64,000 nucleotides of DNA from assembly GCF_030643805.1 (NCBI RefSeq), contig NZ_CP094656.1:1488001-1552000 (forward strand). The letters are read 5' to 3'. The notes beneath the pieces are model-generated. The model worked only from the letters and a program-made list of their open reading frames with translations. It did not search any database and was not told the origin of the DNA. The position numbers were made by a program, and so were the translations under genes. This document shows, one piece after another, positions 1-64,000 of this stretch. Every line of letters starts with the position of its first letter. Positions within the stretch are counted from its first letter, which is position 1. Source of the DNA: Alkalihalobacillus sp. AL-G (lineage in GTDB: Bacteria; Bacillota; Bacilli; Bacillales; Fictibacillaceae).

Positions 1-1
1 C

Positions 2-316
2 AATATCAATCACTATCATAAGAACACCGAATGTTATATAGCGGTTTGTGAAAAAAGCTACCATGGACAAGGGGTTGGATACGAGGCGATGCAGCTTTTG
101 ATGGAATACGTTTTTCGAGAAATGAACATGCATAGACTAGCATTACGGGTTTTTGCTGAAAATGAACGGGCAATTCGGTTGTATGAAAAGCTCGGGTTCA
201 AAAAAGAAGGATACTTTCGAGATACGAGATTCCATAACGGTGGGTGGCAAAGCTCATATATCATGGCAATCCTGCAGCATGAGTATCAATCGGATCGTAC
301 TTCATCAAAGAATTAG
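2..316 (+). CDS. GNAT family N-acetyltransferase (5'-truncated by window edge)
   Basis: The reading frame is open from base 2 to the stop at 316, so the start lies outside the window. It encodes the C-terminal half of a GNAT acyltransferase, which moves an acetyl group from acetyl-CoA to an amine. The visible part carries the acetyl-CoA pyrophosphate-binding signature (GQGVG, in HGQGVGYEAMQLL), followed by the LxVFAENERAIRLYEKLGF block typical of RimJ/RimL-like enzymes and a C-terminal strand with WQSSYIMAIL. The substrate (ribosomal protein, antibiotic or small amine) cannot be told. Family assignment is secure from motifs. Confidence 0.85.
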   Translation, partial: NINHYHKNTECYIAVCEKSYHGQGVGYEAMQLLMEYVFREMNMHRLALRVFAENERAIRLYEKLGFKKEGYFRDTRFHNGGWQSSYIMAILQHEYQSDRTSSKN

Positions 317-534
317 GCTATTTAAAGTACGATATTTCGTTATTTTCCCCTAATGAAATGAACACTTCCCCACCCGGGAACTTTAATAAATCGATAATTT
401 GGTTGAAATTTTAAAAAATTATACATTTTCAAATTATTATATGGTACGATTATCCTATCACGTGAAAAGGGGGTTGCAGGACGGTGTGCTTTCAACTTAG
501 ACCTTCATAACTATCATTTTTTGGAGGGGAAGTT
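317..534 (+). promoter_or_regulatory. comK upstream region, AT-rich, possible ComK/AT boxes
   Basis: About 218 bases without a gene. The part at 395-440 is very AT-rich and has A-tracts and T-tracts (for example AAAA at 415-418 and TTTT at 426-429) that resemble the paired A/T boxes ComK binds in its own promoter in Bacillus subtilis. The spacing here is seven rather than the consensus five bases, so a K-box is only suggested. An extended -10 (TG-n-TACGAT, 442-450) may start comK transcription. The comK ribosome site GGAGGGG precedes the ATG at 535. Confidence 0.3.
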
Positions 535-1122
535 ATGACGAAAGAATATCGGACAGTACCGGAATATTTAATCAATGCTGACACGATGGTTATTTTGCCA
601 CACTTCGATCAGCATGGAAACCTTTATTCAGTAGTTTGTGAGGTAGGCAGGCGATTTTATGTAAAACAAAAGCCTTGGGAGATTATCAATAACAGCTGTT
701 TGTTCAATGGTTCAAGCTTCCAAGGACGGGTGGAAGGTGCGATCCACATTACAAAGTATAATCGAATGGTACCGATTATGATTTGCAACAGGCAAGGGAT
801 CTACTTTTTTCCAACACAATCATCGAAAAGCGAGACGTGCATCTGGTTTGCCCATGATCATATAAAAGCCATCATCGCAATAGATTCAGAGTCTTGTGAA
901 GTATTTTTAAGTAGTAGAATGCGTGTGCCGATCAATTCAACGAAAGCGGTTATTGAAACAAAGGTAAACCGAACTGCGCAGTATCGTCATCTAGTAAATC
1001 AACGTGAATCTTCCTGGCAACCACATCGTTTTCCATTGGATCTGAGTGATCATCAGCATTTGACTTTGGAAAGAAGCGGTGCTTATTCCTTTAATAAGAA
1101 AGATCCGGAATTCCAGCTCTAG
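535..1122 (+). CDS. comK: ComK-like competence transcription factor
   Basis: A 195-residue protein matching B. subtilis ComK (192 residues) along its length. Visible shared blocks are the N-terminal YLINADTMVILP, the central SCLFNGSSFQGR (ComK: SCRFFGSSYAGR), the PIMICNRQGIYFFPTQSS segment followed by a C-x-W-x-x-H block (C-IWFAHDH), and the NRTAQYRH stretch. ComK is a minor-groove DNA-binding activator of competence genes and of its own promoter. The gene stands alone with a good ribosome site (TTGGAGGGG). In many Bacillus relatives ComK is present without demonstrated transformability, so function is inferred. A comFB homologue lies at the other end of the window (60855-61139). Confidence 0.87.
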   Translation: MTKEYRTVPEYLINADTMVILPHFDQHGNLYSVVCEVGRRFYVKQKPWEIINNSCLFNGSSFQGRVEGAIHITKYNRMVPIMICNRQGIYFFPTQSSKSETCIWFAHDHIKAIIAIDSESCEVFLSSRMRVPINSTKAVIETKVNRTAQYRHLVNQRESSWQPHRFPLDLSDHQHLTLERSGAYSFNKKDPEFQL

Positions 1123-1238
1123 ATGTTTTTCTATATGATCCTAAAGTGCTTTTTAACAATACATACATAACAGGGGTAGAGGGTTGGAATCGGTTGAAGG
1201 CTGGCGGAAGGAACCACCAGCATATCTAGAAGATACTA

Positions 1239-1280
1239 AATGGCAGCTGTTAATTGCGACAGCTGTCATTCCATTTTTCA
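1239..1280 (+). terminator. Hairpin downstream of comK
   Basis: ATGGCAGCTGT (1240-1250) pairs with ACAGCTGTCAT (1259-1269), one mismatch, followed by CCATTTTT. It could end the comK transcript, although the T-tract is short. The rest of 1123-1420 holds no convincing gene; a 48-codon TTG-started frame at 1184-1330 has a plausible ribosome site but contains this hairpin and was not accepted. Confidence 0.4.
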
Positions 1281-1420
1281 AAACTTGTCCAGAAAGAGAG
1301 GTTTTTTGGACAATCACATTCATTTTTTAGGATGAAGTGTCCATAAAAAGAGATTTGCGGGACAACCCCCCCTATATTTTAGGAGGATTTATCCTGAAGA
1401 ACTGATAGGAGGATAGTAAC

Positions 1421-1750
1421 ATGAAGGTGATCACCCTTTGCGGTTCAACCCGTTTCAAAAATGAATTTCGGAAGGTTGAGGAAGCATTGACGTTAGTAGG
1501 AAATGCTGTCATCAGTCTCGGTTTTTTCGATAAAAGTGACAACATTCCGATAACCAAGGCACAGGAGGAGATGTTCGCAGAAATCCATTTTAAGAAAATT
1601 GATTTAGCCGATGAAATTTTCGTCATTGATGTAAATGGATATATTGGTGAAAGTACTGCAAACGAAATCAAGTATGCAATACAGCATGGGAAAGCAGTTA
1701 GATATTATTCCAAAAGTAAGTTAGCACTTGAGGAGAAGAACAATTTGTAA
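1421..1750 (+). CDS. Nucleoside 2-deoxyribosyltransferase-like protein
   Basis: 109 residues with the family signature LCGSTRF at residues 6-12 (phosphate/ribose-binding loop after the first strand) and the C-terminal GYIGESTANEI block, whose acidic residue corresponds to the nucleophile region of N-deoxyribosyltransferases and the related RCL/DUF4406 nucleotide hydrolases. Members exchange or hydrolyse the glycosidic bond of (deoxy)nucleosides or nucleotides in salvage. The ribosome site TAGGAGG lies eight bases ahead of the ATG. The exact substrate cannot be decided from sequence. It stands alone between intergenic stretches. Confidence 0.75.
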   Translation: MKVITLCGSTRFKNEFRKVEEALTLVGNAVISLGFFDKSDNIPITKAQEEMFAEIHFKKIDLADEIFVIDVNGYIGESTANEIKYAIQHGKAVRYYSKSKLALEEKNNL

Positions 1751-1891
1751 CGAAATCTCATATTAAAACCACCTTTAAACGTGATTAACATTCCATGACT
1801 ACAATATTAGTTGTAGCTACATTTTCCGCATCGTTGTTCTAACTTTCCAGAGTAATGAATAGGTTGATTGATGTGAAGGAAGGTGTTTTGA

Positions 1892-2152
1892 ATGGAAAAA
1901 TATACAGTTGTAGAGTGGGAGACAAAAGGGGTTATGTTGTTCGGGAAAGAAAAGCGGAACTGGTATTTTAAGTGCCCGAACTGTTTCTGGAATCAGTCCG
2001 TCGAGGAAATTTTAAAAGATGGGTATCAGCCGAATATGGCATATGTGTATTGTAGAAATTGTAACTATCATGCAGAAAAAGGCACATTTGGAAAAGGGAA
2101 ACTCGTCGCCGTTGACCCAAAACAGGAGATCGAAATTTTTGATTTCGCCTAA
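1892..2152 (+). CDS. Small zinc-ribbon-like hypothetical protein
   Basis: 86 residues, not recognised as a named family. It carries two CxxC pairs, CPNC (about residue 28) and CRNC (about residue 54), spaced as in a zinc ribbon, so it probably folds around one zinc ion. The N-terminus is aromatic and charged, the C-terminus acidic. A strong ribosome site (GAAGGAAGGTG, 1875-1884) precedes the ATG. Zinc ribbons of this size may bind nucleic acid or protein; no function can be assigned. Confidence 0.65.
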   Translation: MEKYTVVEWETKGVMLFGKEKRNWYFKCPNCFWNQSVEEILKDGYQPNMAYVYCRNCNYHAEKGTFGKGKLVAVDPKQEIEIFDFA

Positions 2153-2271
2153 TTTGGGCTGACTGAATCGTGGGCGATTTTTTCGTTGTGTCTCTAAAAA
2201 CTCTCGACTTATACAGCTTGATAAGGTATGATGGGAATATATGTTCTTATCGCGAGGTGTAGTAAGTTGAA

Positions 2272-2850
2272 ATGAAAAATGAAGCAGATATTATCGAAAG
2301 TATTCAAAAAGATCAATGGATGATGGAAACCTTGAAGGTAGCACGAACATTGGACTTACCAGATTGGTGGGTATGTGCAGGCTTTGTACGTTCGAAAATT
2401 TGGGATACACTGCACGAGTTTACGAAACGGACAGAAATTCCGGATGTCGATATCATCTATTTCGATCAATATAATCCAAGTGAAGTACATGAAAAGTTAC
2501 TGGAAGCCAGATTGAATGAACTTCACCCTCATGTCCCATGGTCTGTAAAAAATCAAGCAAGGATGCATGTCATTAATAAAATACCACCCTACACGTCTTC
2601 GGTGGATGCGATCTCTAAGTTTCCAGAGACGGCAACAGCATTGGGGGTAAAGATAAACGATGTTGACGAGGTCGTACTGGCTGCTCCTTGTGGAATTGAC
2701 GACGTTCTTCAATTGAAGTTGAGGCCGACCACCTACTTTCAAGAAACCGATGATCGTAAATACATATATCAGAAACGAATCGGCCAAAAGAATTGGAAAG
2801 CGTCTTGGCCTCGAATAACCGTCCAACACATAACGGAAAAACAGAGCTGA
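2272..2850 (+). CDS. Nucleotidyltransferase family protein (YiaV/DUF925 type)
   Basis: 192 residues, the usual length for this family (NTP_transf_6). The diagnostic GFVRS (residues 37-41) and PDVDIIYFD (57-65) form the minimal nucleotidyltransferase active site: a glycine loop followed by the D-x-D metal-binding pair. The C-terminal LRPTTYF and KNWKASWP blocks are also typical. Members are assumed to transfer a nucleotide to an unknown acceptor. The GAGGTG ribosome site at 2254-2259 is somewhat far from the ATG. The stop codon lies within a hairpin shared with the convergent aminopeptidase gene. Confidence 0.8.
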   Translation: MKNEADIIESIQKDQWMMETLKVARTLDLPDWWVCAGFVRSKIWDTLHEFTKRTEIPDVDIIYFDQYNPSEVHEKLLEARLNELHPHVPWSVKNQARMHVINKIPPYTSSVDAISKFPETATALGVKINDVDEVVLAAPCGIDDVLQLKLRPTTYFQETDDRKYIYQKRIGQKNWKASWPRITVQHITEKQS

Positions 2851-2873
2851 CGGCAATCGTCAACTCTGTTTTG
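2837..2873. terminator. Bidirectional terminator between convergent genes
   Basis: AACAGAG-c-TGACG pairs with CGTCA-a-CTCTGTT around a short loop, with A-rich and T-rich flanks on either side. It overlaps the stop codon of the nucleotidyltransferase gene (2848-2850) and lies 3' of the aminopeptidase gene ending at 2887, so it can serve both strands. Confidence 0.75.
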
Positions 2874-2886
2874 GTGTTTCCGTCTT

Positions 2887-4122
2887 TTATATTGCCCAGT
2901 TTCCGTTTCTAAAGAGAGGAATCCGATTACCGTCATGTGTTTCAGCGTCGATATCAAGCTCTGCTGATCCAATCATAAAGTCGGTATGGCCACGGCTTTG
3001 ATTAATGCCTTTCTCATCAAGTTCTTCCTTAGAAAGTTTACCAGCATTTTTGACAGACATTGAAATTGCAACACCGACTGCCAAGTGACAAGATGCGTTT
3101 TCATCGTAAAGGGTATTGTTAAATATGATTCCAGAATTCGAAATTGGAGAATCATGTGGAACAAGTGCGACTTCTCCAAGATATTGCATACCTTCATCAA
3201 TGTTCAACAATTGCTTCAAGGTGTCATAGCCTTTTTCAGCCTTGTAATCTACGACCTTACCATTCTCGAATGTCAAACTGAAGTTATCGATCATATTCCC
3301 CATTGCAGATAATGGCTTTTTACTTGAAACTGTACCGTTAACACCTGTTTTCAATGGTGTCGTAAACACTTCTTCTGTCGGCAAATTCGGTATGTACTTC
3401 GTATTTAAAGTTGAGTCATGCCCCCCACCGATCCATGTATGATCCGGATGTAAATCGATACTGAGGTCTGTGCCCTCTGACTTATAGTGTAGTGTTTTAA
3501 AGTTTTGTTCGTTTAAATAGTCAACTTTTTCTTGTAATACGCTTCCGTGTTCTTCCCAAGCAGCAACTGGATCATCTTGATCGATACGGACGGTCTTGAA
3601 GATTGCATCCCATAATGCTTCAACCGCTTCCGTTTCACTTTTATCTGGGAATACACTCTTTGCCCAACCAGTTGTAGGGACTCCAGCGATAGCCCAGTGC
3701 GTTTCACCGGAAAGCTGTGCTTTTGAAAAGGCTTGGAGCTTTTCGCCGCTGTCCTTTTGAACGAGCATTAAACGTTCAGGGGAAACTCCTGCGTATGCGT
3801 TTGGATCCTCTCCAGTGATATTCAGCATGCAATCATGGTTTTCAGCGATGCTGTTATACAAGTCGATATCCCATTGCTGTAAATTATCACTCAATGTTTC
3901 TTCGGATGCCTTCTCTAAGTGAATTCGATTCGTTTCAGTATCTTTCCACTTCACAATTACTCGTTTACAGCCATTTTCGTAGGCATGCTTCGTAACTTTT
4001 CGTGTGAATTCAACTGCTTCAAGTGGGGAAAGGATCAGTAACCGTTGCCCTTCTTGAACGTTAAGTCCGATTTTTACGACGAGTTCTGCGTATTGATCTA
4101 ATTTTTCTTCAAATGTTTTCAT
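2887..4122 (-). CDS. M29 family aminopeptidase (AmpS-like)
   Basis: 411 residues, the standard length for peptidase M29 (thermophilic aminopeptidase/AmpS). It is a cytosolic, cobalt/zinc-dependent exopeptidase that removes N-terminal residues from peptides. The C-terminal half shows the metal-site blocks: NLPTEEVFTTP, LGEVALVPHDSPIS, LYDENASCHLAVG and the SRGHTDFMIGSAELDID motif with the HxD ligand pair. No signal peptide. A good ribosome site (AAAGGAGGGG) precedes the ATG at 4122. It belongs functionally with the oligopeptide importer and other peptidases in this window, although it is not in their operon. Confidence 0.92.
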   Translation of the reverse strand: MKTFEEKLDQYAELVVKIGLNVQEGQRLLILSPLEAVEFTRKVTKHAYENGCKRVIVKWKDTETNRIHLEKASEETLSDNLQQWDIDLYNSIAENHDCMLNITGEDPNAYAGVSPERLMLVQKDSGEKLQAFSKAQLSGETHWAIAGVPTTGWAKSVFPDKSETEAVEALWDAIFKTVRIDQDDPVAAWEEHGSVLQEKVDYLNEQNFKTLHYKSEGTDLSIDLHPDHTWIGGGHDSTLNTKYIPNLPTEEVFTTPLKTGVNGTVSSKKPLSAMGNMIDNFSLTFENGKVVDYKAEKGYDTLKQLLNIDEGMQYLGEVALVPHDSPISNSGIIFNNTLYDENASCHLAVGVAISMSVKNAGKLSKEELDEKGINQSRGHTDFMIGSAELDIDAETHDGNRIPLFRNGNWAI

Positions 4123-4226
4123 AAAACCCCTCCTTTAAGGATGATTCTAACACAATTATAACCCCCACTGTTAAAGACGAGCCTGACCAAGGATGGTTGC
4201 AAGTCAAATTCCCTCTCCTCTATTCT

Positions 4227-4415
4227 TCATGTTTTTCGACTTTTCGTTTTTTGTCCACGAACTGCAGACCAGATCATTGTTCCTCCAAACAAAAGAACAA
4301 ATCCCCAGCCCATAAGACTAGACAAGACTGTGTCACCGACAAACAAAAAAGCAATGCCAACCCCAGTACCCCATGATAGGAGTGTGTTAAGTTGCTTTTT
4401 TTTCTTGGGATCCAT
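4227..4415 (-). CDS. Small two-helix membrane protein
   Basis: 62 residues starting MDPKKKKQLN, with two hydrophobic stretches (about residues 13-30 and 35-52) and a basic tail (RGQKTKSRKT). The start at 4415 was preferred to the upstream in-frame ATG at 4427, because GGAGG lies inside those extra codons with correct spacing to 4415. Not recognised as a named family. Likely an integral membrane protein with both ends cytoplasmic by the positive-inside rule. Confidence 0.6.
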   Translation of the reverse strand: MDPKKKKQLNTLLSWGTGVGIAFLFVGDTVLSSLMGWGFVLLFGGTMIWSAVRGQKTKSRKT

Positions 4416-4566
4416 GTAAACCTCCATTTTTATATAAGACTTCTTTCTCTTTATAGACAGGAATTCCTTCTCTCATTCTTGAAACTTTACCGTGACCAAA
4501 ACGTACTTGAATGATAAGTAGCTGAATTATTTTGAAGATGTCGTAAAAACAAAAGGAGAACGTATA

Positions 4567-4890
4567 ATGCCGGAATATCGTAAGTTGGTTCGTGACAAAA
4601 TCCCTGAAATCATTAAACAATCAGGGGATACCTTTCGGACAAAAGTTTTACGAAGCGAAGAATACATATCTGAACTGCAGAAAAAAGCATACGAAGAGCT
4701 GGACGAGGTTTGTGCTAGTGATACGAATGAGGAGACGCTCGAGGAGCTTGCAGATTTATTGGAAGTCGTTCATGCGCTGACCACTGCAAATGGGTTCCGT
4801 ATAGAACAGCTCGAAGAAAAGAGGGTGGAAAAGGCGGAGAAACGCGGTGGATTCTCTGAACGTATCTTTTTAATCGATGTGGCAGAATGA
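4567..4890 (+). CDS. MazG-like nucleoside triphosphate pyrophosphohydrolase
   Basis: 107 residues of the all-alpha NTP-PPase superfamily. EELDE (43-47) and EELADLLEV (59-67) give the E-E-x-x-E...E-x-x-D magnesium-binding pattern; the N-terminal YRKLVRDKIPEII block is typical of the short phosphoribosyl-ATP-pyrophosphohydrolase-like group. These enzymes hydrolyse non-canonical or excess NTPs to NMP and pyrophosphate. Ribosome site AAAGGAG. Its stop overlaps a possible upstream start of the following methyltransferase, so the pair is probably co-transcribed. Confidence 0.85.
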   Translation: MPEYRKLVRDKIPEIIKQSGDTFRTKVLRSEEYISELQKKAYEELDEVCASDTNEETLEELADLLEVVHALTTANGFRIEQLEEKRVEKAEKRGGFSERIFLIDVAE

Positions 4891-4904
4891 AGGGGGTGGA
4901 TAGA

Positions 4905-5633
4905 ATGTATGGATCGAACTATTACGACGAAAATGCGTTTTTCGAAGCGTTCCAAAAGCGACGGGATCGTCCAGAAAGCCCGAATAATGCGATAGAGGGA
5001 CCTGCTCTTATATCTATGCTTGACGGGGTTGATGGAAAAAGTGTTTTGGATCTTGGTTGTGGAACTGGGGATTTTGGTGCAGAACTATTTCAAATAGGAG
5101 CAGTAAACTATCATGGTGTTGACGGCTCTGAACGAATGATTGAGGCAGCAAGAGTAAAGCTAAAGGATACAAATGCGAAACTGTGGCAAGGCCACCTAGA
5201 AGAAATACAAATACAGGAGTCAGTATACGATCTCATTGTTTCTCGCCTTGCTTTCCATTATTTAAAGGACGTTAAGCCTCTATTTAAAAAAGTATATCTC
5301 GCATTGCCTTTGAATGGTCGGCTCGTTTTCAGTGTACAACATCCCGTTTTGACTGCTTCAATGAAAAGTACTGGTGAAGGAAAACGTACTGATTGGATTG
5401 TAGATGATTATTTTCACTCTGGTGAACGGATTGAACCATGGATCAATCAGGAGAACGTAAGGAAATACCATCGTACGGTAGAGCAGTATGTTACTGCACT
5501 GCTAGAAGCAGGGTTTCAATTAGAAGGACTGAAAGAGGGGACACCAGAAAGACGTTATTTTGAAAGTGATGAGGAATATGAACGACGACTACGGATTCCA
5601 TTGGTGTTGGTTCTTTCCGCAACGAAGCGGTAG
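4905..5633 (+). CDS. Class I SAM-dependent methyltransferase
   Basis: 242 residues with the SAM-binding motif I VLDLGCGTGDFG at 47-58, a motif II-like acidic residue in YHGVDGSERMI, and the downstream DLIVSRLAFHYL and NGRLVFSVQHP blocks of the Methyltransf_11/25 group. The start at 4905 is chosen because GGGGGTGG (4891-4898) sits correctly ahead of it; the ATG at 4887 overlaps the preceding stop and would place the ribosome site inside the gene. The acceptor substrate is unknown; the C-terminal region resembles small-molecule methyltransferases. Probably in one operon with the MazG-like gene. Confidence 0.85.
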   Translation: MYGSNYYDENAFFEAFQKRRDRPESPNNAIEGPALISMLDGVDGKSVLDLGCGTGDFGAELFQIGAVNYHGVDGSERMIEAARVKLKDTNAKLWQGHLEEIQIQESVYDLIVSRLAFHYLKDVKPLFKKVYLALPLNGRLVFSVQHPVLTASMKSTGEGKRTDWIVDDYFHSGERIEPWINQENVRKYHRTVEQYVTALLEAGFQLEGLKEGTPERRYFESDEEYERRLRIPLVLVLSATKR

Positions 5634-5654
5634 CGGAATAACGGAGGGGTACGT

Positions 5655-5864
5655 ATGGCTTTACTAGAGTTGCTATGGGTGCTATTTGAGTTGTTTGTTG
5701 AAGTCATCATCTGGTTCGCACCTGAAAAGTCAAAACTTGAACGAAACATCGAGCGATTTAAGTATTTGAAAAAAAGGCGGAATGTGAAGAGACTGCTGCG
5801 TGATCCGTACGAACGAAATTATTTCATTCAAAGGTTTGAGACCACGCATCGCCAGTCAATGTAA
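5655..5864 (+). CDS. Small protein with N-terminal membrane helix
   Basis: 69 residues: a hydrophobic segment at about residues 2-22 (LLELLWVLFELFVEVIIWF) followed by a strongly basic, probably helical tail ending RFETTHRQSM. Ribosome site GGAGGGG seven bases upstream. It follows the methyltransferase by 21 bases and is probably in the same operon. Not recognised; it may be a membrane-tethered peptide whose basic tail meets lipid or nucleic acid. Confidence 0.55.
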   Translation: MALLELLWVLFELFVEVIIWFAPEKSKLERNIERFKYLKKRRNVKRLLRDPYERNYFIQRFETTHRQSM

Positions 5865-5879
5865 ATGACATGCTACGAT

Positions 5880-7028
5880 TCAATCAACTGTAGTGGGACG
5901 TGTCTTTAAATCTTTTTCTAATGCTTGAAGAGCACAGTTGATATCTTCCTTCGTATTGTAAAAGTGGGGTGCAATCCGGATGACGTCATTACGAGCAGAT
6001 ACGATTATATTTTGTTCCTTGAGTTGTTTTTCAACTTCAGGTGCGTTTGGGGTGAGTACAGCAATCATAGAACCCCTATCCGTTGGAGAAGCTGGACTTT
6101 TCACAGTCATTCCATAACGGATAGCCTGTTGATACGTATGTTCAGATAATTCCTTTAAATGTGCTTCAATACGGTCAATCCCGACATCAAGAATCACTTC
6201 AAGGGCGGAATTAGCCGCAAACCCATTCATCATTGCAGGGGTTCCGCTGTCAAAACGGCGTGCGCCTTGAGCATATTTCACTTGTTTTATATCGAATGCA
6301 AAAGGATTCTCTTGACCGAACCAACCCGTGACTTTAGGGGTCAGCTGTTCAGCGATTTCTTTTTTTACATATAAAAAAGCAATCCCTGGTACTCCTAGCA
6401 GGTATTTTTGTGTGCCTGTTGCAAGAAAGTCGATGTTATCTCGTTTGACGTCAACTTCAACCTGACCTGCCGATTGATAAGCATCGACAAACAAATAGCT
6501 GCCCTTCGAATGAACAACCTTTGAAATTTTATCTAATTCAAGTCGAGATCCGTTATAATAGGAAATGTGAGAGACAGATGTTAACAACGTCTGTTCAGAC
6601 ACAAACTTTTTATAATACGTTTCAGGTTCAATCGGTTGTTCACCTGACATGAATTTAACATGAAAATTCGTGTGAGATAGCCAAACATGACCGACACAAG
6701 GAAAGTCCGCTTCATTAATGATGATTTCATCGCGTTCACTATGACCTTCTGATAAGCTTGAGGCTATCGCTGAAACGGCATGGGAAACAGACGATACGAT
6801 TGCAATTTCATCAGGATCCGCATTAATGAGTGTTGCGAATTTGTCTCTTGCTTGTTCACAAGCGTCTACCCAACTTTCCCAGTTCATCCCGTTTTCTTCC
6901 CAAGATTTGACGTAGTCATGGATGGCCTGTTTTACCTGAAAATGAAGTGCGCTTTGTGAACAGCTGGACAATTGGATACGATTCTTTAGAATTGGAAAAT
7001 GATTGCGATAATCTTGTGGTTGTAACAT
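5880..7028 (-). CDS. Aminotransferase class V-fold PLP-dependent enzyme
   Basis: 382 residues of PLP fold type I, class V (cysteine-desulfurase/kynureninase-like). The cofactor-binding aspartate is in VDAYQSAG (D182) and the Schiff-base lysine in TGTQKYLLG (K208). The N-terminal FPILKNRIQLSSCSQSAL block fits the isopenicillin-N-epimerase-like branch more than NifS; no desulfurase catalytic-cysteine loop is evident. Substrate unknown. A clear AAGGAGTG ribosome site precedes the ATG at 7028. The gene is divergent from a Crp/Fnr regulator only 35 bases away, suggesting linked control. Confidence 0.85.
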   Translation of the reverse strand: MLQPQDYRNHFPILKNRIQLSSCSQSALHFQVKQAIHDYVKSWEENGMNWESWVDACEQARDKFATLINADPDEIAIVSSVSHAVSAIASSLSEGHSERDEIIINEADFPCVGHVWLSHTNFHVKFMSGEQPIEPETYYKKFVSEQTLLTSVSHISYYNGSRLELDKISKVVHSKGSYLFVDAYQSAGQVEVDVKRDNIDFLATGTQKYLLGVPGIAFLYVKKEIAEQLTPKVTGWFGQENPFAFDIKQVKYAQGARRFDSGTPAMMNGFAANSALEVILDVGIDRIEAHLKELSEHTYQQAIRYGMTVKSPASPTDRGSMIAVLTPNAPEVEKQLKEQNIIVSARNDVIRIAPHFYNTKEDINCALQALEKDLKTRPTTVD

Positions 7029-7063
7029 GAAAAATCACTCCTTAAATAATGAGGTGGCATAGT

Positions 7064-7762
7064 ATGCAAACTACTGATCAAAATATAATGACTCTTTCAC
7101 CTTGGATGGATGAACTGAACTTTAGTTGGGATGAGTTAGAACAAAAAGGTGTTGTCCGTGAATATAAAAAGCATGAAATCCTATTTCACTTCGGGTTTCC
7201 TGTAGATCGAATTTATCTCGTTAAGAGTGGACGAATCCGGTTGTTTTTGACATCTGATGATGGAAAAGAAAAGGCGATTGCGATCATTGGTAAAAACGGC
7301 TTATTAGGTGAAAGCTGCACCTATCATGAGCAAACCTATATTTGTAGCGCAATTACAGCAACTTCTGCTACTGTAATTGAATTGAAGCCTGCTACTTTTC
7401 ATGAAGTCGTGTTTCGAAATCCACGGTATACTGAACAAGTGTTGGAATTGATGTCAGCAAAAATCCGTCTTCTTACCATGCAGTCACTCTATCTTTCATT
7501 CGGTTCCCCGCTTCAGAGAATGTGTGATGCATTGGTTCACTTAGGGCTGACGTATGGGAAAAAGCTTGACGATGATCGTATACTGATAACTATCTCATTT
7601 ACTCATCAAGAATTAGCAGACTTAATCGGTGCAACTAGGGTTACAGTAGTTAACACGTTAAAAGATTTAATGGGCCAAAGGTTGCTTTCAAAAGAAAACA
7701 AATATTACGTCATTGACGATTTACCTGGAATTGTAGCATATCAAGTGAGTTCAGGTAGGTAG
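7064..7762 (+). CDS. Crp/Fnr family transcriptional regulator
   Basis: 232 residues: an N-terminal cyclic-nucleotide-binding-like beta-barrel (about 30-120, with VKSGRIRLFLTSDDGKEKAIAIIGKNGLLGE), the dimer helix (about 130-155), and a C-terminal winged helix (FTHQELADLIGATRVTVVNTLKDL, about 176-200). The conserved arginine for cAMP binding is not evident, and no clustered cysteines suggest an Fe-S sensor, so the effector is unknown. The start at 7064 fits GAGGTGG at 7051-7057 better than the ATG at 7049, which overlaps it. Divergent from the PLP enzyme. Confidence 0.88.
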   Translation: MQTTDQNIMTLSPWMDELNFSWDELEQKGVVREYKKHEILFHFGFPVDRIYLVKSGRIRLFLTSDDGKEKAIAIIGKNGLLGESCTYHEQTYICSAITATSATVIELKPATFHEVVFRNPRYTEQVLELMSAKIRLLTMQSLYLSFGSPLQRMCDALVHLGLTYGKKLDDDRILITISFTHQELADLIGATRVTVVNTLKDLMGQRLLSKENKYYVIDDLPGIVAYQVSSGR

Positions 7763-7830
7763 ATTCATTATAATAAGCTGGTGTAATAATTTCTGTTAAG
7801 TGATTTACAGCTTTTAATAGGGGGCTGAGA

Positions 7831-7911
7831 ATGAAAGGTGATTTTGGATGTGGCCTTGGGGATAGAAATCCGATTTCTTTTCAAAACGGTGACTATGAAT
7901 ACAGGGTTTAA
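7831..7911 (+). CDS. Possible 26-residue peptide
   Basis: A short frame starting ATGAAAGGTG at 7831 and ending TAA at 7909-7911, preceded by a good ribosome site (AGGGGGCTGAGA). The peptide contains GCGLGDRNPISF and ends YEYRV. It falls between the Crp/Fnr gene and the convergent gene ending at 7914. The ribosome site is the only evidence of expression; no homologue is recognised. Confidence 0.3.
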   Translation: MKGDFGCGLGDRNPISFQNGDYEYRV

Positions 7912-7913
7912 AA

Positions 7914-8174
7914 CTACTGGAGGAAATCTTCAGTGTAATCCTGTCCAAGTGTAACACGACCGATTCCTTCTTCTGCTAACCTTCTTTGCAGCTGATCAAG
8001 AACGAAAAGCGTCATCATCTCAGTTAATTCATCCTTTGAAAGCTCCTCAAAATATTTCAATATTTCTTCGCGATTTTTATCTTCGAAGATTCCATAAACA
8101 ATCGGGTACATATCTTCTTCATCTGCTGAAAAGTGGAATTTAAATGTAGAATAGATATCATCAACAAACTTCAT
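7914..8174 (-). CDS. Small hypothetical protein, DUF6154-like
   Basis: 86 residues starting MKFVDDIYSTFKFHFSADEED, acidic and predicted largely helical, ending GQDYTEDFLQ. The layout (MKFVDxIY, then a segment with EDKNREEILKYF, then MMTLFVLDQLQ) resembles a family of short Bacillus proteins of unknown function that I believe is DUF6154; that name is from memory. Start chosen at 8174 for the AGAGGTGAT ribosome site rather than the longer frame from 8213. No membrane segment or signal peptide. Confidence 0.6.
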   Translation of the reverse strand: MKFVDDIYSTFKFHFSADEEDMYPIVYGIFEDKNREEILKYFEELSKDELTEMMTLFVLDQLQRRLAEEGIGRVTLGQDYTEDFLQ

Positions 8175-8306
8175 TTTGATCACCTCTGTTATACTTTTCC
8201 CCACTGGTAACACCCATCATACAATGAATGATTGGGAAAAATTTCATTATTGTTGAAACGTATAAATTCTGACGAAGGATTCATAATAGAAAATGTTCAT
8301 CTATTT

Positions 8307-8381
8307 TGGGCCATAGCCAAGCGGTAAGGCAACGGACTTTGACTCCGTCATGCGTTGGTTCGAATCCAGCTGGCCCAGCCA
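8307..8381 (+). tRNA. tRNA-Gln (anticodon TTG)
   Basis: A 75-base cloverleaf. The acceptor stem TGGGCCA pairs with TGGCCCA, discriminator G and an encoded CCA follow. The D-arm holds AGCCAAGCGGTAAGGC; the anticodon loop CTTTGAC, closed by an ACGGA/TCCGT stem, gives anticodon TTG (reads CAA). The T-arm carries GGTTCGAATCC. It is solitary rather than in an rRNA-linked cluster. Confidence 0.97.
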
Positions 8382-8403
8382 AAAAACATTATTTCAGTTT
8401 GCT

Positions 8404-8432
8404 GCGCTCAATGTCAAAGAGTGCTTTTTTTT
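8404..8432 (+). terminator. Terminator after tRNA-Gln
   Basis: GCGCTC (8404-8409) pairs with GAGTGC (8419-8424, one G-T pair) and is followed by eight T. It lies 23 bases beyond the tRNA 3' end. Confidence 0.7.
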
Positions 8433-8820
8433 GTACGCTAAAAACGTTTAATACGTTCTCTAAGTAAAAGGACAACTACGACTATGAATTGTATAAAGCC
8501 TCCGATGATATCCTAAGATGTATTTATTACAGAATGGTGGACTTTATTGAGATGAATCTTCTTTCAAAATTAATTGAAACCTTTCTCATTCCATTCCGTA
8601 TACATACTATTCGAATAAATGCTATAAGAATGTACGGGGAATTGCTTATATCACTGATTCCTTGAATTGATGCCTAATCTGACTGATCACCCCATAATAT
8701 CCCTTGAAAGGTCTTTAATTTTACCTCTATAAATGTTGAGTTTATAATAAGAAGGGTAGCCATGGTGGAATATGGTATCAAAAAAACCTATTTGAACGAT
8801 TAACGCAGATTTGGAGGAGA
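8433..8820 (+). promoter_or_regulatory. Gene-free stretch before the PspA cluster, candidate promoter
   Basis: About 390 bases with no supportable ORF. A perfect -10 hexamer TATAAT lies at 8743-8748, with a weak -35 (TTTTAC, 8719-8724) 18 bases upstream, leaving a leader of about 65 bases before the DUF4178 gene. No clear ECF-type (AAC...CGT) promoter was seen, so stress induction of the cluster cannot be read from the DNA. Confidence 0.4.
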
Positions 8821-8823
8821 ATG

Positions 8824-9333
8824 ATGAGCTTGTTCTCAAGGATTTTCAAGAAAAAGGAAAAGGAAATAGAAGAAGTTAAGGAAAGAAACTTCTTTAACAT
8901 TCGAATTGATGATATAGTTACCTATGATTTGGAAGATTATCAAGTTTCAGGAAAATTGATTTATAAAGATGGAGGGTACGAATGGTTAGCCTATCAGCTT
9001 GTCGGGGCAACCGAAACGATCTGGCTTAGTGTTGAAATGGATGATGAGCTTGAGCTCGCCATTTATAAATCATCAAAAGAAAAACTGACCCAGCCTATTC
9101 CAAATAAAGTAACAATAAATAAAACGGAATACATCCTTGAAGAAAAAGGTACTGCCACTGTTCAGGGAGAAGGACGCGGAAAAAACGTTCATGGGCAAGA
9201 AGTGAAATATTTTGATTTCGTCAATCAATCCGAAGATCAATTTCTCTCAGTTGAAGTTTGGGGCAGTGAAGTAGAAGTAAGTGAAGGTCACGAAATTGAG
9301 GGTTATGAGATCAAAGTTATTGCTGCAAGCTGA
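8824..9333 (+). CDS. DUF4178 domain protein, first gene of PspA cluster
   Basis: 169 residues. A basic N-terminal helix (SLFSRIFKKKEKEIEEVKER) leads into a beta-rich domain with ITVTYDLEDY-like opening, YEWLAYQLVG, and the LEEKGTATVQGEGRGK hairpin typical of DUF4178. Members are usually encoded beside PspA homologues, DUF350 proteins and spermidine-synthase-like enzymes, as here. No membrane segment; probably cytosolic or membrane-peripheral. GGAGG at 8813-8817 fits the second of two adjacent ATGs better. First gene of a five-gene cluster running to 12873. Confidence 0.82.
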   Translation: MSLFSRIFKKKEKEIEEVKERNFFNIRIDDIVTYDLEDYQVSGKLIYKDGGYEWLAYQLVGATETIWLSVEMDDELELAIYKSSKEKLTQPIPNKVTINKTEYILEEKGTATVQGEGRGKNVHGQEVKYFDFVNQSEDQFLSVEVWGSEVEVSEGHEIEGYEIKVIAAS

Positions 9334-9394
9334 AAACTAATTAAGTGTAGTCATTAAGTCAACTAAAATAAATAAAACCTTTAGGAGGAATGAA

Positions 9395-10066
9395 ATGTTC
9401 AATTTATTTAAAAGAGTCCGTACGATGGTGTCTTCCGAGTTGAATTCAGCCCTTGATAAAGCTGAAGATCCAGTAAAATTACTTGATCAGTATATGCGGG
9501 AAATGGCTGCTGATATCCGGGAAGCAGAAACAGCGGTCGCTAAACAAATTGCAAATGAAAAAATGTTAAAGAAAAAGTACGAAGATGCTCGGAGTCTTGT
9601 TGAAAAAAGAGAAAAGCAGGCTATCCAGGCTCTTGAATCAGGAAATGATGATCTTGCCCGACGAGCACTTGAGGATAAACAAAAGCACAGTCAACAGGCT
9701 GACACATTACTTGGTGCCCATACTCAGGCGAAATCAGATGCGGATTCGCTACGAGAAAGATTAGCTGACATGAAAGAAGAATATGACCAGATGAATCTGA
9801 AAAAAGATTCACTAAAAGCTAGGGCGGAATCTGCCAAAACAAAAACCAAAATAAATCGAACTATGTCGAACATTGGCAGCGACGAATCTCGTCAAGGGTT
9901 TAACCGTATGGAAGAGAAAGTACTACACTATGAAGCGGAAGCAGAAACAAGTGATGACCTTCGCTCTTCAAATAAATCTCTAGATGATGAATTTGAAGCT
10001 ATGAATACTGAAGATAGTGTAAACGATGAGTTAGCGGAGTTGAAGAAAAAATTAGGGAAAGAGTAA
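9395..10066 (+). CDS. pspA: PspA/IM30 family membrane-stress protein
   Basis: 223 residues, typical PspA/Vipp1 length and architecture. A short amphipathic N-terminal helix (MFNLFKRVRTMVSSELN) is followed by a long charged coiled coil, with the family LDKAEDPVKLLDQYMREM segment near residues 20-37. Such proteins assemble into ESCRT-III-like rods or rings on the inner face of the stressed membrane and limit proton leakage. Ribosome site TAGGAGG. Its stop overlaps a strong hairpin (10052-10080) that separates it from the DUF4247 gene. Cluster context with DUF4178, DUF350 and SpeE-like genes is characteristic of one PspA subfamily. Confidence 0.93.
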   Translation: MFNLFKRVRTMVSSELNSALDKAEDPVKLLDQYMREMAADIREAETAVAKQIANEKMLKKKYEDARSLVEKREKQAIQALESGNDDLARRALEDKQKHSQQADTLLGAHTQAKSDADSLRERLADMKEEYDQMNLKKDSLKARAESAKTKTKINRTMSNIGSDESRQGFNRMEEKVLHYEAEAETSDDLRSSNKSLDDEFEAMNTEDSVNDELAELKKKLGKE

Positions 10067-10080
10067 CCTTCTTTCCCTAA
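10052..10080 (+). promoter_or_regulatory. Intra-operon hairpin at pspA 3' end
   Basis: TTAGGGAAAG (10052-10061) pairs perfectly with CTTTCCCTAA (10071-10080) around a 9-base loop. It covers the last pspA codons and stop, and the next ribosome site (AAGGGGGTG) begins two bases after it. There is no T-tract, so it is more likely an mRNA-stabilising or translation-modulating stem than a terminator. Confidence 0.55.
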
Positions 10081-10095
10081 TAAGGGGGTGTGTCA

Positions 10096-10662
10096 ATGAG
10101 AAGGCAATTCATAGGGGTCTCCATCTTGGTAGGTTTATTCCTCGTCCTGGTTGGCTGTGGTTCAACAAGTATCTTAGATATTGTTTCAGATAAGTACCCT
10201 CTAGAGGATGTCGTTGAAAGCAGCACAAATCCAGAAGATACTGCAAGAGTATTTATTGCGAAAGATAAAAGCATATCTAAAGTATCATCTTTTATCCAAG
10301 ACAAGATGGAACCCGGTAATGCCAGTGAAATAAAGGATAATAAACAAGTATTAGTTTACAATGACTATTTTGTTACCTTAACAACAGATGAAAATGACCC
10401 AGATAATACCGTGATAGAAGTTGCTTCAAACGGTTTCGTACGTGATAATTACAGACCTAGCTTTTTTAACGGATTTATAGCGTATTACATACTAGATGAT
10501 ATATTAGACGTGGATGACTGGGGAAAGAGACAAAGTCAGCGTTGTGTCGGAAAATGTTATAGAGGCTATAATCAATCTGGAGGATCATATAAAGGGCCAA
10601 CTACTCCTTCTTCCTTTCGAGGATCAGGAAATCGTGGTGGGGGTCCTGGATCAGGTAAATAA
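10096..10662 (+). CDS. DUF4247 lipoprotein of the PspA cluster
   Basis: 188 residues. The N-terminus is a lipoprotein signal peptide (basic RRQ, hydrophobic core, lipobox LVGC with the lipidated cysteine near residue 22), so the protein is anchored outside the membrane. The body matches the DUF4247 pattern: VSDKYPLEDVV, then VLVYNDYFVTLT and NGFVRDNYRPSFF. The tail is rich in Gly, Ser and Pro (GSGNRGGGPGSGK). Start at 10096 fits AAGGGGGTG; the GTG at 10090 lies within that site. It supplies an extracytoplasmic component to the stress cluster; exact role unknown. Confidence 0.82.
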   Translation: MRRQFIGVSILVGLFLVLVGCGSTSILDIVSDKYPLEDVVESSTNPEDTARVFIAKDKSISKVSSFIQDKMEPGNASEIKDNKQVLVYNDYFVTLTTDENDPDNTVIEVASNGFVRDNYRPSFFNGFIAYYILDDILDVDDWGKRQSQRCVGKCYRGYNQSGGSYKGPTTPSSFRGSGNRGGGPGSGK

Positions 10663-10679
10663 TATTAGGGAGGTATAAA

Positions 10680-11075
10680 ATGAATCCTTACATTTTAACA
10701 TTATTGTATTTTATTGTAGCTGTCGTAATTGTGGTAGTCGGACTTATCATATTTGAACTAATCACGACAAAGTACAAAGATTGGGATGAAATTGAACGAG
10801 GAAATTCTGCTGTTGCCTTATCGATAGGTGGAAAAATAATAGGTATTTGTGTCATCTTAGCGTTCTCTATCTACAATAATGACACTATACTTTCGACGGC
10901 TATTTGGGGCGGTTATGGAGTCGTCCTGCAAATGGTTGCTTATTACTTGTTTGATTTTCTGGCGCGTAAGATTCCGATTGAATCGGAAATGAAAAAAGGG
11001 AACATTGCTGTTGGGATTATCTCCTTATGTGTCTCAATCGGTTTAGCGTTTGTAGTCGGTGCGTCCATCACTTGA
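10680..11075 (+). CDS. DUF350 family membrane protein
   Basis: 131 residues with four predicted transmembrane helices (about 3-26, 46-66, 76-95, 106-128). The cytoplasmic loop TTKYKDWDEIERGNSAVALSIGGKIIG is the DUF350 signature, and the pattern repeats as KKGNIAVGIISLCVSIG in the second half. DUF350 proteins recur beside PspA homologues and polyamine-type enzymes and may be a channel or membrane scaffold. Ribosome site AGGGAGG. It is followed by a terminator. Confidence 0.87.
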   Translation: MNPYILTLLYFIVAVVIVVVGLIIFELITTKYKDWDEIERGNSAVALSIGGKIIGICVILAFSIYNNDTILSTAIWGGYGVVLQMVAYYLFDFLARKIPIESEMKKGNIAVGIISLCVSIGLAFVVGASIT

Positions 11076-11079
11076 TCGT

Positions 11080-11114
11080 TCCCCTCAAAGCCACGGTTTT
11101 GAGGGACTTTTTTC
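11080..11114 (+). terminator. Terminator after DUF350 gene
   Basis: CCCTCAAA (11082-11089) pairs with TTTGAGGG (11098-11105), followed by ACTTTTTTCT. It lies inside the stress cluster, so the SpeE-like gene is read by leakage or from its own promoter. Confidence 0.75.
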
Positions 11115-11125
11115 TCGATGATACC

Positions 11126-11176
11126 AGGACAGCCATGGCTCAGCCTGCACTTTTAGGCTGGGCCTTGCCAAGTTTT
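11126..11176 (+). repeat. Intergenic repeat, family 1, degenerate copy
   Basis: Shares GGCTCAGCCT, the AGGCT-GG core and TTGCCAAGTTTT with the copy at 11249-11307, but lacks the ATAAGTGCAACTA head. Its 3' end pairs weakly as a hairpin. Confidence 0.55.
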
Positions 11177-11248
11177 ATTACACGTTAGAAAATATAACTT
11201 TTCAGCAAGAAGATTTGCCGACGTAGAAGAAAAGTGTATCGTTCCAAG

Positions 11249-11307
11249 TATAAGTGCAACTAAGGCTCAGCCTACGCCAAAGGCTTGGCTTTGCCAAGTT
11301 TTCTTTA
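11249..11307 (+). repeat. Intergenic repeat, family 1, full copy
   Basis: Begins TATAAGTGCAACTA, contains CTCAGCCTACGCC, and ends with a terminator-like hairpin CTTGGC-ttt-GCCAAG plus TTTTCTTT. A third copy lies at 55760-55868. Similar hairpin repeats are widespread in Bacillaceae genomes. This copy sits directly ahead of the SpeE-like gene and extends its open frame spuriously upstream to 11254. Confidence 0.65.
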
Positions 11308-11322
11308 AATGAAGGTGAAAAC

Positions 11323-12873
11323 ATGACTGACAACAATGCAATCAAAAGTAAGAGAATCTACTGGGCATCTGGAATCGTATCAATTTGCGGCATTATATTT
11401 GAAGTGCTGTTTGGTGCTTTAGGTTCATATATACTTGGTGATGGTGTCAAACAATATACATTGACGATTTCGTTATTTCTGACTGGGATGGGAATCGGCT
11501 CTTTTTTAAGTGAACGAGTAATGAAAAAGCTGATTCAAGCTTTTATCATTATTGAATTTGCTGTTGCATTCATTGGCGGTTTTTCTGCGTTTCTATTATT
11601 CGGTGTAACCGCATATTTAGGCAGTGGCTCTGATGCTATCTTTTTATATGCGACGATTCTCGTCATTGGTACACTTACCGGGCTGGAGCTCCCGATCTTG
11701 ATCCGTAAAGCAAATGAAATCGGTGTTCAGATCAATAAAAGTACAGCAAGAGTGCTCTTTTCAGATTATGCGGGAGGTTTAATCGGGGGCTTATTATTTC
11801 TTTTTCTCTTTCGACCCCAGTTTGGGTTGGTGAAAACAGCATTTCTAGTCGCCATCATCAACATAATCGTTGCCTTGTGGGTGTTGTATACATTCAGAAA
11901 AGAAATCGCCCATTTAAAGGCGTATTCGGTTATGGGCGGGTTTATTTTATTCCTGCTTATCGGAGGTGTAATGTTTGGTGAAGAGATGGCTTTTTCTTTT
12001 GAACAAAAGATATATAATGATCCGATCATCTATGTAGAAGATACAAAATATCAACATATAATTTTAACGAAAGAACAAGGGGATTTAAGGTTATATTTAA
12101 ATGGTCAGCTTCAATTTAGCTCATCTGATGAATACCGTTATCACGAAACACTTGTACATATACCGATGTCTTTAGCTGAACCACGAGAAGATATTCTAGT
12201 TTTGGGAGGCGGGGACGGACTTGCATTGAGAGAGCTTGAAAAATATCAAGATACAAAGGAAGTCACCCTTGTCGACCTTGACCCTCGAATGGTTAAGCTT
12301 GCAAAAAACAATCCTCAACTCGCTCAGTTGAATGAAAATTCATTTGAAAATGAAAAAGTTCATGTTGTTCATGAAGATGCATTTGATTACATGGAAAGTG
12401 CAAAAGGATTTTATGACGTTATTCTCGTCGACTTGCCGGACCCGAACAATGAGAGCTTAAACAAACTATATACGTTAGAATTTTACTCGTTGCTTCGAAA
12501 TCACCTAGCTCCTGGTGGAATGATAATGGTACAAGCAACTAGTCCGGTTTTTGCTAGAAAAGTGTACTGGACAATTGATGAAACGATAAGTGGAACAGGC
12601 ATGTATACAGAGAATTTTCATCTTGATATACCGAGTTTTGGTAACTGGGGATTTGTACTGGCAGCTAGAAAACCGATTGATATTAGCGATATTGATATTA
12701 ATGTTGATACGAAATATTTATCTACGGACCTGATTCCGTCGTTAACAAAGTTTGGGAAGGATGAAGATGGTACGATTGCCAATGAGGATGGAGAACAGGT
12801 CGAGCTAAAACCGAATACTTTAATTCGCCCCAATTTAATTGAAAAGTATGAACGAGCATGGCGAAATTATTGA
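11323..12873 (+). CDS. Membrane-anchored spermidine synthase-like protein
   Basis: 516 residues. The first 220 hold about seven transmembrane helices. The rest is a polyamine aminopropyltransferase fold: DEYRYHE (269-275), the decarboxy-SAM motif LVLGGGDG (292-299), LVDLD (316-320), and the catalytic-loop block VDLPDP (369-374). Soluble SpeE has VDSTDP/VDSSDP there. The reaction would be aminopropyl transfer from decarboxy-SAM to a polyamine, or a related transfer at the membrane; no S-adenosylmethionine decarboxylase gene is present here. Start at 11323 fits GAAGGTG; the longer frame runs through a repeat. Last gene of the PspA cluster, although a terminator and two repeats precede it. Confidence 0.85.
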   Translation: MTDNNAIKSKRIYWASGIVSICGIIFEVLFGALGSYILGDGVKQYTLTISLFLTGMGIGSFLSERVMKKLIQAFIIIEFAVAFIGGFSAFLLFGVTAYLGSGSDAIFLYATILVIGTLTGLELPILIRKANEIGVQINKSTARVLFSDYAGGLIGGLLFLFLFRPQFGLVKTAFLVAIINIIVALWVLYTFRKEIAHLKAYSVMGGFILFLLIGGVMFGEEMAFSFEQKIYNDPIIYVEDTKYQHIILTKEQGDLRLYLNGQLQFSSSDEYRYHETLVHIPMSLAEPREDILVLGGGDGLALRELEKYQDTKEVTLVDLDPRMVKLAKNNPQLAQLNENSFENEKVHVVHEDAFDYMESAKGFYDVILVDLPDPNNESLNKLYTLEFYSLLRNHLAPGGMIMVQATSPVFARKVYWTIDETISGTGMYTENFHLDIPSFGNWGFVLAARKPIDISDIDINVDTKYLSTDLIPSLTKFGKDEDGTIANEDGEQVELKPNTLIRPNLIEKYERAWRNY

Positions 12874-12966
12874 CCTGGAATTGATCAACTACATTTAATA
12901 ACAATAAAGTACGAACATTGTTTCGAGTGTTAAAAATCTATATTGTATTTTTGACAAAGAGATACT

Positions 12967-12996
12967 TTGACAAAAAGCGGTAGTATCGGTGATAAT
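12967..12996 (+). promoter_or_regulatory. Sigma-A promoter of glycine riboswitch-sdaAB
   Basis: TTGACA (12967-12972) and GATAAT (12991-12996), 18-base spacer. A second TTGACA lies at 12951-12956. Transcription would start just before the riboswitch. Confidence 0.75.
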
Positions 12997-13022
12997 GGAG
13001 TAAGAATTGTATATATGCGAAT

Positions 13023-13187
13023 GAGGATCGTGGGAGAGGTCGAAGAAAGAATCGACACCGAAGGAGCAAGTTCCAAAAAACCATGGAACAAATCTCTCAG
13101 GTAAAAGAACCGCGATTGGACGCATCTCTGGAGAGCGCGAAAGCCACCAAAGGGGTTATAAACTCTCAGGTAAAAGGACAGAGAAGG
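13023..13187 (+). promoter_or_regulatory. Tandem glycine riboswitch (gcvT type)
   Basis: Two consecutive glycine aptamers. Aptamer 1 opens with ATCGTG...GGGAGAGG (13026-13039), closes with CTCTCAGGTAAAAG and an ATCGTG/CGCGAT P1 helix (13026-13031 with 13111-13116). Aptamer 2 opens with CTCTGGAGAG near 13126-13135, has the GCCACCAAAGGGG block, and closes with CTCTCAGGTAAAAGGAC. The short linker between aptamers is typical. Its location upstream of serine dehydratase fits induction of serine breakdown when glycine is abundant. Confidence 0.93.
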
Positions 13188-13215
13188 TGCCATTGCATCT
13201 TTCTTTGTCTTTTTT
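13176..13215 (+). terminator. Riboswitch expression-platform terminator
   Basis: GGACAGAGAAGG (13176-13187) pairs, with G-T pairs, to CTTTCTTTGTC (13200-13209 region), followed by a T-run. The 5' arm overlaps the P1 side of the second aptamer, so glycine binding should prevent terminator folding and switch the operon on. Confidence 0.75.
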
Positions 13216-13385
13216 GTGTGGTTTTTAAAGTGGATGTTCAAAAAGAGTACTCAGACTTATGATGGTTAATAGTATGCGTGACGTAATAGTTGTAGCCGTA
13301 TACCCTATTACGTAGAATCGATTAGTTGTCACAATAGAGAGCGTTATCAATATATAAGTCGTTCCTTGTGAAGGAGGGTTTATCA

Positions 13386-13871
13386 ATGGGTTATAACAGT
13401 TGCTTTGATATTATTGGTCCGATTATGGTTGGACCGTCTAGCTCCCATACAGCTGGTGCAGTTTGGATCGGAAGAGCGATCTTTGAAATTCTTGGAGAAA
13501 CACCAGAGCGGGTGGAAATTACTCTTTTTGACTCGTTTGCAGAAACGTTTCAAGGGCATGGTACGGATAAAGCTTTAATAGGTGGCTTGCTTGGGTTTGA
13601 TACAGAGGATGAACGGATTAAGCACGCGTTTGATTATGCGGAGGAAAAGAATATGCTTCATACGTTCATTTTAGAGGAGTCTTGCAATGAGTTTGATCAT
13701 CCGAATGTGGCAATCATAAAAGCTGAAAAAGGAAATCGAACGGTAGAAACTGGCGGAGCATCGGTTGGCGGCGGACTCACCGAAATCTTTCGCATCGACG
13801 GTAAAAACGTGCAGATAACAATAAGTACGAATGACGATCTGAAAAAAATCGCAAAGTATATAGAAGAGTGA
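13386..13871 (+). CDS. sdaAB: L-serine dehydratase, beta subunit
   Basis: 161 residues. The N-terminal DIIGPIMVGPSSSHTAGA is the diagnostic block of the iron-sulfur-dependent serine dehydratase beta subunit; a GGASVGGG loop follows at about residue 121. With the alpha subunit it deaminates L-serine to pyruvate and ammonia in the cytosol. The protein is shorter than the usual 220 residues because the C-terminal ACT domain is reduced or absent; the frame ends after ISTNDDLKKIAKYIEE. Start at 13386 fits AAGGAGG (13371-13377). Controlled by the upstream glycine riboswitch and followed by sdaAA after 32 bases. Confidence 0.92.
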   Translation: MGYNSCFDIIGPIMVGPSSSHTAGAVWIGRAIFEILGETPERVEITLFDSFAETFQGHGTDKALIGGLLGFDTEDERIKHAFDYAEEKNMLHTFILEESCNEFDHPNVAIIKAEKGNRTVETGGASVGGGLTEIFRIDGKNVQITISTNDDLKKIAKYIEE

Positions 13872-13903
13872 ATTTTTTAACCAAGTGATGGAGGTGAACG
13901 CAA

Positions 13904-14878
13904 ATGGACATTCAATCTACAGCAGACCTACTGGATTATTGCCATCGTGAACAGAAGAGTATTGCTGAGGCAATGATTGACCAAGAGCATTTCAAGTCGG
14001 GTAGATCGAAGCAAGAAATCTTCGATATGATGAAGGAACGATTAGTGAAGATGCAAAATGCTGTAAATGAAGGGCTTAATGATGCGTCAGAAGCACCAAG
14101 CGGTATTTCTGGTGGTGATGCGGTGAAAATGAAGGCATACATCGATGCTGGAGATGTCCTTTCTGGGTCAATCATCAGCGATGCGATGGCATGTTCCATG
14201 GCGACATCTGAAAGTAATGCAAGGATGGGTGTCATTGTTGCAACACCAACTGCTGGGGCAGCTGGAATCCTCCCTGGTGTGCTATTTTCATTGCATAAAA
14301 ATACGAATATTGATCTTGATCAACTGGTCATGGGCTTATTTACAGCAAGCATGTTCGGATACATTATCGCGAATCGTTCATTTATATCTGGGGCAGCAGG
14401 CGGATGCCAGGCAGAGGTAGGTTCTGCAACGGCGATGGCTGCTGGTACGATTGTAGAATTGAAAGGCGGTTCTCCAGAGCAAGCAGTCCATGCGACAGCA
14501 GTGGCGATGAAGTCATTGTTGGGTCTCGTTTGCGATCCGGTTGCGGGTCTTGTTGAAGTACCTTGCATTAAGCGGAATGTAATCGGAACGTCCATTGCCT
14601 TTTCTTCTGCGGATATGGCGCTTGCTGGAATCGAAAGCCGAATTCCATGTGATGAAGTAATCGATACAATGTATGATATAGGTAAAAATATGCCAAGGCA
14701 ACTTCGTGAAACAGCACTCGGGGGACTCGCAATAACTCCCACGGGACAAAAAGTAAAAGAGCGTTTGTTTTCAAAGAAAAAGCTGGTCAAGCAGCTAAAG
14801 GGAGAGAATTCCGATGAATCTAAACGTAACGGCAATGGCACTGAAGCAGCTTCGGCAGTTAAAAAGGACAAAGAGTAA
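13904..14878 (+). CDS. sdaAA: L-serine dehydratase, alpha subunit
   Basis: 324 residues. It holds the catalytic core with a [4Fe-4S] cluster whose three cysteines are C168 (GGCQAEVGSA), C210 and C221 (VCDPVAGLVEVPC). Their 42- and 11-residue spacing is that of the characterised L. pneumophila enzyme. Removal of water and then ammonia from serine yields pyruvate. The family usually ends near residue 300; here a hydrophilic tail (SDESKRNGNGTEAASAVKKDKE) comes from the 65 bases shared with the next gene. Ribosome site GGAGGTG. Confidence 0.94.
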   Translation: MDIQSTADLLDYCHREQKSIAEAMIDQEHFKSGRSKQEIFDMMKERLVKMQNAVNEGLNDASEAPSGISGGDAVKMKAYIDAGDVLSGSIISDAMACSMATSESNARMGVIVATPTAGAAGILPGVLFSLHKNTNIDLDQLVMGLFTASMFGYIIANRSFISGAAGGCQAEVGSATAMAAGTIVELKGGSPEQAVHATAVAMKSLLGLVCDPVAGLVEVPCIKRNVIGTSIAFSSADMALAGIESRIPCDEVIDTMYDIGKNMPRQLRETALGGLAITPTGQKVKERLFSKKKLVKQLKGENSDESKRNGNGTEAASAVKKDKE

Positions 14879-15119
14879 GGTTCTTCGAATAGATGCCGAA
14901 ATGCAAGGCGGCTGTGGAACGATGATGCGTTTCAAGCTTATAGAGGATGAGCCACGAAAGAGCGATATGGTCATCAAAGCTGAAGGAATAGACTTTTTCG
15001 TCGATCTCTTTACAAAACGAAATTTAGATGAAGAGTTGACATTGGATTACGATGAACATGATGGATTCCTGTTCGAATCAGAATGGGGTCCTATGGGACT
15101 TGAATGTCATCTCGCTTAG
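14814..15119 (+). CDS. IscA/HesB-like iron-sulfur cluster biosynthesis family protein
   Basis: 101 residues with the HesB/IscA-like fold pattern: MNLNVTAMALKQL start, then RIDAEMQGGCGTMM (C34), and GLECHLA near the C-terminus (C98). It matches the YqkB/YneR-type Bacillus relatives, which keep fewer cysteines than true A-type carriers (two rather than three), so cluster transfer is uncertain. It begins inside sdaAA, 65 bases before its end, with its own ribosome site (GGGAGAG, 14801-14807). Translational coupling to an Fe-S enzyme suggests a role in maturing or repairing that enzyme; this is inference. Confidence 0.82.
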   Translation: MNLNVTAMALKQLRQLKRTKSKVLRIDAEMQGGCGTMMRFKLIEDEPRKSDMVIKAEGIDFFVDLFTKRNLDEELTLDYDEHDGFLFESEWGPMGLECHLA

Positions 15120-15153
15120 AAACAACTGCCTGATTGGGGGCAGTTGTTTTTTT
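15120..15153 (+). terminator. Terminator of sda operon
   Basis: AACAACTGCC pairs with GGGCAGTTGTT around TGATTGG, followed by eight T. Confidence 0.88.
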
Positions 15154-15177
15154 TGGCTTAACAACAAATGAATGAAC

Positions 15178-15323
15178 ACGCGAAATTCTTAAGTTAGACG
15201 AGAAAAATCCAAGTTTCACGAGAATTTCCATAGTTAGACGAGAAAACCTTGAGTTAGACGAGAAAATCCAGAGTTACACGACTACAGAGTTAGACAAGAA
15301 AACCTTATTTTTACGCGAGAACA
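15178..15323 (+). repeat. Array of degenerate 20-base direct repeats
   Basis: About seven to eight units of approximately ACGAGAAAANCCNNAGTTAG in tandem, with near-constant 20-base period, then decaying at the 3' end. The rest of the gap 15154-15494 holds a weak hairpin AGACC/GGTCT (15400-15436) followed by a T-run, which might be a terminator, and the AGGGAGGG ribosome site of the next gene. Units are contiguous, without the unique spacers of a CRISPR array. Confidence 0.75.
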
Positions 15324-15494
15324 CTGGGTCAAACTCAAGGAAAGGTTACTAAAGAGAAATCTACGTCGTCGATAAGAAGCAATAATGAGAAAAAAAATTA
15401 GACCTACGAGAAAGATCGATACAAAGAGTTCGGTCTTTTTTTTATTTTCAACGATTCAAGCAGTATATCGTCTTAATAATAGGGAGGGAATTAA

Positions 15495-16508
15495 TTGAAA
15501 TTTCAAAAAGCCACCTTGAAGTGTGGCTTGAGTTTACGAAGGGGGTTGGGGTTCAATTTGCGTACGTTTCGTGTATTATCCATCGAATTTGTTTTGACCA
15601 TCGTTGGTATCGTCTTGCTTGGAAAACTTCCATATTTGTTTTTTAACATGAAAGAGTTCACAGATATCAAGCAAATGTTGGATACAGGAATGCTTAGGAA
15701 TACACTGTTCATCAATTATTTCTTCGAGTTCAATTGGGAGCGCTATTGGAGTGCAATCATCGATACTTGGGATCAGTTGCTTCATTTGTCTTCCTTGACT
15801 TATTATACAATCGGTTATTATGAACCTGTATTTCCGGAAATGTGGGAGAACTACGTTTATTCCATAAAGGTTTTAGGTAGTGCTTTTCTACTTGGAACTC
15901 TCATTGCTGTAATCGTCACATATTTGTTGATGCTTTGTTCGAACAGCATGATACGAAAAGTGGGTCAATCGATTATTTCAGCGTTCCAACTCATACCGGA
16001 CATTTTCTTGATTTTGCTGATGCAATTCATCATCATCTACATTTATAAAACAACGGATGTACTAGTATTCAACATTCTAGCATCCTATGGGGACCCCGCT
16101 TACGGTTTGCCGATACTATGTTTGACCGTCTTGCCTACAGTATTTCTTATTAAAACATTGATACTCATTTATGAAGAGGAACTTGAAAAAAGATACGTTG
16201 AAACGGCTAAAGCCAAAGGTGTGAAAAGGAGTGGAATCCTTATCGTACATATTTTCAGAAACGCACTGATCAGTATGTTCAATCATTCGAAAATGCTGTT
16301 ATGGTTTACGTTGTCCAATCTGTTGATGCTCGAAGTTTTGTTCAACATTGACGGATTCACATCTTTTCTTTGGAAGGCAGGTACATTAAATCCGCATATC
16401 TTTACAGTTGGCCTGTTGATGATTTTCATCCCTTTCTTTTTCATTTTCGTAATCAGTGGACTGTTGATCGCCAACATGACCAACAAACAGGAGGCGGTGT
16501 TTGAATGA
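15495..16508 (+). CDS. ABC transporter permease, peptide type (DppB/OppB-like)
   Basis: 337 residues, about six transmembrane helices. The binding-protein-dependent permease loop (EAA motif) is seen as YVETAKAKGVKRSGILIVHIFRNAL at about residues 235-260. The long periplasmic-side region after the first helix (about 45-120) is typical of DppB/OppB. A TTG start at 15495 is supported by AGGGAGGG at 15481. It overlaps the next permease by four bases. No ATPase or binding protein gene is adjacent, which is unusual. Sequence is more divergent than the permeases of the complete operon at 31 kb. Confidence 0.8.
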   Translation: MKFQKATLKCGLSLRRGLGFNLRTFRVLSIEFVLTIVGIVLLGKLPYLFFNMKEFTDIKQMLDTGMLRNTLFINYFFEFNWERYWSAIIDTWDQLLHLSSLTYYTIGYYEPVFPEMWENYVYSIKVLGSAFLLGTLIAVIVTYLLMLCSNSMIRKVGQSIISAFQLIPDIFLILLMQFIIIYIYKTTDVLVFNILASYGDPAYGLPILCLTVLPTVFLIKTLILIYEEELEKRYVETAKAKGVKRSGILIVHIFRNALISMFNHSKMLLWFTLSNLLMLEVLFNIDGFTSFLWKAGTLNPHIFTVGLLMIFIPFFFIFVISGLLIANMTNKQEAVFE

Positions 16509-17566
16509 TATATCGTCTGTTGAAAAGTCCACTGTTCCTGTCTGGATTTTTATTTCTTCTCATCGGAGTAGGCTATAGTATTTATTTTGAATTTGTAATA
16601 AAGGATTCGTTACCTGCCTTCAAAGAATTGATGGATGCAAATGGGGATGGGAATTTAGATAATGCACCATTCGAACCGTCGGGGAAATTTCCGCTCGGTA
16701 CGGATGCTTCCGGGTATCCAGTGCAATATAAAATCATTGAAGGAGCAAAGTATACGATCGGTTTCGCTTTATTGATCACCATACTACGTATGTTGGTTTC
16801 TGTTGTTTTTGCTTTAACGATGAGACGCTTTCTATTGAAGGTGCAAAGGGTCATCAAAGGATTGACGAATTCCTTCCATTTTGCACCGACGTCTCTCATC
16901 GCATTTTTCCTATTGGCACCGATGTTGATCGTGTTCAGTTGGAATTTCAGTGAAACCGTCCAGCTCATTTATATGACGGTTGTATTGACCTTGCTGGCTG
17001 TACCAACTTTGGCGTTATTGATATCAAGTGAGACGAATCAAATCATGAGCCAAGAGTTCATCGAAAACACGAAAGTTCTTGGCGGCGGCTATTTTCACAT
17101 ATTGAACAAGCATGTCCGTCCTTACCTAGGGCCAAGGCTTTTTATCATTTTCAATCAGCAGATGATACAAGTGTTGCTGATATTTGCACATTTAGGTGTT
17201 CTTGGCCTATACATAGGTGGAACAGAGGTTGAAGGGGTAAGGGTAGAACCGAATACCGCCAATGAAGCAGCTCAAGCACAAACTCTAGAAGGCTATTCGG
17301 TTTCCACCTCATTGTCGAACGAATGGGGTGGGCTGATTGCGAGTGCAAGGAAGGATGTCATTCTCTATCCTTGGGAGCTGTATTACCCGGCAGCTGCCTT
17401 TGCGATTACGGTCCTGGCGTTCACCATCATGCTGGAAGGAGTCAAACGAGCAACTGATCAGAAATTGAAGGTCAGATCAAATCGAAAGAACGTAATGCCA
17501 ATACATCAAGCACCGATAGTCGAGTCAGATTTTAAGCGACCCGAAAAAGTTCCAAAAGCTGAATGA
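16505..17566 (+). CDS. ABC transporter permease, peptide type (DppC/OppC-like)
   Basis: 353 residues. An N-terminal helix (about 10-30) is followed by an extracytoplasmic loop with the DppC hallmark FPLGTDASGYP (canonical PLGTDxxGRD) and then five helices; the EAA loop is ENTKVLGGGYFHILNKHVRP. The loop just before PLGTD contains DANGDGNLD, which resembles an EF-hand calcium site, unusual in a permease. ATGA overlap with the previous gene shows one operon. The C-terminus is a long basic cytoplasmic tail. Partners must be encoded elsewhere. Confidence 0.8.
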   Translation: MIYRLLKSPLFLSGFLFLLIGVGYSIYFEFVIKDSLPAFKELMDANGDGNLDNAPFEPSGKFPLGTDASGYPVQYKIIEGAKYTIGFALLITILRMLVSVVFALTMRRFLLKVQRVIKGLTNSFHFAPTSLIAFFLLAPMLIVFSWNFSETVQLIYMTVVLTLLAVPTLALLISSETNQIMSQEFIENTKVLGGGYFHILNKHVRPYLGPRLFIIFNQQMIQVLLIFAHLGVLGLYIGGTEVEGVRVEPNTANEAAQAQTLEGYSVSTSLSNEWGGLIASARKDVILYPWELYYPAAAFAITVLAFTIMLEGVKRATDQKLKVRSNRKNVMPIHQAPIVESDFKRPEKVPKAE

Positions 17567-17644
17567 AGACGATAACAAAGAAGGAGTTGAACCTCTGATG
17601 TAGAATTATCTAGAATTGTTCAATTTGATTGGAGGATACTGTAC

Positions 17645-18208
17645 ATGAAAGCACAAACTGTACAAGAAGAAATCCAGGAACTTGAGAAAGAATTGTTAGC
17701 GAAGAAAAAGAGGTTGGCAGAACTTCGTAAAGAATTATCTGAGGACAAGGTAGAGAATTATCGATTCAGAACATCTGAAAATGAGGAGGTTACTCTTTTA
17801 GAACTATTCGGGGATAGTGATGAAATCATTGTTGTTCATAACATGGGGAAAGGCTGCAACTATTGTACGTTGTGGGCAGACGGATTCAACGGGGTTTACC
17901 GTCACATGATCGAAAGGGCTCCATTTGTTGTCAGTACACCTGATGATCCGGATATACAAAAGACAATTGCCGCAGAACGTGATTGGAAGTTTCCATTAGT
18001 TTCAACGAAGGGTACTACTTTTAAAGAAGACATGGGCTTTGCAAATGGAACTTCTACAAGGCCAGGTGTGTCAAGCTTCCGAAAAGATGAAAATGGAGAT
18101 GTATATCACCATGCGAGTGCACCGTTAGGACCAGGGGATGACTTTTGTGCTGTATGGCACTTATTTGACCTTTTACCGAACGGTTCGGGGGACTTCCAAC
18201 CGAAGTGA
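17645..18208 (+). CDS. DUF899 thioredoxin-like protein
   Basis: 187 residues. A coiled-coil N-terminus (about 5-36) precedes a thioredoxin-fold domain with MGKGCNYCTLWADGFNG (CxxC at C71/C74), APFVVSTPDDP and KFPLVSTKG blocks characteristic of DUF899/AhpC-TSA-like proteins. The C-terminal APLGPGDDFCAVWHLFDLLP segment is also family-typical. Probably a cytosolic thiol-disulfide protein; substrate unknown. Ribosome site TTGGAGG. A strong terminator follows. Confidence 0.85.
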   Translation: MKAQTVQEEIQELEKELLAKKKRLAELRKELSEDKVENYRFRTSENEEVTLLELFGDSDEIIVVHNMGKGCNYCTLWADGFNGVYRHMIERAPFVVSTPDDPDIQKTIAAERDWKFPLVSTKGTTFKEDMGFANGTSTRPGVSSFRKDENGDVYHHASAPLGPGDDFCAVWHLFDLLPNGSGDFQPK

Positions 18209-18217
18209 TATTGATTG

Positions 18218-18260
18218 AAAGGTACTGTCGACCTGAATGGGGGGGAACAGTACCTTTTTT
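18218..18260 (+). terminator. Terminator after DUF899 gene
   Basis: AAAGGTACTGT (18218-18228) pairs with ACAGTACCTTT (18247-18257), then TTT. It lies between convergent genes, and the A-run on its left may also serve the minus strand. Confidence 0.88.
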
Positions 18261-18269
18261 GATTGTTGT

Positions 18270-19934
18270 TTATTTTACGAGGTATACCCTTGCTTCATAT
18301 GGATGAAGTAGAATTTTATCTTCTCCATGATCGTTTGAAGGATAGTTCGCAATGATCAAATTCCGCTCGGTTTTCTTATTGCGGCCTTCAAATGAGAACT
18401 CTGCTTTCTGGTCACTTAGGTTCGTAACGATGATCGCCTTCTCGTTTTGATAAGTACGGGTATATGCATATATTTGTGGATCATCCTCAAGCAAGAGGTC
18501 GTATTTACCATAAACGAACACATCATATGTTTTTCTTATGCGGATCAACTCTTTATAAAAAGATAGGATGGATTCTGGATCGCCAGATTGTTTTTCTACA
18601 TTGATTTCGGTGTGGTTCGGATTGACGTGCATCCACGGTTTTCCTGAAGTGAATCCTGCATCAACTGAACTGTCCCATTGCATTGGTGTACGTGAATTAT
18701 CACGGCCACGAGTCCAGATTACTTCCATCAATTCCTCGTGAGACTTCCCTGATTCCATTCCATCATGGTAAAAGTTAAGCATACCGACATCATTGTAGTC
18801 TTCGATTGATGGGAATTGAACATTCGTCATGCCGATTTCCTGCCCTTGATAAATATAAGGAGTACCATGCATGAGAAAATAGCAGACTGCAAGAGCCTTC
18901 GCAGACTGGCTATGATACGTATGATCGTTTCCGAAGGCTGAAACTGAACGTGTCTGGTCGTGGTTTTCCAAATATAAGGCATTCCAACCTCGTCCTTCTA
19001 ATCCTTTTTGCCACCTTGATAAAATCTTTTTAAACTGAACAAGGTCGAATCCGGTGTCCTTGTCTTTTTGCCAGAGATTGATGTGTTCAAACTGAAAGAT
19101 CATATCGAAGTATCCATTTTTTTCACTCACCCATTTTTCTGCATCCTTAATATGGACCCCATTTGCTTCACCAACCGTCATAATGTCGTGATGATCGAAT
19201 GTTTTTTCTTTAAGTTCGGTTAGAAAGTCATCAATACCCTCGCGGTTCATATGACCTTCGAAAGAGGGGACGTATGTTTTCTTATCAGGGTTTGGAAGAT
19301 CGGGAAGTCCAGCGATCTTTTTAATATGACTGATCGCATCAACTCGAAACCCGTCAATACCTTTATCAAGCCACCAGTTGATCATAGAGTAAATGTCGTT
19401 ACGTACATCGGGATTTTCCCAGTTCAAGTCTGGTTGTTTCGTTGCAAAGAGATGCATATAATATTCATCCGTCTTCTCGTCATATTCCCAGGCGGACCCA
19501 CCGAAAATCGATTCCCAGTTATTTGGCTCCTTTCCATTTTTCCCAGGTCGCCAAATGTAGTAGTCGCGAAACGGGTTGTCTTTGGATTTTTGTGACTCGA
19601 TAAACCATCGGTGCTCATCAGATGTATGGTTGATCACAAGATCCATAATCAATTTCATGTCTCGTTTGTGGACTTCATTAAGAAGTTGATCAAAGTCTTC
19701 CATTGATCCGAATTCTTCCATAATCCCCTTATAATCACTAATATCATAGCCGTTATCAGCATTCGGAGATTGATAGATCGGGCAGATCCAGATGACATCA
19801 ATTCCGAGATTCTTCAAGTAATCCAGCTTTGAAATGACGCCCTGAATGTCGCCAATTCCATCACCATTGCTATCCATAAAGCTTCGAGGATAGATTTGAT
19901 ATACAACACTTTCTTTCCACCATCGTTTTTCCAT
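18270..19934 (-). CDS. GH13 alpha-glucosidase
   Basis: 554 residues, a full-length GH13 oligo-glucosidase of the MalL/alpha-glucosidase group. The nucleophile is D199 (GFRVDA), the acid/base E256 (VGEAN), and the third acid D326 (ENHDQ). The N-terminal QIYPRSFMDSNGDGIGDI block is standard. The residue after the nucleophile is Ala rather than the Val usual in oligo-1,6-glucosidases; Ala/Thr there tends to go with alpha-1,4 preference. No signal peptide, so it acts on imported oligosaccharides. Start at 19934 fits GAGGGGG. A LacI/cre-type operator lies upstream. Confidence 0.93.
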   Translation of the reverse strand: MEKRWWKESVVYQIYPRSFMDSNGDGIGDIQGVISKLDYLKNLGIDVIWICPIYQSPNADNGYDISDYKGIMEEFGSMEDFDQLLNEVHKRDMKLIMDLVINHTSDEHRWFIESQKSKDNPFRDYYIWRPGKNGKEPNNWESIFGGSAWEYDEKTDEYYMHLFATKQPDLNWENPDVRNDIYSMINWWLDKGIDGFRVDAISHIKKIAGLPDLPNPDKKTYVPSFEGHMNREGIDDFLTELKEKTFDHHDIMTVGEANGVHIKDAEKWVSEKNGYFDMIFQFEHINLWQKDKDTGFDLVQFKKILSRWQKGLEGRGWNALYLENHDQTRSVSAFGNDHTYHSQSAKALAVCYFLMHGTPYIYQGQEIGMTNVQFPSIEDYNDVGMLNFYHDGMESGKSHEELMEVIWTRGRDNSRTPMQWDSSVDAGFTSGKPWMHVNPNHTEINVEKQSGDPESILSFYKELIRIRKTYDVFVYGKYDLLLEDDPQIYAYTRTYQNEKAIIVTNLSDQKAEFSFEGRNKKTERNLIIANYPSNDHGEDKILLHPYEARVYLVK

Positions 19935-19993
19935 AATTGTCCCCCTCAACACCGTCAAAATTAACCGGATAAATGATTCAATGATTTACTTAA

Positions 19994-20010
19994 GTGCAAT
20001 CGTTTGCATT
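19994..20010. promoter_or_regulatory. cre/LacI-family operator upstream of alpha-glucosidase
   Basis: TGCAATCGTTTGCA fits the catabolite-responsive element consensus (TGnAAnCGnTnnCA) with 5-base inverted arms TGCAA/TTGCA. It lies about 60 bases upstream of the glucosidase start on the minus strand, where CcpA or a MalR-type LacI protein would control transcription. The remainder of the 19935-20276 gap shows no gene. Confidence 0.65.
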
Positions 20011-20276
20011 GATGCACGCATTTCGATACTTAAATCGTTATTTCTCTATCCTTATAGTACCGTGTCACATGAATTTTATCAATCACGAACCATGTACAAG
20101 TTACGTTCATGTAAGTTCGTTACGGACCTATTAAATCGACCTTTTTGCTCACAAAAAATGGAATGTTTCAGACTTTTCACGTATTATTAACGTAGTGGAA
20201 CCTTTTTCGGAATATTTAGACCTTTATGGATGAAGACAATAAAAATACTTAAACGAACAGAAAAGGTGGGGTTTAC

Positions 20277-21734
20277 ATGTCTATATTGGATATGGACGCA
20301 CTGGAAATTGCTGAGCGAATTAAGAATCGGAAAATCACTTCAGAAAAAGCCACTCAAACCTATATCAATCATTTGAAGGTGTTCAATCCATCGGTCAATT
20401 GTCTTGTAGAAGATCGGTTCTCCGACGCAATAGAAGATGCAAAGATGGCCGATCGACTATTAAAGGATGGAAAGGCTGAAGGGCAACTATTCGGCGTACC
20501 GATCAGCATTAAGGAATGCTTTGATGTGGAAGGAATGAAGACGACGGGTGGCTTATTACATCGGAAAAATAAAACCGCTTCAAAAGATGCTGAAGTTGTA
20601 AGTAGACTGAAAGCAGAAGGGGCAATTATTTTAGGAAAAACAAATACACCTTCACTTTGTTATTATCAGGAAACCGAAAATCCGCTTTACGGACGAACGA
20701 ATAATCCATGGGACCTGAATTGTACTGCCGGCGGATCGAGTGGAGGAGAAGGTGCTTTAATGGCAGCTGGTGGAGCAGCTGTCGGTCTCGGAGCTGACAT
20801 TGGGGGTTCCATCCGTTTTCCATCCCATTTTAATGGTGTGGTCGGTTTTAAGTCTGGGAAGGACCAAGTATCGCAGGACGGGAATTATCCACATATTGAA
20901 TTTGAGGAACAGCAAAGGATGCTTGGTATCGGAGGAATGGGGAAAAGTGTTCGAGATATCCGGTTAGTGGATACGATCATCTCAAAAAAACGATCTGGAC
21001 GTATAGACTTAAGCTCATTTGAGATGCTTGTTCCCCAATATTATACATCTCCATTAGGCGTCGAAACAGGCCGTATCATCCGAAATTTAAAAGAAGAAGT
21101 TGCAAGTGACTTCGCAGTACAGCAAGATAATCATGTGCCATTATATGAGGAATCCGCGCTTATCTGGCAGCAACTTATGTCCATGGATGGCGGTCATGTA
21201 TTACGGCAACATTTACATGATGGAAAAAAACGTGTCAGCCCTTATAAAGAATTTGTGAAGGCTAAGCTTTCTAGGTCTGAAATTCATCCATACTTATCGT
21301 GGGCTATGATAGGGATGCGTCTATTCAAACCATCTACGAAACGGATGGATGCGATTCGTGATCATTTGAAAATTGGTGATGAAAAGCTTCGAGCTTACTA
21401 CGATAGACGAATATTGATCATGCCAGTCTATCATTCACCTGCCCCTGAACATGGACTTCTATACAAAGAATTATTTTCGGTTCAAAAGACATTTTTACGA
21501 TATATTCCATATATTGCATATGCGAATGTATGGGGTCTCCCTTCCCTCGTTGTTCCGATAGGAGAAAGTTCTAAAGGATTGCCGATATCCATTCAACTTA
21601 TGTCAAGAGTCGGTAATGAAGAGGCGTTATTCCAAATGGGAGAAATCCTTGAAGATAGATTTAGAGGATACCAACGCTGCAATGCACATGACAGTAGTGA
21701 AGTCTCATCAGAGTCATCCGTCCAATTAGCTTAG
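20277..21734 (+). CDS. Amidase signature family protein
   Basis: 485 residues. The Ser-cisSer-Lys triad of the amidase signature family is intact: K79 (SIKECFD), S154 (GGSSGG) and S178 (GADIGGSIRFP). The enzyme hydrolyses carboxamides to acid and ammonia or amine; closest general type is the fatty-acid-amide-hydrolase/amidase branch rather than GatA, since no gat genes are near. Cytosolic, no signal peptide. Ribosome site AAAGGTGGGG. It stands alone; the natural substrate is unknown. Confidence 0.9.
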   Translation: MSILDMDALEIAERIKNRKITSEKATQTYINHLKVFNPSVNCLVEDRFSDAIEDAKMADRLLKDGKAEGQLFGVPISIKECFDVEGMKTTGGLLHRKNKTASKDAEVVSRLKAEGAIILGKTNTPSLCYYQETENPLYGRTNNPWDLNCTAGGSSGGEGALMAAGGAAVGLGADIGGSIRFPSHFNGVVGFKSGKDQVSQDGNYPHIEFEEQQRMLGIGGMGKSVRDIRLVDTIISKKRSGRIDLSSFEMLVPQYYTSPLGVETGRIIRNLKEEVASDFAVQQDNHVPLYEESALIWQQLMSMDGGHVLRQHLHDGKKRVSPYKEFVKAKLSRSEIHPYLSWAMIGMRLFKPSTKRMDAIRDHLKIGDEKLRAYYDRRILIMPVYHSPAPEHGLLYKELFSVQKTFLRYIPYIAYANVWGLPSLVVPIGESSKGLPISIQLMSRVGNEEALFQMGEILEDRFRGYQRCNAHDSSEVSSESSVQLA

Positions 21735-21849
21735 TTTTGAAAAAAAGTGTGCTAAAAAGGATCAGGTGATAGTTGGTTTGCCTCCAACCGTCTGGCACTT
21801 TCAATTCTATGAATGTGATGAATTGATCAGTAAACAAATATGGGAATAA

Positions 21850-21895
21850 AAGGCGTCAACTCCCTACTTTAATAGATAGGGGTTGACGCCTAAAA
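21850..21895. terminator. Bidirectional terminator between amidase and LVIVD genes
   Basis: AGGCGTCAAC-t-CCCTA (from 21851) pairs with TAGGG-g-TTGACGCCT (to 21891), with AAAA flanks on both sides. A long, stable stem between convergent genes. Confidence 0.85.
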
Positions 21896-21953
21896 TTAGT
21901 AAAGAAGAAGGAAGGCACATTCCATTTGCCATGGCCACCCTTTAAAGTGAAGG

Positions 21954-23318
21954 TTATTTTCCGTTATTTTTCAAAAGGACCTTCAAACCATTACCCATGT
22001 CAGATGCAAGAATGTAGTTCCGGTCAACGAAAACTCCCCAGAAGAAAGCTTCTTCAGGTACGTATTTTCCAATTTGTACTGGATTTTCAGGGTCAGTAAT
22101 ATCGACTGCACGAACACCGCCCGTATAGTGTGAAAGATAAAGTGTATTTCCATGCACCTTTGGATCGTGTACGGTATTTGCAAACGTAATTCCATCTTCA
22201 ATGTTGTCAACTAGGTCTGTCTTGAACGTGCTTAACAGCTTCGGGTGAGTTTTGTCTTTAATATCAAAAATTCGGGTATAACCGTAGGAATCTTCGTATC
22301 CTTCACGAGTCGGATGATAAACCTCTCTTGTTTCGATTAAGATTGTTCCACCTTTTGCGATCGCGGAGGAGTGTGCAGAACCCTGGACGTTTGGAGCATA
22401 ATCCGTACGACCAAGGTATTCCACATTATATGGATCAGAAATATCTAAAATGATGGTACCGAGATCCCAAAATGATAAGAATGCGGTATTGCCATTACGG
22501 TCGGTCATCGTGCTATGGTTGAAGACCGGCCTCGTTTTCCCATCCGAGGAATCCCAGTGGTAGCCATTGAAATCTTCTGAGACTTCCGGAAGTGAACGCG
22601 GATCGAATTCATATATGGTTTTCGGTTCAGCTGGATTTGAGACATCTACTAAAGCAAAGTCCTTTTGTTCTCCGTGTGTGTAGTAATCCGCATAAGGATT
22701 GGCTGTTAAAACAAATGGCTTTCCGTTTTTAACTGTCAAATATAGTTCGTGTGTACCGGGTACACGTTTGTCCAACTCCCAGAACCCTAACTTCTCAGGA
22801 TTATACGGATCTGAAACATCATAGAGCAGGAACCCGCCTTTGGAAAGCGCATTACTACGGTCTAATTGTTGAACACTGATTACAGCAAGATCCCCCTTGA
22901 AATAAGGTGTGTTGACGGTTTTGACGATTACTTTTTCCTGCCATGTTCCAGGGATATCATCAGCAAATTTGGCAATTTCAACAGGGTTGGAAGGATCCTT
23001 CATGTCGAAGACCCGTACCCCGCCGTTACCGCCACCAGCTATATGAGTGCCTAGGTAAGCAAAGCCTTTATGTGCGTATACATCAGCTGTCGAATTTTGC
23101 ACTCCATCGTACTCTTTTAATGGAACAGCTGCGACTTCCTTCCAACTTTCAAGGTTCTTTTCACCTTCAAGCACTGGAATAGTGTTGAGCTCCTCTTCTT
23201 GTGCCCCCTTTTCAACAAACACATCGTCGAGCATATCATGTGCAAAGGTTGTTGGGGTGTACAACGAAAAAGCCATTGCCCCAGCTAGTGCTGATCTTAG
23301 GATAAACTTCCTATTCAT
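21954..23318 (-). CDS. Secreted LVIVD repeat protein
   Basis: 454 residues. The N-terminus is a Sec signal peptide (basic NRK, hydrophobic core, cleavage probably after TTFA near residue 26). The body is made of repeats with the pattern xxVxVDVSNPAxPxxIxxF (for example FALVDVSNPAEPKTIYEF, RVFDMKDPSNPVEIAKF, RAVDITDPENPVQIGKY), which is the LVIVD repeat forming a beta-propeller. It is exported, with no anchor seen. Function is unknown; such propellers can bind ligands or metals. Ribosome site GGGAGG. Confidence 0.88.
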   Translation of the reverse strand: MNRKFILRSALAGAMAFSLYTPTTFAHDMLDDVFVEKGAQEEELNTIPVLEGEKNLESWKEVAAVPLKEYDGVQNSTADVYAHKGFAYLGTHIAGGGNGGVRVFDMKDPSNPVEIAKFADDIPGTWQEKVIVKTVNTPYFKGDLAVISVQQLDRSNALSKGGFLLYDVSDPYNPEKLGFWELDKRVPGTHELYLTVKNGKPFVLTANPYADYYTHGEQKDFALVDVSNPAEPKTIYEFDPRSLPEVSEDFNGYHWDSSDGKTRPVFNHSTMTDRNGNTAFLSFWDLGTIILDISDPYNVEYLGRTDYAPNVQGSAHSSAIAKGGTILIETREVYHPTREGYEDSYGYTRIFDIKDKTHPKLLSTFKTDLVDNIEDGITFANTVHDPKVHGNTLYLSHYTGGVRAVDITDPENPVQIGKYVPEEAFFWGVFVDRNYILASDMGNGLKVLLKNNGK

Positions 23319-23575
23319 TTATCTTCCTCCCTTTGAAATGGTTTCCAACAAAATTTACCATAAGTTTTCATTTATTTCAGCAATTTTCAGATAAATGAGC
23401 AGATGAGTGGATTTAACGGATTTGAAGATAGGACAAGCTTCCTAACTAATTTTTGTTCCCCTATTTTAGACCTATCGCTTGTAATTTTCTTGAACGTTGA
23501 TTTAACTATGTGAACAATTAATGTTGAGTTACGTATGATAATAGACAACGGTTTGTTATTAGGAGTGAAATTGCT

Positions 23576-23953
23576 GTGATTGTCCGCGCAGTTATATTTA
23601 ATGGAGAAAAAGTTCTAATGGTAAAACAACATATTAAAACGGGTGATGTAGTTTGGAATTTTCCTGGAGGCGGTGTAGAGAAAAATGAATCGCCGGAAGA
23701 GGCATGTATTCGAGAGGTTAAGGAGGAAACAGGATACAACATCGAAATCGATCAAATGATCAATCGATTTAAAGGAAAAATTACATATCTTGCAACCATT
23801 ATTGACGGGAGATTAGACGTAGATCTGAACATCGAAGGTAATGAGGACATTTTAGAAGCAAAATGGATCGATCTCTCGGAAAAAGGGAAATTCAGCACTC
23901 ATGCACGTTACATTATTCGGTGCCTTTTGAATCAGGAAGATTCATCCTCCTGA
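23576..23953 (+). CDS. Nudix hydrolase
   Basis: 125 residues. A complete Nudix box spans residues 32-54 (G-x5-E-x7-REVKEETGY). The enzyme would hydrolyse a nucleoside diphosphate linked to another group; the specific substrate cannot be told. A GTG start at 23576 is supported by AGGAGTG. Its last 22 bases overlap the 3' end of the convergent gene at 23932-24189, which is unusual. Confidence 0.88.
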   Translation: MIVRAVIFNGEKVLMVKQHIKTGDVVWNFPGGGVEKNESPEEACIREVKEETGYNIEIDQMINRFKGKITYLATIIDGRLDVDLNIEGNEDILEAKWIDLSEKGKFSTHARYIIRCLLNQEDSSS

Positions 23954-24189
23954 TCAGCTGATAACCATGATAATGCTTCTTTTATGAGACTGTTAAGTTT
24001 TCGATCGATAAATTCCTCGCCAAAAGAACCCCTAGCTTTTTCTAATTCTTTAATTACCTGATCGTCAAGGTTGATGATCGGTTTATCCTCTTCAAGTTCA
24101 TTATACATTTCGATTATTGCGTCTAAGCCTTCTGATGCTTTGTCTAAAGCTCGACTTAGTTCGTTCTGTTCTCGTTTAGACGCTTTCAA
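23932..24189 (-). CDS. Small acidic hypothetical protein
   Basis: 85 residues, mostly helical and acidic, ending SADQEDESS. A TTG start at 24189 is chosen because GAGGTGA lies five to six bases ahead; the longer frame from 24249 would cross the terminator hairpin of the spore protein gene. No recognised domain. It follows the SASP gene on the same strand, and its 3' end overlaps the Nudix gene tail to tail by 22 bases. Confidence 0.55.
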   Translation of the reverse strand: MKASKREQNELSRALDKASEGLDAIIEMYNELEEDKPIINLDDQVIKELEKARGSFGEEFIDRKLNSLIKEALSWLSADQEDESS

Positions 24190-24232
24190 TGAAATCACCT
24201 CGTATAACTTGAAGTCCTGTCCCGACTCATTA

Positions 24233-24260
24233 AAAACAGCATCCAGCATATGCTGGATGC
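24233..24260 (-). terminator. Palindromic terminator of the SASP gene
   Basis: A perfect 22-base palindrome (GCATCCAGCAT and its complement) at 24239-24260, followed on the minus strand by TGTTTTT. It separates the spore protein gene from the next minus-strand gene. Confidence 0.8.
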
Positions 24261-24275
24261 TTTTCCCAGGGTTAC

Positions 24276-24476
24276 TTAGCGAGCTCCGCCGCCTAATTGC
24301 TGCTGAGCCATTTGAACTAGACGCTTTGTAATTTCTCCTCCAACTGATCCGTTCGAGCGAGATGTTTGGTCTGGTCCAAGTTGTACGCCGAATTCACCAG
24401 CAATTTCAGTCTTCATTTGATTGATTGCTGCTTCAGCGCCTGGAGCTACCAATTGATTGCTATTACGTTGTGCCAT
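24276..24476 (-). CDS. Alpha/beta-type small acid-soluble spore protein
   Basis: 66 residues starting [20 protein letters not shown]. The two SASP signatures are present: the GPR protease site region [10 protein letters not shown] and the DNA-binding block [15 protein letters not shown]. Such proteins coat forespore DNA, hold it in an A-like form and protect it from UV and heat; GPR degrades them in germination. Start at 24476 is set by AAGGAGG. Expression is expected from a sigma-G promoter; a loose match (GAGTATA ... AAATACT) lies upstream but is weak. It is the clearest marker of a spore former here. Confidence 0.96.
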
Positions 24477-24802
24477 GCTGTACGCCTCCTTCAATTGAGA
24501 GTCCAAAAGGTAAAATGTCTACCTTTTAATCAAAGTATTTTACTAAACAAGATAGCTATACTCGGTAATTTATGGAAATAAATCTTTACGATATGGAAGA
24601 GATAAAAAACAATGAAGGAATTCACAATGATTTCAGAAAAAAAAGATCGCTTTTTGGGATTATGAATGAGAACGGTACAGCCAAGAAAAAGCAGAAAAAC
24701 TCAGAATAGATTATTGTGTGCTTCTCTTTATATTAGAAAAGTATAGAACCCTGAATTGAGGTAAACCTAATGGGGATTATGAAAGAAAGGAGGATCCATC
24801 AT

Positions 24803-24991
24803 ATGAATTTGAAGAAATATTTCCTTGCAGGTTTATCATCGGTATTTGCTCTCAGTTTAATGTTTGGATGTGCTGCTGAAGAAGAACCAGAAAATGGTGT
24901 ACCTGAAGAGCAACCAGCAGACGAACAACCAGCTGGTGAAGGAGACGCAGAACAACCGGCTGAGGGGGACCAAGGTAACGAAGGCGAGTAG
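24803..24991 (+). CDS. Small acidic lipoprotein
   Basis: 62 residues. A lipoprotein signal peptide (MNLKKYFLAG..., lipobox LMFGC, cysteine at about 22) is followed by a low-complexity tail of Glu, Pro, Gln and Asp (EEQPADEQPAGEGDAEQPAEG). The start at 24803 is fixed by AAAGGAGG. Such short acidic lipoproteins lack a globular domain; a role as a cell-surface spacer is possible. A GGGATGC/GCATCCC hairpin follows at 25017-25039. Confidence 0.75.
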   Translation: MNLKKYFLAGLSSVFALSLMFGCAAEEEPENGVPEEQPADEQPAGEGDAEQPAEGDQGNEGE

Positions 24992-25016
24992 TCAAAACCG
25001 AATAAAAGAAGTAATT

Positions 25017-25044
25017 GGGATGCCAACAACAAGCATCCCTTCTT
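25017..25044 (+). terminator. Probable terminator after small lipoprotein gene
   Basis: GGGATGC (25017-25023) pairs with GCATCCC (25033-25039), followed by TTCTTAATT. Confidence 0.6.
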
Positions 25045-25050
25045 AATTGT

Positions 25051-25484
25051 TTACTTTTCAGTCACTACCAAGTCTTTCAATTTAAAGGTGCCATCTTCCT
25101 TAACCCACGTAGCCAAATAGGATTCATATTCGCATTCCAAAATCTGTTGTTAGCTTTTTTCCAATTGTATTTCCCTCGCCTATTTCAATCATCTTGTCAT
25201 CGATATGCTGGTACATAAAGAATTCTGATACTTTTTGAAAGTCGCTTTGTTTCAAATCACTTTCCTTTGACAATATTTTTCTAAAATCCCGATAGTCTTT
25301 TGAACCAGCAGCTTTTTTTAAATACTCGTTGGCTTCTTTGACGGTTTTAAATCTATTATCATGTGATACGGTTGTTACGTTATTAGTTGCATCTTTTGGT
25401 TGGTGAAATGACAATATCCTGATCACTTGAATACCCCATTAAAAACAATAATATGAGTGCAGCCATGAAGATTACCTTTTTTAT
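25051..25484 (-). pseudogene. Decayed lipoprotein gene
   Basis: Minus-strand remains of a lipoprotein gene. A strong ribosome site (AAGGGGGG) is followed at normal spacing by ATA instead of ATG, then KKVIFMAALILLLFLMGYSS, a lipoprotein signal peptide whose lipobox cysteine has become tyrosine. That frame stops after TKRCN. A second frame continues with PKDATNNVTTVSHDNRF to MRI (25124-25426), and a third completes the C-terminus (ECEYESYLATWVKEDGTF...LVVTEK, stop at 25051). Start loss, lipobox change and two frameshifts together mean the gene is broken. Original function unknown. Confidence 0.75.
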
Positions 25485-25753
25485 GCTATCCCCCCTTAAA
25501 ATAACTTTTATTCAGGATGCTTCATCCTAATAAATGGGAAATCCTCTCCCGAAAACCAATATCTATCCAAATTTTAGCATAATTTTAGCATGAGGTATTA
25601 AAAAAACATGGTGCATTCCCGCCATTTCCGTTTTATAATACTTAGTGACTCGAAATAAATACGAAAGCGGAAGCGCCATCGCGTGCAGAAGCTAGACATG
25701 AAGTCTTTTAAAAAAACTAACATATAAAGCAGCTATAGAGAGGGGATAGCGGG

Positions 25754-26971
25754 ATGTGGAAAAACCGGAATTTCATGCTATTGATGTTCGGCTTAGCAGT
25801 CTCCAGCACCGGTTTATGGGTTGGGATCATTGGGAATCTTGAGTTTTTACAACAGAATGTAGAGTCATCTTTTCTGCAAGCATTAATCATACTTTCTGGT
25901 TTTCTTGTCGGTATTTTCCTTGCTCCGATGGCGGGGAGGGTTATCGATCGAGGTAATAAGCGAAACATACTAATTTATGCAGGAATAGCCCGCTGTTCAG
26001 CAATCTTTTTTATGTACATGGCTATTGCAGCCAATTCAGTTTGGTGGATGCTCGTTTATACTTTTGTAATAGGTATTTCAGGAACTTTCGCCAACCCAGC
26101 TATGCAGACATTGTTACCGATGATTGTATCGAAGGGCCAACTCCTTGAAGCGAATGGAATACATGTGAATATTTTTACTGGTGCGCGGATTGTTGGAACA
26201 GCACTCGGTGGGGTTATGCTTGTAAGTATGTCGTTATTTTCCCTTTATACAGTGACGTTGATATCGTATGTTTTGCTTCTCGTATCAACGTTTTTCATAC
26301 AAGTTGATGAAGGTGCGAAATCATTGGAAAAGGGTAATGAGAAAGAGAATTTCCTTAGTACCATTCGTGAATTATTCCCTATCATCAAAGAGCGCCCAAT
26401 GGTAGTCAATGGGATTCTCCTTCTTATTCCGGCGTTCCTGTTTTTGTCAGGATTTAATTTGACGGTCATCGAAATCAGTGAATTGCAGCATGATTCCGGA
26501 ATAAAAGGGGTTCTCTATACGACTGAAGGTTTATGCGTGTTTCTTGGAACGTATTTATCTAAACGCTTCTTCAATGAAAATCCAAGGCTAAAGTACTTGC
26601 TGGTCATCACACTCGTTATTGCGACAGCACATACTTCTTTAATTTTAGCAGATCATCCTATGATGTCGATCTTTTCATTTGGATTATTCGGTCTCGCTGC
26701 TGGGACATTATTTCCGGTTGTAACGACGATTTTTCAGACAGAAGTACCTTCCGATTATCATGGGCGATTCTTCTCAATCAAGGGAATGGTGGACAACATT
26801 ATATTTCAGGTATTAATGCTTTTAACTGGACTATTTCTGGATACAATCGGTTTTAAGACAATGGTCATAGGATTCGGGATTACATCGTTCATTTTTGTTT
26901 TCGGAATAATAATCATACGTCGACTGAAAATTTCTCGGAAAAAGACGAATTCTGTAACTATATCAAAATAA
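25754..26971 (+). CDS. MFS transporter
   Basis: 405 residues with about 12 transmembrane helices in two halves. The loop between helices 2 and 3 shows PMAGRVIDRGNKRNILI, the MFS motif A (G-x3-D-R-x-x-R/K). The family is the drug-efflux-like DHA/MFS_3 type common in Bacillus. The start is preceded by GAGGGG. No regulator is adjacent and the substrate is unknown. It precedes the oligopeptide operon but is separated by 300 bases and a promoter. Confidence 0.9.
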   Translation: MWKNRNFMLLMFGLAVSSTGLWVGIIGNLEFLQQNVESSFLQALIILSGFLVGIFLAPMAGRVIDRGNKRNILIYAGIARCSAIFFMYMAIAANSVWWMLVYTFVIGISGTFANPAMQTLLPMIVSKGQLLEANGIHVNIFTGARIVGTALGGVMLVSMSLFSLYTVTLISYVLLLVSTFFIQVDEGAKSLEKGNEKENFLSTIRELFPIIKERPMVVNGILLLIPAFLFLSGFNLTVIEISELQHDSGIKGVLYTTEGLCVFLGTYLSKRFFNENPRLKYLLVITLVIATAHTSLILADHPMMSIFSFGLFGLAAGTLFPVVTTIFQTEVPSDYHGRFFSIKGMVDNIIFQVLMLLTGLFLDTIGFKTMVIGFGITSFIFVFGIIIIRRLKISRKKTNSVTISK

Positions 26972-27144
26972 TTGTCGAATGACAAAATGCATGGAATTTA
27001 TTTCTGTGTTTTTTTTTGTGTAAAAAATCTAAAAATGACGAAAAGCCTTGATATATATACATTAGTAAGGTTTAAAAAGTAGTAATTTCGGCCCTGGTAA
27101 TGAGTCACTTATATTAAAAAATTAAATTTTCTTTAAAAAACATC

Positions 27145-27173
27145 TTGATTGTTCTATTTCCTATACTTATAAT
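27145..27173 (+). promoter_or_regulatory. Sigma-A promoter of the oligopeptide operon
   Basis: TTGATT (27145-27150) and TATAAT (27168-27173) with an exact 17-base spacer, about 100 bases ahead of the first ATPase gene. The rest of the 26972-27270 stretch is AT-rich and gene-free. Confidence 0.75.
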
Positions 27174-27270
27174 GTTTTAAAACAATTCAAAATATAAACA
27201 AAGTTCTAACATTTCAATATCCTTAGACGAAAAATACATCAAAGGTAATGAATAAAGGGGGTTTGGTAGT

Positions 27271-28287
27271 TTGAAGGACTTACTTCAGGTCAAAAACTTA
27301 AAGACACACTTTTTCGACAAAAAACAAACTGTCAAAGCAGTCGATGGAGTGAATTTTGAAATTAAAACAGGTGAGACTGTCGCCCTAGTTGGAGAGTCCG
27401 GATGTGGGAAAAGCATGACATCACTTTCTATCATGCGATTGGTTCCTGGTCCAAATGGAAAAATCGTTGAAGGTGAGGTATTGATGGGTGATAAAAATTT
27501 ACTCGAACTTACTGAAAACGACATGTGTAAAATCAGAGGAAATGAGATCTCAATGATTTTCCAGGAGCCGATGACGTCACTTAATCCTGTACTGACAATT
27601 GGTGAACAGATCATTGAAGTCATTACATACCACAAACGGTTACCTCGTAAGGAAGCAGTAAAACAGGCCATTGAATTACTTAAAATGGTCGGTATACCCC
27701 GAGCTGAAGATATTATAACAGATTATCCACACCGTCTTTCAGGTGGGATGCGACAACGTGTAATGATTGCCATGGCAATGAGTTGTGACCCGAAACTGTT
27801 GATCGCTGATGAACCAACCACAGCATTAGATGTAACCATTCAAGCGCAAATTTTAGATCTTATGAAAGATTTGTCCAAAAAAGTAAATACTGCGATTTTG
27901 TTAATTACACATGACCTTGGTGTCGTATCAGAATTGGCTGAACGGATTATTGTCATGTATGCAGGCCAGATTGTCGAACAAGCATCTGTTGATGATATTT
28001 TTGAGAAGCCTCTTCATCCATATACACAGGGGTTGATCGAATCAGTACCCGATATAAATGGTGAAATTGGACGGTTGAATCCAATCAAAGGCAATGTACC
28101 CACACCTGAACAAATGCCGAATGGGTGTCGTTTTGCACCTAGGTGTTCCCACGCATTCGGGCGTTGTCATGAAGAAGAACCACAGTTGGTGAGCAAAAAA
28201 AACAATACGAGAGCAGTCCGTTGCTTTTTGTACGATGAGGAAACGGAGGTCGGAAATGACACCCAAAACAAACACACTCACAGTTGA
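27271..28287 (+). CDS. Oligopeptide ABC transporter ATP-binding protein (OppD/DppD-like)
   Basis: 338 residues. Walker A GESGCGKS (41-48), signature LSGGMRQRV, and Walker [14 protein letters not shown]. The C-terminal oligopeptide/dipeptide extension with the cysteine-rich block [15 protein letters not shown] is typical of OppD/DppD. It powers import by the permeases at 31207-33096. TTG start at 27271 with AAAGGGGG upstream. First gene of the operon. Confidence 0.93.
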
Positions 28288-29278
28288 TTCCAAACAAGAG
28301 AAAAACAATGGAGCGATACTTGAAGTATCGAACTTAAAGATGTATTTTCCGATTAAAGCTGGAGTTATGCAACGAACAGTTGGAAGTGTAAAAGCGGTTG
28401 ATGGAATATCCTTTCGAATGCAGCCGGGTGAAACGTTGGGGATTGTTGGAGAGTCCGGATGTGGTAAATCGACCTTAGGCAGGGCGATCATCCGTCTCTA
28501 TCAACCTACGAGAGGTAACGTCATTTTTAAAGGACGGGATATCACCAAGCTTTCAGAAAGTGAGCTAAGGAAGACTGTAAGGAAGCAAATTCAAATGATC
28601 TTTCAGGATCCTTTCGCCTCCTTAAATCCAAGGAAAACATTGGAGAATAGTATTATCGAACCTTTGAAAACACATGGCTACCCTGCACAAGAACAAAAAG
28701 AGAGGGTTGCAGAACTTCTTGATACAGTCGGGCTGAACGCTACATTTGCAAACCGATATCCCCATGAATTCTCAGGAGGTCAGCGTCAAAGAATCGGTAT
28801 TGCAAGGGCACTCGCTTTGAATCCAGATTTAGTTATTGCTGATGAACCAGTGTCTGCATTGGATGTATCGATTCAAGCACAAATCATCAACCTGATGGAA
28901 GATTTGCAAAGTAAATACAACCTGACTTATCTATTTATCTCTCATGATTTAGGTGTTGTCCGCCATATTTCAGACAGGGTCGGCGTGATGTATCTCGGCA
29001 ATATGATGGAGCTCGCTGAAAAGAACGACCTTTATAAAGAACCACTTCATCCATATACACAAGCATTATTGTCCGCCGTACCAATTCCGAAGAAAAAGGG
29101 CCAGGTGAAACGGGAGAGGATCATATTGTCTGGAGATTTACCAAGTCCCGCGAATCCGCCTAACGGTTGTGTATTCCATACACGCTGTCCTGCAGCAATG
29201 GATGTTTGCAGACAGGAAATACCAAAGCTCCAAGAAATTCATCCAAAGCATTATGTAGCATGTCATCTTTATGAGTGA
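28256..29278 (+). CDS. Oligopeptide ABC transporter ATP-binding protein (OppF/DppF-like)
   Basis: 340 residues. Walker [11 protein letters not shown]-loop [12 protein letters not shown], signature [13 protein letters not shown] and Walker [14 protein letters not shown] are all present. The C-terminal [14 protein letters not shown] block fits OppF/DppF. Start at 28256, set by GGAGG, overlaps the previous gene by 32 bases, so the two ATPases are translationally coupled and should form a heterodimer. The longer frame from 28235 is less likely. Confidence 0.93.
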
Positions 29279-29422
29279 CGTAAGTGACCGTGGAACTTAG
29301 ACTCAGCATTTTAAATGCTTTGTTATACAAAACTTTCTTATTCCATGGAAAGGGGTGAATCTTAGTTCGTTGAACCTTTGTCAACCTTTTTTAAAAATCC
29401 AAACTATTAGGGGGTAGAGCAT

Positions 29423-31072
29423 TTGAAAGGTAAAAAGAAATTTCATTTGTTGTTCGTATTGACGTTAGTGTTATCCATGTTTTTAGCGGCATGTAACGCA
29501 AATCCTGAAACAAAAGAGCCTTCGAATGAAGGCACAGAAGGCAGTGAAGAGGAAAAGCCAGAAGGTCCACAAGAAGGTGGCGACCTTATCGTTGGCTCCA
29601 TCGGGGCTCCGACACTTTTCAACGATTTGTATTCAACGGATATTTCAAGTTCTGATATTTCCGAATGGTTATACGATGGGTTAGTCCGGTTCAATGAAAA
29701 ATTGGAGCCTGAACCTGCTATTGCAAAAGAATGGAAGATTTCAGAAGACGGGACTATTTGGACGTTCTATCTGAATGAGGGTATTACATTCCATGATGGT
29801 GAACCTTTGACAGCGGATGATGTCGTATTTACGTACAGCATCCCGTTACACGAAGATTATGTTGGTGCTCGTGCTTCAAACTTTGAAAAGATCGAAAAGA
29901 TTGAAGCGGTCGATGACCACACAGTTAAAATTACACTTAAAGAGCCATTTGCTCCATTCTTTGTAACAGCAGCTTATGGAATACTGCCTGAACATATTTT
30001 AAAGGATGTGCCAATTGCCGAATTAGGAGAACACGAGTTTAATACCAAAAGTCCTATCGGATCTGGTCCGTTCAAGTTTGAAGAATGGAAGGAAGGTCAA
30101 TACGTAAAGGTTACAGCGAATGAGAATTACTACAAAGGTCGACCGTACTTAGATTCTATTACGTACAAGATTGTTCCTGATGCAAACGCGCTGATGGCAC
30201 AGCTTGCTGCAGGAGACGTTCATGAAGCTGCTGTCCAATCACCAGACCTAGCAACAGCTAAAGATCTCGAAGAAAAAGGCAAGATCCAGCTCTCTACTAA
30301 TCTATCTCTTGGGTATACTTACATTGGTTGGAACCAGAAGAATGAATTGTTCCAGGATGTGAAGGTACGACAGGCATTGACAATGGCCATCGATCGTGAG
30401 GCGATTATCGGAGCTGTATTGAATGGAGATGGTGAAATCGCTCATGCACCATCCAGTCCACTAAGCTGGGCTTACAACCCGGATGTAGCGAAATTCAACT
30501 TTGATGTAGAAAAAGCGAAGGCACTTCTTGAAGAAGCCGGATGGACACCTGGAGACGACGGCATCTTACAAAAAGATGGAAAGAGATTCTCATTTGAGCT
30601 GAAAACGAACCAAGGAAACAAAGCTCGTGAACAAATTGCAACAATCGTTCAGCAGCAATTGAAACAAATTGGCATCGAAGTACAGCCGAAAATCATGGAA
30701 TGGAGTGCGTTCATTGAAGATGTAACTGCTCCGAACTGGAATTATGATGCGTGTATCCTCGGTTGGAGCCTGTCTGCAGATCCAGACCCAACTGATTTAT
30801 GGCATTCGAAGGAACGTGAACAAGGGCTGAACTTTGTACACTTCTCTGATCCAGAGCTTGATAAGCTGATGGAACAGAATACGAAAGAACTTGATCAGGA
30901 AAAACGTAAGGAGATCATTGCTGAAATACAATCAGGAATTGCAGAACAACAACCGTATACGTTCCTTTACTACCCGAACGATCACTATGCATTAGATGCA
31001 AAGCTGCGTGGTCACGTTCACCATCCATCCAGTGAATTTTACATGATCGAAAAATGGTGGTTGGAACAATAA
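29423..31072 (+). CDS. Oligopeptide-binding lipoprotein (SBP family 5)
   Basis: 549 residues. Lipoprotein signal peptide with lipobox LAAC (lipidated C24), a short acidic linker, then the family 5 solute-binding fold: FNDLYSTDISSSDISEWLYDGLVRF near the front and the VRQALTMAIDREAI signature in the middle. It captures peptides outside the cell and delivers them to the permeases. TTG start at 29423, ribosome site AGGGGGTAGAG. The 145-base gap upstream has a weak GTTGA/TCAAC hairpin with T-run (29374-29398), which may attenuate. Confidence 0.93.
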   Translation: MKGKKKFHLLFVLTLVLSMFLAACNANPETKEPSNEGTEGSEEEKPEGPQEGGDLIVGSIGAPTLFNDLYSTDISSSDISEWLYDGLVRFNEKLEPEPAIAKEWKISEDGTIWTFYLNEGITFHDGEPLTADDVVFTYSIPLHEDYVGARASNFEKIEKIEAVDDHTVKITLKEPFAPFFVTAAYGILPEHILKDVPIAELGEHEFNTKSPIGSGPFKFEEWKEGQYVKVTANENYYKGRPYLDSITYKIVPDANALMAQLAAGDVHEAAVQSPDLATAKDLEEKGKIQLSTNLSLGYTYIGWNQKNELFQDVKVRQALTMAIDREAIIGAVLNGDGEIAHAPSSPLSWAYNPDVAKFNFDVEKAKALLEEAGWTPGDDGILQKDGKRFSFELKTNQGNKAREQIATIVQQQLKQIGIEVQPKIMEWSAFIEDVTAPNWNYDACILGWSLSADPDPTDLWHSKEREQGLNFVHFSDPELDKLMEQNTKELDQEKRKEIIAEIQSGIAEQQPYTFLYYPNDHYALDAKLRGHVHHPSSEFYMIEKWWLEQ

Positions 31073-31092
31073 TACTTTGGAGTTCTCGGGGT

Positions 31093-31126
31093 GGGACTGA
31101 CATGTGTTTGCTGTCAGTTCCATTCC
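31093..31126 (+). promoter_or_regulatory. Intra-operon stem-loop after binding protein gene
   Basis: GGGACTGACA (31093-31102) pairs with TGTCAGTTCC (31112-31121), followed by ATTCCTCTTT. The T-tract is broken, so it is likely partial: the usual way to keep binding protein above permease in such operons. Confidence 0.6.
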
Positions 31127-31206
31127 TCTTTATAAAAATATTCATGAACTAATAATTTTATTAAATCATTAAAGAAAGAAATTCAGGAAAAAGGGGGAAT
31201 TTCTGC

Positions 31207-32157
31207 TTGCTCTCATATATAATTCGTCGAGTATTAATGGCTATTCCACTACTGATTGGAATTTCAATCCTGTCGTTTGGAATCATCCATCTGGCACCTG
31301 GAGACCCGACTGCCCTTTTGATGGATCCGAATATCAAACCTGAAGACCGAGTCGCTTTTATGGAGAAATATGGGCTCAATGATCCGATGCATGTCCAGTA
31401 CATGAAATGGGTTGGAAACATGCTACAAGGAGATTTCGGGCAATCATTGATTCGAACTGGTACAGATGTATCATATTTAATTATTGCGAGGTTGCCAAAC
31501 ACATTGTTTCTCATGCTCGTTTCTACGATACTTGCTATTGTGATCTCCATTCCATTTGGCATCATTTCTGCAAGGAAGCCATACACCCTTACAGATTATT
31601 CTGTAACAACTGTTTCTTTTATCGGCCTTGCTACACCGAATTTTTGGTTTGGACTCGTATTGATCATGTTCTTATCCGTTCAGGCAGATTGGTTTCCGAC
31701 CGGCGGAATTGCAACTCTGAATGAACCGTTCAGTCTATGGGATCGTATCCATCACCTGATTTTGCCGGCTTTCGTACTTGCTACAGCAGACATGGCTGGT
31801 CTGACTCGTTACACACGGACGAGTATGATAGACGTATTAAATCAAGATTATATACGTACTGCACGGGCAAAAGGATTTAAAGAACGTAAAGTCGTGTATA
31901 AGCACGGGTTAAGAAATGGCTTGATACCAGTCATTACCATTTTCGGGGTCATGTTACCGTCATTTTTTGGAGGAGCTGTTGTTGTTGAGAAAATATTCAA
32001 CTGGCCTGGTATTGGATTATTATTCATTGATGCAGCTTTCCAGAGAGATTATCCAGTAATTATGGCGGTTACTATTATAGCAGCAGTGATAACCGTTATT
32101 GGAAGCTTGATCGCTGATATCCTATACGCTGTATTTGATCCAAGAATCGAGTATTAA
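31207..32157 (+). CDS. Oligopeptide ABC transporter permease (OppB/DppB-like)
   Basis: 316 residues with six transmembrane helices. The N-terminal LSYIIRRVLMAIPLLIGISILSF and the HLAPGDPT motif are typical for OppB/DppB. The EAA loop DYIRTARAKGFKERKVVYKHGLRNGLIP meets the ATPases. TTG start at 31207 preceded by AAAGGGGG. It forms a heterodimer with the following permease, 12 bases downstream. Confidence 0.93.
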   Translation: MLSYIIRRVLMAIPLLIGISILSFGIIHLAPGDPTALLMDPNIKPEDRVAFMEKYGLNDPMHVQYMKWVGNMLQGDFGQSLIRTGTDVSYLIIARLPNTLFLMLVSTILAIVISIPFGIISARKPYTLTDYSVTTVSFIGLATPNFWFGLVLIMFLSVQADWFPTGGIATLNEPFSLWDRIHHLILPAFVLATADMAGLTRYTRTSMIDVLNQDYIRTARAKGFKERKVVYKHGLRNGLIPVITIFGVMLPSFFGGAVVVEKIFNWPGIGLLFIDAAFQRDYPVIMAVTIIAAVITVIGSLIADILYAVFDPRIEY

Positions 32158-32169
32158 GGGGGAGAAGAG

Positions 32170-33096
32170 ATGTCACAGCCTGAAAATCAATTGCGCCCAA
32201 ATGTACCGGTTCCTCCAGAGCCATTAGCACCTTTTCCTCAAGAGAAACCTGATACATTAACAAAAATTGCGATTGATAAATTTGTAAAAAACAAGCTGGC
32301 AGTCATCGGCTTGATTGTATTGACGTTAATTATCGCTTCAGCAATTTGTGCTCCTTTACTAACCCACTACAATCCTGCAGACATGCAACTGTTAAAAAAA
32401 CTACAGCCTCCCAATAGTGAACATTGGTTAGGTGTCGATACACTCGGTCGGGATATGTATACACGCTTATTATATGGTGCGAGGGTATCGTTGCTTGTCG
32501 GATTTGCTTCTGTTACAGCATCGATCTTTATTGGGACGATCATCGGGGCTTTCGCTGGTTACTATGGTGGGAAAATTGATGCATTTTTAATGCGCGTAGT
32601 CGATGTGTTTCTGTCTTTTCCAAGCTTATTCTTATTGATTACACTTGTAACGATTTTCGAGCCAAGCATTGATAAGTTAATTCTTGCGTTTGCCTTGTTC
32701 GGTTGGACAACAACTGCACGATTAGTGAGGGGAGAATTCTTGTCATTGAGATCACGTGAATTTGTTCTTGCAGCTAAAACGATGGGGGTGAAAAGCTACA
32801 AAATCATTTTCTCGCATATTTTACCAAATGCAATGGGACCTATAATCGTTACAGCAACCCTGAATGTCGGAATCGTCATCCTTGCTGAATCTGCCCTAAG
32901 CTATCTCGGTTTAGGTATCCAGCCTCCCACACCAAGCTGGGGGAATATGCTTCAGGATGCTCAAAGTCTGACGATTATGAATACTGCACCATGGTACCCA
33001 ATTTTTCCGGGAGTGATGATCCTGATCACCGTACTCGCATTCAACTTCGTGGGAGACGGTCTTAGAGATGCGTTTGATCCAAAGATGAAGTCCTAA
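32170..33096 (+). CDS. Oligopeptide ABC transporter permease (OppC/DppC-like)
   Basis: 308 residues. The proline-rich N-terminal cytoplasmic region leads to helix 1, the [24 protein letters not shown] block (OppC hallmark), the EAA loop [27 protein letters not shown] and the C-terminal [17 protein letters not shown]. Ribosome site GGGGGAG. Last transporter gene; an S9 peptidase follows after 23 bases, probably in the same transcript. Confidence 0.93.
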
Positions 33097-33119
33097 ACCT
33101 GATATGAAGGAGGAATAAT

Positions 33120-35120
33120 ATGAAAGACGACAGCGGTGTTAAGGTAGATGATCTTTATCGATTTAAATTTGTAAGTGATCCACAGGTTTCACCGGACGGA
33201 AGTCAACTAGCGTATGTGGTAAAGGAAATTAATGAAAACCAAGACTACCAATCGAATCTATATTTGTTTGAGACGTCAACTCGAAAAATAGTAAAGTGGA
33301 CATCTGGGGACTCTATTGACTTTTTTCCAAGGTGGTCTCCCGATGGCCAATCACTTTTGTTTCTATCAAATCGTTCGGGTGACAATCAAGTTTGGACGAT
33401 TTCGGCAAAAGGCGGTGAACCCGACCAGCTTACTTCTGTGAAAGGTGGCGCTTTACAGCCTTCATGGAGTGCTGATGGTACTTGTATACTTTATACGTTT
33501 ACCGATTCGATATCCGAGCAGGAGTGTAACGGAAAGAAAAAACCAATTGAAATCGACCAGCTCAGGTATAAAGCAGACGGTAAATCTACCTTTACACAAA
33601 ATTCTTATCAACAGATTGCTAAGATCAATCTCGATGATCGTATCGTACAACCCTTAACCGATCTAAAAGCAGATCATTTTCACCCCAAAAGTACACCTGA
33701 CGGCAAAGGGTTTGTTTTTGCATGCTTTGAAGAGGATGTACCAGGGTTATATCGACACTCAAAAATCATATTAAAGGGGTTTGATGATGAAGAGGTTGTT
33801 ATCTCTGACCCTAAGGGGACATACTCCCATCCCACCTGTTCACCTGATGGGCGCTTTATTGCGTATATTGGTCATAAGCAGCAATTTAAAGGGGCTACAT
33901 ATAACGAAATTTGGGTGTACGATCGGGAAAATGAAACAACAAGATGTTTAACAAAGCAGTTGGACATTCAGGTGGGAGACGTGATGATCAGTGATTTGCA
34001 TGCTGTCGAACCATCTCCTCATCTAACATGGAATGCAAACAGTGAAACGCTTTATTTTTTGGCCAGTGAGTTCGGTAATACAGAACTGTACGAGATCGAT
34101 TTATATGGAAACGTGGATAAGATTGTGGAAGGTGACCGTCATATCTATCAATATGCGATGGACGATGATGCGAGACGGGTTTACCTTGCTGTCAGTACGC
34201 CTACCCATCCTGGTGAACTCGTACTGCATGAGATTAATAATCTGAATGAAGAACCGGTTACAGCACACAACAATACATTTCTAAATAATATTACGTTATC
34301 AGTACCAGAGCCTGTACAATTCCCTAGTCAGGATGGGACAGTTATCCATGGTTGGTTGCTGAAGCCGATTGGATTTCAACGGGAACATTCCTATCCGCTT
34401 GTCCTGGAGGTCCACGGTGGACCGCATATGATGTACGGAAATACGTTTTTCCATGAATTTCAGGTACTTTCGAACGCAGGATATGGAGTTCTGTATCTTA
34501 ATCCAAGGGGAAGTCATGGTTACGGACAGGCCTTTGTAAATGGCTGCAGAGGGGATTATGGCGGCGGTGATTATCAAGATTTGATGGCTGGGATTGACCA
34601 CGCCCTTGAAAGCTATGAATGGATTGACCAAGAGCAGTTATATGTGACTGGTGGTAGCTATGGTGGATTTATGACAAATTGGATCGTAGGGAGCACGAAT
34701 CGGTTCCGTGCTGCTGTAACTCAACGCTCGATCTGTAACTGGCACAGTTTCTATGGAGTGAGTGATATTGGCTACTTCTTTACGGAAGGGGAGATTGGTG
34801 CTCATATGGAGAATGATCCGGAAAAGCTTTGGTACCATTCACCGCTGAGACTTGTGAAAAATGTTGAAACACCATTGCTGATTTTACATGGAGAAAAAGA
34901 TTATCGTTGTCCTATCGAACAAGCAGAGCAATTATTCATTGCACTAAAGCAACAAAACAAGCCTGTGCGGCTCGTCCGATTCCCTGATGCAGATCACAAT
35001 CTTTCAAGAAATGGTGATCCGGCAATGAGGGTGGAAAGGCTAAAGCAGATCGTAGGTTGGTTTGAACACTACCGTTCAATTGATACTAAACGAGTATCAG
35101 TAGATGTAAGTGCTCAGTGA
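33120..35120 (+). CDS. S9 family peptidase (acylaminoacyl-peptidase-like)
   Basis: 666 residues: an N-terminal beta-propeller with TolB-like WD-type repeats (FFPRWSPDGQSLLFLS, HPTCSPDGRFIAYIG) and a C-terminal alpha/beta hydrolase domain. The catalytic triad is S513 (GGSYGGF), D594 (HGEKDYRCP) and H626 (DADHNLS). Such enzymes cut short peptides or remove blocked N-terminal residues. No signal peptide, so cytosolic. Coupling to the oligopeptide importer suggests it digests imported peptides. Ribosome site GAAGGAGG. A long hairpin terminator follows. Confidence 0.93.
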   Translation: MKDDSGVKVDDLYRFKFVSDPQVSPDGSQLAYVVKEINENQDYQSNLYLFETSTRKIVKWTSGDSIDFFPRWSPDGQSLLFLSNRSGDNQVWTISAKGGEPDQLTSVKGGALQPSWSADGTCILYTFTDSISEQECNGKKKPIEIDQLRYKADGKSTFTQNSYQQIAKINLDDRIVQPLTDLKADHFHPKSTPDGKGFVFACFEEDVPGLYRHSKIILKGFDDEEVVISDPKGTYSHPTCSPDGRFIAYIGHKQQFKGATYNEIWVYDRENETTRCLTKQLDIQVGDVMISDLHAVEPSPHLTWNANSETLYFLASEFGNTELYEIDLYGNVDKIVEGDRHIYQYAMDDDARRVYLAVSTPTHPGELVLHEINNLNEEPVTAHNNTFLNNITLSVPEPVQFPSQDGTVIHGWLLKPIGFQREHSYPLVLEVHGGPHMMYGNTFFHEFQVLSNAGYGVLYLNPRGSHGYGQAFVNGCRGDYGGGDYQDLMAGIDHALESYEWIDQEQLYVTGGSYGGFMTNWIVGSTNRFRAAVTQRSICNWHSFYGVSDIGYFFTEGEIGAHMENDPEKLWYHSPLRLVKNVETPLLILHGEKDYRCPIEQAEQLFIALKQQNKPVRLVRFPDADHNLSRNGDPAMRVERLKQIVGWFEHYRSIDTKRVSVDVSAQ

Positions 35121-35153
35121 AAAATTGATTAACTAGAGAGTGATTCATATGTG

Positions 35154-35226
35154 CCAGGCTGATTCCTGCGACAGCATTCCGTGTAATATGGCGTAATGTT
35201 GTACAGGAGGGGGCCTGGTTTTTTTA
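35154..35226 (+). terminator. Long bulged terminator hairpin after S9 peptidase gene
   Basis: CCAGGC (35154-35159) pairs with GCCTGG (35213-35218), TCCTG (35164-35168) with CAGGA (35204-35208), ACAGCATT (35171-35178) with AATGTTGT (35195-35202), followed by seven T. About 65 bases, much longer than an ordinary terminator. Confidence 0.7.
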
Positions 35227-35342
35227 AAATACTTATTTATCCAAGTTTTATCCAAGTATACTCAACCTTGGCAGGGAAAATCTCTATTATTCGAGAATAG
35301 TGTAATGGAGCTTCAAAATAAACAAAGTGAGGTAAATATTTT

Positions 35343-35753
35343 ATGTTTGATTGTCCATTTTGCAATCCGGAGAAAGACCCAGACCAGAAAATCGTGTTTG
35401 AAAATGAACATTGTTACTTTTTACAGCATCCCCGTCATCAGGATGTCTTAGAAGGCTCTGGGGTAATCGTACCGAAAAATCATCAGCAGGATGCTTTCGC
35501 ACTTACAACTGATGAATGGGAAGCTACTCAGGAGTTACTTCAAGAAGCGAAGGAATACATCGATCGAACTTATAAACCTGATGGATATACGCTTGGCTGG
35601 AATGTCGGGGAAGTGTCCAATCAATTCATATTCCACGCACACTTTCATATCATTCCAAGATACAATGATGAGCCTTATGCAGGAAAAGGCGTACGCTTTT
35701 GGCTGAAAAGCGAGGAGAATAAACGTCCTGATAAAGTAAGGAGCGGTCAATGA
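35343..35753 (+). CDS. HIT family protein
   Basis: 136 residues. The histidine triad is HAHFHIIPR (H98, H100, H102). Two N-terminal CxxC-type cysteines (CPFC, residues 4-7) could bind zinc as in many bacterial HIT hydrolases. The enzyme would hydrolyse nucleoside monophosphate derivatives such as AMP-lysine or dinucleoside polyphosphates. Ribosome site GTGAGGTAAA is weak. It overlaps the next methyltransferase gene by four bases (ATGA). Confidence 0.9.
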   Translation: MFDCPFCNPEKDPDQKIVFENEHCYFLQHPRHQDVLEGSGVIVPKNHQQDAFALTTDEWEATQELLQEAKEYIDRTYKPDGYTLGWNVGEVSNQFIFHAHFHIIPRYNDEPYAGKGVRFWLKSEENKRPDKVRSGQ

Positions 35754-36511
35754 ATCGGGAAGAAAAGTTGAGGATTTATCAACAGCAAGCAAATCAGCCT
35801 TTTTCAGGCTGGGATTTCCGATATATATCCGATACAGGAAGAGTTGCATCAGAACCGCTGCCATGGAGTTATGCGAGTATTGTTTTACCGTGCATACAAA
35901 ATTCCACCACGATGCTTGATATGGGAACAGGTGGCGGGGAGTTTCTGTCCATGTTGCAGCCATTACCTAGCAATACCTTTGCGACTGAAGGGTATGCGCC
36001 GAATGTCCCAATTGCAAAAGAGCGACTCGAACCAATAGGCGTTCAGGTTTTTGAATTAGAGGATGACGACACACTCCCATTTCAAAATGAACAGTTTGAT
36101 CTAATTATTGACAAACATGAAGCCTACTCAGTAAAAGAGCTCCACCGTATATTGAAAAAAGGTGGTCGTTTCATGACACAGCAAGTTGGCGGAACGGATC
36201 AGCTTGGCATCAATACAGCTCTAGGTGAAAAGAACACAATAGGGTACGATCACTGGAATCTGGAATACGCCAGAAAAGAACTTGAAACAGCAGGATTCAC
36301 GATTGAAATTGCGAAAAAAGCCTTTCCATATTCGCGTTTCTATGATATTGGTGCACTTATCTATTATTTAAAAGCAATACCGTGGCAAATTCCTGATTTT
36401 TCAGTAGGATTACATTTTGAAAGACTTGTTGAATTGGAAAAGGAAATTGTTCAAAAAGGATATCTACAGTTTAAGGAAGACCGCTTCATCATTATGGCGG
36501 TTAAATATTAA
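35750..36511 (+). CDS. Class I SAM-dependent methyltransferase
   Basis: 253 residues. The SAM site MLDMGTGGGEFLSML lies at about residues 47-61 (GTGGG replaces GxGxG). ATEGYAPNVPIAKERL gives motif II and QFDLIIDKHEAY motif IV; the KKGGRFMTQQVGG strand follows. Substrate unknown. The ATGA overlap with the HIT gene and the short gap to the M3 peptidase gene suggest a three-gene operon. Confidence 0.85.
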   Translation: MNREEKLRIYQQQANQPFSGWDFRYISDTGRVASEPLPWSYASIVLPCIQNSTTMLDMGTGGGEFLSMLQPLPSNTFATEGYAPNVPIAKERLEPIGVQVFELEDDDTLPFQNEQFDLIIDKHEAYSVKELHRILKKGGRFMTQQVGGTDQLGINTALGEKNTIGYDHWNLEYARKELETAGFTIEIAKKAFPYSRFYDIGALIYYLKAIPWQIPDFSVGLHFERLVELEKEIVQKGYLQFKEDRFIIMAVKY

Positions 36512-36526
36512 AAGGAGTTGAACACA

Positions 36527-38221
36527 TTGAAGTTTAATGATTTTGCTTATGATCGTCCAGATATGAAAGACTTTGAAATGGATTTTTTGTCCGTATTAAA
36601 ACAATTTGAAGATGCTGAAAGCTATGAAGAACAGAGTCAAGCATTACAGGGAATCGTTAAACTGAGAAATGAATTCGATTCGATGATGAGCATTTGCCAT
36701 ATTCGACATACGATCGATACGAATGATGAATTTTATCGAACAGAAAAGGATTTTTTTGACGAGCAGTCTCCTGTGTATGAGGGACTTACCTCAAAGTTTT
36801 ATCATGAATTGGTCAATTCAAAGTTTCGTGACCAGTTGGAAAAAGAATGGGGTCCGCAGTTATTTACAATTGCAGAACTGACTTTAAAGACATTCTCAGA
36901 TGAAATTATTGATGATTTGAAAAAAGAAAATAAACTTACAACCGAATATTCCAAACTAATAGCCTCGGCAAAAATTGATTTTGAAGGTGAGGAACGAACA
37001 CTTACCCAGCTCACTCCGTTCATCCAATCTCAGGACCGCTCTTTGCGAAAAAGAGCAAGTGATGCGAAGTACCGATTTTATGTTCAACATGAGAAAAAAC
37101 TGGATGAAATTTATGATCAGCTCGTCAAAGTCCGTACACATATCGCAGAAACATTGGGATATACGAATTTTATCGAACTGGGTTATGCACGGTTAACACG
37201 GTCGGATTATGATGCTGACATGGTGGCTAACTTCCGAAGACAGGTGAAAGAATATATCGTTCCTGTTGCACAGCGGCTTTATACTCGGCAAAAAAAACGA
37301 ATCGGTTTGGATTCCTTGACTTATTATGATGAACCGTTTAGTTTTAAATCGGGTAATCCCACACCAAAAGGGAACCCGGATTGGATTATACAAAACGGTA
37401 AAAAGATGTATTCTGAGTTGTCACGAGAAACAAGCGAGTTTTTCAGCTTTATGCTGGATAATAATCTTATGGATTTAGTCAGTAAACCGGGAAAAAGATC
37501 TGGCGGGTATTGTACATACATCCCTGAATACCAGGCGCCTTATATTTTTTCGAATTTCGTAGGTACCTCACATGATATCGATGTACTGACACACGAGGCA
37601 GGGCATGCTTTCCAAGTGTACTCAAGTCGACATTTCACAGTACCTGAATATAGTTTTCCTACCTATGAGGCTGCTGAAATACATTCGATGAGTATGGAAT
37701 TTTTCACATGGCCTTGGATGGAGCTGTTTTTTCAAGAAGACACTGAAAAATATAAGTTTAATCATTTAGGAAGTGCGATTAAATTCATACCATATGGAGT
37801 AGCTGTGGATGAATTTCAGCATTTCGTCTATGAACATCCCGCTGCAACACCTGCTGAGCGGAAGGCTGCATGGCGAAAAATTGAACGTGAGTATCTGCCT
37901 CATCGAAACTATCAGGAAAATGATTACCTCGAGCGCGGTGGTTTCTGGCATCAACAGGGTCATATTTTCAGAACGCCTTTCTATTACATCGATTATACGC
38001 TTGCTCAAATTTGCGCACTGCAATTTTGGAAAAAGGCGAGTGAGGATCGTTCGGCCGCATGGGAAAATTATTTAATCCTCTGTAAGCAAGGCGGAAGCAA
38101 ATCGTTTACAGCACTTATGGAGGTTGCCAAGATAAATTCCCCATTTGAGGATGGCTGTATCGAATCAATCATAAATGACATTGAGGAATGGCTTGATAGC
38201 GTGAATGATCAAAAGCTATAA
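36527..38221 (+). CDS. M3 family oligoendopeptidase (PepF-like)
   Basis: 564 residues. The gluzincin motif HEAGH (356-360, LTHEAGHAFQ) with a downstream glutamate in YEAAEIHSMSMEF supplies the zinc site. M3 enzymes cut oligopeptides of limited length in the cytosol, so it fits with the importer upstream. A TTG start at 36527 has AAAGGAG at proper spacing; the TTG at 36518 overlaps that site. It is terminal in the HIT/methyltransferase group. Confidence 0.92.
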   Translation: MKFNDFAYDRPDMKDFEMDFLSVLKQFEDAESYEEQSQALQGIVKLRNEFDSMMSICHIRHTIDTNDEFYRTEKDFFDEQSPVYEGLTSKFYHELVNSKFRDQLEKEWGPQLFTIAELTLKTFSDEIIDDLKKENKLTTEYSKLIASAKIDFEGEERTLTQLTPFIQSQDRSLRKRASDAKYRFYVQHEKKLDEIYDQLVKVRTHIAETLGYTNFIELGYARLTRSDYDADMVANFRRQVKEYIVPVAQRLYTRQKKRIGLDSLTYYDEPFSFKSGNPTPKGNPDWIIQNGKKMYSELSRETSEFFSFMLDNNLMDLVSKPGKRSGGYCTYIPEYQAPYIFSNFVGTSHDIDVLTHEAGHAFQVYSSRHFTVPEYSFPTYEAAEIHSMSMEFFTWPWMELFFQEDTEKYKFNHLGSAIKFIPYGVAVDEFQHFVYEHPAATPAERKAAWRKIEREYLPHRNYQENDYLERGGFWHQQGHIFRTPFYYIDYTLAQICALQFWKKASEDRSAAWENYLILCKQGGSKSFTALMEVAKINSPFEDGCIESIINDIEEWLDSVNDQKL

Positions 38222-38393
38222 CGTAAAAGTAGTTGTTGATCAACATCAAAAAAAAGATCTTCTTCGTTATTGAACATTTGAATACTCATAGAATACGCAA
38301 TTCAACTACTGATTTTTACAGGATGAACGATCTAGATTCCGGTTACCCTAAAATTTAGGTGATACAACAATAGATAGAGAAGGAGGCTGTGAT

Positions 38394-39101
38394 ATGAGCA
38401 TTCATATTGGAGCAAATGAGAATGAGATTGCAGAAACGATTCTTCTACCGGGAGATCCGCTACGGGCGAAATATATTGCTGAAAATTTTTTAGAGGATGT
38501 TTCTTGTTATAATGAGGTTCGTGGAATGCTAGGATTTACAGGAACCTATAAAGGGGAGCGAATCTCCGTACAAGGGACCGGAATGGGTGTTCCTTCGATT
38601 TCCATTTATGTACATGAACTAATCGAAAGCTATGGTGTGAAAAACTTGATCCGTGTCGGAACATGTGGTGCGTTCCAAAAAGACGTTAAGGTTCGAGATG
38701 TCATTTTGGCGATGGCATCATCCACAGACTCATCAGCGAACCAGCACCGTTTTAACGGAGTTGATTTCGCCCCAACCGCAAGCTTCGACCTGCTCTATCG
38801 TGCATTTGAGACAGCAAAAGAGCGTGGTGTACCAGTAAAGGTTGGAAATGTCTTCACGAGTGATACGTTTTACAATGATACGATGGACCTTGCTAAACAG
38901 CTAGCTGATTATCAGGTTCTAGCTGTAGAAATGGAAACGACAGCACTTTACACACTAGCAGCTAAGTTTGGAGTGGATGCACTTACCGTCTTGACTGTAA
39001 GTGACCACGTCTTTACTGGAGAAACGACATCCTCTGAAGAACGTCAAGAAACGTTCAATGAAATGATTGAAATAGCACTGGATGCAGCAATCAAAAAATA
39101 A
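38394..39101 (+). CDS. deoD: Purine nucleoside phosphorylase DeoD-type
   Basis: 235 residues, the usual length. The N-terminal [29 protein letters not shown] block contains the phosphate-binding loop; RVGTCGAF and [11 protein letters not shown] (nucleoside-binding glutamate) are also present. The enzyme cleaves purine (deoxy)ribonucleosides with phosphate to the base and sugar-1-phosphate, in hexameric form. Ribosome site GAAGGAGG. It is monocistronic here, ended by a long hairpin. Confidence 0.96.
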
Positions 39102-39122
39102 ATGTGAACAAGATAACTATTG

Positions 39123-39193
39123 AAAGCACCTGAAGGCTTTAAAAGGGATTTGTTAGAATAAGAAACCCTAAAAGCGCTACAGGTGCTTTTTAT
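39123..39193 (+). terminator. Long terminator hairpin after deoD
   Basis: AAAGCACCTG (39123-39132) pairs with CAGGTGCTTT (39180-39189), then TTTAT. Inner segments AGGCTTT/AAAGCGCT and AGGG/CCCT extend the stem, giving about 67 bases in total. Confidence 0.8.
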
Positions 39194-39257
39194 GTTATTA
39201 ACAAGTACATCATTAGTAAAGAAGGAATCCTTTGAGAGATATTGAATATTATAAAAA

Positions 39258-39271
39258 TGAGTAAGTACTCA
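39258..39271. promoter_or_regulatory. Probable TetR-family operator
   Basis: TGAGTAAGTACTCA, a perfect inverted repeat TGAGTA-ag-TACTCA, 25 bases upstream of the ABC exporter ribosome site. GAGTA...TACTC palindromes are common targets of TetR-type repressors of exporters; a TetR gene lies at 41333-42001. Confidence 0.65.
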
Positions 39272-39297
39272 CTTTTTTATTGGAGGGTGATTTAACA

Positions 39298-40035
39298 GTG
39301 GAAGAGCAAATGGAAGTCATTCAACTAAAAAACATTAAAAAAAAGTATGGTAACACTGAGGTTATTAAAGACACGTCTTTAACAATTCAAAAAGGAGAGA
39401 TTTTTGGTTTGCTGGGACCATCGGGTTCTGGAAAAACCACACTCATCAAAATGATCTCCGGTATTGAATCTCCAAGTGAAGGTGCGATTTACTTATTTAA
39501 GGAAAAAATGCCCTCTCATGATTTGATACGTAAAATCGGCTATATGGCTCAATCGGATGGACTTTATCTAGATCTGACTGGTTTGGAAAATCTAGTTTTT
39601 TTCGCTTCGATAAACGGCTTAAGAGGGAACCAAAAAAAGAATAAAATCAAAGAGGTTCTTGACTTAATCAATTTAACTGGCCATGAAAACAAGCTTATAA
39701 GGAATTATTCTGGAGGAATGAAGAGAAGATTATCACTTGCGGTGTCACTTTTACATGATCCTGGGGTTCTGCTTTTGGATGAACCGACCGTCGGAATTGA
39801 TCCTGTTTTACGTCAATCCATCTGGGATGAACTTCGTCAGTTAAAATCAAAAGGGACAACGGTGCTCGTCACGACGCATGTAATGGATGAGGCAGAAAAG
39901 TGTGATCGGCTCGCGATGATGCGCAATGGGGAAATCATTGCAATCGGGTCACCTGATGAATTAAAAGAAAGTACGGGTTCGTCTTCGATCGAAGAAGCTT
40001 TCTTAGAGTATGGAGGTGTTAAGAATGAGGGTTAG
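39298..40035 (+). CDS. ABC-2 type exporter ATP-binding protein
   Basis: 245 residues, a single nucleotide-binding domain. Walker A GPSGSGKTT, signature YSGGMKRRLSLA, Walker B VLLLDEPTVGIDP. The wording GIDP and the absence of a peptide-type C-terminus fit the ABC-2 exporter (drug or antimicrobial-peptide) group. GTG start at 39298 with GGAGG upstream; the TTG at 39280 lies ahead of that site. It overlaps the permease gene by 11 bases. Likely controlled by the TetR operator upstream. Confidence 0.9.
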   Translation: MEEQMEVIQLKNIKKKYGNTEVIKDTSLTIQKGEIFGLLGPSGSGKTTLIKMISGIESPSEGAIYLFKEKMPSHDLIRKIGYMAQSDGLYLDLTGLENLVFFASINGLRGNQKKNKIKEVLDLINLTGHENKLIRNYSGGMKRRLSLAVSLLHDPGVLLLDEPTVGIDPVLRQSIWDELRQLKSKGTTVLVTTHVMDEAEKCDRLAMMRNGEIIAIGSPDELKESTGSSSIEEAFLEYGGVKNEG

Positions 40036-41050
40036 TGCACTGATCATCAGAATAATGAAGCAGTTTGTGCATGATAAACGAACTCTTGCGATGATGCTTG
40101 TTGCTCCATTACTGATCTTGACAATCGTTTCTCTCGTATTCAATGGGAAGGAAGTAAGTCTTAACATTGGTATCGGTGAAGTACCTGCTGCAATTCAATC
40201 CGACTTTAAAGAAAACGATGACATAACAATTGAGGAAGTTGGCCAAAATCATATCGAAGAAAGATTTAAAAACGGAAGCTTAGATGCATGGCTAAGCTTT
40301 GGGAATGACCAGCCGACAATTATTTTGGAAGGAAGCGATCCAAAAAAGAACCGTCAAGTATTAGCCGTAGTACAAAGAGTCTCTCAACCGAGTTTGAAAC
40401 GTAACTCTTTAAAACCGGAAATAACCTACTTTTACGGTTCTGACGATATGTCTAGTTTTGATAACTTCGGTCCAGTGCTGATCGGATTTTTTGCTTTCTT
40501 TTTTGTGTTTTTAATTTCAGGTGTATCCTTTTTAAGGGAAAGGACAGGGGGTACGTTAGAGAGATTGATGGCGAGCCCTTTGAAAAGGTGGGAAATCGTT
40601 GTTGGCTACCTTCTAGGGTTTGGTTTCTTTACACTCATACAATCTACTTTAATCGTCATCTACTCTATCTATGTGCTTGACCTGCTTATGCTAGGGGATT
40701 TTGTTTGGGTGTTGATCATCACGCTCCTTTGCGCATTCACTGCACTTTCATTGGGAACGTTGCTATCAGCTTTTGCTCAAAACGAATTACAGATGATTCA
40801 ATTCATTCCAATTATCATCGTACCTCAAGTCTTTTTTTCAGGATTGTTTGATATTGAGACGATCTCGGACTTGGTAAGCTGGATCGGTCCGCTTACGCCG
40901 CTTTACTATGCGGCAGAAGCTTTACGTGATGTAATGATACGAGGACTTGGGTGGGAATACATTGTGTTGGAGATTGCTGTATTAGTCGGTTTTTCTCTCG
41001 TATTTATTGTTATGAATATCGTTGCATTACGTAAATATCGTAGTTTTTAG
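40025..41050 (+). CDS. ABC-2 type exporter permease
   Basis: 341 residues. One N-terminal helix, a large extracytoplasmic region (about 45-140), then five helices in the ABC2_membrane_3 arrangement, with FLRERTGGTLERLMASPLKRWEIV at the membrane-entry loop, characteristic of the family. With the preceding ATPase it should export a drug, lipid or peptide; the substrate is unknown. Start at 40025 is set by GGAGGTG inside the previous gene. Immediately followed by a MITE-like repeat. Confidence 0.9.
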   Translation: MRVSALIIRIMKQFVHDKRTLAMMLVAPLLILTIVSLVFNGKEVSLNIGIGEVPAAIQSDFKENDDITIEEVGQNHIEERFKNGSLDAWLSFGNDQPTIILEGSDPKKNRQVLAVVQRVSQPSLKRNSLKPEITYFYGSDDMSSFDNFGPVLIGFFAFFFVFLISGVSFLRERTGGTLERLMASPLKRWEIVVGYLLGFGFFTLIQSTLIVIYSIYVLDLLMLGDFVWVLIITLLCAFTALSLGTLLSAFAQNELQMIQFIPIIIVPQVFFSGLFDIETISDLVSWIGPLTPLYYAAEALRDVMIRGLGWEYIVLEIAVLVGFSLVFIVMNIVALRKYRSF

Positions 41051-41055
41051 AGGAT

Positions 41056-41307
41056 ATTCAAAAAGTATCCAATTGATAAACGGCGAATTTCAGCGTTCCT
41101 TATGTACCTGCGTCTACAAGTTAAATCTTGGAAGAAAGCTTCCTCGGTACAACTCGTAGCATAAATGCAAGTACCGCTCGTCGCTCCGGTCCTCAAAACT
41201 GTCGTGCCTTGGGCTCATACGATGTGAGTCAGTTCGATGTTATCACAGGACGTGATGATCATAGTCGAACTTCTTATATGTTTTTCTGATTTGTCTACTT
41301 TTTGAAT
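41056..41307. mobile_element. MITE-like repeat, copy A (252 bp)
   Basis: Bounded by ATTCAAAAAGTA (41056-41067) and its complement TACTTTTTGAAT (41296-41307). It shares several blocks with copy B (44881-45168): AAAAAGTATCCAA, TGATAAACGGCGAATTTC, TGTACCTGCGTCTACAAGT, TCCTCGGTACAACTCGTAG, TGCAAGTACCGCTCGT and TCCGGTCCTCAAAACTGTCG. There is no ORF, so mobility would need a transposase in trans. It separates the exporter from its probable TetR regulator. Confidence 0.75.
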
Positions 41308-41332
41308 TACATTTTGAGTAGGGAGGATTTGA

Positions 41333-42001
41333 ATGAATTTTGATGAGTGGGTTGGGGAGTTTTTCCAAGTACTTGATGAAGAGAAAATGACCCCGAAACA
41401 AAAGCAAATATTACTTGCTGCGGTAGAAGTGTTTGCAGAAAAAGGCTATGCAGGGACCTCTACTTCAGAAATTGCGAAAAAAGCAGGTGTAGCAGAAGGG
41501 ACGATCTTCCGACATTACAAAACGAAAAAGGAGTTGCTTTTATCCATTGTTGCTCCGGTGGTTGCAAAGCTGGTCGCTCCGTTCGTAATTGAAAACATTC
41601 GAAAAGTGATCGATCAGGATTTCCCATCGTATGAAGATTTTTTACGGGCATTAATTAAAAATCGTATCGAATTTCTGCGAAGTCATTTTAGGGTGATAAA
41701 AATTTTCATGCAGGAGATCCCATTTCACGACGAGCTGAAGGAGCAGTTTCAGCATTATGTTGCCGAGAATGTATTAGTAAGATTTCAATCGATTGTAAGT
41801 CATTTTCAAGATAGGGGGGAACTCATTGACCTGCCAGCCATATCAATCATTAGACACACAGCTTCTGTTATCGGAGGGTTATTGATCGCGCGATTTCTCA
41901 TTGTTCCTGATGCCGAGTGGGAGGAAGAACAGGTGATCGAAGAGACGATTCAAATGTTGCTATATGGGATTAAAGCTAAGGAAAAGTATTCGCGGTGCTG
42001 A
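41333..42001 (+). CDS. TetR/AcrR family transcriptional regulator
   Basis: 222 residues. N-terminal TetR helix-turn-helix at about 25-70: ILLAAVEVFAEKGYAGTSTSEIAKKAGVAEGTIFRHYKTKKELL. The C-terminal ligand domain is unlike any I can name. Ribosome site GGGAGG. It follows the ABC-2 exporter across a MITE-like element, so local repression of the exporter through the palindrome at 39258-39271 is probable but unproven. Confidence 0.92.
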   Translation: MNFDEWVGEFFQVLDEEKMTPKQKQILLAAVEVFAEKGYAGTSTSEIAKKAGVAEGTIFRHYKTKKELLLSIVAPVVAKLVAPFVIENIRKVIDQDFPSYEDFLRALIKNRIEFLRSHFRVIKIFMQEIPFHDELKEQFQHYVAENVLVRFQSIVSHFQDRGELIDLPAISIIRHTASVIGGLLIARFLIVPDAEWEEEQVIEETIQMLLYGIKAKEKYSRC

Positions 42002-42070
42002 TTGTAAATGGTCAGCACTCTATTTTTTGTTGATAATGCTATCTTAATAAAATAGGTGTATCCTTTTTGA

Positions 42071-42100
42071 TTGACTTTACATACGATAGGGGGGTATAGT
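42071..42100 (+). promoter_or_regulatory. csoR-copA promoter with G-tract operator
   Basis: TTGACT (42071-42076) and TATAGT (42095-42100), 18-base spacer. The spacer and -10 hold ATACGATAGGGGGGTATAGT, a G-tract flanked by TA-rich half-sites as in CsoR operators. Copper binding to CsoR would free it. Confidence 0.7.
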
Positions 42101-42131
42101 AAATGTATAAAAAACAAATGAGGTGATGAAA

Positions 42132-42431
42132 ATGCCTGAACATGATTCGCCGATCATACCACGTTCAGATAATGAAAAAATTAAGCTGCAAAACCGGTTG
42201 AAGCGTATTGAAGGTCAAGTTCGAGGTCTGCAAAAGATGGTTGATGAAAATCGTTATTGCATGGATATCCTCGTTCAGATTTCTGCAATTAATTCAGCGT
42301 TGAAGCAAGTAGGTTTTTCATTAATGGAGCGACATACGAAAACATGTGTGAAACACTCTTTAGAATCAGGTAATGGTGACGATTATGTAGAAGAACTGAT
42401 GGATATTATCAAGCAGTTTTCAAAATCCTAA
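42132..42431 (+). CDS. csoR: Copper-sensing repressor CsoR
   Basis: 99 residues, all helical. The copper ligands C43, H68 and C72 (RYCMDIL, RHTKTC) match the Cys-His-Cys set of B. subtilis CsoR. NRLKRIEGQVRGLQKMV in helix 1 is the family DNA-contact block. It represses copper efflux genes until Cu(I) binds. Start at 42132 fits GAGGTG; the GTG at 42123 overlaps that site. First gene of csoR-copA. Confidence 0.95.
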   Translation: MPEHDSPIIPRSDNEKIKLQNRLKRIEGQVRGLQKMVDENRYCMDILVQISAINSALKQVGFSLMERHTKTCVKHSLESGNGDDYVEELMDIIKQFSKS

Positions 42432-42451
42432 TTTAAAGTAGGTGGTTTCAG

Positions 42452-44875
42452 ATGAATGATACATTAGAGCAAAACAAAAACCAGAAAGAACACACAATAC
42501 CCATAACAGGTATGACGTGCGCTGCCTGCTCCAACCGTATAGAGAAAGTACTAAATAAAATGGACGGGGTGGAGGCGAATGTCAACCTCACAACTGAAAA
42601 AGCGAAAGTGGCTGTTGACCCAGAGAAAGTGAATACTAAGGATATCATTGAACGGATCGAAAAGCTTGGATATGGTGTACCGACCGAAAAGGTTGAACTC
42701 GATATCCATGGTATGACCTGTGCTGCGTGTTCTGCACGAATAGAAAAGGTCGTAGGGAACATGGAAGGTATATCAAATGCATCCGTTAACCTAACAACAG
42801 AAGCCGGAGTCATTGAATATAATCCTGGTCTAGTTTCAGTACAACAAATACTTGACCGTATAAGTAAGCTAGGTTATTCAGCCGAACCACTGCAAGAACG
42901 GAATACGAAGGAAGCTGCAAAGGATAAGGAATTAAAGAAAAAGCAACGAACCTTACTCCTATCGATTTTGTTATCGCTGCCATTACTCTACACAATGGTC
43001 GGGCACTTACCTTTTAACCTTGGTCTCCCTGTTCCGCACACTCTGATGAATCCGTGGGTGCAGTTGTTATTCGCTACTCCAGTTCAATTTTATATCGGGG
43101 GTCCTTTTTACAAGAGTGCATTCAGAGCCTTGTTGAATAAGAGTGCCAACATGGATGTCCTTGTTGCCCTAGGAACCTCGGCCGCCTACTTTTATAGCTT
43201 TGCAGAGGCGATTCGATCGTGGTTGAATCCCGGGTATGAACCGAATCTATACTTTGAAACAAGTGCGATCCTGATCACTCTGATTCTCGTCGGAAAATAT
43301 TTTGAATACATGGCAAAAGGTCGGACTACGCTTGCTATCAAATCATTGCTTAACCTACAAGCTAAGGAAGCTATTGTTATCCGAGACGGGGATGAAACGA
43401 AAATTCCAATTGATCAAGTAGAAGTAGGGGATCACGTCATAGTAAAACCAGGTGATAAAATCCCTATTGATGGAAAGGTTTTGAAAGGAAAGTCCTCAGT
43501 GGATGAATCGATGATAACAGGTGAGTCGATTCCGATTGAAAAGCAACCTGATGACCTTGTAATTGGTTCGACCATCAACAAAAACGGTGTACTCACAATT
43601 GAGGCAGAGAAGGTTGGGAAAGATACGGCACTTGCTGGAATTATCCGTATCGTTGAGGAGGCGCAAGGATCAAAGGCACCTATACAACGATTAGCAGATG
43701 TCATTTCAGGCGTATTTGTTCCGATTGTTGTTGTCATCAGCATTGTCGTATTTTTTGCTTGGTATATGTTTGCTGTGCCCGGTGACTTGGCTGCTGCACT
43801 TGAAGCCTCGATAGCCGTCCTTGTCATTGCTTGTCCATGCGCATTAGGTCTTGCCACTCCGACTTCAATCATGGTTGGAACAGGAAAAGGTGCCGAACAA
43901 GGGATTTTATTTAAAGGCGGGGAATATTTAGAAGGCACACATAAAATCGAAGCGATCTTACTCGATAAAACGGGCACGATTACGAAAGGGAAACCTGAAG
44001 TGACAGATTGGATTCCGATTACAGATGAAAAGAATTTACTATCGTTTGTTATTGCCGCCGAGAAAGCATCGGAACACCCTTTGGCTGAAGCAATTGTAAA
44101 TTACGGGGTCGAGCAACAAGCTGATTCGTTTATCGCTGATGATTTTGAGGCAATACCTGGCCATGGTATAAAAGCTATTGTAAATGAAAAACAAGTACTG
44201 GTCGGTACAAGGAAATTGATGAACCTTGAACAAGTAGACTTTTTAGAATATGAGGATAAAATGGCAGCACTTGAGCAAGATGGCAAAACGGCGATGCTTA
44301 TCAGCTTGGATGAAAAGCTTGCGGGTATTATTGCTGTAGCAGATACAGTCAAAGAATCTTCTAAATCAGCAATTCAATCACTACAAGATTTAGGTATCGA
44401 AGTTTATATGATTACGGGTGACAACAAGCGGACCGCACAGGCCATAGCAGATCAGACAGGGATTGACGGCGTTTTTGCTGAAGTGCTTCCAGAGGAAAAA
44501 GCTGATAAGGTTAAAGAGCTTCAAGAAAAAGGGAAGCGTGTAATGATGGTCGGTGATGGTATTAATGATGCACCTGCACTAGCACTTGCAGATATTGGTG
44601 TAGCGATCGGAACTGGAACAGACGTAGCAATCGAAACAGCAGATATCACTCTTGTCGGAGGCGACTTAATGAACCTGCCAAAAGCAATTCGATTAAGCCG
44701 CAAGACAATGACAAACATCAAGCAGAACTTATTTTGGGCACTATTTTACAATTCAGCCGGGATTCCGATTGCAGCCGTAGGGTTATTAGCGCCATGGGTC
44801 GCTGGAGCCGCAATGGCATTCAGTTCAGTTTCAGTTGTTAGTAACTCTCTTCGGTTGAAGCGAGTGAAAATATAG
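42452..44875 (+). CDS. copA: Copper-exporting P1B-type ATPase
   Basis: 807 residues with two N-terminal heavy-metal domains (GMTCAACS at CxxC 23-26 and 90-93), eight transmembrane helices, the CPC ion site (461-463, [12 protein letters not shown]), phosphorylation motif DKTGT (D505) and hinge [11 protein letters not shown]. It pumps Cu(I) out of the cytosol. Ribosome site TAGGTGG. It follows csoR by 20 bases, and its own chaperone gene copZ lies downstream beyond a MITE-like element. Confidence 0.97.
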
Positions 44876-44880
44876 GGGAT

Positions 44881-45168
44881 GTTCAAAAAGTATCCAAGGG
44901 CTCATGTACCTGCGTCTACAAGTGAATGCTCCGAGGTAAGGTTCCTCGGTACAACTCGTAGTCTTCGTGCAAGTACCGCTCGTTGATAAACGGCGAATTT
45001 CTATGTTCCTTGAAAAAGAAGTTCACTTTTCCTTCGTGCGAGGTACCGCTTCCGTAGGTTATTCTTGTACTCGGTTTTTCCGGTCCTCACGTATTAACAC
45101 TATACGTTCCGGTCCTCAAAACTGTCGCGCCTTGAACTTCTTGTTTCTGATTCGTCTACTTTTTGAAC
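44881..45168. mobile_element. MITE-like repeat, copy B (288 bp)
   Basis: Bounded by GTTCAAAAAGTA (44881-44892) and TACTTTTTGAAC (45157-45168). It carries the same blocks as copy A but in a different order: TGATAAACGGCGAATTTC is on the right of TGCAAGTACCGCTCGT here and on the left in copy A. It also contains extra CGTGCGAGGTACCGCTTCCG and CCGGTCCTCACG blocks. It splits copA from copZ. Confidence 0.75.
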
Positions 45169-45205
45169 TCATATTAAAAAAAGATTGTAAGGGAGGATTT
45201 TTATA

Positions 45206-45409
45206 ATGGAAAAAACATTGAATGTAAAAGGTATGACGTGTGGTCATTGCAAACAGTCTGTGACAAACGCATTACAGGAATTAAATGGAGTTGACCAGGT
45301 TGAAGTGAATCTAGATGAAGGAACGGCAAAGGTATCTTATGAGGATAGTAAAGTAACTGTAGCTCAAATGAGAGAAGCGGTAGAAGGTCAAGGTTATGAT
45401 GTTGTGTAA
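45206..45409 (+). CDS. copZ: Copper chaperone CopZ
   Basis: 67 residues of the heavy-metal-associated ferredoxin-like fold. The Cu(I) site is GMTCGHCK (C12, C15). It carries copper to CopA and can donate it to CsoR. Ribosome site GGGAGG. In B. subtilis it directly follows copA; here a MITE-like element lies between, so read-through from the csoR promoter is uncertain. Confidence 0.95.
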   Translation: MEKTLNVKGMTCGHCKQSVTNALQELNGVDQVEVNLDEGTAKVSYEDSKVTVAQMREAVEGQGYDVV

Positions 45410-45478
45410 ATAGCATGAATATTAAGTTGAAAGGGCAGGATAATCTGTACCCCTTGTAAAGGACAATTTTAAAAAAGG

Positions 45479-46330
45479 CTAGGCTGCGTTAAGAAGATGA
45501 TCTCTGTATTGAACGGGGGTCATCTTTTTCATATTCCATTGGTATCTATAGGAGTTGTAGTATTTAATGGCAGTTTTTACTTCCCGTTTAAGATCTTTCA
45601 GTGTTTTACAGGATTTTATTTCAGCTAAATCTTTGAAATGACCAAAAAAGGATTCCTGTGGGGCGTTGTCCCAACAATTCCCCCTTCTGGACATGGACTG
45701 GCCCAGTCGATGTTTCTTCACCAACTTTTGATATACAGGGCTGGTATAATGACTCCCTTGATCAGAATGGATGTAGGCTCCTTTAGCCAGTTTAACCTTC
45801 CTATTCTTCTTTAACTTCTTAAGCGTGTCCATAGCGATGTCGAGCGTAATTCGATCCGAAACATTATGGGCCAATACTTCATTGGTAGAGGCATCTATAA
45901 TGGTTGATAAATAAGCCCTTTCCCCTTTCCCGAAGTAGAGATATGTGATGTCTGTAAGCAGCACCTTATAAGGTACTTCCTGTTTGAACTCTCTGTTAAG
46001 CTGGTTCGAAACGACTTTGTGCTCCTGGGTGGCTTTCATAATACGCTTGTAAGGATTCGCTCTCCGGATAGGACATACAATGCCATACTTGTTCATGACT
46101 CTCCCGATTCTTTTAAGGTTATAGACAATATTAAATTGACCTGCCAGTATCATTTTAATTTGGCGGGCTCCTTTTTTACGGTTCTTAAAGTGAAAGGCTT
46201 TGAGAATAACATCCCGGACAACTTCATCCTTTTTCTCTTTTTCCCTTCTTCGCTTTACTTGTTTCGCTGAAAAATAGTTATAGTAGCCTTGACGAGATAC
46301 GCCTGCAGATTTACAAAGGTAAGTGATCAT
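45479..46330 (-). CDS. IS3-family transposase OrfB (integrase core)
   Basis: 283 residues from the internal ATG, but the open frame reaches back to the slippery site in orfA, so the native product is an OrfAB fusion. DDE residues are D in LLTDITYL, D in IHSDQGSHY and E in PQESFFGHF, the last after the SRRGNCWDNAP block characteristic of IS3/IS150. N-terminal HTH_21 region holds KKGARQIKMIL. It cuts and joins the IS ends. Confidence 0.93.
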   Translation of the reverse strand: MITYLCKSAGVSRQGYYNYFSAKQVKRRREKEKKDEVVRDVILKAFHFKNRKKGARQIKMILAGQFNIVYNLKRIGRVMNKYGIVCPIRRANPYKRIMKATQEHKVVSNQLNREFKQEVPYKVLLTDITYLYFGKGERAYLSTIIDASTNEVLAHNVSDRITLDIAMDTLKKLKKNRKVKLAKGAYIHSDQGSHYTSPVYQKLVKKHRLGQSMSRRGNCWDNAPQESFFGHFKDLAEIKSCKTLKDLKREVKTAIKYYNSYRYQWNMKKMTPVQYRDHLLNAA

Positions 46331-46395
46331 GTTTTTTAACTTATATTTCTCAATGATGTATCGAATGAGGACGAACTTCTGATCAGCTGATAAGA

Positions 46396-46815
46396 TCAGT
46401 TCTTTTTCTTTAGCCCCCTTTCGGCGAACTTTATCTTTTTTAGCAATTCGTTCTCTGCTTTCAATAAATTATTTTCCGCCTCTAACCTTGCATATTTTTC
46501 TTCATTGGAAAGTTCTCTTTTCCTTGGTCTTCCTGATTGTCCTCTTCTTGCATCCTGAAGTCCCAGTGCTCCATTTTTACGATAGGCTTTCCCCCACCTT
46601 TCAGCAGAACATTTAATACGTCTAGTTCCAATAATCTCTGTATCAAACCCGTACTCTTCAAAAATCTCTCTAGAGAATTTCCCACGTTCCTTTTGAACAA
46701 TAAACAGCTGCTTGAATTCATCAGTATAGGTGATGGCTTTTGAAGTAACGGACTTAACATAAGGATTTTTTGATAATAGTTCGATCTCTTTTTTTGTGAA
46801 GCATTTTTTACTCAT
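46396..46815 (-). CDS. IS3-family transposase OrfA (DNA-binding)
   Basis: 139 residues. An N-terminal helix-turn-helix region (EIFEEYGFDTEIIGTRRI) is followed by a leucine-zipper-like coiled coil (EKYARLEAENNLLKAENELLKKI). Near its end the codons CTA-AAA-AAG contain the slippery heptamer A-AAA-AAG (46435-46441), allowing a -1 frameshift into orfB. Ribosome site GGGAGA precedes the ATG at 46815. A strong subterminal hairpin upstream (46862-46904) would block outside transcripts. Confidence 0.9.
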   Translation of the reverse strand: MSKKCFTKKEIELLSKNPYVKSVTSKAITYTDEFKQLFIVQKERGKFSREIFEEYGFDTEIIGTRRIKCSAERWGKAYRKNGALGLQDARRGQSGRPRKRELSNEEKYARLEAENNLLKAENELLKKIKFAERGLKKKN

Positions 46816-47071
46816 GTGTGTTCTCCCATCCCATTTTTCACTCTAATTGTACACAAAAAGACCCTGCAGAGTAGACCTTTTTTTAATGTGTCTACTCTAC
46901 AGGGTACAGTTTAGGAAACTCCTGCTCTTTTTTTAATTTGTATTCGCGTCAATTTTTTTTTGCATGAAACATGGCTATTTCCGCGTCAACAATGCCTTTT
47001 TTAACATTGGCAGTGTAAAAGGTCCGTGGATAACCTTCTAAGAATACAGTAATCAAAAGGAGGGTGATCCA

Positions 47072-47434
47072 ATGTCATTCAACACTTGGAACGGATATTC
47101 TGGTTGGGGCGAATGGTATCCACGATTACCGATGAATCCGTTAGAGACGGACCCTAAAGATATTACAAAGCTCATGTTTTCTGCTAAAAGTTTCATGTCC
47201 CCTACTCAAGAGGTTTATAGATTGTTACAGGAAATTGCTTCAAAAACAGATTTTGCGAGGCAGTTAAAGCGTGCAGCGGAATTGAATCAGAATCAGAAAG
47301 TAGACCAACTAATCAAGTCTACTGGTGTGCAGACAGACTTTGAAACGAGGATTACACCTGATGGGATCCGGATTGAATTTCAGCCTGATTCGACAGATGC
47401 TTGCTTCGATCTTACGCTTTCCCTTTGTTGGTGA
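47072..47434 (+). CDS. Hypothetical protein, aromatic N-terminus
   Basis: 120 residues starting MSFNTWNGYSGWGEWYPRLP, rich in Trp, Tyr and Gly, then a helical middle and a C-terminal strand ending DACFDLTLSLCW. I do not recognise the family; the opening resembles short Bacillus proteins linked to spores or the cell surface, but no name can be given. No signal peptide. Ribosome site AAAGGAGG is strong. Confidence 0.65.
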   Translation: MSFNTWNGYSGWGEWYPRLPMNPLETDPKDITKLMFSAKSFMSPTQEVYRLLQEIASKTDFARQLKRAAELNQNQKVDQLIKSTGVQTDFETRITPDGIRIEFQPDSTDACFDLTLSLCW

Positions 47435-47595
47435 TGTCGAATGGCTCACTTTGGCAACCATACTAGATTGGGAAAACTCTACTGAAAATACAACGATTTT
47501 AGGCATGAAAACCTGTTGACTTTCCCAATACAAAGCTTATTAAAGCTGTGGTAGGATTAAAGTACATTAAATAATTTGTTAAAGGATGTGGGAAA

Positions 47596-47811
47596 ATGTC
47601 TAGAATGATTGTTACCGTAAAACGTGGGAAAAGGTGGGCCAATATTTTAGACGGAAATTACCGTTCATCCAGTACACACTTTACTCAGGAAGAGGCAATT
47701 GATGTCGCACGTCAAAGGGCTCAGCAAAAAGGGTACGAGCACGTGATCTATCGAAAGGATGGAACAATTCGCGAGGTCAATAAGTATTTGCCGCTGACGG
47801 TTCAGAGATAG
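47596..47811 (+). CDS. DUF2188 domain protein
   Basis: 71 residues with the DUF2188 pattern: a short strand (IVTVKRGKRWANILDG), then FTQEEAIDVARQRAQQKG and the C-terminal HVIYRKDGTIREVN. These proteins are small, soluble and of unknown role. Ribosome site AAAGGATGTGGG. A promoter may lie at 47516-47543 (TTGACT, TATTAA, 16-base spacer). Followed by a strong terminator. Confidence 0.8.
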   Translation: MSRMIVTVKRGKRWANILDGNYRSSSTHFTQEEAIDVARQRAQQKGYEHVIYRKDGTIREVNKYLPLTVQR

Positions 47812-47896
47812 TTTAATTCATATAAGGACATAGGAGAACAATTCACCAATATGTCCTGCTAAATTTTAATAATCCTAACCAAATGATCGTTTTTTG

Positions 47897-47942
47897 AAGG
47901 GACTGACTCTTATGTTGATGGGAGTTGGTCCCTTTTTTGGCA
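47897..47942 (+). terminator. Terminator after DUF2188 gene
   Basis: AAGGGAC-tg-ACTC (47897-47909) pairs with GAGT-tg-GTCCCTT (47922-47934), then TTTT. Confidence 0.85.
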
Positions 47943-47947
47943 TTCGT

Positions 47948-48280
47948 TTATCGTTTAAAGGCAATTCGGTATCGGCCCCTGGCAGTATCAAATGATAAAT
48001 TATCCTCAGCAATCATTACGTTTTCAAGTCCTTCTAGAGGAATGTCATAGCTTTCATATGGAAGTGAAGCGGTCATTTGTCCTTCCAATATCAGACCTTC
48101 TCCACTTAGTTGGAGTGTGTTTCCCTCCATATAATCTTCAGTATCACGGGGTTGAGGCTTATACCGTACGTCTTCCAATGTTAAAAATGTCTCATCCAGA
48201 TCGTTCATTTCTTCCTTTTGTATGAGTAGTTGTTGTGAGACCCAATTGTTGAGTGTGCCAATCAGTTGTTCTGTTTCCAT
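47948..48280 (-). CDS. Hypothetical protein
   Basis: 110 residues starting METEQLIGTLNNWVSQQLL. The N-terminal part is helical, the C-terminal part beta-rich (GEGLILEGQMTAS, ENVMIAEDNLSFDT, RYRIAFKR). I do not recognise it. It is cytosolic by composition. Start at 48280 fits AGAGGTG; the GTG at 48289 lies in that site. Confidence 0.6.
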   Translation of the reverse strand: METEQLIGTLNNWVSQQLLIQKEEMNDLDETFLTLEDVRYKPQPRDTEDYMEGNTLQLSGEGLILEGQMTASLPYESYDIPLEGLENVMIAEDNLSFDTARGRYRIAFKR

Positions 48281-48450
48281 CTTTTTCACCTCTAACTGAT
48301 AAGTTGCACCTAAAAAAACGATTTATTCTATGTTTTTTGTGGACAAGAGTATCCATATTTTAGGGATTATTGTCTTGAATTTGATCTTCGGGACTTTAAC
48401 TCCTTTTATTCTATATGTCAAGGTCCCGAATCACCAATGGACTGTAATAT

Positions 48451-49365
48451 TCACACAACCCGTCCTGAAACCTCACCTGTAACTATTGCCTTCTCACGAC
48501 GTTTTCGGATGAACAAATATATACCTGATAAAATGATAAAACCACCAATTAATTGTTCTATTCGTAAGGTTTCATTCAAAATGAAGTAAGCCAAAATGGA
48601 TGCCCCGATCGGCTCACCTAAAATACTCATTGAGATGACTGATGTACTCACATATTTCAATGCCCAGTTAAAAATCGTATGACCAAGTAATGTAGGAAAA
48701 AGAGCGAGTAATAAAAAGTAAATCCAGTCTTCAGCTGGGTATGGACCGAGTGAGTATCCGAGGGAAAGATCGTAAATGAATAAGGTAACGGTAGCCATCC
48801 CGTAGACAAGAAAGGTGTAAGGCATCAGATGGATTCGTTTTCGTACTTCTTGCCCGAATAAGTAATAGACGGTAACCGCTGCTGCTCCTAATAAAGCTAG
48901 AAAGTCCCCGAATAGAGCCATCCCGCTGATTTGAAAATCCCCCCAGCTGATGATAAGGCTTCCACCGATTGCAAGGGCTCCGCCTAACAAACCTTTCCAA
49001 TGCAACCGTTCCTTGAAAATCAAGTAGGTTCCTGCAAATGCAAAAATAGGCTGAAGCGCAACAAGTACAACAGAGCTAGCAACTGAGGTGTAATTAAGGG
49101 ATTCGAACCATAGTATAAAATGGATTGCGAGAAACACCCCTGATAAGAAACAAAAGAGGACATCACGACGTTGGATCAATCTGAAACTGCCTCGAAATGA
49201 AAGCAAAATGAAAGGTAACATCATTAATGTCGTAAATAAAAGGCGATAGCTTGCAATAACCGGTGCTGGAGCTGTTGACAATTTTACTAGGATAGCGGAT
49301 GTGGATACTGATAGGACACCTATAGCAATCCCGATGTAGGGACTTATCCATGGTTTTTGGGACAT
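48451..49365 (-). CDS. EamA/DMT family transporter
   Basis: 304 residues with ten predicted transmembrane helices in two EamA repeats. The first-repeat end LQPIFAFAGTYLIFKERLHWKG and the second-repeat SMSILGEPIGASILAYFILNETL carry the family P-x-x-x-x-x-x-G / E-x-L pattern. Substrate cannot be assigned (amino acids and metabolites are typical). Ribosome site GGAGGAG precedes the ATG at 49365. Confidence 0.9.
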   Translation of the reverse strand: MSQKPWISPYIGIAIGVLSVSTSAILVKLSTAPAPVIASYRLLFTTLMMLPFILLSFRGSFRLIQRRDVLFCFLSGVFLAIHFILWFESLNYTSVASSVVLVALQPIFAFAGTYLIFKERLHWKGLLGGALAIGGSLIISWGDFQISGMALFGDFLALLGAAAVTVYYLFGQEVRKRIHLMPYTFLVYGMATVTLFIYDLSLGYSLGPYPAEDWIYFLLLALFPTLLGHTIFNWALKYVSTSVISMSILGEPIGASILAYFILNETLRIEQLIGGFIILSGIYLFIRKRREKAIVTGEVSGRVV

Positions 49366-49613
49366 GAAAACTCCTCCATTCTGTTCTGACCTAATCGTAG
49401 TTTATCATTATGTCCCGCCTACGGAAATCATAAATTGCATTACTGAAAAGCAATTTTGACTTCAACGCGGAATCGATTCGAGCAGTAAAACACACTAGAA
49501 CGGGTGATTTTGTTGGAAATTCCGTTCATCGAAATAATTAAACAAAACCTCGAAACATGTCGATATAACATAATATAGTGTGATTTTTGATTGAACAGTT
49601 GGAGGCATGGGTC

Positions 49614-51977
49614 ATGTTGATGAGTCGATTTAGTATAGGGGTTATTTCGTCCGTTTTCCTTTTATATTCAATTTACTTCTTAGAATGGGTGTCAACCGCT
49701 CAATTTTTACTTATTGCTATTCTCGTTTTTGGTGTGCTTTTCCTTATTAGCATCGGACTCGTTTTAAGAAGCTTAAATATTCATTCGAGCTTAACGAAAG
49801 TGCTCAGTTCATTTGTGTTCGCGAGTATTATTTGTTTAGGGGTTGCAGAGATTTCCCGTTATCTATTTCAAGAAAGCTATACTCAGATTAAATTTCTTTC
49901 AGATGGATTTTGGATTGGCTATGTCATTTTCATAACAGTTGGGCTTTTGTATGTGTTGTTTAAGGTAAGTACGAAATTTGATTATGCCTTCTTATTATTT
50001 GATTTACACATTTCCGTCGTCGTATTTGGAGCCATTACGTTGGTCACCTATATGTCTACGGCAAAGGATGTATCGCTCGTTTATGGGATATTATATCCAC
50101 TAAGCGATTTGTTTGTCCTGTTTGTCTTGGCTTCGATGCTGATCGTTCATGAAAAACCGTTGAATCGTAACTTGTTGATTGGTCTATTTTGGGGGATGAC
50201 TGTCAACTTGCTTACTGATGTTATGTTAGTAGTAAATTCTCTTGATGGAGAGCTTGAACGTATCCTGTATTTACCGCTCTACGGTTTTGGTATGTACCTC
50301 ATGGCGGCATCATTCAAAACAGAGCAAAAAGCAGTTCCGCATCGTTATTTGCAAACGTTTTACATAACATATGGACGCTGGGAGTTAATCCGCCCGCTTA
50401 TCCAGTACACTGGCGTTTTCGTACTGCTTTATGAATGTATCTTCATCTACAAGAACAATAACATTCTGTTTGGCGGCCTGATTATTACACTTATCCTTGT
50501 AATCTGTCGTGATTTACTTGGAATCGTACAGAATCAATCTCTGGTCAATCGGTTGAAGCTATTCAATCAACATTTAGAAAAGAAAATCGGTGAACGGACG
50601 AGAGAACTGACGGTGTCCCACCATGAGCTTGAAGAAGCCTTCAAGCAAATTGATTACATTGCGAGACACGACACATTTACTCAACTTCCTAATCGGCGAT
50701 ACCTTGAACAAATGATTGGCTGCAAGCTGATTGATGCTTCACGTACCCGCTCGATGGTTGCGTTAATGTTCATCGACATCGATCGATTAAAACATATAAA
50801 CGATACGTTGGGCCATTCAATCGGTGATGCGCTGATTCTGGAATTCGTCGATCGTCTAAAAGAAGTGCTACCTCGCGATGTTTTTATGGCACGTCATGGC
50901 GGTGATGAATTCGCTGTTGTTGTTGATGAACTTTATTACGAAGAAGAGATTGAACAAATTGCAAAACAGGTACTTTCAACTACTGATAGCCCATTCCGCA
51001 TTCATGGCAGGGACCTTTCAATAACAATGAGTATTGGAATTGCGTTGTATCCTGAAAATGGTGAAACGGTTGAGGACTTGATGAAGAATGCGGATCTTGC
51101 GATGTATAAGGCAAAAGATGAGCATCAAAGTCACATGGTTTATTATTATCCTGAAATGGACTACCAGCTCGCTGGACGGATGGCATTATTAACCGATTTG
51201 CATACTGCGATTAAACGAAATGAGTTTGAGATTCATTATCAACCGCAATTTAATATTAAAAATGGAGGGATGTCAGGGGTCGAAGCACTTGTACGTTGGC
51301 ACCATCCTGAACGTGGACTTATCGCACCAGGGGAATTCATACCTCTTGCCGAAGAGTTTGATTTAATCATTCCGATAGATGACCTTGTAATGGAAACATC
51401 GATTCTCCAATTTCAAAAATGGGAAGAACAAGGATTTGCGCCACCAAGGTTAAGTGTGAATTTATGTCCACAACAGTTCATGGTTGGTAACCTTGTTTCT
51501 AAAATCTCTAAATTACTAGCCCAGACGTCATTTCCACCTGAAAAGCTTGTAATCGAGATTACTGAAAATATCGCCATGATTGAAAAAGATCTTCTGATTT
51601 CACAGCTGCGTGAGCTCTATGGAATGGGGATCCAGATCTCGATTGATGACTTTGGTACGGGGTATTCATCGCTTAGCTATGTGAAAAATTATCCGTTGAA
51701 TCAACTGAAAATTGCCCGTCCTTTTATAATGGATGTACCGGCAAATTTGAACGATATTGCTATGGTAAAAGCGATTATTGATTTATCCCACCACTTCAAG
51801 CTTACCGTATTAGTCGAAGGGGTTGAAACGGAAGAACAGCTCTCTTTTTTAAAAACCGTACAATGTGAAGAGGTGCAAGGGTTTTACTTTTCAACACCTC
51901 TAAGTGCAATTGAACTTGAGCAGAAATATTTAGCAAATCATCTTAGAGATGAAGTGAAAACAGTAAATGCAGATTAA
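49614..51977 (+). CDS. Membrane GGDEF/EAL cyclic-di-GMP protein
   Basis: 787 residues. About nine N-terminal transmembrane helices (residues 1-310) form a sensor, then a short coiled coil (ERTRELTVSHHELEEAFKQI), a GGDEF domain (GGDEF intact at 429-433) and an EAL domain (EAL 557-559, ITEN, DDFGTG 678-683, EGVE, QGF). The conserved LKID motif reads LKIA, alanine at 701, while lysine 699 is kept. No canonical RxxD inhibitory site is visible five residues before GGDEF. It may make and/or break cyclic-di-GMP. Start at 49614 fits TTGGAGG. Confidence 0.9.
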   Translation: MLMSRFSIGVISSVFLLYSIYFLEWVSTAQFLLIAILVFGVLFLISIGLVLRSLNIHSSLTKVLSSFVFASIICLGVAEISRYLFQESYTQIKFLSDGFWIGYVIFITVGLLYVLFKVSTKFDYAFLLFDLHISVVVFGAITLVTYMSTAKDVSLVYGILYPLSDLFVLFVLASMLIVHEKPLNRNLLIGLFWGMTVNLLTDVMLVVNSLDGELERILYLPLYGFGMYLMAASFKTEQKAVPHRYLQTFYITYGRWELIRPLIQYTGVFVLLYECIFIYKNNNILFGGLIITLILVICRDLLGIVQNQSLVNRLKLFNQHLEKKIGERTRELTVSHHELEEAFKQIDYIARHDTFTQLPNRRYLEQMIGCKLIDASRTRSMVALMFIDIDRLKHINDTLGHSIGDALILEFVDRLKEVLPRDVFMARHGGDEFAVVVDELYYEEEIEQIAKQVLSTTDSPFRIHGRDLSITMSIGIALYPENGETVEDLMKNADLAMYKAKDEHQSHMVYYYPEMDYQLAGRMALLTDLHTAIKRNEFEIHYQPQFNIKNGGMSGVEALVRWHHPERGLIAPGEFIPLAEEFDLIIPIDDLVMETSILQFQKWEEQGFAPPRLSVNLCPQQFMVGNLVSKISKLLAQTSFPPEKLVIEITENIAMIEKDLLISQLRELYGMGIQISIDDFGTGYSSLSYVKNYPLNQLKIARPFIMDVPANLNDIAMVKAIIDLSHHFKLTVLVEGVETEEQLSFLKTVQCEEVQGFYFSTPLSAIELEQKYLANHLRDEVKTVNAD

Positions 51978-52086
51978 CCTATTGGACGAAGTGATCGTCA
52001 GAGTACAAATAAGAGGATAGATTGTTTAAAGTGGCCTGAATTTATGTAAAATAAGCTTAATGATACAGGTACCGAGGAGGAGACTA

Positions 52087-53262
52087 GTGATTAAGCTAAT
52101 TCGAAATGGAACGGTATTCTCACCTGAGAAATTAGGCAAAAAGGACATTCTTATTACTGATAAGCGGATTGCCTATGTTGGTGAATCACTTGAGGTGCCA
52201 GAAAGATTTGTTGATGTTGAAGTAATTGATGCTGACGGAAAATATGTTGTACCAGGTTTCATCGATTCTCATGTTCATATTATGGGTGGTGGGGGAGAAG
52301 GCGGCTTTAAGACACGAACGCCTGAGCTTATGCTGTCAGAAATCACCTGTGGTGGTATTACGACTGTAATCGGAGTCATCGGTACAGATGGAACGACTCG
52401 AACGATGAGTGCACTCGTTGCAAAAGCAAACGCACTAGAAGAGGAAGGGATTACTTGCTTTGTACACACTGGGTCGTACCAAGTACCTGTGAAAACGTTG
52501 ACCGGTTCAATTGAACAAGATATATTATTGATCGACCGTATCATTGGAGTTGGAGAGATTGCGATTTCTGACCACCGTTCTTCCCAGCCTACGATTGAAG
52601 AGCTCACACGCTTGTCGTCAGATGCACGTGTAGGTGGACTATTATCTGGAAAAGCTGGGATTGTGAATTTTCACATTGGGGACAGTCCAACAAGACTTAC
52701 CATGCTTGAGGAAATAGTGAATACAACGGACATTCCAATTACACAATTCCATCCAACTCATATCAACCGTAATCGTGAATTGTTTGAAGATGCAATTCAC
52801 TTTGCGAAAAAAGGCGGTTATGTCGATTTTACGACAAGTACCATTCAAAAGTTTCTTGACCATGGAGAGGTCAAATGTAGTAGAGGATTGAAGGAAATGC
52901 TTGAAAGTGGTGTTCCGATCGAACAAATCACCTTTACTTCAGATGGACATGGAAGCTTACCTGAATTTAATGAAAACGGTGAATTTATCGGATTAGGAAT
53001 TGGACAGGTTACATCTCTTTATGAGGAAGTTCGTTCAGCAGTCTTACATGAAGGTGTCCAATTAGAACAAGCGCTACAAGTTGTTACATCTACACCTGCA
53101 AAAATTTTGAAGCTAGACCGTAAAGGGAGAATTAAGCCTGGAAATGATGCGGATCTTGTGATCTTAGACGCCGATCGATTAGAGATTGATTCAGTTATTG
53201 CAAAAGGAAAAGTGATGGTCCAGGACAAACATCCTCTTATTAAAGGGACCTTTGAAAAATAA
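52087..53262 (+). CDS. iadA: Isoaspartyl dipeptidase
   Basis: 391 residues, equal to E. coli IadA (390). The metal-binding GFIDSHVHIMGGGGEGGF block is diagnostic; FHPTHINRN and TFTSDGHGS hold later histidine/aspartate ligands. The enzyme cuts beta-aspartyl dipeptides that arise from damaged proteins. GTG start at 52087 is preceded by GAGGAGGAG at 52074-52082; the ATG at 52060 is upstream of it. It belongs with the peptide-use genes here. A terminator follows. Confidence 0.94.
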   Translation: MIKLIRNGTVFSPEKLGKKDILITDKRIAYVGESLEVPERFVDVEVIDADGKYVVPGFIDSHVHIMGGGGEGGFKTRTPELMLSEITCGGITTVIGVIGTDGTTRTMSALVAKANALEEEGITCFVHTGSYQVPVKTLTGSIEQDILLIDRIIGVGEIAISDHRSSQPTIEELTRLSSDARVGGLLSGKAGIVNFHIGDSPTRLTMLEEIVNTTDIPITQFHPTHINRNRELFEDAIHFAKKGGYVDFTTSTIQKFLDHGEVKCSRGLKEMLESGVPIEQITFTSDGHGSLPEFNENGEFIGLGIGQVTSLYEEVRSAVLHEGVQLEQALQVVTSTPAKILKLDRKGRIKPGNDADLVILDADRLEIDSVIAKGKVMVQDKHPLIKGTFEK

Positions 53263-53277
53263 GAATACATTACTAAG

Positions 53278-53309
53278 ATCAGCTCTTTTGACATTGAGCT
53301 GATTTTTTC
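53278..53309 (+). terminator. Terminator after iadA
   Basis: ATCAGCTC (53279-53286) pairs with GAGCTGAT (53296-53303), followed by a T-run. Confidence 0.85.
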
Positions 53310-53409
53310 ATTTCCACCCTCTATTATAAAAGCAGGGTTTCCTTGTTATTTCTACCTTTTATGGGCTGACATTTAAAACAAAATCTGAATAAGCTAAAGC
53401 AATACCATG

Positions 53410-53423
53410 TGAAAGCGCTATCC
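53410..53423. promoter_or_regulatory. cre-like site upstream of GH15-like gene
   Basis: TGAAAGCGCTATCC fits the CcpA cre core (TGnAAnCGnT). It lies about 110 bases upstream of the GH15-like gene, which suggests catabolite control. Confidence 0.6.
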
Positions 53424-53522
53424 CTTTGCAGAAGGGTCTTATCCTCTTTAATTATTGCTGTGTAAATGGTTGGAAAACTGGGAATAAAGAATACAACTAG
53501 GTGAGGAAGAGGTAAGAAAGTC

Positions 53523-54563
53523 ATGATGAATTCAGATAAACTTTATCGTGTATTAGAGCAAATGCATTTGCCAAATGGAACATATAGAGCAAGCTTATCG
53601 TCCCACTATTCATACGTATGGATAAGGGACGTCTGCTACATCGTTCTTCCATTTCTGGATAAACAGGATAGTCGCTATGAAAAAGCTTATCATGCGTTAC
53701 TTGATATGCTTCGGAACTATGAATGGAAAATTGATATACACCGGTTTCAAAAACCTGTATATCGATATGAGTATATTCATGCCCGCTATTCCCTTGAGTT
53801 GAAGGAGTTGCCAGTGGAATGGGGCCATGCTCAGCACGATGCGATAGGACTTTTTTTATGGGGGATTGGAAAAGGAATCGCCAGAGGAAAACGAATGCTG
53901 CGTGATGAAAAAGATCGGGAAATTCTTCAAAAGCTTGTTGAGTATTTAGATTGTGTTCGTTACTGGGAAGATGAAGACAATGGTATGTGGGAAGAGTATT
54001 CAGAGTTGCATGCTTCTAGTGTCGGAGCGTGTGTTGCTGGATTGAAAGCAGTGAAAATGATTGTGGATGTTCCTTCTGGTCTAATTAAAAAGGGGGAAGA
54101 GGCGTTACGTTTTTTGTTACCACGGGAAAGCTCGACAAAAGAAACGGATCTCGCCTTACTTTCGCTGATTTATCCGTTCCAACTCGTTTCAAGGAAAACT
54201 GCACGAGAAATTTTGAATCGGGTAACGAGCCGACTGGAAAGAAAATATGGCTGTATCCGTTACGAAGGGGATCGATATTTTAACGAAGGACGCGAAGCCG
54301 AATGGTGCTTTGGCTTTCCTTGGCTTGGTTTATGCTATGCGCAGTTGGGTGAACACCAACAATTTGAAACGTACGTAAAAAAGACCGCTTCAATCATACC
54401 TGAGAATGGGGAGGTCCCAGAGCTTTATATCGGTGGAACAGATCAACCGAATGAAAACACTCCTCTTGCATGGGCAGTTTCTATGTGCATTTTATTTCTT
54501 GAAGTTGCTGAGTCAAACCATTGTATGAGCAATACTGATTTGCTTTCAACAAGTGAGAGTTGA
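53523..54563 (+). CDS. GH15-like protein (glucoamylase/phosphorylase-kinase fold)
   Basis: 346 residues of the (alpha/alpha)6 barrel type. SSHYSYVWIRDVCYIVLP at about residues 26-43 is the GH15 entry motif (WxRD). EWGHAQHDAIGLFLWGI and the late VPELYIGGTDQPNENTPLAWA block complete the pattern. The domain is shorter than typical 600-residue bacterial glucoamylases, as the N-terminal beta domain is missing. No signal peptide: an intracellular glycosidase or a catalytically modified relative. A cre-like site lies upstream. Confidence 0.8.
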   Translation: MMNSDKLYRVLEQMHLPNGTYRASLSSHYSYVWIRDVCYIVLPFLDKQDSRYEKAYHALLDMLRNYEWKIDIHRFQKPVYRYEYIHARYSLELKELPVEWGHAQHDAIGLFLWGIGKGIARGKRMLRDEKDREILQKLVEYLDCVRYWEDEDNGMWEEYSELHASSVGACVAGLKAVKMIVDVPSGLIKKGEEALRFLLPRESSTKETDLALLSLIYPFQLVSRKTAREILNRVTSRLERKYGCIRYEGDRYFNEGREAEWCFGFPWLGLCYAQLGEHQQFETYVKKTASIIPENGEVPELYIGGTDQPNENTPLAWAVSMCILFLEVAESNHCMSNTDLLSTSES

Positions 54564-54726
54564 CGCAAACAAGCTACGTTTAAAACATGGAAAATAATGT
54601 CGAAGAATACATGGTTTAACTAAAATATTTCATTAATATGAAAATTTCAAAATATCCAAAAATATGCTTTCTTCTTTGTTCTAATCTGATACAATAGAGT
54701 CAATCTAAGATAGGAGGGAAGCAAGT

Positions 54727-54999
54727 TTGGAGAAAATTAAACTCGGTCAGCCTCCCCATTGTCACAAGGTATCTTTTGATGGAAAAGCCTTTAAGATCAA
54801 AGGGTTACAAAACTTAGTAGTCCCACTCTCAAAGACGGAAACAGCAAAAGTCGACATTTTAGACGAAGAAACAGGAACATTGAAGCTAATCGGAAAAGGC
54901 ACTATTCTTGCACAGCTGGAACTTCCACTTAGGTATTGTGAAGTCGGGCAAGGGTGGGTATTAGACAAATTGTCGAAACGGAAAAAGAAATCTGGATAA
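54727..54999 (+). CDS. Hypothetical small basic protein
   Basis: 90 residues, predicted beta-rich (FDGKAFKIKGLQNLVVPLS, ETGTLKLIGKGTILAQLELPLRYCEVG) with a basic tail SKRKKKSG. Not recognised. TTG start at 54727 with TAGGAGGGAA in front. An extended -10 (TG-a-TACAAT, 54687-54695) may be its promoter. A clean terminator follows, so it is monocistronic. Confidence 0.6.
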   Translation: MEKIKLGQPPHCHKVSFDGKAFKIKGLQNLVVPLSKTETAKVDILDEETGTLKLIGKGTILAQLELPLRYCEVGQGWVLDKLSKRKKKSG

Positions 55000-55007
55000 A
55001 ATAAACT

Positions 55008-55042
55008 ACGGGAATGTCTCTTCAGGAGTCATTCCCGTTTTA
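55008..55042 (+). terminator. Terminator after 54727-54999 gene
   Basis: ACGGGAATG (55008-55016) pairs with CATTCCCGT (55030-55038), followed by TTTA. Confidence 0.8.
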
Positions 55043-55131
55043 AATTGTGGTTATATGTATGAATTCCTTTATATACGTCAAGGTTATACTTAAAACCCCG
55101 ATTATTAATGAAGGGTAAAGGAGTGATACCA

Positions 55132-55335
55132 ATGGCTCATGAAGAAAAAAAAGAACGTAAAGACATACGGGAACTCCAATCAACATCATCTTTAAACCCA
55201 GATATCAGTTTCACAAATCCATTCCGCATAGATGATTCAATAGGCGGGGATTCCGTGGATGAGCATAATAAACTTGAAGATGCAAACGAGTTTATTGCAG
55301 GTGAAGAGATCAATCAGCAGAATGAAAATGGATAG
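55132..55335 (+). CDS. Small hydrophilic hypothetical protein
   Basis: 67 residues starting MAHEEKKERKDIRELQS, charged and probably disordered, with NPFRIDDSIGGDSVDEHNK in the middle. No recognised domain. Start at 55132 fits AAAGGAGTG; the longer frame from 55108 includes that site. First of three tiny genes spaced closely up to a terminator at 55712, likely one operon. Confidence 0.6.
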   Translation: MAHEEKKERKDIRELQSTSSLNPDISFTNPFRIDDSIGGDSVDEHNKLEDANEFIAGEEINQQNENG

Positions 55336-55359
55336 AGGATGAAGGGGGAGATCGATACC

Positions 55360-55494
55360 ATGCAAAGTTCTGAATTTCCAGTAGCGAACGTCAAAAAGGA
55401 AACTCTTGAGAGGATACAGCGATTTGAAAAGGAATTAAAAAAGGATAACAACGAAGAAATCGTCTTAATCGCATACCAAAAAGAACAACGGTAA
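55360..55494 (+). CDS. 44-residue hypothetical peptide
   Basis: An ATG at 55360 preceded by AAGGGGGAG opens a frame ending TAA at 55492-55494. The peptide starts MQSSEFPVANVKKET and holds a charged helix (LERIQRFEKELKKDNNEE) ending IVLIAYQKEQR. It fits between the two other tiny genes with regular spacing, which supports it. Too short for family recognition. Confidence 0.5.
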   Translation: MQSSEFPVANVKKETLERIQRFEKELKKDNNEEIVLIAYQKEQR

Positions 55495-55508
55495 GGGATG
55501 ATAGCCTA

Positions 55509-55703
55509 ATGGAAAATAAAAATAAGACCTCTAAAGCTGACTTTGATCGCCTTAATGATCGGGTGATCGCAGAAGCTCCGAAGGGTCCAATATTTGCGAT
55601 CAAAACAAACCTTGATAGTGAGAATGTGTATGATGAAAACCCATATACCCCAAAGAACAAAGATAAAGATGAACAGTTTGAAGAGTATTTTGATGATGAA
55701 TAG
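55509..55703 (+). CDS. Small acidic hypothetical protein
   Basis: 64 residues starting MENKNKTSKADFDRLND, very polar, with PIFAIKTNLDSENVYDENPY in the middle and an acidic end QFEEYFDDE. Probably disordered. Ribosome site AAGGGATG at 55494-55501. Third of the tiny-gene set; the terminator AAAGCTTCC/GGAAGCTTT follows. Confidence 0.6.
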   Translation: MENKNKTSKADFDRLNDRVIAEAPKGPIFAIKTNLDSENVYDENPYTPKNKDKDEQFEEYFDDE

Positions 55704-55711
55704 CATTTAAG

Positions 55712-55738
55712 AAAGCTTCCACCGCTGGAAGCTTTTTT
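55712..55738 (+). terminator. Terminator of the three-gene tiny-ORF set
   Basis: AAAGCTTCC (55712-55720) pairs with GGAAGCTTT (55727-55735), then TTTT. Confidence 0.9.
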
Positions 55739-55759
55739 TGCACGTTAAGAAATCTATAG

Positions 55760-55868
55760 TATAAGCGCAACTAGGACGATCGCCTACGAGGCCGTTAAGG
55801 AGACCTTGGTCATACCTTTAGGTGCATCCTTTTAGGGCTAAGGCTTGACGTTAGCCAAGTTTTCTTTA
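55760..55868 (+). repeat. Intergenic repeat, family 1, long copy
   Basis: Starts TATAAGCGCAACTA and ends AGCCAAGTTTTCTTT like the copy at 11249-11307, but carries about 50 extra bases in the middle (including CGATCGCCTACGAGG and CATACCTTTAGG). The 3' end has GGCT-tgacgtt-AGCC as a hairpin. No ORF. Confidence 0.65.
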
Positions 55869-55890
55869 TAGTTATTATTGTTTAGCAAAA

Positions 55891-55918
55891 AAATAGGCCC
55901 TTTCAAGGCCTATTTAAA
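55891..55918 (+). terminator. Terminator-like hairpin in gap before ECF sigma gene
   Basis: AAATAGGCC (55891-55899) pairs with GGCCTATTT (55907-55915). It lacks a long T-run. The rest of 55919-56117 shows nothing identifiable. Confidence 0.5.
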
Positions 55919-56117
55919 GATTTACATACATGGGATTTATACACCTGGCGCTGGAGATTTCGACCCAGACAGGCAGACGGGCTTAGAGCAATAAGCATCG
56001 TACCCAGTTTATTTCCTCTTTCAGCATATCCAAGATTACCATGCTTTTTCCAAAAATGCAATTGATATTATAATAAAAATCCGAAAGACGAAATAATCCT
56101 AGCGAAAAAAATTCTTT

Positions 56118-56147
56118 TGTAACTTTAACAAAAGGAAGAAGTCTATA
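56118..56147 (+). promoter_or_regulatory. Probable ECF-type autoregulatory promoter
   Basis: TGTAACTTT (56118-56126), the AAC-type -35 of ECF sigma factors, is followed after about 16 bases by AGTCTATA (56140-56147) in -10 position. It lies 25 bases ahead of the sigma gene and could be read by that factor. Confidence 0.5.
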
Positions 56148-56171
56148 CCATTAGAGAGAAAGGGGGAGGAA

Positions 56172-56669
56172 ATGCCGGATCCGTTCAGTGATTTGTATGA
56201 AACCTATAAAAAGCCGATTTACTCCTATTTATTGAGAAACACAGGAAACCCCTACATAGCAGAAGAGCTAACCCATGATACATTCGTAAAAGCCTTTAAA
56301 TCACTTAAAAGGTTCCGTGGTGAAAGCTCATTGAAGACCTGGTTATTTACGATAGCTAGAAATACATATATAAGTTATCAAAAGAAAAAATCCACACAAT
56401 TAGAAATCAGTAACGATCTCATTGATGAACAATGGGTAGATAAAAACGACAGGTTAGGAGCAGTAGAAAGGCAGGAAAGCATTTCTTCCATCCTTTCTTT
56501 GCTTTCTGAAAGAGAAAGGTCATATTTACTTTTAAGGGACCAACAAGGAATGACTTATCGTGAAATTGCTCAGATAACAGGGGATACAGAAGGGGCTGTC
56601 AAGGTAGGGATTTATCGTGCTCGGAAAAGATTTAGAGAGAAATATGAGAGGGAGTTTGGAGGTGTTTGA
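56172..56669 (+). CDS. ECF-type RNA polymerase sigma factor
   Basis: 165 residues. Sigma-70 region 2 (about 10-75, with YIAEELTHDTFVKAFKSLKRFRGESSLKTWLFTIARN) and region 4 (about 105-160, with LSEREREYLLLRDQQGMTYREIAQITGDTEGAVKVGIYRARKRF-like helices) are present; no region 3, so extracytoplasmic-function type. Ribosome site GGGGGAGG. It overlaps the anti-sigma gene by four bases. A promoter of ECF type lies just upstream, so positive autoregulation is likely. Confidence 0.94.
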   Translation: MPDPFSDLYETYKKPIYSYLLRNTGNPYIAEELTHDTFVKAFKSLKRFRGESSLKTWLFTIARNTYISYQKKKSTQLEISNDLIDEQWVDKNDRLGAVERQESISSILSLLSERERSYLLLRDQQGMTYREIAQITGDTEGAVKVGIYRARKRFREKYEREFGGV

Positions 56670-58183
56670 TCAAGATGCAATGTTCGTGTGATCTCGTTCA
56701 AGATTTATATCCACTATATGTGGCAGGGGACCTCAGTTCAACTGTTCAAAAAGAAGTTGATGAACATTTGAAGGAATGCAGCTCATGCAACTCAATCTAT
56801 AATCGAGGCGAAGGATTTGATGAAGAGCGGCATCTTAATGAACTAGAAGTCGATGTTCCAAAATCACTAGATGACCGGGTACAGATGCGAATGAAACTAA
56901 GACGATTGAAGTTTATCGTTTTAGTGCTTTGTAGTGTTCTATTTTTGATCATTGTCAATCATTATCTGGACCAACGTAAAGAAGAGGTGTTTACTGCTTT
57001 CCATGATGTTTACGGTGGGGCAGAATATCTTCAGGATGTCATAGGTAGTACACCTGAAGCTTCAGGTGAAGAGCTGAACTTTTTAAAAGATATGTATTCA
57101 AATCGGATGTTTAAAGGGATACATCAATTAACCGATTCTTTAAATTGGTTTGAAGATCAAAAACTCAAGGGTTCCAGCTTATATATAAAACAACAATCCT
57201 TTTATACCACACTAGACAACCTCAACCTAAGGAAGAAGGATGGGAGATGGGATGATGTTGATCAAAAGACCTATGACCTACTAGTACAATATGCTGCTGA
57301 ATATATGCTGGAAGTTACGGAGGATTATAAGAAGTTTAATCATGGCTACAGTTCATATTTTGAAACGGTAGATGTGAAGAACCTAAGTAAACCGGTTGAG
57401 TCAATCAACAGACTCAGTTATACGTACAATCGTTTTCACGAGTTGCCTGATCAAGTACAACAATTAAGTGAGGATGATCTGACAAATAGGATCGCGGATG
57501 TTTTTCAAGTTGACCCTGAAGAAGTATCCTTAGAGAAGGATTACGATTATAGATATCAATTCAGGATAGAAAATGAAAGTATCAGTGGAGAGGTGGATGC
57601 ATTTTCAGGTTATCCGATACGATTGTCTTCATACGATTCTCCTGATGCAAAAGGGGAACTTTTAGAAGTCGATCAAGTACAAAGCAAAGTAGAGCCATTC
57701 CTTGATAAAATCTACGGTGAAAATAAAGCCTTTTCTATCGAATATCTTGGAATCAACGTCAATTATTCAAGCAATATTGATGTTAAGTATTATTCGTTCC
57801 GGGTTATGCCATTGTTTGAATCGTTACCCGTTTATGCATTTTCTGATCGTTCATTGATCGTTAATTTCGATGCACGGTCAGGGGAGTTAAGGATGATGCA
57901 TAGTATTGAGGATGTACCATTACCATTGGATTTTAGTGTGGATGTCAACGAACAGATTTCACCTAAGCAAGGGTTAAAGGTACTCCAGGATAAAGTGGAA
58001 ATTGAAGACAAAGAGCTTGCGAAAAAACGAATGTATGACTATGAAGATACGTATGTCATCTATTCTTCGACCTCAGGTGGCTTCGTTCCGGTTCATGCTT
58101 ACGGTTTATCTGATCATGATCATACATGGCGCTACATCAATATTGAAAATGGTAAAGAAGAGCTGCTTTATAATAAATATTAA
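56666..58183 (+). CDS. Membrane anti-sigma factor with large PepSY-like ectodomain
   Basis: 505 residues. The N-terminal zinc anti-sigma domain holds HxxxCxxC (H34, C38, C41) plus C6/C8 as a further ligand. One transmembrane helix at about 88-108 (FIVLVLCSVLFLIIV). The remaining 390 residues lie outside and include YRYQFRIENESISGEVDAFSGYPIRL, similar to PepSY/YcdB-like domains, apparently repeated. It should hold the sigma factor and release it on an envelope signal. Either TTG 56666 or ATG 56675 may be the start. Confidence 0.85.
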   Translation: MIKMQCSCDLVQDLYPLYVAGDLSSTVQKEVDEHLKECSSCNSIYNRGEGFDEERHLNELEVDVPKSLDDRVQMRMKLRRLKFIVLVLCSVLFLIIVNHYLDQRKEEVFTAFHDVYGGAEYLQDVIGSTPEASGEELNFLKDMYSNRMFKGIHQLTDSLNWFEDQKLKGSSLYIKQQSFYTTLDNLNLRKKDGRWDDVDQKTYDLLVQYAAEYMLEVTEDYKKFNHGYSSYFETVDVKNLSKPVESINRLSYTYNRFHELPDQVQQLSEDDLTNRIADVFQVDPEEVSLEKDYDYRYQFRIENESISGEVDAFSGYPIRLSSYDSPDAKGELLEVDQVQSKVEPFLDKIYGENKAFSIEYLGINVNYSSNIDVKYYSFRVMPLFESLPVYAFSDRSLIVNFDARSGELRMMHSIEDVPLPLDFSVDVNEQISPKQGLKVLQDKVEIEDKELAKKRMYDYEDTYVIYSSTSGGFVPVHAYGLSDHDHTWRYINIENGKEELLYNKY

Positions 58184-58196
58184 GAAGTACTATACT

Positions 58197-58418
58197 TTAT
58201 ATCCGTTTATCACTGTCATCATGTTTTTGAGAGAGTAAAATAAGCTCAAAGCAATTCGTACATTTAATATATGTAAGATCGGTCAATTGATGGATGAGTT
58301 TATCTTCTTCGATGTCTTCACGCATCTGGTGTTCGTATGGGGGTATATTACATTCATCACAAACATAAGAAGAACGATGAATCACTTTTTGATCATGATT
58401 AACGATATACTTAGACAT
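58197..58418 (-). CDS. Small zinc-ribbon-like hypothetical protein
   Basis: 73 residues starting MSKYIVNHDQKVIHR. Two CxxC pairs, CDEC (about 21-24) and CTNC (about 54-57), spaced for a zinc ribbon. Otherwise acidic and unknown. Start at 58418 fits GGGAGG on the minus strand; the ATG at 58433 lies ahead of that site. It is convergent to the anti-sigma gene, with 13 bases between. Confidence 0.65.
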   Translation of the reverse strand: MSKYIVNHDQKVIHRSSYVCDECNIPPYEHQMREDIEEDKLIHQLTDLTYIKCTNCFELILLSQKHDDSDKRI

Positions 58419-58580
58419 AGTAAAACCTCCCAAAAGTCTATTATATAAGTATTCGTAAACATTGCTTTTTTTCGGACGTCACATACATTTAACCATACAC
58501 AGTATGTACAAATGCCCAGCACTTAACAGTTTTATTTGACATACAATAGTCTGAAACCCAAAGGAAGGGGGAGTAAGACC

Positions 58581-58994
58581 ATGAGCAATCGACAGCAGTT
58601 TAATCCATTGTCCTTTTTAGGGAATATTATCGGTGGAGGAGGTCAACAACAGGGTCCGCCATCCGGACCTCCTTTTCCTAGTGGCGGAGGTCCGCCTTCA
58701 GGTCCGCCGCCACAATTTACACCACAGCAATCGGCTACTACACAGCAATTTGGTGGTCCAGGTGGTGGAGCACAGCAGTTTGGACCGGGAGTTGGGACAT
58801 ATGCAGTAGATCCTGGAGCGATCCGTCCTTGTATCGGGCGTTATGTTTACATTTGGCTCAGAGGTGGCTTTGCTTTTTGGGCCTGGTTGACCTTTGTAGG
58901 TAGACAATCCGTAGCTGGCTATCGCTGGACTGGATATCGTTGGGTCTATTTTGGAATAGATCGTAGACGAATCGTCTCGTTTGTTTGTTATTAA
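58581..58994 (+). CDS. Gly/Pro/Gln-rich low-complexity protein
   Basis: 137 residues. Residues 1-75 are low complexity (GGGGQQQGPPSGPP, PPSGPPPQFTPQQS). The C-terminal half is compact and aromatic: IRPCIGRYVYIWLRGGFAFWAWLTF, RWTGYRWVYFGIDRRRI. Such Gly-Pro tails occur in spore-coat and surface proteins of Bacillaceae, but the family is not recognised. Start at 58581 fits AAGGGGGAG. A strong terminator follows at 59015-59073. Confidence 0.7.
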   Translation: MSNRQQFNPLSFLGNIIGGGGQQQGPPSGPPFPSGGGPPSGPPPQFTPQQSATTQQFGGPGGGAQQFGPGVGTYAVDPGAIRPCIGRYVYIWLRGGFAFWAWLTFVGRQSVAGYRWTGYRWVYFGIDRRRIVSFVCY

Positions 58995-59014
58995 TGTCGA
59001 ATAACGAAATTAAG

Positions 59015-59073
59015 AGTTTGAATTCCTTTGTAAAGATAAATGTCGGGACAAAGGAATCAAATTCTTTTTTTAG
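59015..59073 (+). terminator. Terminator after low-complexity protein gene
   Basis: GAGTTTGAATTCCTTTGT (59015-59032) pairs with ACAAAGGAATCAAATTC (59049-59065), one bulge, followed by TTTTTTT. Confidence 0.88.
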
Positions 59074-59177
59074 TTTTGAAAAGGCATGAATATTATTTTG
59101 AATGAAACCATCTGTGTTAGCTCAAAATACATATGAAAATTTTTTTTATCAAACATCAAACGAGGGAGGTATACAAT

Positions 59178-59606
59178 ATGAAAAGAAAAGGGATTTATGC
59201 TTCGATCCTTTTTTCCACGATGCTTGTGTTAGGCGCTTGTGGTGGGGGCGAAACGGATGAAGGTGCTGAAAACGATGACACTGGAATGGAAGAAGGAACA
59301 AACGAAGGCACTGAAGAAGGAGCTACCGAAGGCGGAGGCGAAACGACGTCATCGCTTGAAATTACTGCAACAAACTGGAAGTTCAATCAAGATTCTTATA
59401 AAGTGACGTCCGGTGAGGCTGTTACGATTAACTTCGAAAGTAAAGAAGGGGTCCACGGTTTAGGGATCAAGGGCAAGAACGATTTTAATATTAAGAAAAG
59501 CGGGAGTAAAGAGCTAACCCTGGAACCTGGAGAATATCAGGTTTACTGTACGATTCCATGTGGAGAAGGCCACGCGGACATGGTATCAACATTAATTGTT
59601 GAATAA
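59178..59606 (+). CDS. Cupredoxin lipoprotein with CuA-type copper site
   Basis: 142 residues. Lipoprotein signal peptide with lipobox LGAC (C21), an acidic Glu/Gly/Thr linker (about 22-58), then a cupredoxin domain like the CuA part of cytochrome oxidase subunit II. Ligands are H93 (VHGLGIKG) and C124, C128, H132, M135 (CTIPCGEGHADM), the full binuclear CuA set; the usual E between the cysteines is I. No membrane helices or oxidase genes are nearby. It may transfer electrons or store copper outside the cell. Ribosome site GGGAGG. Confidence 0.87.
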   Translation: MKRKGIYASILFSTMLVLGACGGGETDEGAENDDTGMEEGTNEGTEEGATEGGGETTSSLEITATNWKFNQDSYKVTSGEAVTINFESKEGVHGLGIKGKNDFNIKKSGSKELTLEPGEYQVYCTIPCGEGHADMVSTLIVE

Positions 59607-59617
59607 TGAAACAAGAG

Positions 59618-59650
59618 AAAGGGTGACCTCGCTGAGAAGTCACCCTTTTA
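59618..59650 (+). terminator. Terminator after CuA lipoprotein gene
   Basis: AAAGGGTGAC (59618-59627) pairs with GTCACCCTTT (59639-59648), then T-rich. It also lies 3' of the convergent IDEAL-domain gene. Confidence 0.88.
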
Positions 59651-59671
59651 ACTATGTTTATTTCTAATTTC

Positions 59672-59902
59672 TCAGCTATTTCTATACTTCGAAAATTCCG
59701 AAGATCGTCTAATGAAAGCATCATAATCATTTTGGTCGAGGGCATCGTCAATTTTTTCTAGTAGTTTTTTCTTCTGAGTTACGAAAAGGGATTCATCAAG
59801 TACAAGCTGAGCGGCAAGTGACAGAAAAAAATGTTCGGCCCTCTTTTGTTTCTGTTGAGCCAGCTCCTTCATTTTGGCTTGATACGAGGTATGCTTATTC
59901 AT
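59672..59902 (-). CDS. IDEAL-domain protein
   Basis: 76 residues. The C-terminal part LVLDESLFVTQKKKLLEKIDDALDQNDYDAFIRRSSEFSKY matches the IDEAL domain (LDExLFxxQKxxLxxKIDxALD), a short helical module found in Bacillus proteins such as YpiB. The N-terminal region is basic and helical. Its role is thought to be protein binding. Ribosome site GGGAGG precedes the ATG at 59902. Divergent from the next gene. Confidence 0.85.
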   Translation of the reverse strand: MNKHTSYQAKMKELAQQKQKRAEHFFLSLAAQLVLDESLFVTQKKKLLEKIDDALDQNDYDAFIRRSSEFSKYRNS

Positions 59903-59998
59903 GAGGATTTCCTCCCAAACCCTTTTTGTTATTATCTAAGATATGCAATATATTGTCAATCAGTTTTCAGAATATTAGATAAATTAATTCGAGATAGG

Positions 59999-60502
59999 TT
60001 GGAGGAACGGATCAATCGAATAAAAATAGCAGATAAACACAAAATAACGTTATCGATTATAAATAGAGCAGGGGTTGAATTAGACATGGAACGAAAGCCT
60101 TATTATGTAACAGTACAAGGTGGTACTAGCAATGGTGAAGTACGGGGAGTCAAAGGGTCGTCCAGTTATGATTTTGAAATCATTGCTACTGAGGATGAGG
60201 CTATTGCCTTAGACGAGCTGTTTAAGGAAGCGGATAATGCAGATACACTCGGTTATTTTCATTCACATTTCTTTTCAAACATTCTAGATACTGCAGATCA
60301 GGATCATCAAAAATACGACCGGCTTTTAAATCGGATATATGAAACGATTTATGAGCTGGGAAGCGATCAAACGAAGGCGGATATTGAAGAGATGAACATT
60401 TTGTCCCTTCTTTCGGAAGAAAAGCCGGATAGTGCTTTCTCAACTGGACCGACGATGCTACAAGGGAATAATGACGGTAAGCTTAATAATAATAACGAAT
60501 GA
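59999..60502 (+). CDS. Hypothetical protein, N-terminus uncertain
   Basis: The frame is open from 59831, but its upstream part overlaps the divergent IDEAL gene. TTG at 59999 (about 167 residues) is a working start; the first ATG is 60087, and an out-of-frame ATG at 59943 would join by one base. The body (MERKPYYVTVQGGTSNGEVRGVKGSSSYDF, then acidic EDEAIALDELFKEADNADTLGYFHSH) is unrecognised. The end is Asn-rich (GNNDGKLNNNNE). Codon use looks native. Confidence 0.55.
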   Translation: MEERINRIKIADKHKITLSIINRAGVELDMERKPYYVTVQGGTSNGEVRGVKGSSSYDFEIIATEDEAIALDELFKEADNADTLGYFHSHFFSNILDTADQDHQKYDRLLNRIYETIYELGSDQTKADIEEMNILSLLSEEKPDSAFSTGPTMLQGNNDGKLNNNNE

Positions 60503-60770
60503 GATTTTTCCCTGTCAGCATGTTTCAATTAAGGTATACTTATAGTAGGTGTAATTTAGGGATCATTATAAAACGGAACCAAAGCTTTTCAGTTAAAAGT
60601 AATTTAAACGCTATGTGTTACTAGTCGTCTCTGTTTGAAGGCAGATATTCAGTTCGTACACTATTCAATTGGAAAACGGCTTTATATGTAATTTGGGTTA
60701 TCCAAAACCAGACAGCGGAATTTCTGTTCTAGTTTGATCAGAAATTCCGGCTATTCTAGAGGTGTAGAAA
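60503..60770 (+). promoter_or_regulatory. Gene-free stretch with promoter and hairpin
   Basis: CTGTCA (60512-60517) and TATACT (60535-60540), 17-base spacer, form a possible promoter. CGGAATTTCTG (60716-60726) pairs perfectly with CAGAAATTCCG (60739-60749), without T-run. No ORF lies between; this could be a long leader of the small membrane peptide that follows, or a small RNA. Confidence 0.35.
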
Positions 60771-60866
60771 TTGAGAATGAAAAATGAGTGGCTAGCACTC
60801 TTACTTTTAGGATTAGGATTACTTTTTGGAATCGTATATTGGTATTCTAATGGTTTATTTGGTTGA
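60771..60866 (+). CDS. Small single-helix membrane peptide
   Basis: 31 residues from the TTG at 60771 (MRMKNEWLALLLLGLGLLFG...), or 29 from the ATG at 60777, ending TGA at 60864-60866. One transmembrane helix with a WY-rich exit (IVYWYSNGLFG). AGAGGTG at 60757-60763 fits the TTG. Overlaps the convergent comFB gene by 12 bases. No family recognised. Confidence 0.45.
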   Translation: MRMKNEWLALLLLGLGLLFGIVYWYSNGLFG

Positions 60867-61139
60867 TGGTTTCTCCAAATGTGAGGGCGAGTGATTCACG
60901 AGGTTGGATGCTTTGATCATTTCATTTAGAATATTGACTTTAGATTGTTCATCTAGATGTTGGGCCTTTACGTATGCATATCCTTTTTCCTTGGAAACAT
61001 ATCGAGGCTTTAGCTTATTTAAAGTAATTGCATAGACATCCTGCATACAGATTTCACACTTGCATTTTAGTGGCAAGTTGTTCCAATTACGTTCCATACA
61101 ATCCATAGCCAACAACTCCATCACATTCATGACATTCAT
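60855..61139 (-). CDS. comFB: ComFB-like late competence protein
   Basis: 94 residues. CKCEICMQDVYAITLNKLKPRYV (C26, C28, C31) matches the CxCxxCxxDVxALxLNxxxPxYV pattern of B. subtilis ComFB. ComFB lies in the comF operon in B. subtilis, but here it stands alone. ComFB-family proteins have been reported as cyclic-di-GMP binders. Start at 61139 fits GGAGG; the longer frame from 61196 lacks a site. Confidence 0.82.
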   Translation of the reverse strand: MNVMNVMELLAMDCMERNWNNLPLKCKCEICMQDVYAITLNKLKPRYVSKEKGYAYVKAQHLDEQSKVNILNEMIKASNLVNHSPSHLEKPSTK

Positions 61140-61260
61140 TGCAACGCCTCCTACACCAAAAACGAGGTGTCTTATTCGTCGATATGTAATAATCATAATA
61201 TAGCAATAATTAACAAAAAATACTAGTTTATGAGTTATACATAGGAGGAGCTATAGAAAA

Positions 61261-63096
61261 ATGAACATTTCATCCCGTGTCCGACAAGAACAACTCTCTA
61301 AACGAATACTAACTATAGTTTCAGTGTTCGGGTGGTTGTTGATTTCATATAGCATATTTCAATTTAAACCGATCACAGGTGATCTGTGGACACCGGTTGT
61401 ACTCATTCTTTTTTTGTTTGTAACAGAACTTTATCCAATACCGGTTTGGAGAGGGATGACCTCATTAAGCTTTCCGCTTGTATATACCCTGGTAGTCATG
61501 TATGGGGTTTGGACAGGAATACTCATTTATGCAATGGTCAGTTTCATAATAAACCTGATAGCAAACCGTCCGAAACGCGTTGTTTGGTTTAATCCCGCCC
61601 AGTTATCGATTTCTTTGTGTTTCGCGCATTTCACTACTCTCTGGCTTCTTGAACGACTTGCAGGCACTATGTCAGGGGATCTAATCTATAACATTTTGCA
61701 CGCATTGTTTTTCACTTTATTTTTTTACTTTATAAATAATCTTCTCATTGATTTGATATTATGGCTTCGACCGCACCCTTATCAATTGAAAGACTGGAAG
61801 CAAAAGATCCTGCAGGAAAGCATCATTGCTTTTGTTTCTTCTATATACATTACTTCCATGTTCTTGCTTGGGAGCCAAAATCGGGGAGTAGTCGACGTCT
61901 TTTCATATCTATTCTTTTTCGCCCCTTTAGTAGCTGTGTCGATTATTAGTGCAATCATCAGCCGGTTACAAATCGAGAAAAATCGTTTAAACGCATTATT
62001 CTCAATTACGAAAGAATTAAATCGAAAGCTTCCCTCATCAAATTGGGCCGAAATGTTAGAGCAAAGATTTCAGGAGTATATTCCAACGGATGCTTTTTTA
62101 CTAATGACCAAGGAAGAAAAGGGATGGACCGTTTCGATTCGCGTTGGTGGGATTAACCCAAATCCAGAACAGTTATTTGAACGTGAATGGTTTGAGAACA
62201 TTGCCGAAACGAGTCGGTATCGCCACCGCGAGCAAATACCTGATGAGGTGGAGCGTCTTTTTCACGAGTCGATCCGTTCAGTCGTCGTAACTCCATTACG
62301 AATCGAAGAAGAAATGCTAGGGATTATTTTAGTAGGTAAAACGAACAATCAAGGTTATCAGATAAGTGATTTACAGTTTGTTTCAACACTCGCCAACCAG
62401 ATTGCAGTCATTTTAAAAACAAGGCTGTTGTTTTCAGAACGGGAGCGAAGAATCCTATTAGAAGAACGAAACCGTATTGCTAGGGAAATTCACGACGGAA
62501 TCGCACAATCACTTGCAGGAGCAGTAATGAAGCTTGAAACCTCTAAACGAATTTTGGAAAAAGATGCAGGGCATTCCGAGCAGTTAGTCGAAGAAAGTAT
62601 ACAGAAACTTAGGGGGAGTCTAGGAGAAGTCAGGGAATCAATTTATGCTTTAAGACCGTATCCGACTGACAAGGTAGGAATCAAAAATGCAATTCAGTCC
62701 AGAATGAAGGAATTTACTAATGATTATCATATTCCAGCCACTCTGCAAGTAAGAGGTTCAACAAGAACGCTGCCATCCCATATAGAAAAAATTCTCTATG
62801 AAATACTTTCTGAAGGCCTGCAAAACGCAGGTAAGCATTCAGAGGCTACAAAGATGAGTATCGTATTAAAATACGGAAAAAAGGCAGTGATTTTAAGAAT
62901 AAAAGATAATGGTCAAGGTTTCAAACTTTATCATGCACTCATGAAAGCGAAAAAGGATGCCCATTATGGTATTCTCAACATGAATGAATTGGCCGAGCAG
63001 GTGGAAGCTTCATTAAAAATAAATAGCCTTCCGCAACGTGGGACAGAAATCTTACTCATTGTCCCTACAGCGGACGAATATAAAGGGGAGAAGTAG
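61261..63096 (+). CDS. NarL-type sensor histidine kinase
   Basis: 611 residues. About seven N-terminal transmembrane helices (residues 15-230), a GAF-like domain (about 270-390), then HisKA_3 with phosphoacceptor H411 ([16 protein letters not shown]) and a HATPase_c domain ([32 protein letters not shown]). Autophosphorylates and passes phosphate to the next gene's regulator. Ribosome site TAGGAGGAG. One base separates its stop from the response regulator. Confidence 0.93.
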
Positions 63097-63097
63097 G

Positions 63098-63739
63098 ATG
63101 ATTAAAGTATTGCTAGTCGATGATCATGCTGTTCTACGGGATGGATTGAAAAATATAATTGCAATCGAGGAAGAAATTGCTGTTGCAGGTGAACTTACGT
63201 GCGGGAAAGATATTCTTGAAATGATTGAAGCAACCCAACCTGATGTTATTTTAATGGACATTAATTTACCAGAAAAAAGTGGAATTGAGTTGACAGAACA
63301 GGTAAAGACTCACTATCCAAACTGCAAAGTGCTTGTGCTTACGATGTATAAGCATGAAGAGTATTTTCTTGCAGCATTAAAAGCTGGAGCAGATGGTTAT
63401 TTATTAAAAGATGCCCCGTCCGATGAAGTGATTGATGCAATTCACACAGTAGCTCGCGGTGAATCGATTCTGCACCCGAGCATGGCAAAAAAACTGATTG
63501 ATTTTCATCATAAGAAAAAGCAGTCTCACTTGAAAACGAGCGAACTCACTGAACGGGAAAAAGATGTATTGTTGTGCCTTGTTGAGGGGCTTAGCAATAA
63601 AGAAATTGCAGAAAGGCTTTTTATTAGTGATAAAACAGTGAAAATTCATGTGAGTAATATTTTGAAAAAATTAAGTGTAAAAAGCCGCTCTCAGGCGATT
63701 ATCTATGCGGTGCAAAATCAGATTGTAGCTTTGCCATAA
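63098..63739 (+). CDS. NarL/FixJ-type response regulator
   Basis: 213 residues. Receiver domain with acidic pocket DDH (8-10), phosphoacceptor D54 ([11 protein letters not shown]) and K104-type lysine in [11 protein letters not shown]-terminal LuxR helix-turn-helix at about 147-200 ([43 protein letters not shown]). Start at 63098 is set by GGGGAGAAGTAGG; the upstream frame from 63038 is inside the kinase gene. Targets are unknown. Confidence 0.94.
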
Positions 63740-63769
63740 ATTAATAGTCAAAATTATAGAGTTGAAACA

Positions 63770-63800
63770 GGCTGTCGAGGATATCCCGGCAGTTTTTTCT
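63770..63800 (+). terminator. Terminator of the two-component operon
   Basis: CTGTC-ga-GG (63772-63780) pairs with CC-c-GGCAG (63785-63792), followed by TTTTTTCTTTT. The remaining 200 bases to the window end contain no supportable feature. Confidence 0.75.
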
Positions 63801-64000
63801 TTTGCAATCAATTTAAGAGGCAGTTGAGTGTTCTAATTTGTGAATAAATGGGTAATTTGATGACTTAAGAGGTATTAAGTGCACTTATAAGTAAAATACT
63901 GGACAATTCAGTTATCGGAGACGATATACCAGTAATTGATTGAGGCTCCATATAAAACCCTGCCCATATCCAAATACAGGTTGAAGCACATTGTATAGAA

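Follow-up and report, generated by a model that had tools for sequence, protein, structure and literature searches.

A membrane-fused SpeE-like enzyme and the lysine-ended tail of a neighbouring lipoprotein in Alkalihalobacillus: a candidate for protein aminopropylation

What might a spermidine-synthase-like enzyme fused to membrane helices transfer, and to which acceptor? The question is raised by a five-gene set of Alkalihalobacillus sp. AL-G, located in a 64,000-nt stretch of NZ_CP094656.1 (positions 1,488,001-1,552,000), hereafter the window, whose numbering is used for the features of Table 1. All five genes named by the original prediction are present, and their products match the Pfam families DUF4178, PspA_IM30, DUF4247, DUF350 and Spermine_synth. 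We refer to the last, a 7-helix membrane-bound SpeE-like aminopropyltransferase, as SpeE7. From sequence comparisons we favor, with confidence only a little above even, the reading that the set is an envelope-stress operon in which SpeE7 would take an aminopropyl group from decarboxylated AdoMet and transfer it to the lysine at the C-terminus of the DUF4247 lipoprotein.

The five-gene set and its distribution

Table 1 Features of the SpeE7 locus in the window.
Feature	Position	Strand	Evidence
Sigma-W (ECF)-type promoter-like site TGAAAC-N16-CGTA	8575..8600	+	exact match; 2 in window vs 0.14 expected
DUF4178 protein, beta-rich, probably cytoplasmic	8824..9333	+	PF13785 3.3e-33
PspA/IM30 (ESCRT-III-like) protein	9395..10066	+	PF04012 2.1e-49; PDB relatives PspA/Vipp1
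DUF4247 lipoprotein, lipobox LVGC, proposed substrate	10096..10662	+	PF14042 5e-15
Tail codons RGGGPGSGK, final Lys the proposed acceptor	10633..10659	+	tail conservation in 40 loci
DUF350 (YjfL-like) four-helix membrane protein	10680..11075	+	PF03994 1.5e-35
Terminator-like hairpin between DUF350 and SpeE7	11082..11105	+	10 pairs, 4-base loop, T-rich tail
SpeE7, 7 TM helices (residues 2-230) and aminopropyltransferase domain (about 231-470)	11323..12873	+	PF01564, PRK03612

SpeE7 matched Spermine_synth (PF01564) at 7.3e-37 and the NCBIfam model PRK03612 with 583.9 bits (cut-off 472). Judged from the ribosome site, the ATG at 11323 is a likelier start than the GTG at 11254. The model of the DUF4178 protein (pLDDT 76) gave no match at E<=0.001 in a fold search against the PDB, the best weak ones being lipocalin/FABP-like among others. 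At one locus (L109), DUF4178 forms the N-terminal part of a fusion with a TM segment and an ectodomain that bears a tail. The hairpin, the sigma-W-type site and the lipoprotein tail go beyond the original prediction.

In the initial set of 28 Bacilli loci with SpeE7, 27 have the identical gene order, the exception (L073) having no PspA in line, so the five-gene set is not a chance assembly. Within 6 kb of SpeE7 in 40 Bacillota loci, we found DUF350 in 39, DUF4178 and DUF4247 in 38 each and PspA in 37. A K+ channel gene lies at most 130 bp from SpeE7 in seven of these loci and at 562 bp in an eighth. The original prediction had staked a common system on conservation across the Bacillaceae. The distribution turned out to be patchy, with full-length SpeE7 in 3/34 Fictibacillaceae and 20/398 Bacilli genomes, but where SpeE7 occurs its partners follow, since DUF4178 is also found in 19 of those 20 Bacilli genomes (G118, the one without, is located close to the end of a contig).

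Membrane or envelope stress, likewise part of the original prediction, is backed by the putative promoter. The motif TGAAAC-N15..17-CGTH, which we take to be the sigma-W-type consensus, occurs upstream of the first gene (DUF4178) in 22/28 Bacilli SpeE7 clusters, in 0/10 non-Bacilli SpeE7 clusters and in 13/18 SpeE7-less clusters, with a background of 0.015 per 490 bp.

SpeE7, its donor and its orientation

The AlphaFold2 model of SpeE7 (pLDDT 77.4) has seven long helices ahead of the enzyme domain, as predicted, and its top Foldseek match is a SpeE (7xif_D, E 2.6e-16, TMt 0.78). The GGGDG motif and the DxPDP loop, here DLPDP, were both recognized correctly in the original prediction. SpeE7 retains the residues of aminopropyl transfer (GGGDG, D320, D352, D370, D373 and Q404 in the numbering of the 516-aa protein) and both parts of the aminopropyltransferase signature, D-x-x-[DE]-P and GGGDG. 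Across 50 SpeE7 sequences, G295, G297, D298, G299, D370, D373 and P374 are each conserved at 1.00 and G296 at 0.96.

No SAM decarboxylase is encoded nearby, as had been noted, but the genome carries one SpeD elsewhere (C1:2957265). SpeD is present in 20/20 Bacilli SpeE7 carriers, compared with 292/398 Bacilli genomes overall, and in 8/11 other Bacillota carriers, and it adjoins SpeE7 in Novosphingobium, Alteromonas, Ensifer and genome G811. Three genomes (G413, G368 and G118) have SpeD and SpeE7 and lack canonical SpeE. The donor is therefore probably decarboxylated AdoMet, given the SpeD gene elsewhere in the genome, its presence in every Bacilli carrier and its place inside several other clusters. 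AdoMet itself is a less likely donor in view of the complete co-occurrence in Bacilli. Three SpeE7 genomes have no SpeD, and these are exactly the three, among 33 SpeE7 genomes, that encode DUF2617. As a SpeD relative or replacement, DUF2617 reached a profile comparison probability of 13.5%, and a search for it on plasmids returned no match.

Three observations lead us to predict an extracytoplasmic position, outside the membrane, for the catalytic domain of SpeE7. First, the K+R values are 2.8, 2.1, 3.9 and 3.6 for the N-terminus and loops 2, 4 and 6, versus 0.75, 0.05 and 1.8 for loops 1, 3 and 5. Second, the domain is depleted in cysteine, with 10 Cys per 14,450 residues and none at all in 43/50 proteins; canonical SpeE has 27 per 7,136 residues (none in 12/25) and the soluble relatives 32 per 5,002 (none in 1/16). 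Third, an amine oxidase encoded after SpeE7 in five loci looks exported, with an N-terminal RR motif and a lipobox. Aminopropylation would then take place on the outer face of the membrane. An active site on that face would need a carrier, since decarboxylated AdoMet is found in the cytoplasm.

Since the YgiC-type ligases work on comparable lipoproteins inside the cytoplasm, SpeE7 might also modify the tail before export and the outside placement would be unnecessary; the helices would only hold the enzyme at the export site, with its catalytic domain inward. We consider this rather unlikely. The donor is indeed inside the cell, and the YgiC/YjfC-type ligases are soluble and adjoin lipoproteins ending in -GG, but the positive-inside pattern, the Cys-poor catalytic domain and the adjacent exported-looking oxidase all argue against an inward enzyme.

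The C-terminal tail and its link to SpeE7

Aminopropylation of the lipoprotein calls for an acceptor, and the preferred reading places it at the very end of the chain. In SpeE7 loci, the DUF4247 lipoprotein has an almost invariant C-terminus, RGGGPxxGK. An ORF with this kind of tail adjoins the SpeE7 gene in 40/40 Bacillota loci, against 0/22 loci that have DUF4178 and no SpeE7, where DUF4247 ends mostly in RR or KR. All 40 tails have K at -1 preceded by G at -2; R at -9 is present in 37, and the GGG at -6 to -8 in 38-39. Conservation is confined to the last nine positions, the columns before them falling to 0.09-0.33 identity, and 35/40 tail proteins carry a lipobox-like motif. By chance, such an end is expected in about one per 1000 ORFs (1/1027 and 1/806 control ORFs, counted after removal of two duplicates of these clusters). 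The DUF4247 tree needs two changes of the SpeE7 label, a single change being possible, and the tail-SpeE7 link in Bacillota rests on few independent events. Conservation of the end alone does not require SpeE7, because the RR/KR tails of SpeE7-less clusters are also fairly conserved.

Outside Bacillota, a small membrane-anchored protein with a final lysine is encoded inside the cluster in 9/10 loci. These anchor proteins are quite unlike DUF4247, but their ends are alike: GGGPESGK in Ensifer, RGPSSGK in Alteromonas, GPSHK or GPTHK in Novosphingobium, YGSHK in Burkholderia, RHGK in Gemmatirosa and NSNRVK in Tritonibacter. The Burkholderia, Gemmatirosa and N. resinovorum cases are weaker, because their tail ORFs came from a filter that demanded a TM segment and lysine as the last residue; the Tritonibacter ORF was listed without that filter, and its end agrees in the Lys only. 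SpeE7 also occurs at two loci in viral contigs, one of which (L102) has the helices; no tail protein was seen, L102 included.

SpeE7 could instead act at the membrane on lipid headgroups or free polyamines, making or modifying them, while the tail stays unmodified and binds SpeE7 or DUF350 for docking or sensing. Ravi 2024 (PMC11237479) suggests that polyamines are monitored or that other substrates are aminopropylated. The tail could be a ligand as well as a substrate, and the different tails of SpeE7-less clusters are conserved too. We nevertheless find this improbable. The genome has one canonical SpeE elsewhere (C1:3930308), which makes free spermidine synthesis less likely as the main role of SpeE7, and membrane-fused SpdSyn-like proteins reportedly do not replace SpeE (work of Li, 2019). 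The N-terminal W-x-T-E segment of canonical SpeE (W and E each 25/25) has a W-x-[TS]-E counterpart at residues 205-230, the end of TM7, in only 1/50 SpeE7, scored on uncut rows (n=50). A looser W-x(1-3)-[DE] at the end of TM7 is present in 9/50, Proteobacteria included, and a related pocket may remain there. Where an enzyme that alkylates amines has as its neighbour an invariant terminal residue bearing an amine, the simplest view is that this residue is the substrate. As to the polyamine link originally predicted, the chemistry is right; a plain polyamine is unlikely to be the product, as a canonical SpeE is also encoded.

It seems very improbable that the tail is only a basic surface-binding end (for teichoic acid or anionic lipid) kept by descent, with SpeE7 a mere neighbour: SpeE7-less homologues are basic-ended as well, but GGG...GK differs from RR in kind, beyond charge, and recurs on unlike anchors in other phyla.

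Proposed reaction and comparison with known systems

In the preferred reading, SpeD encoded elsewhere in the genome would make decarboxylated AdoMet, and SpeE7 would aminopropylate the last lysine of the lipoprotein at its epsilon-amine. Because the side chain of lysine, a butylamine, amounts in chemical terms to one half of putrescine, the reaction would give the flexible tail, rich in Gly and Ser, an end that resembles spermidine. The charged tail might act on DUF350 and PspA, protecting the membrane, and in some Clostridia also on the K+ channel.

We put forward a wider version more tentatively, as a possibility rather than an expectation. It would be a new post-translational modification, in which a membrane aminopropyltransferase on the outer face, supplied with exported decarboxylated AdoMet, aminopropylates the final lysine of a membrane-tethered surface protein; in Proteobacteria and Gemmatimonadota an exported flavin amine oxidase might undo the change. 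This system and the YgiC-type ligases would make up one 'polyaminated tail' family, with -GG tails for ligases, -GK tails for transferases and PspA and DUF350 in common, and the tail might plug DUF350 or the K+ channel.

Membrane-fused spermidine-synthase-like proteins have been noted before without a known acceptor, and an end motif that tracks the enzyme across phyla names a candidate residue. If confirmed, aminopropylation of a C-terminal lysine would be a new protein modification, a hypusine-like change to lysine at the surface of bacterial cells that is controlled by envelope stress; it would also explain in chemical terms why PspA, DUF350 and polyamine enzymes are linked. In open-licence PMC papers, we found neither a protein-tail aminopropyltransferase nor a report combining an aminopropyltransferase, a lipoprotein and a C-terminal lysine.

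The system of Li (2019) reportedly pairs AdoMetDC with an MFS-SpdSyn fusion and DUF350, an acceptor other than putrescine being proposed and none named; our genome likewise has a membrane-fused SpdSyn-like enzyme, SpeD and DUF350. The cluster as such is not new, its gene context having been published: the available portion of Ravi 2024 (PMC11237479), which cites the Li 2019 work on MFS-SpdSyn fusions, describes an operon of PspA, a 7TM spermine-synthase-like protein, DUF350, DUF4178 and a lipoprotein, with a CesT/Tir-like partner and the lipoprotein Ctha_1186. The same five kinds of gene stand together in both, and aminopropylation is suggested there for other substrates, but our lipoprotein is DUF4247 and theirs Ctha_1186. 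That portion of Ravi 2024 (PMC11237479) contains no RGGGPxxGK tail, acceptor, SpeE7 topology or sigma-W site. Among the neighbours scanned with Pfam, we saw no CesT/Tir-like partner beside PspA, very divergent forms being possible.

The E. coli YgiC/YjfC peptide-spermidine ligases with the YgiB/YjfM lipoproteins (the subject of Pederick 2023, by its title) are also similar. Both enzymes are annotated peptide--spermidine ligase in RefSeq, a polyamine enzyme again adjoins a lipoprotein with a Gly-rich tail, and yjfIJKLMC includes PspA and DUF350. YgiC/YjfC, however, are ATP-grasp ligases that join spermidine to a carboxylate on tails ending in -GG, whereas SpeE7 would be an alkyl transferase acting on -GK. 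Hypusination of eIF5A puts a polyamine-derived group on a lysine. In microcin C, an aminopropyl group is put on a peptide product (PMC10491745). Both use other enzymes and donors, and in neither is the target the C-terminal lysine of a surface protein.

Gene set and distribution

The five genes grouped by the original prediction, encoding DUF4178, PspA, DUF4247 and DUF350 proteins and a membrane SpeE, are all present on one strand of the window. The last, here SpeE7, joins seven transmembrane (TM) helices to an aminopropyltransferase domain. In the best-supported reading, the cluster is an envelope-stress system: under stress SpeE7 would aminopropylate the C-terminal lysine of the DUF4247 lipoprotein (its tail, RGGGPGSGK), and the modified tail may in turn affect DUF350, PspA or a K+ channel. 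What the sequences show directly are the genes, the tail and its association with SpeE7, the catalytic residues and the promoter sites. As a neighbourhood, the cluster is already described in PMC11237479. A terminator-like hairpin sets SpeE7 apart from the genes before it, and a direct repeat flanks the stretch before SpeE7.

Features of the cluster and its surroundings in the window
Feature	Position	Strand
tRNA gene immediately before the cluster, anticodon TTG (by eye)	8307-8378	
TGAAAC-N16-CGTA site (sigma-W-type, promoter-like)	8575-8600	
DUF4178	8824-9333	+
PspA	9395-10066	+
DUF4247 lipoprotein	10096-10662	+
DUF350	10680-11075	+
Terminator-like hairpin	11082-11105	
Direct repeat (25 bases, 88% identical)	11155-11179 and 11281-11305	
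SpeE7, seven-helix aminopropyltransferase	11323-12873	+
Tandem glycine riboswitch aptamers, upstream of L-serine dehydratase beta-chain gene (13368)	13021-13187	

The host genome is complete (4.16 Mb), with Pseudalkalibacillus as near relatives. Outside the cluster it encodes SpeD, a canonical SpeE and a second PspA/IM30 homologue (C1:582987-583613). Within the family, 3 of 34 genomes carry full-length SpeE7; in the class the figure is 20 of 398, and in the phylum 12 of 398 have SpeE7 with the helices (13 matches). DUF4178 is found in 105 of the 398 class genomes, among them 19 of the 20 with SpeE7; in the remaining one, the sequence stops close to the edge of a contig. The comparison covered 40 of the 105 DUF4178 places, nine named loci, genome G118 and 11 SpeE7 loci from outside the Bacilli. 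The order DUF4178-PspA-DUF4247-DUF350-SpeE7 holds in 27 of 28 SpeE7 loci with varying flanking genes, and a second cluster type lacking SpeE7 is mostly PspA-DUF350-DUF4178-DUF4247. Sites similar to TGAAAC-N16-CGTA precede 22/28 Bacilli SpeE7 clusters, 0/10 others and 13/18 SpeE7-less clusters, against a background of 0.015 per 490 bp. In seven of 40 Bacillota loci (L073, L104, L105, L107, L110, L111, L112) no more than 130 bp separate SpeE7 from a K+ channel with a TrkA domain; in L108 the distance is 562 bp.

The C-terminal tail

All 40 Bacillota SpeE7 loci examined have, at most 1.41 kb from SpeE7, a same-strand ORF that ends in G[GS]-x(2-5)-GK, and no such ORF is present among 2,559 ORFs of 22 SpeE7-less DUF4178 loci. 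The Bacillota counts rest on few independent events because the DUF4247-core tree, with the SpeE7-less group nested among SpeE7-carrying ones, shows 2 changes. Among control ORFs, such ends occur in 1 of 1,027 around soluble SpeE-like genes and 3 of 806 around canonical SpeE/SpeD, two of the latter being second copies of clusters already counted. Position by position, the 40 tails keep K and G (40/40 each), three loose positions, GGG (38-39/40) and R (37/40), and the columns upstream are noise. Of the 19 DUF4247 proteins from SpeE7-less loci, most (15) have R as their last residue and two have K.

A tblastn search of plasmids gave 19 records, of which 10 were examined: nine with a full SpeE7 gene and Rhodovulum L097 with a partial one. 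All nine full loci carry a small anchored protein with a final Lys, the ORFs of Burkholderia, Gemmatirosa and N. resinovorum having been picked by a filter requiring a final Lys and a TM segment; that of Novosphingobium ES2-1 is an annotated gene. The ends are GGGPESGK in Ensifer (78 aa), NRGPSSGK in Alteromonas (a lipoprotein), GPSHK/GPTHK in three Novosphingobium loci, YGSHK in two Burkholderia loci, RHGK in Gemmatirosa and NSNRVK in Tritonibacter; only the first two match the full Bacillota motif. No tail protein was found on viral contig L102, which holds a tenth full SpeE7 gene.

Enzyme domain and donor

AlphaFold2 (pLDDT 77.4, pTM 0.57, 11 sequences) predicted helices at residues 2-38, 41-63, 70-98, 103-132, 137-167, 169-190 and 198-230 of SpeE7, followed by an aminopropyltransferase fold. 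Comparison of 50 SpeE7 with 25 canonical SpeE showed that Q244, D269, Y273, H274, GGGDG, D320, D352, D370, P374, Q404, P437 and W442 are kept, whereas canonical DST[ED]P is DLPDP. The end of helix 7 takes the place of the canonical N-terminal W-x-T-E (present in 1/50), and carries W then an acid in 9/50. The nearest non-membrane relatives of the domain are soluble SpeD-SpeE fusion-like proteins (L119, L120, L121, L123, L125, L138); no tail protein adjoins those genes examined.

SpeD, which would supply decarboxylated AdoMet as the probable donor, is encoded by 20/20 Bacilli SpeE7 carriers, against 292/398 genomes overall, and by 8/11 other Bacillota carriers. It lies inside the SpeE7 cluster in Novosphingobium and Alteromonas (annotated in both), Ensifer (read from sequence) and genome G811, and three genomes have SpeD and SpeE7 without canonical SpeE. 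As some homologues of SpeD decarboxylate ornithine or arginine instead (PMC10407285), this co-occurrence is not proof of the donor. DUF2617 sits in the SpeE7 clusters L106, L107 and L110 (genomes G467, G695, G759), exactly the 3 of 33 genomes without SpeD, and is possibly its replacement. DUF2617 carries an H-[ST]-Y-P stretch resembling H-T-W-P of SpeD; C. glutamicum and H. volcanii, two controls that have DUF2617, are likewise absent from the SpeD control list.

Side of the membrane and comparison with YgiC

In SpeE7 the N-terminus and loops 2, 4 and 6 have a high mean K+R content and loops 1, 3 and 5 a low one, alike in Bacillota (40) and others (10). This pattern would place the N-terminus inside and, with seven helices, the enzyme domain outside. 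The catalytic domain has 10 cysteines in 14,450 residues, compared with 27 among 7,136 residues of canonical SpeE and 32 among 5,002 of the soluble relatives; in the helix part the cysteine share is normal. General lipobox and RR patterns were applied. A lipobox-like motif (loose pattern) lies near the start of 35/40 tail proteins, and the other five, judged by eye, have either a hydrophobic segment at the N-terminus or one TM segment. One TM segment joins DUF4178 to the tailed domain in a fusion at L109. In six loci SpeE7 is followed by a flavin amine oxidase, assigned to PF01593 for the two tested; its start has RR and a lipobox in five, and no such start was seen in Novosphingobium THN1. 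Against an outside domain speaks the fact that decarboxylated AdoMet is made inside the cell.

The E. coli lipoproteins YgiB and YjfM end in -GG and adjoin enzymes annotated as peptide--spermidine ligase. Nine YgiC-like loci were compared, two from E. coli and seven chosen among 30 of 152 records. No such lipoprotein was found in the Photobacterium and Azospirillum loci, that of Pseudarthrobacter ends in GSGS, and in six of the nine the neighbouring lipoprotein ends in -GG.
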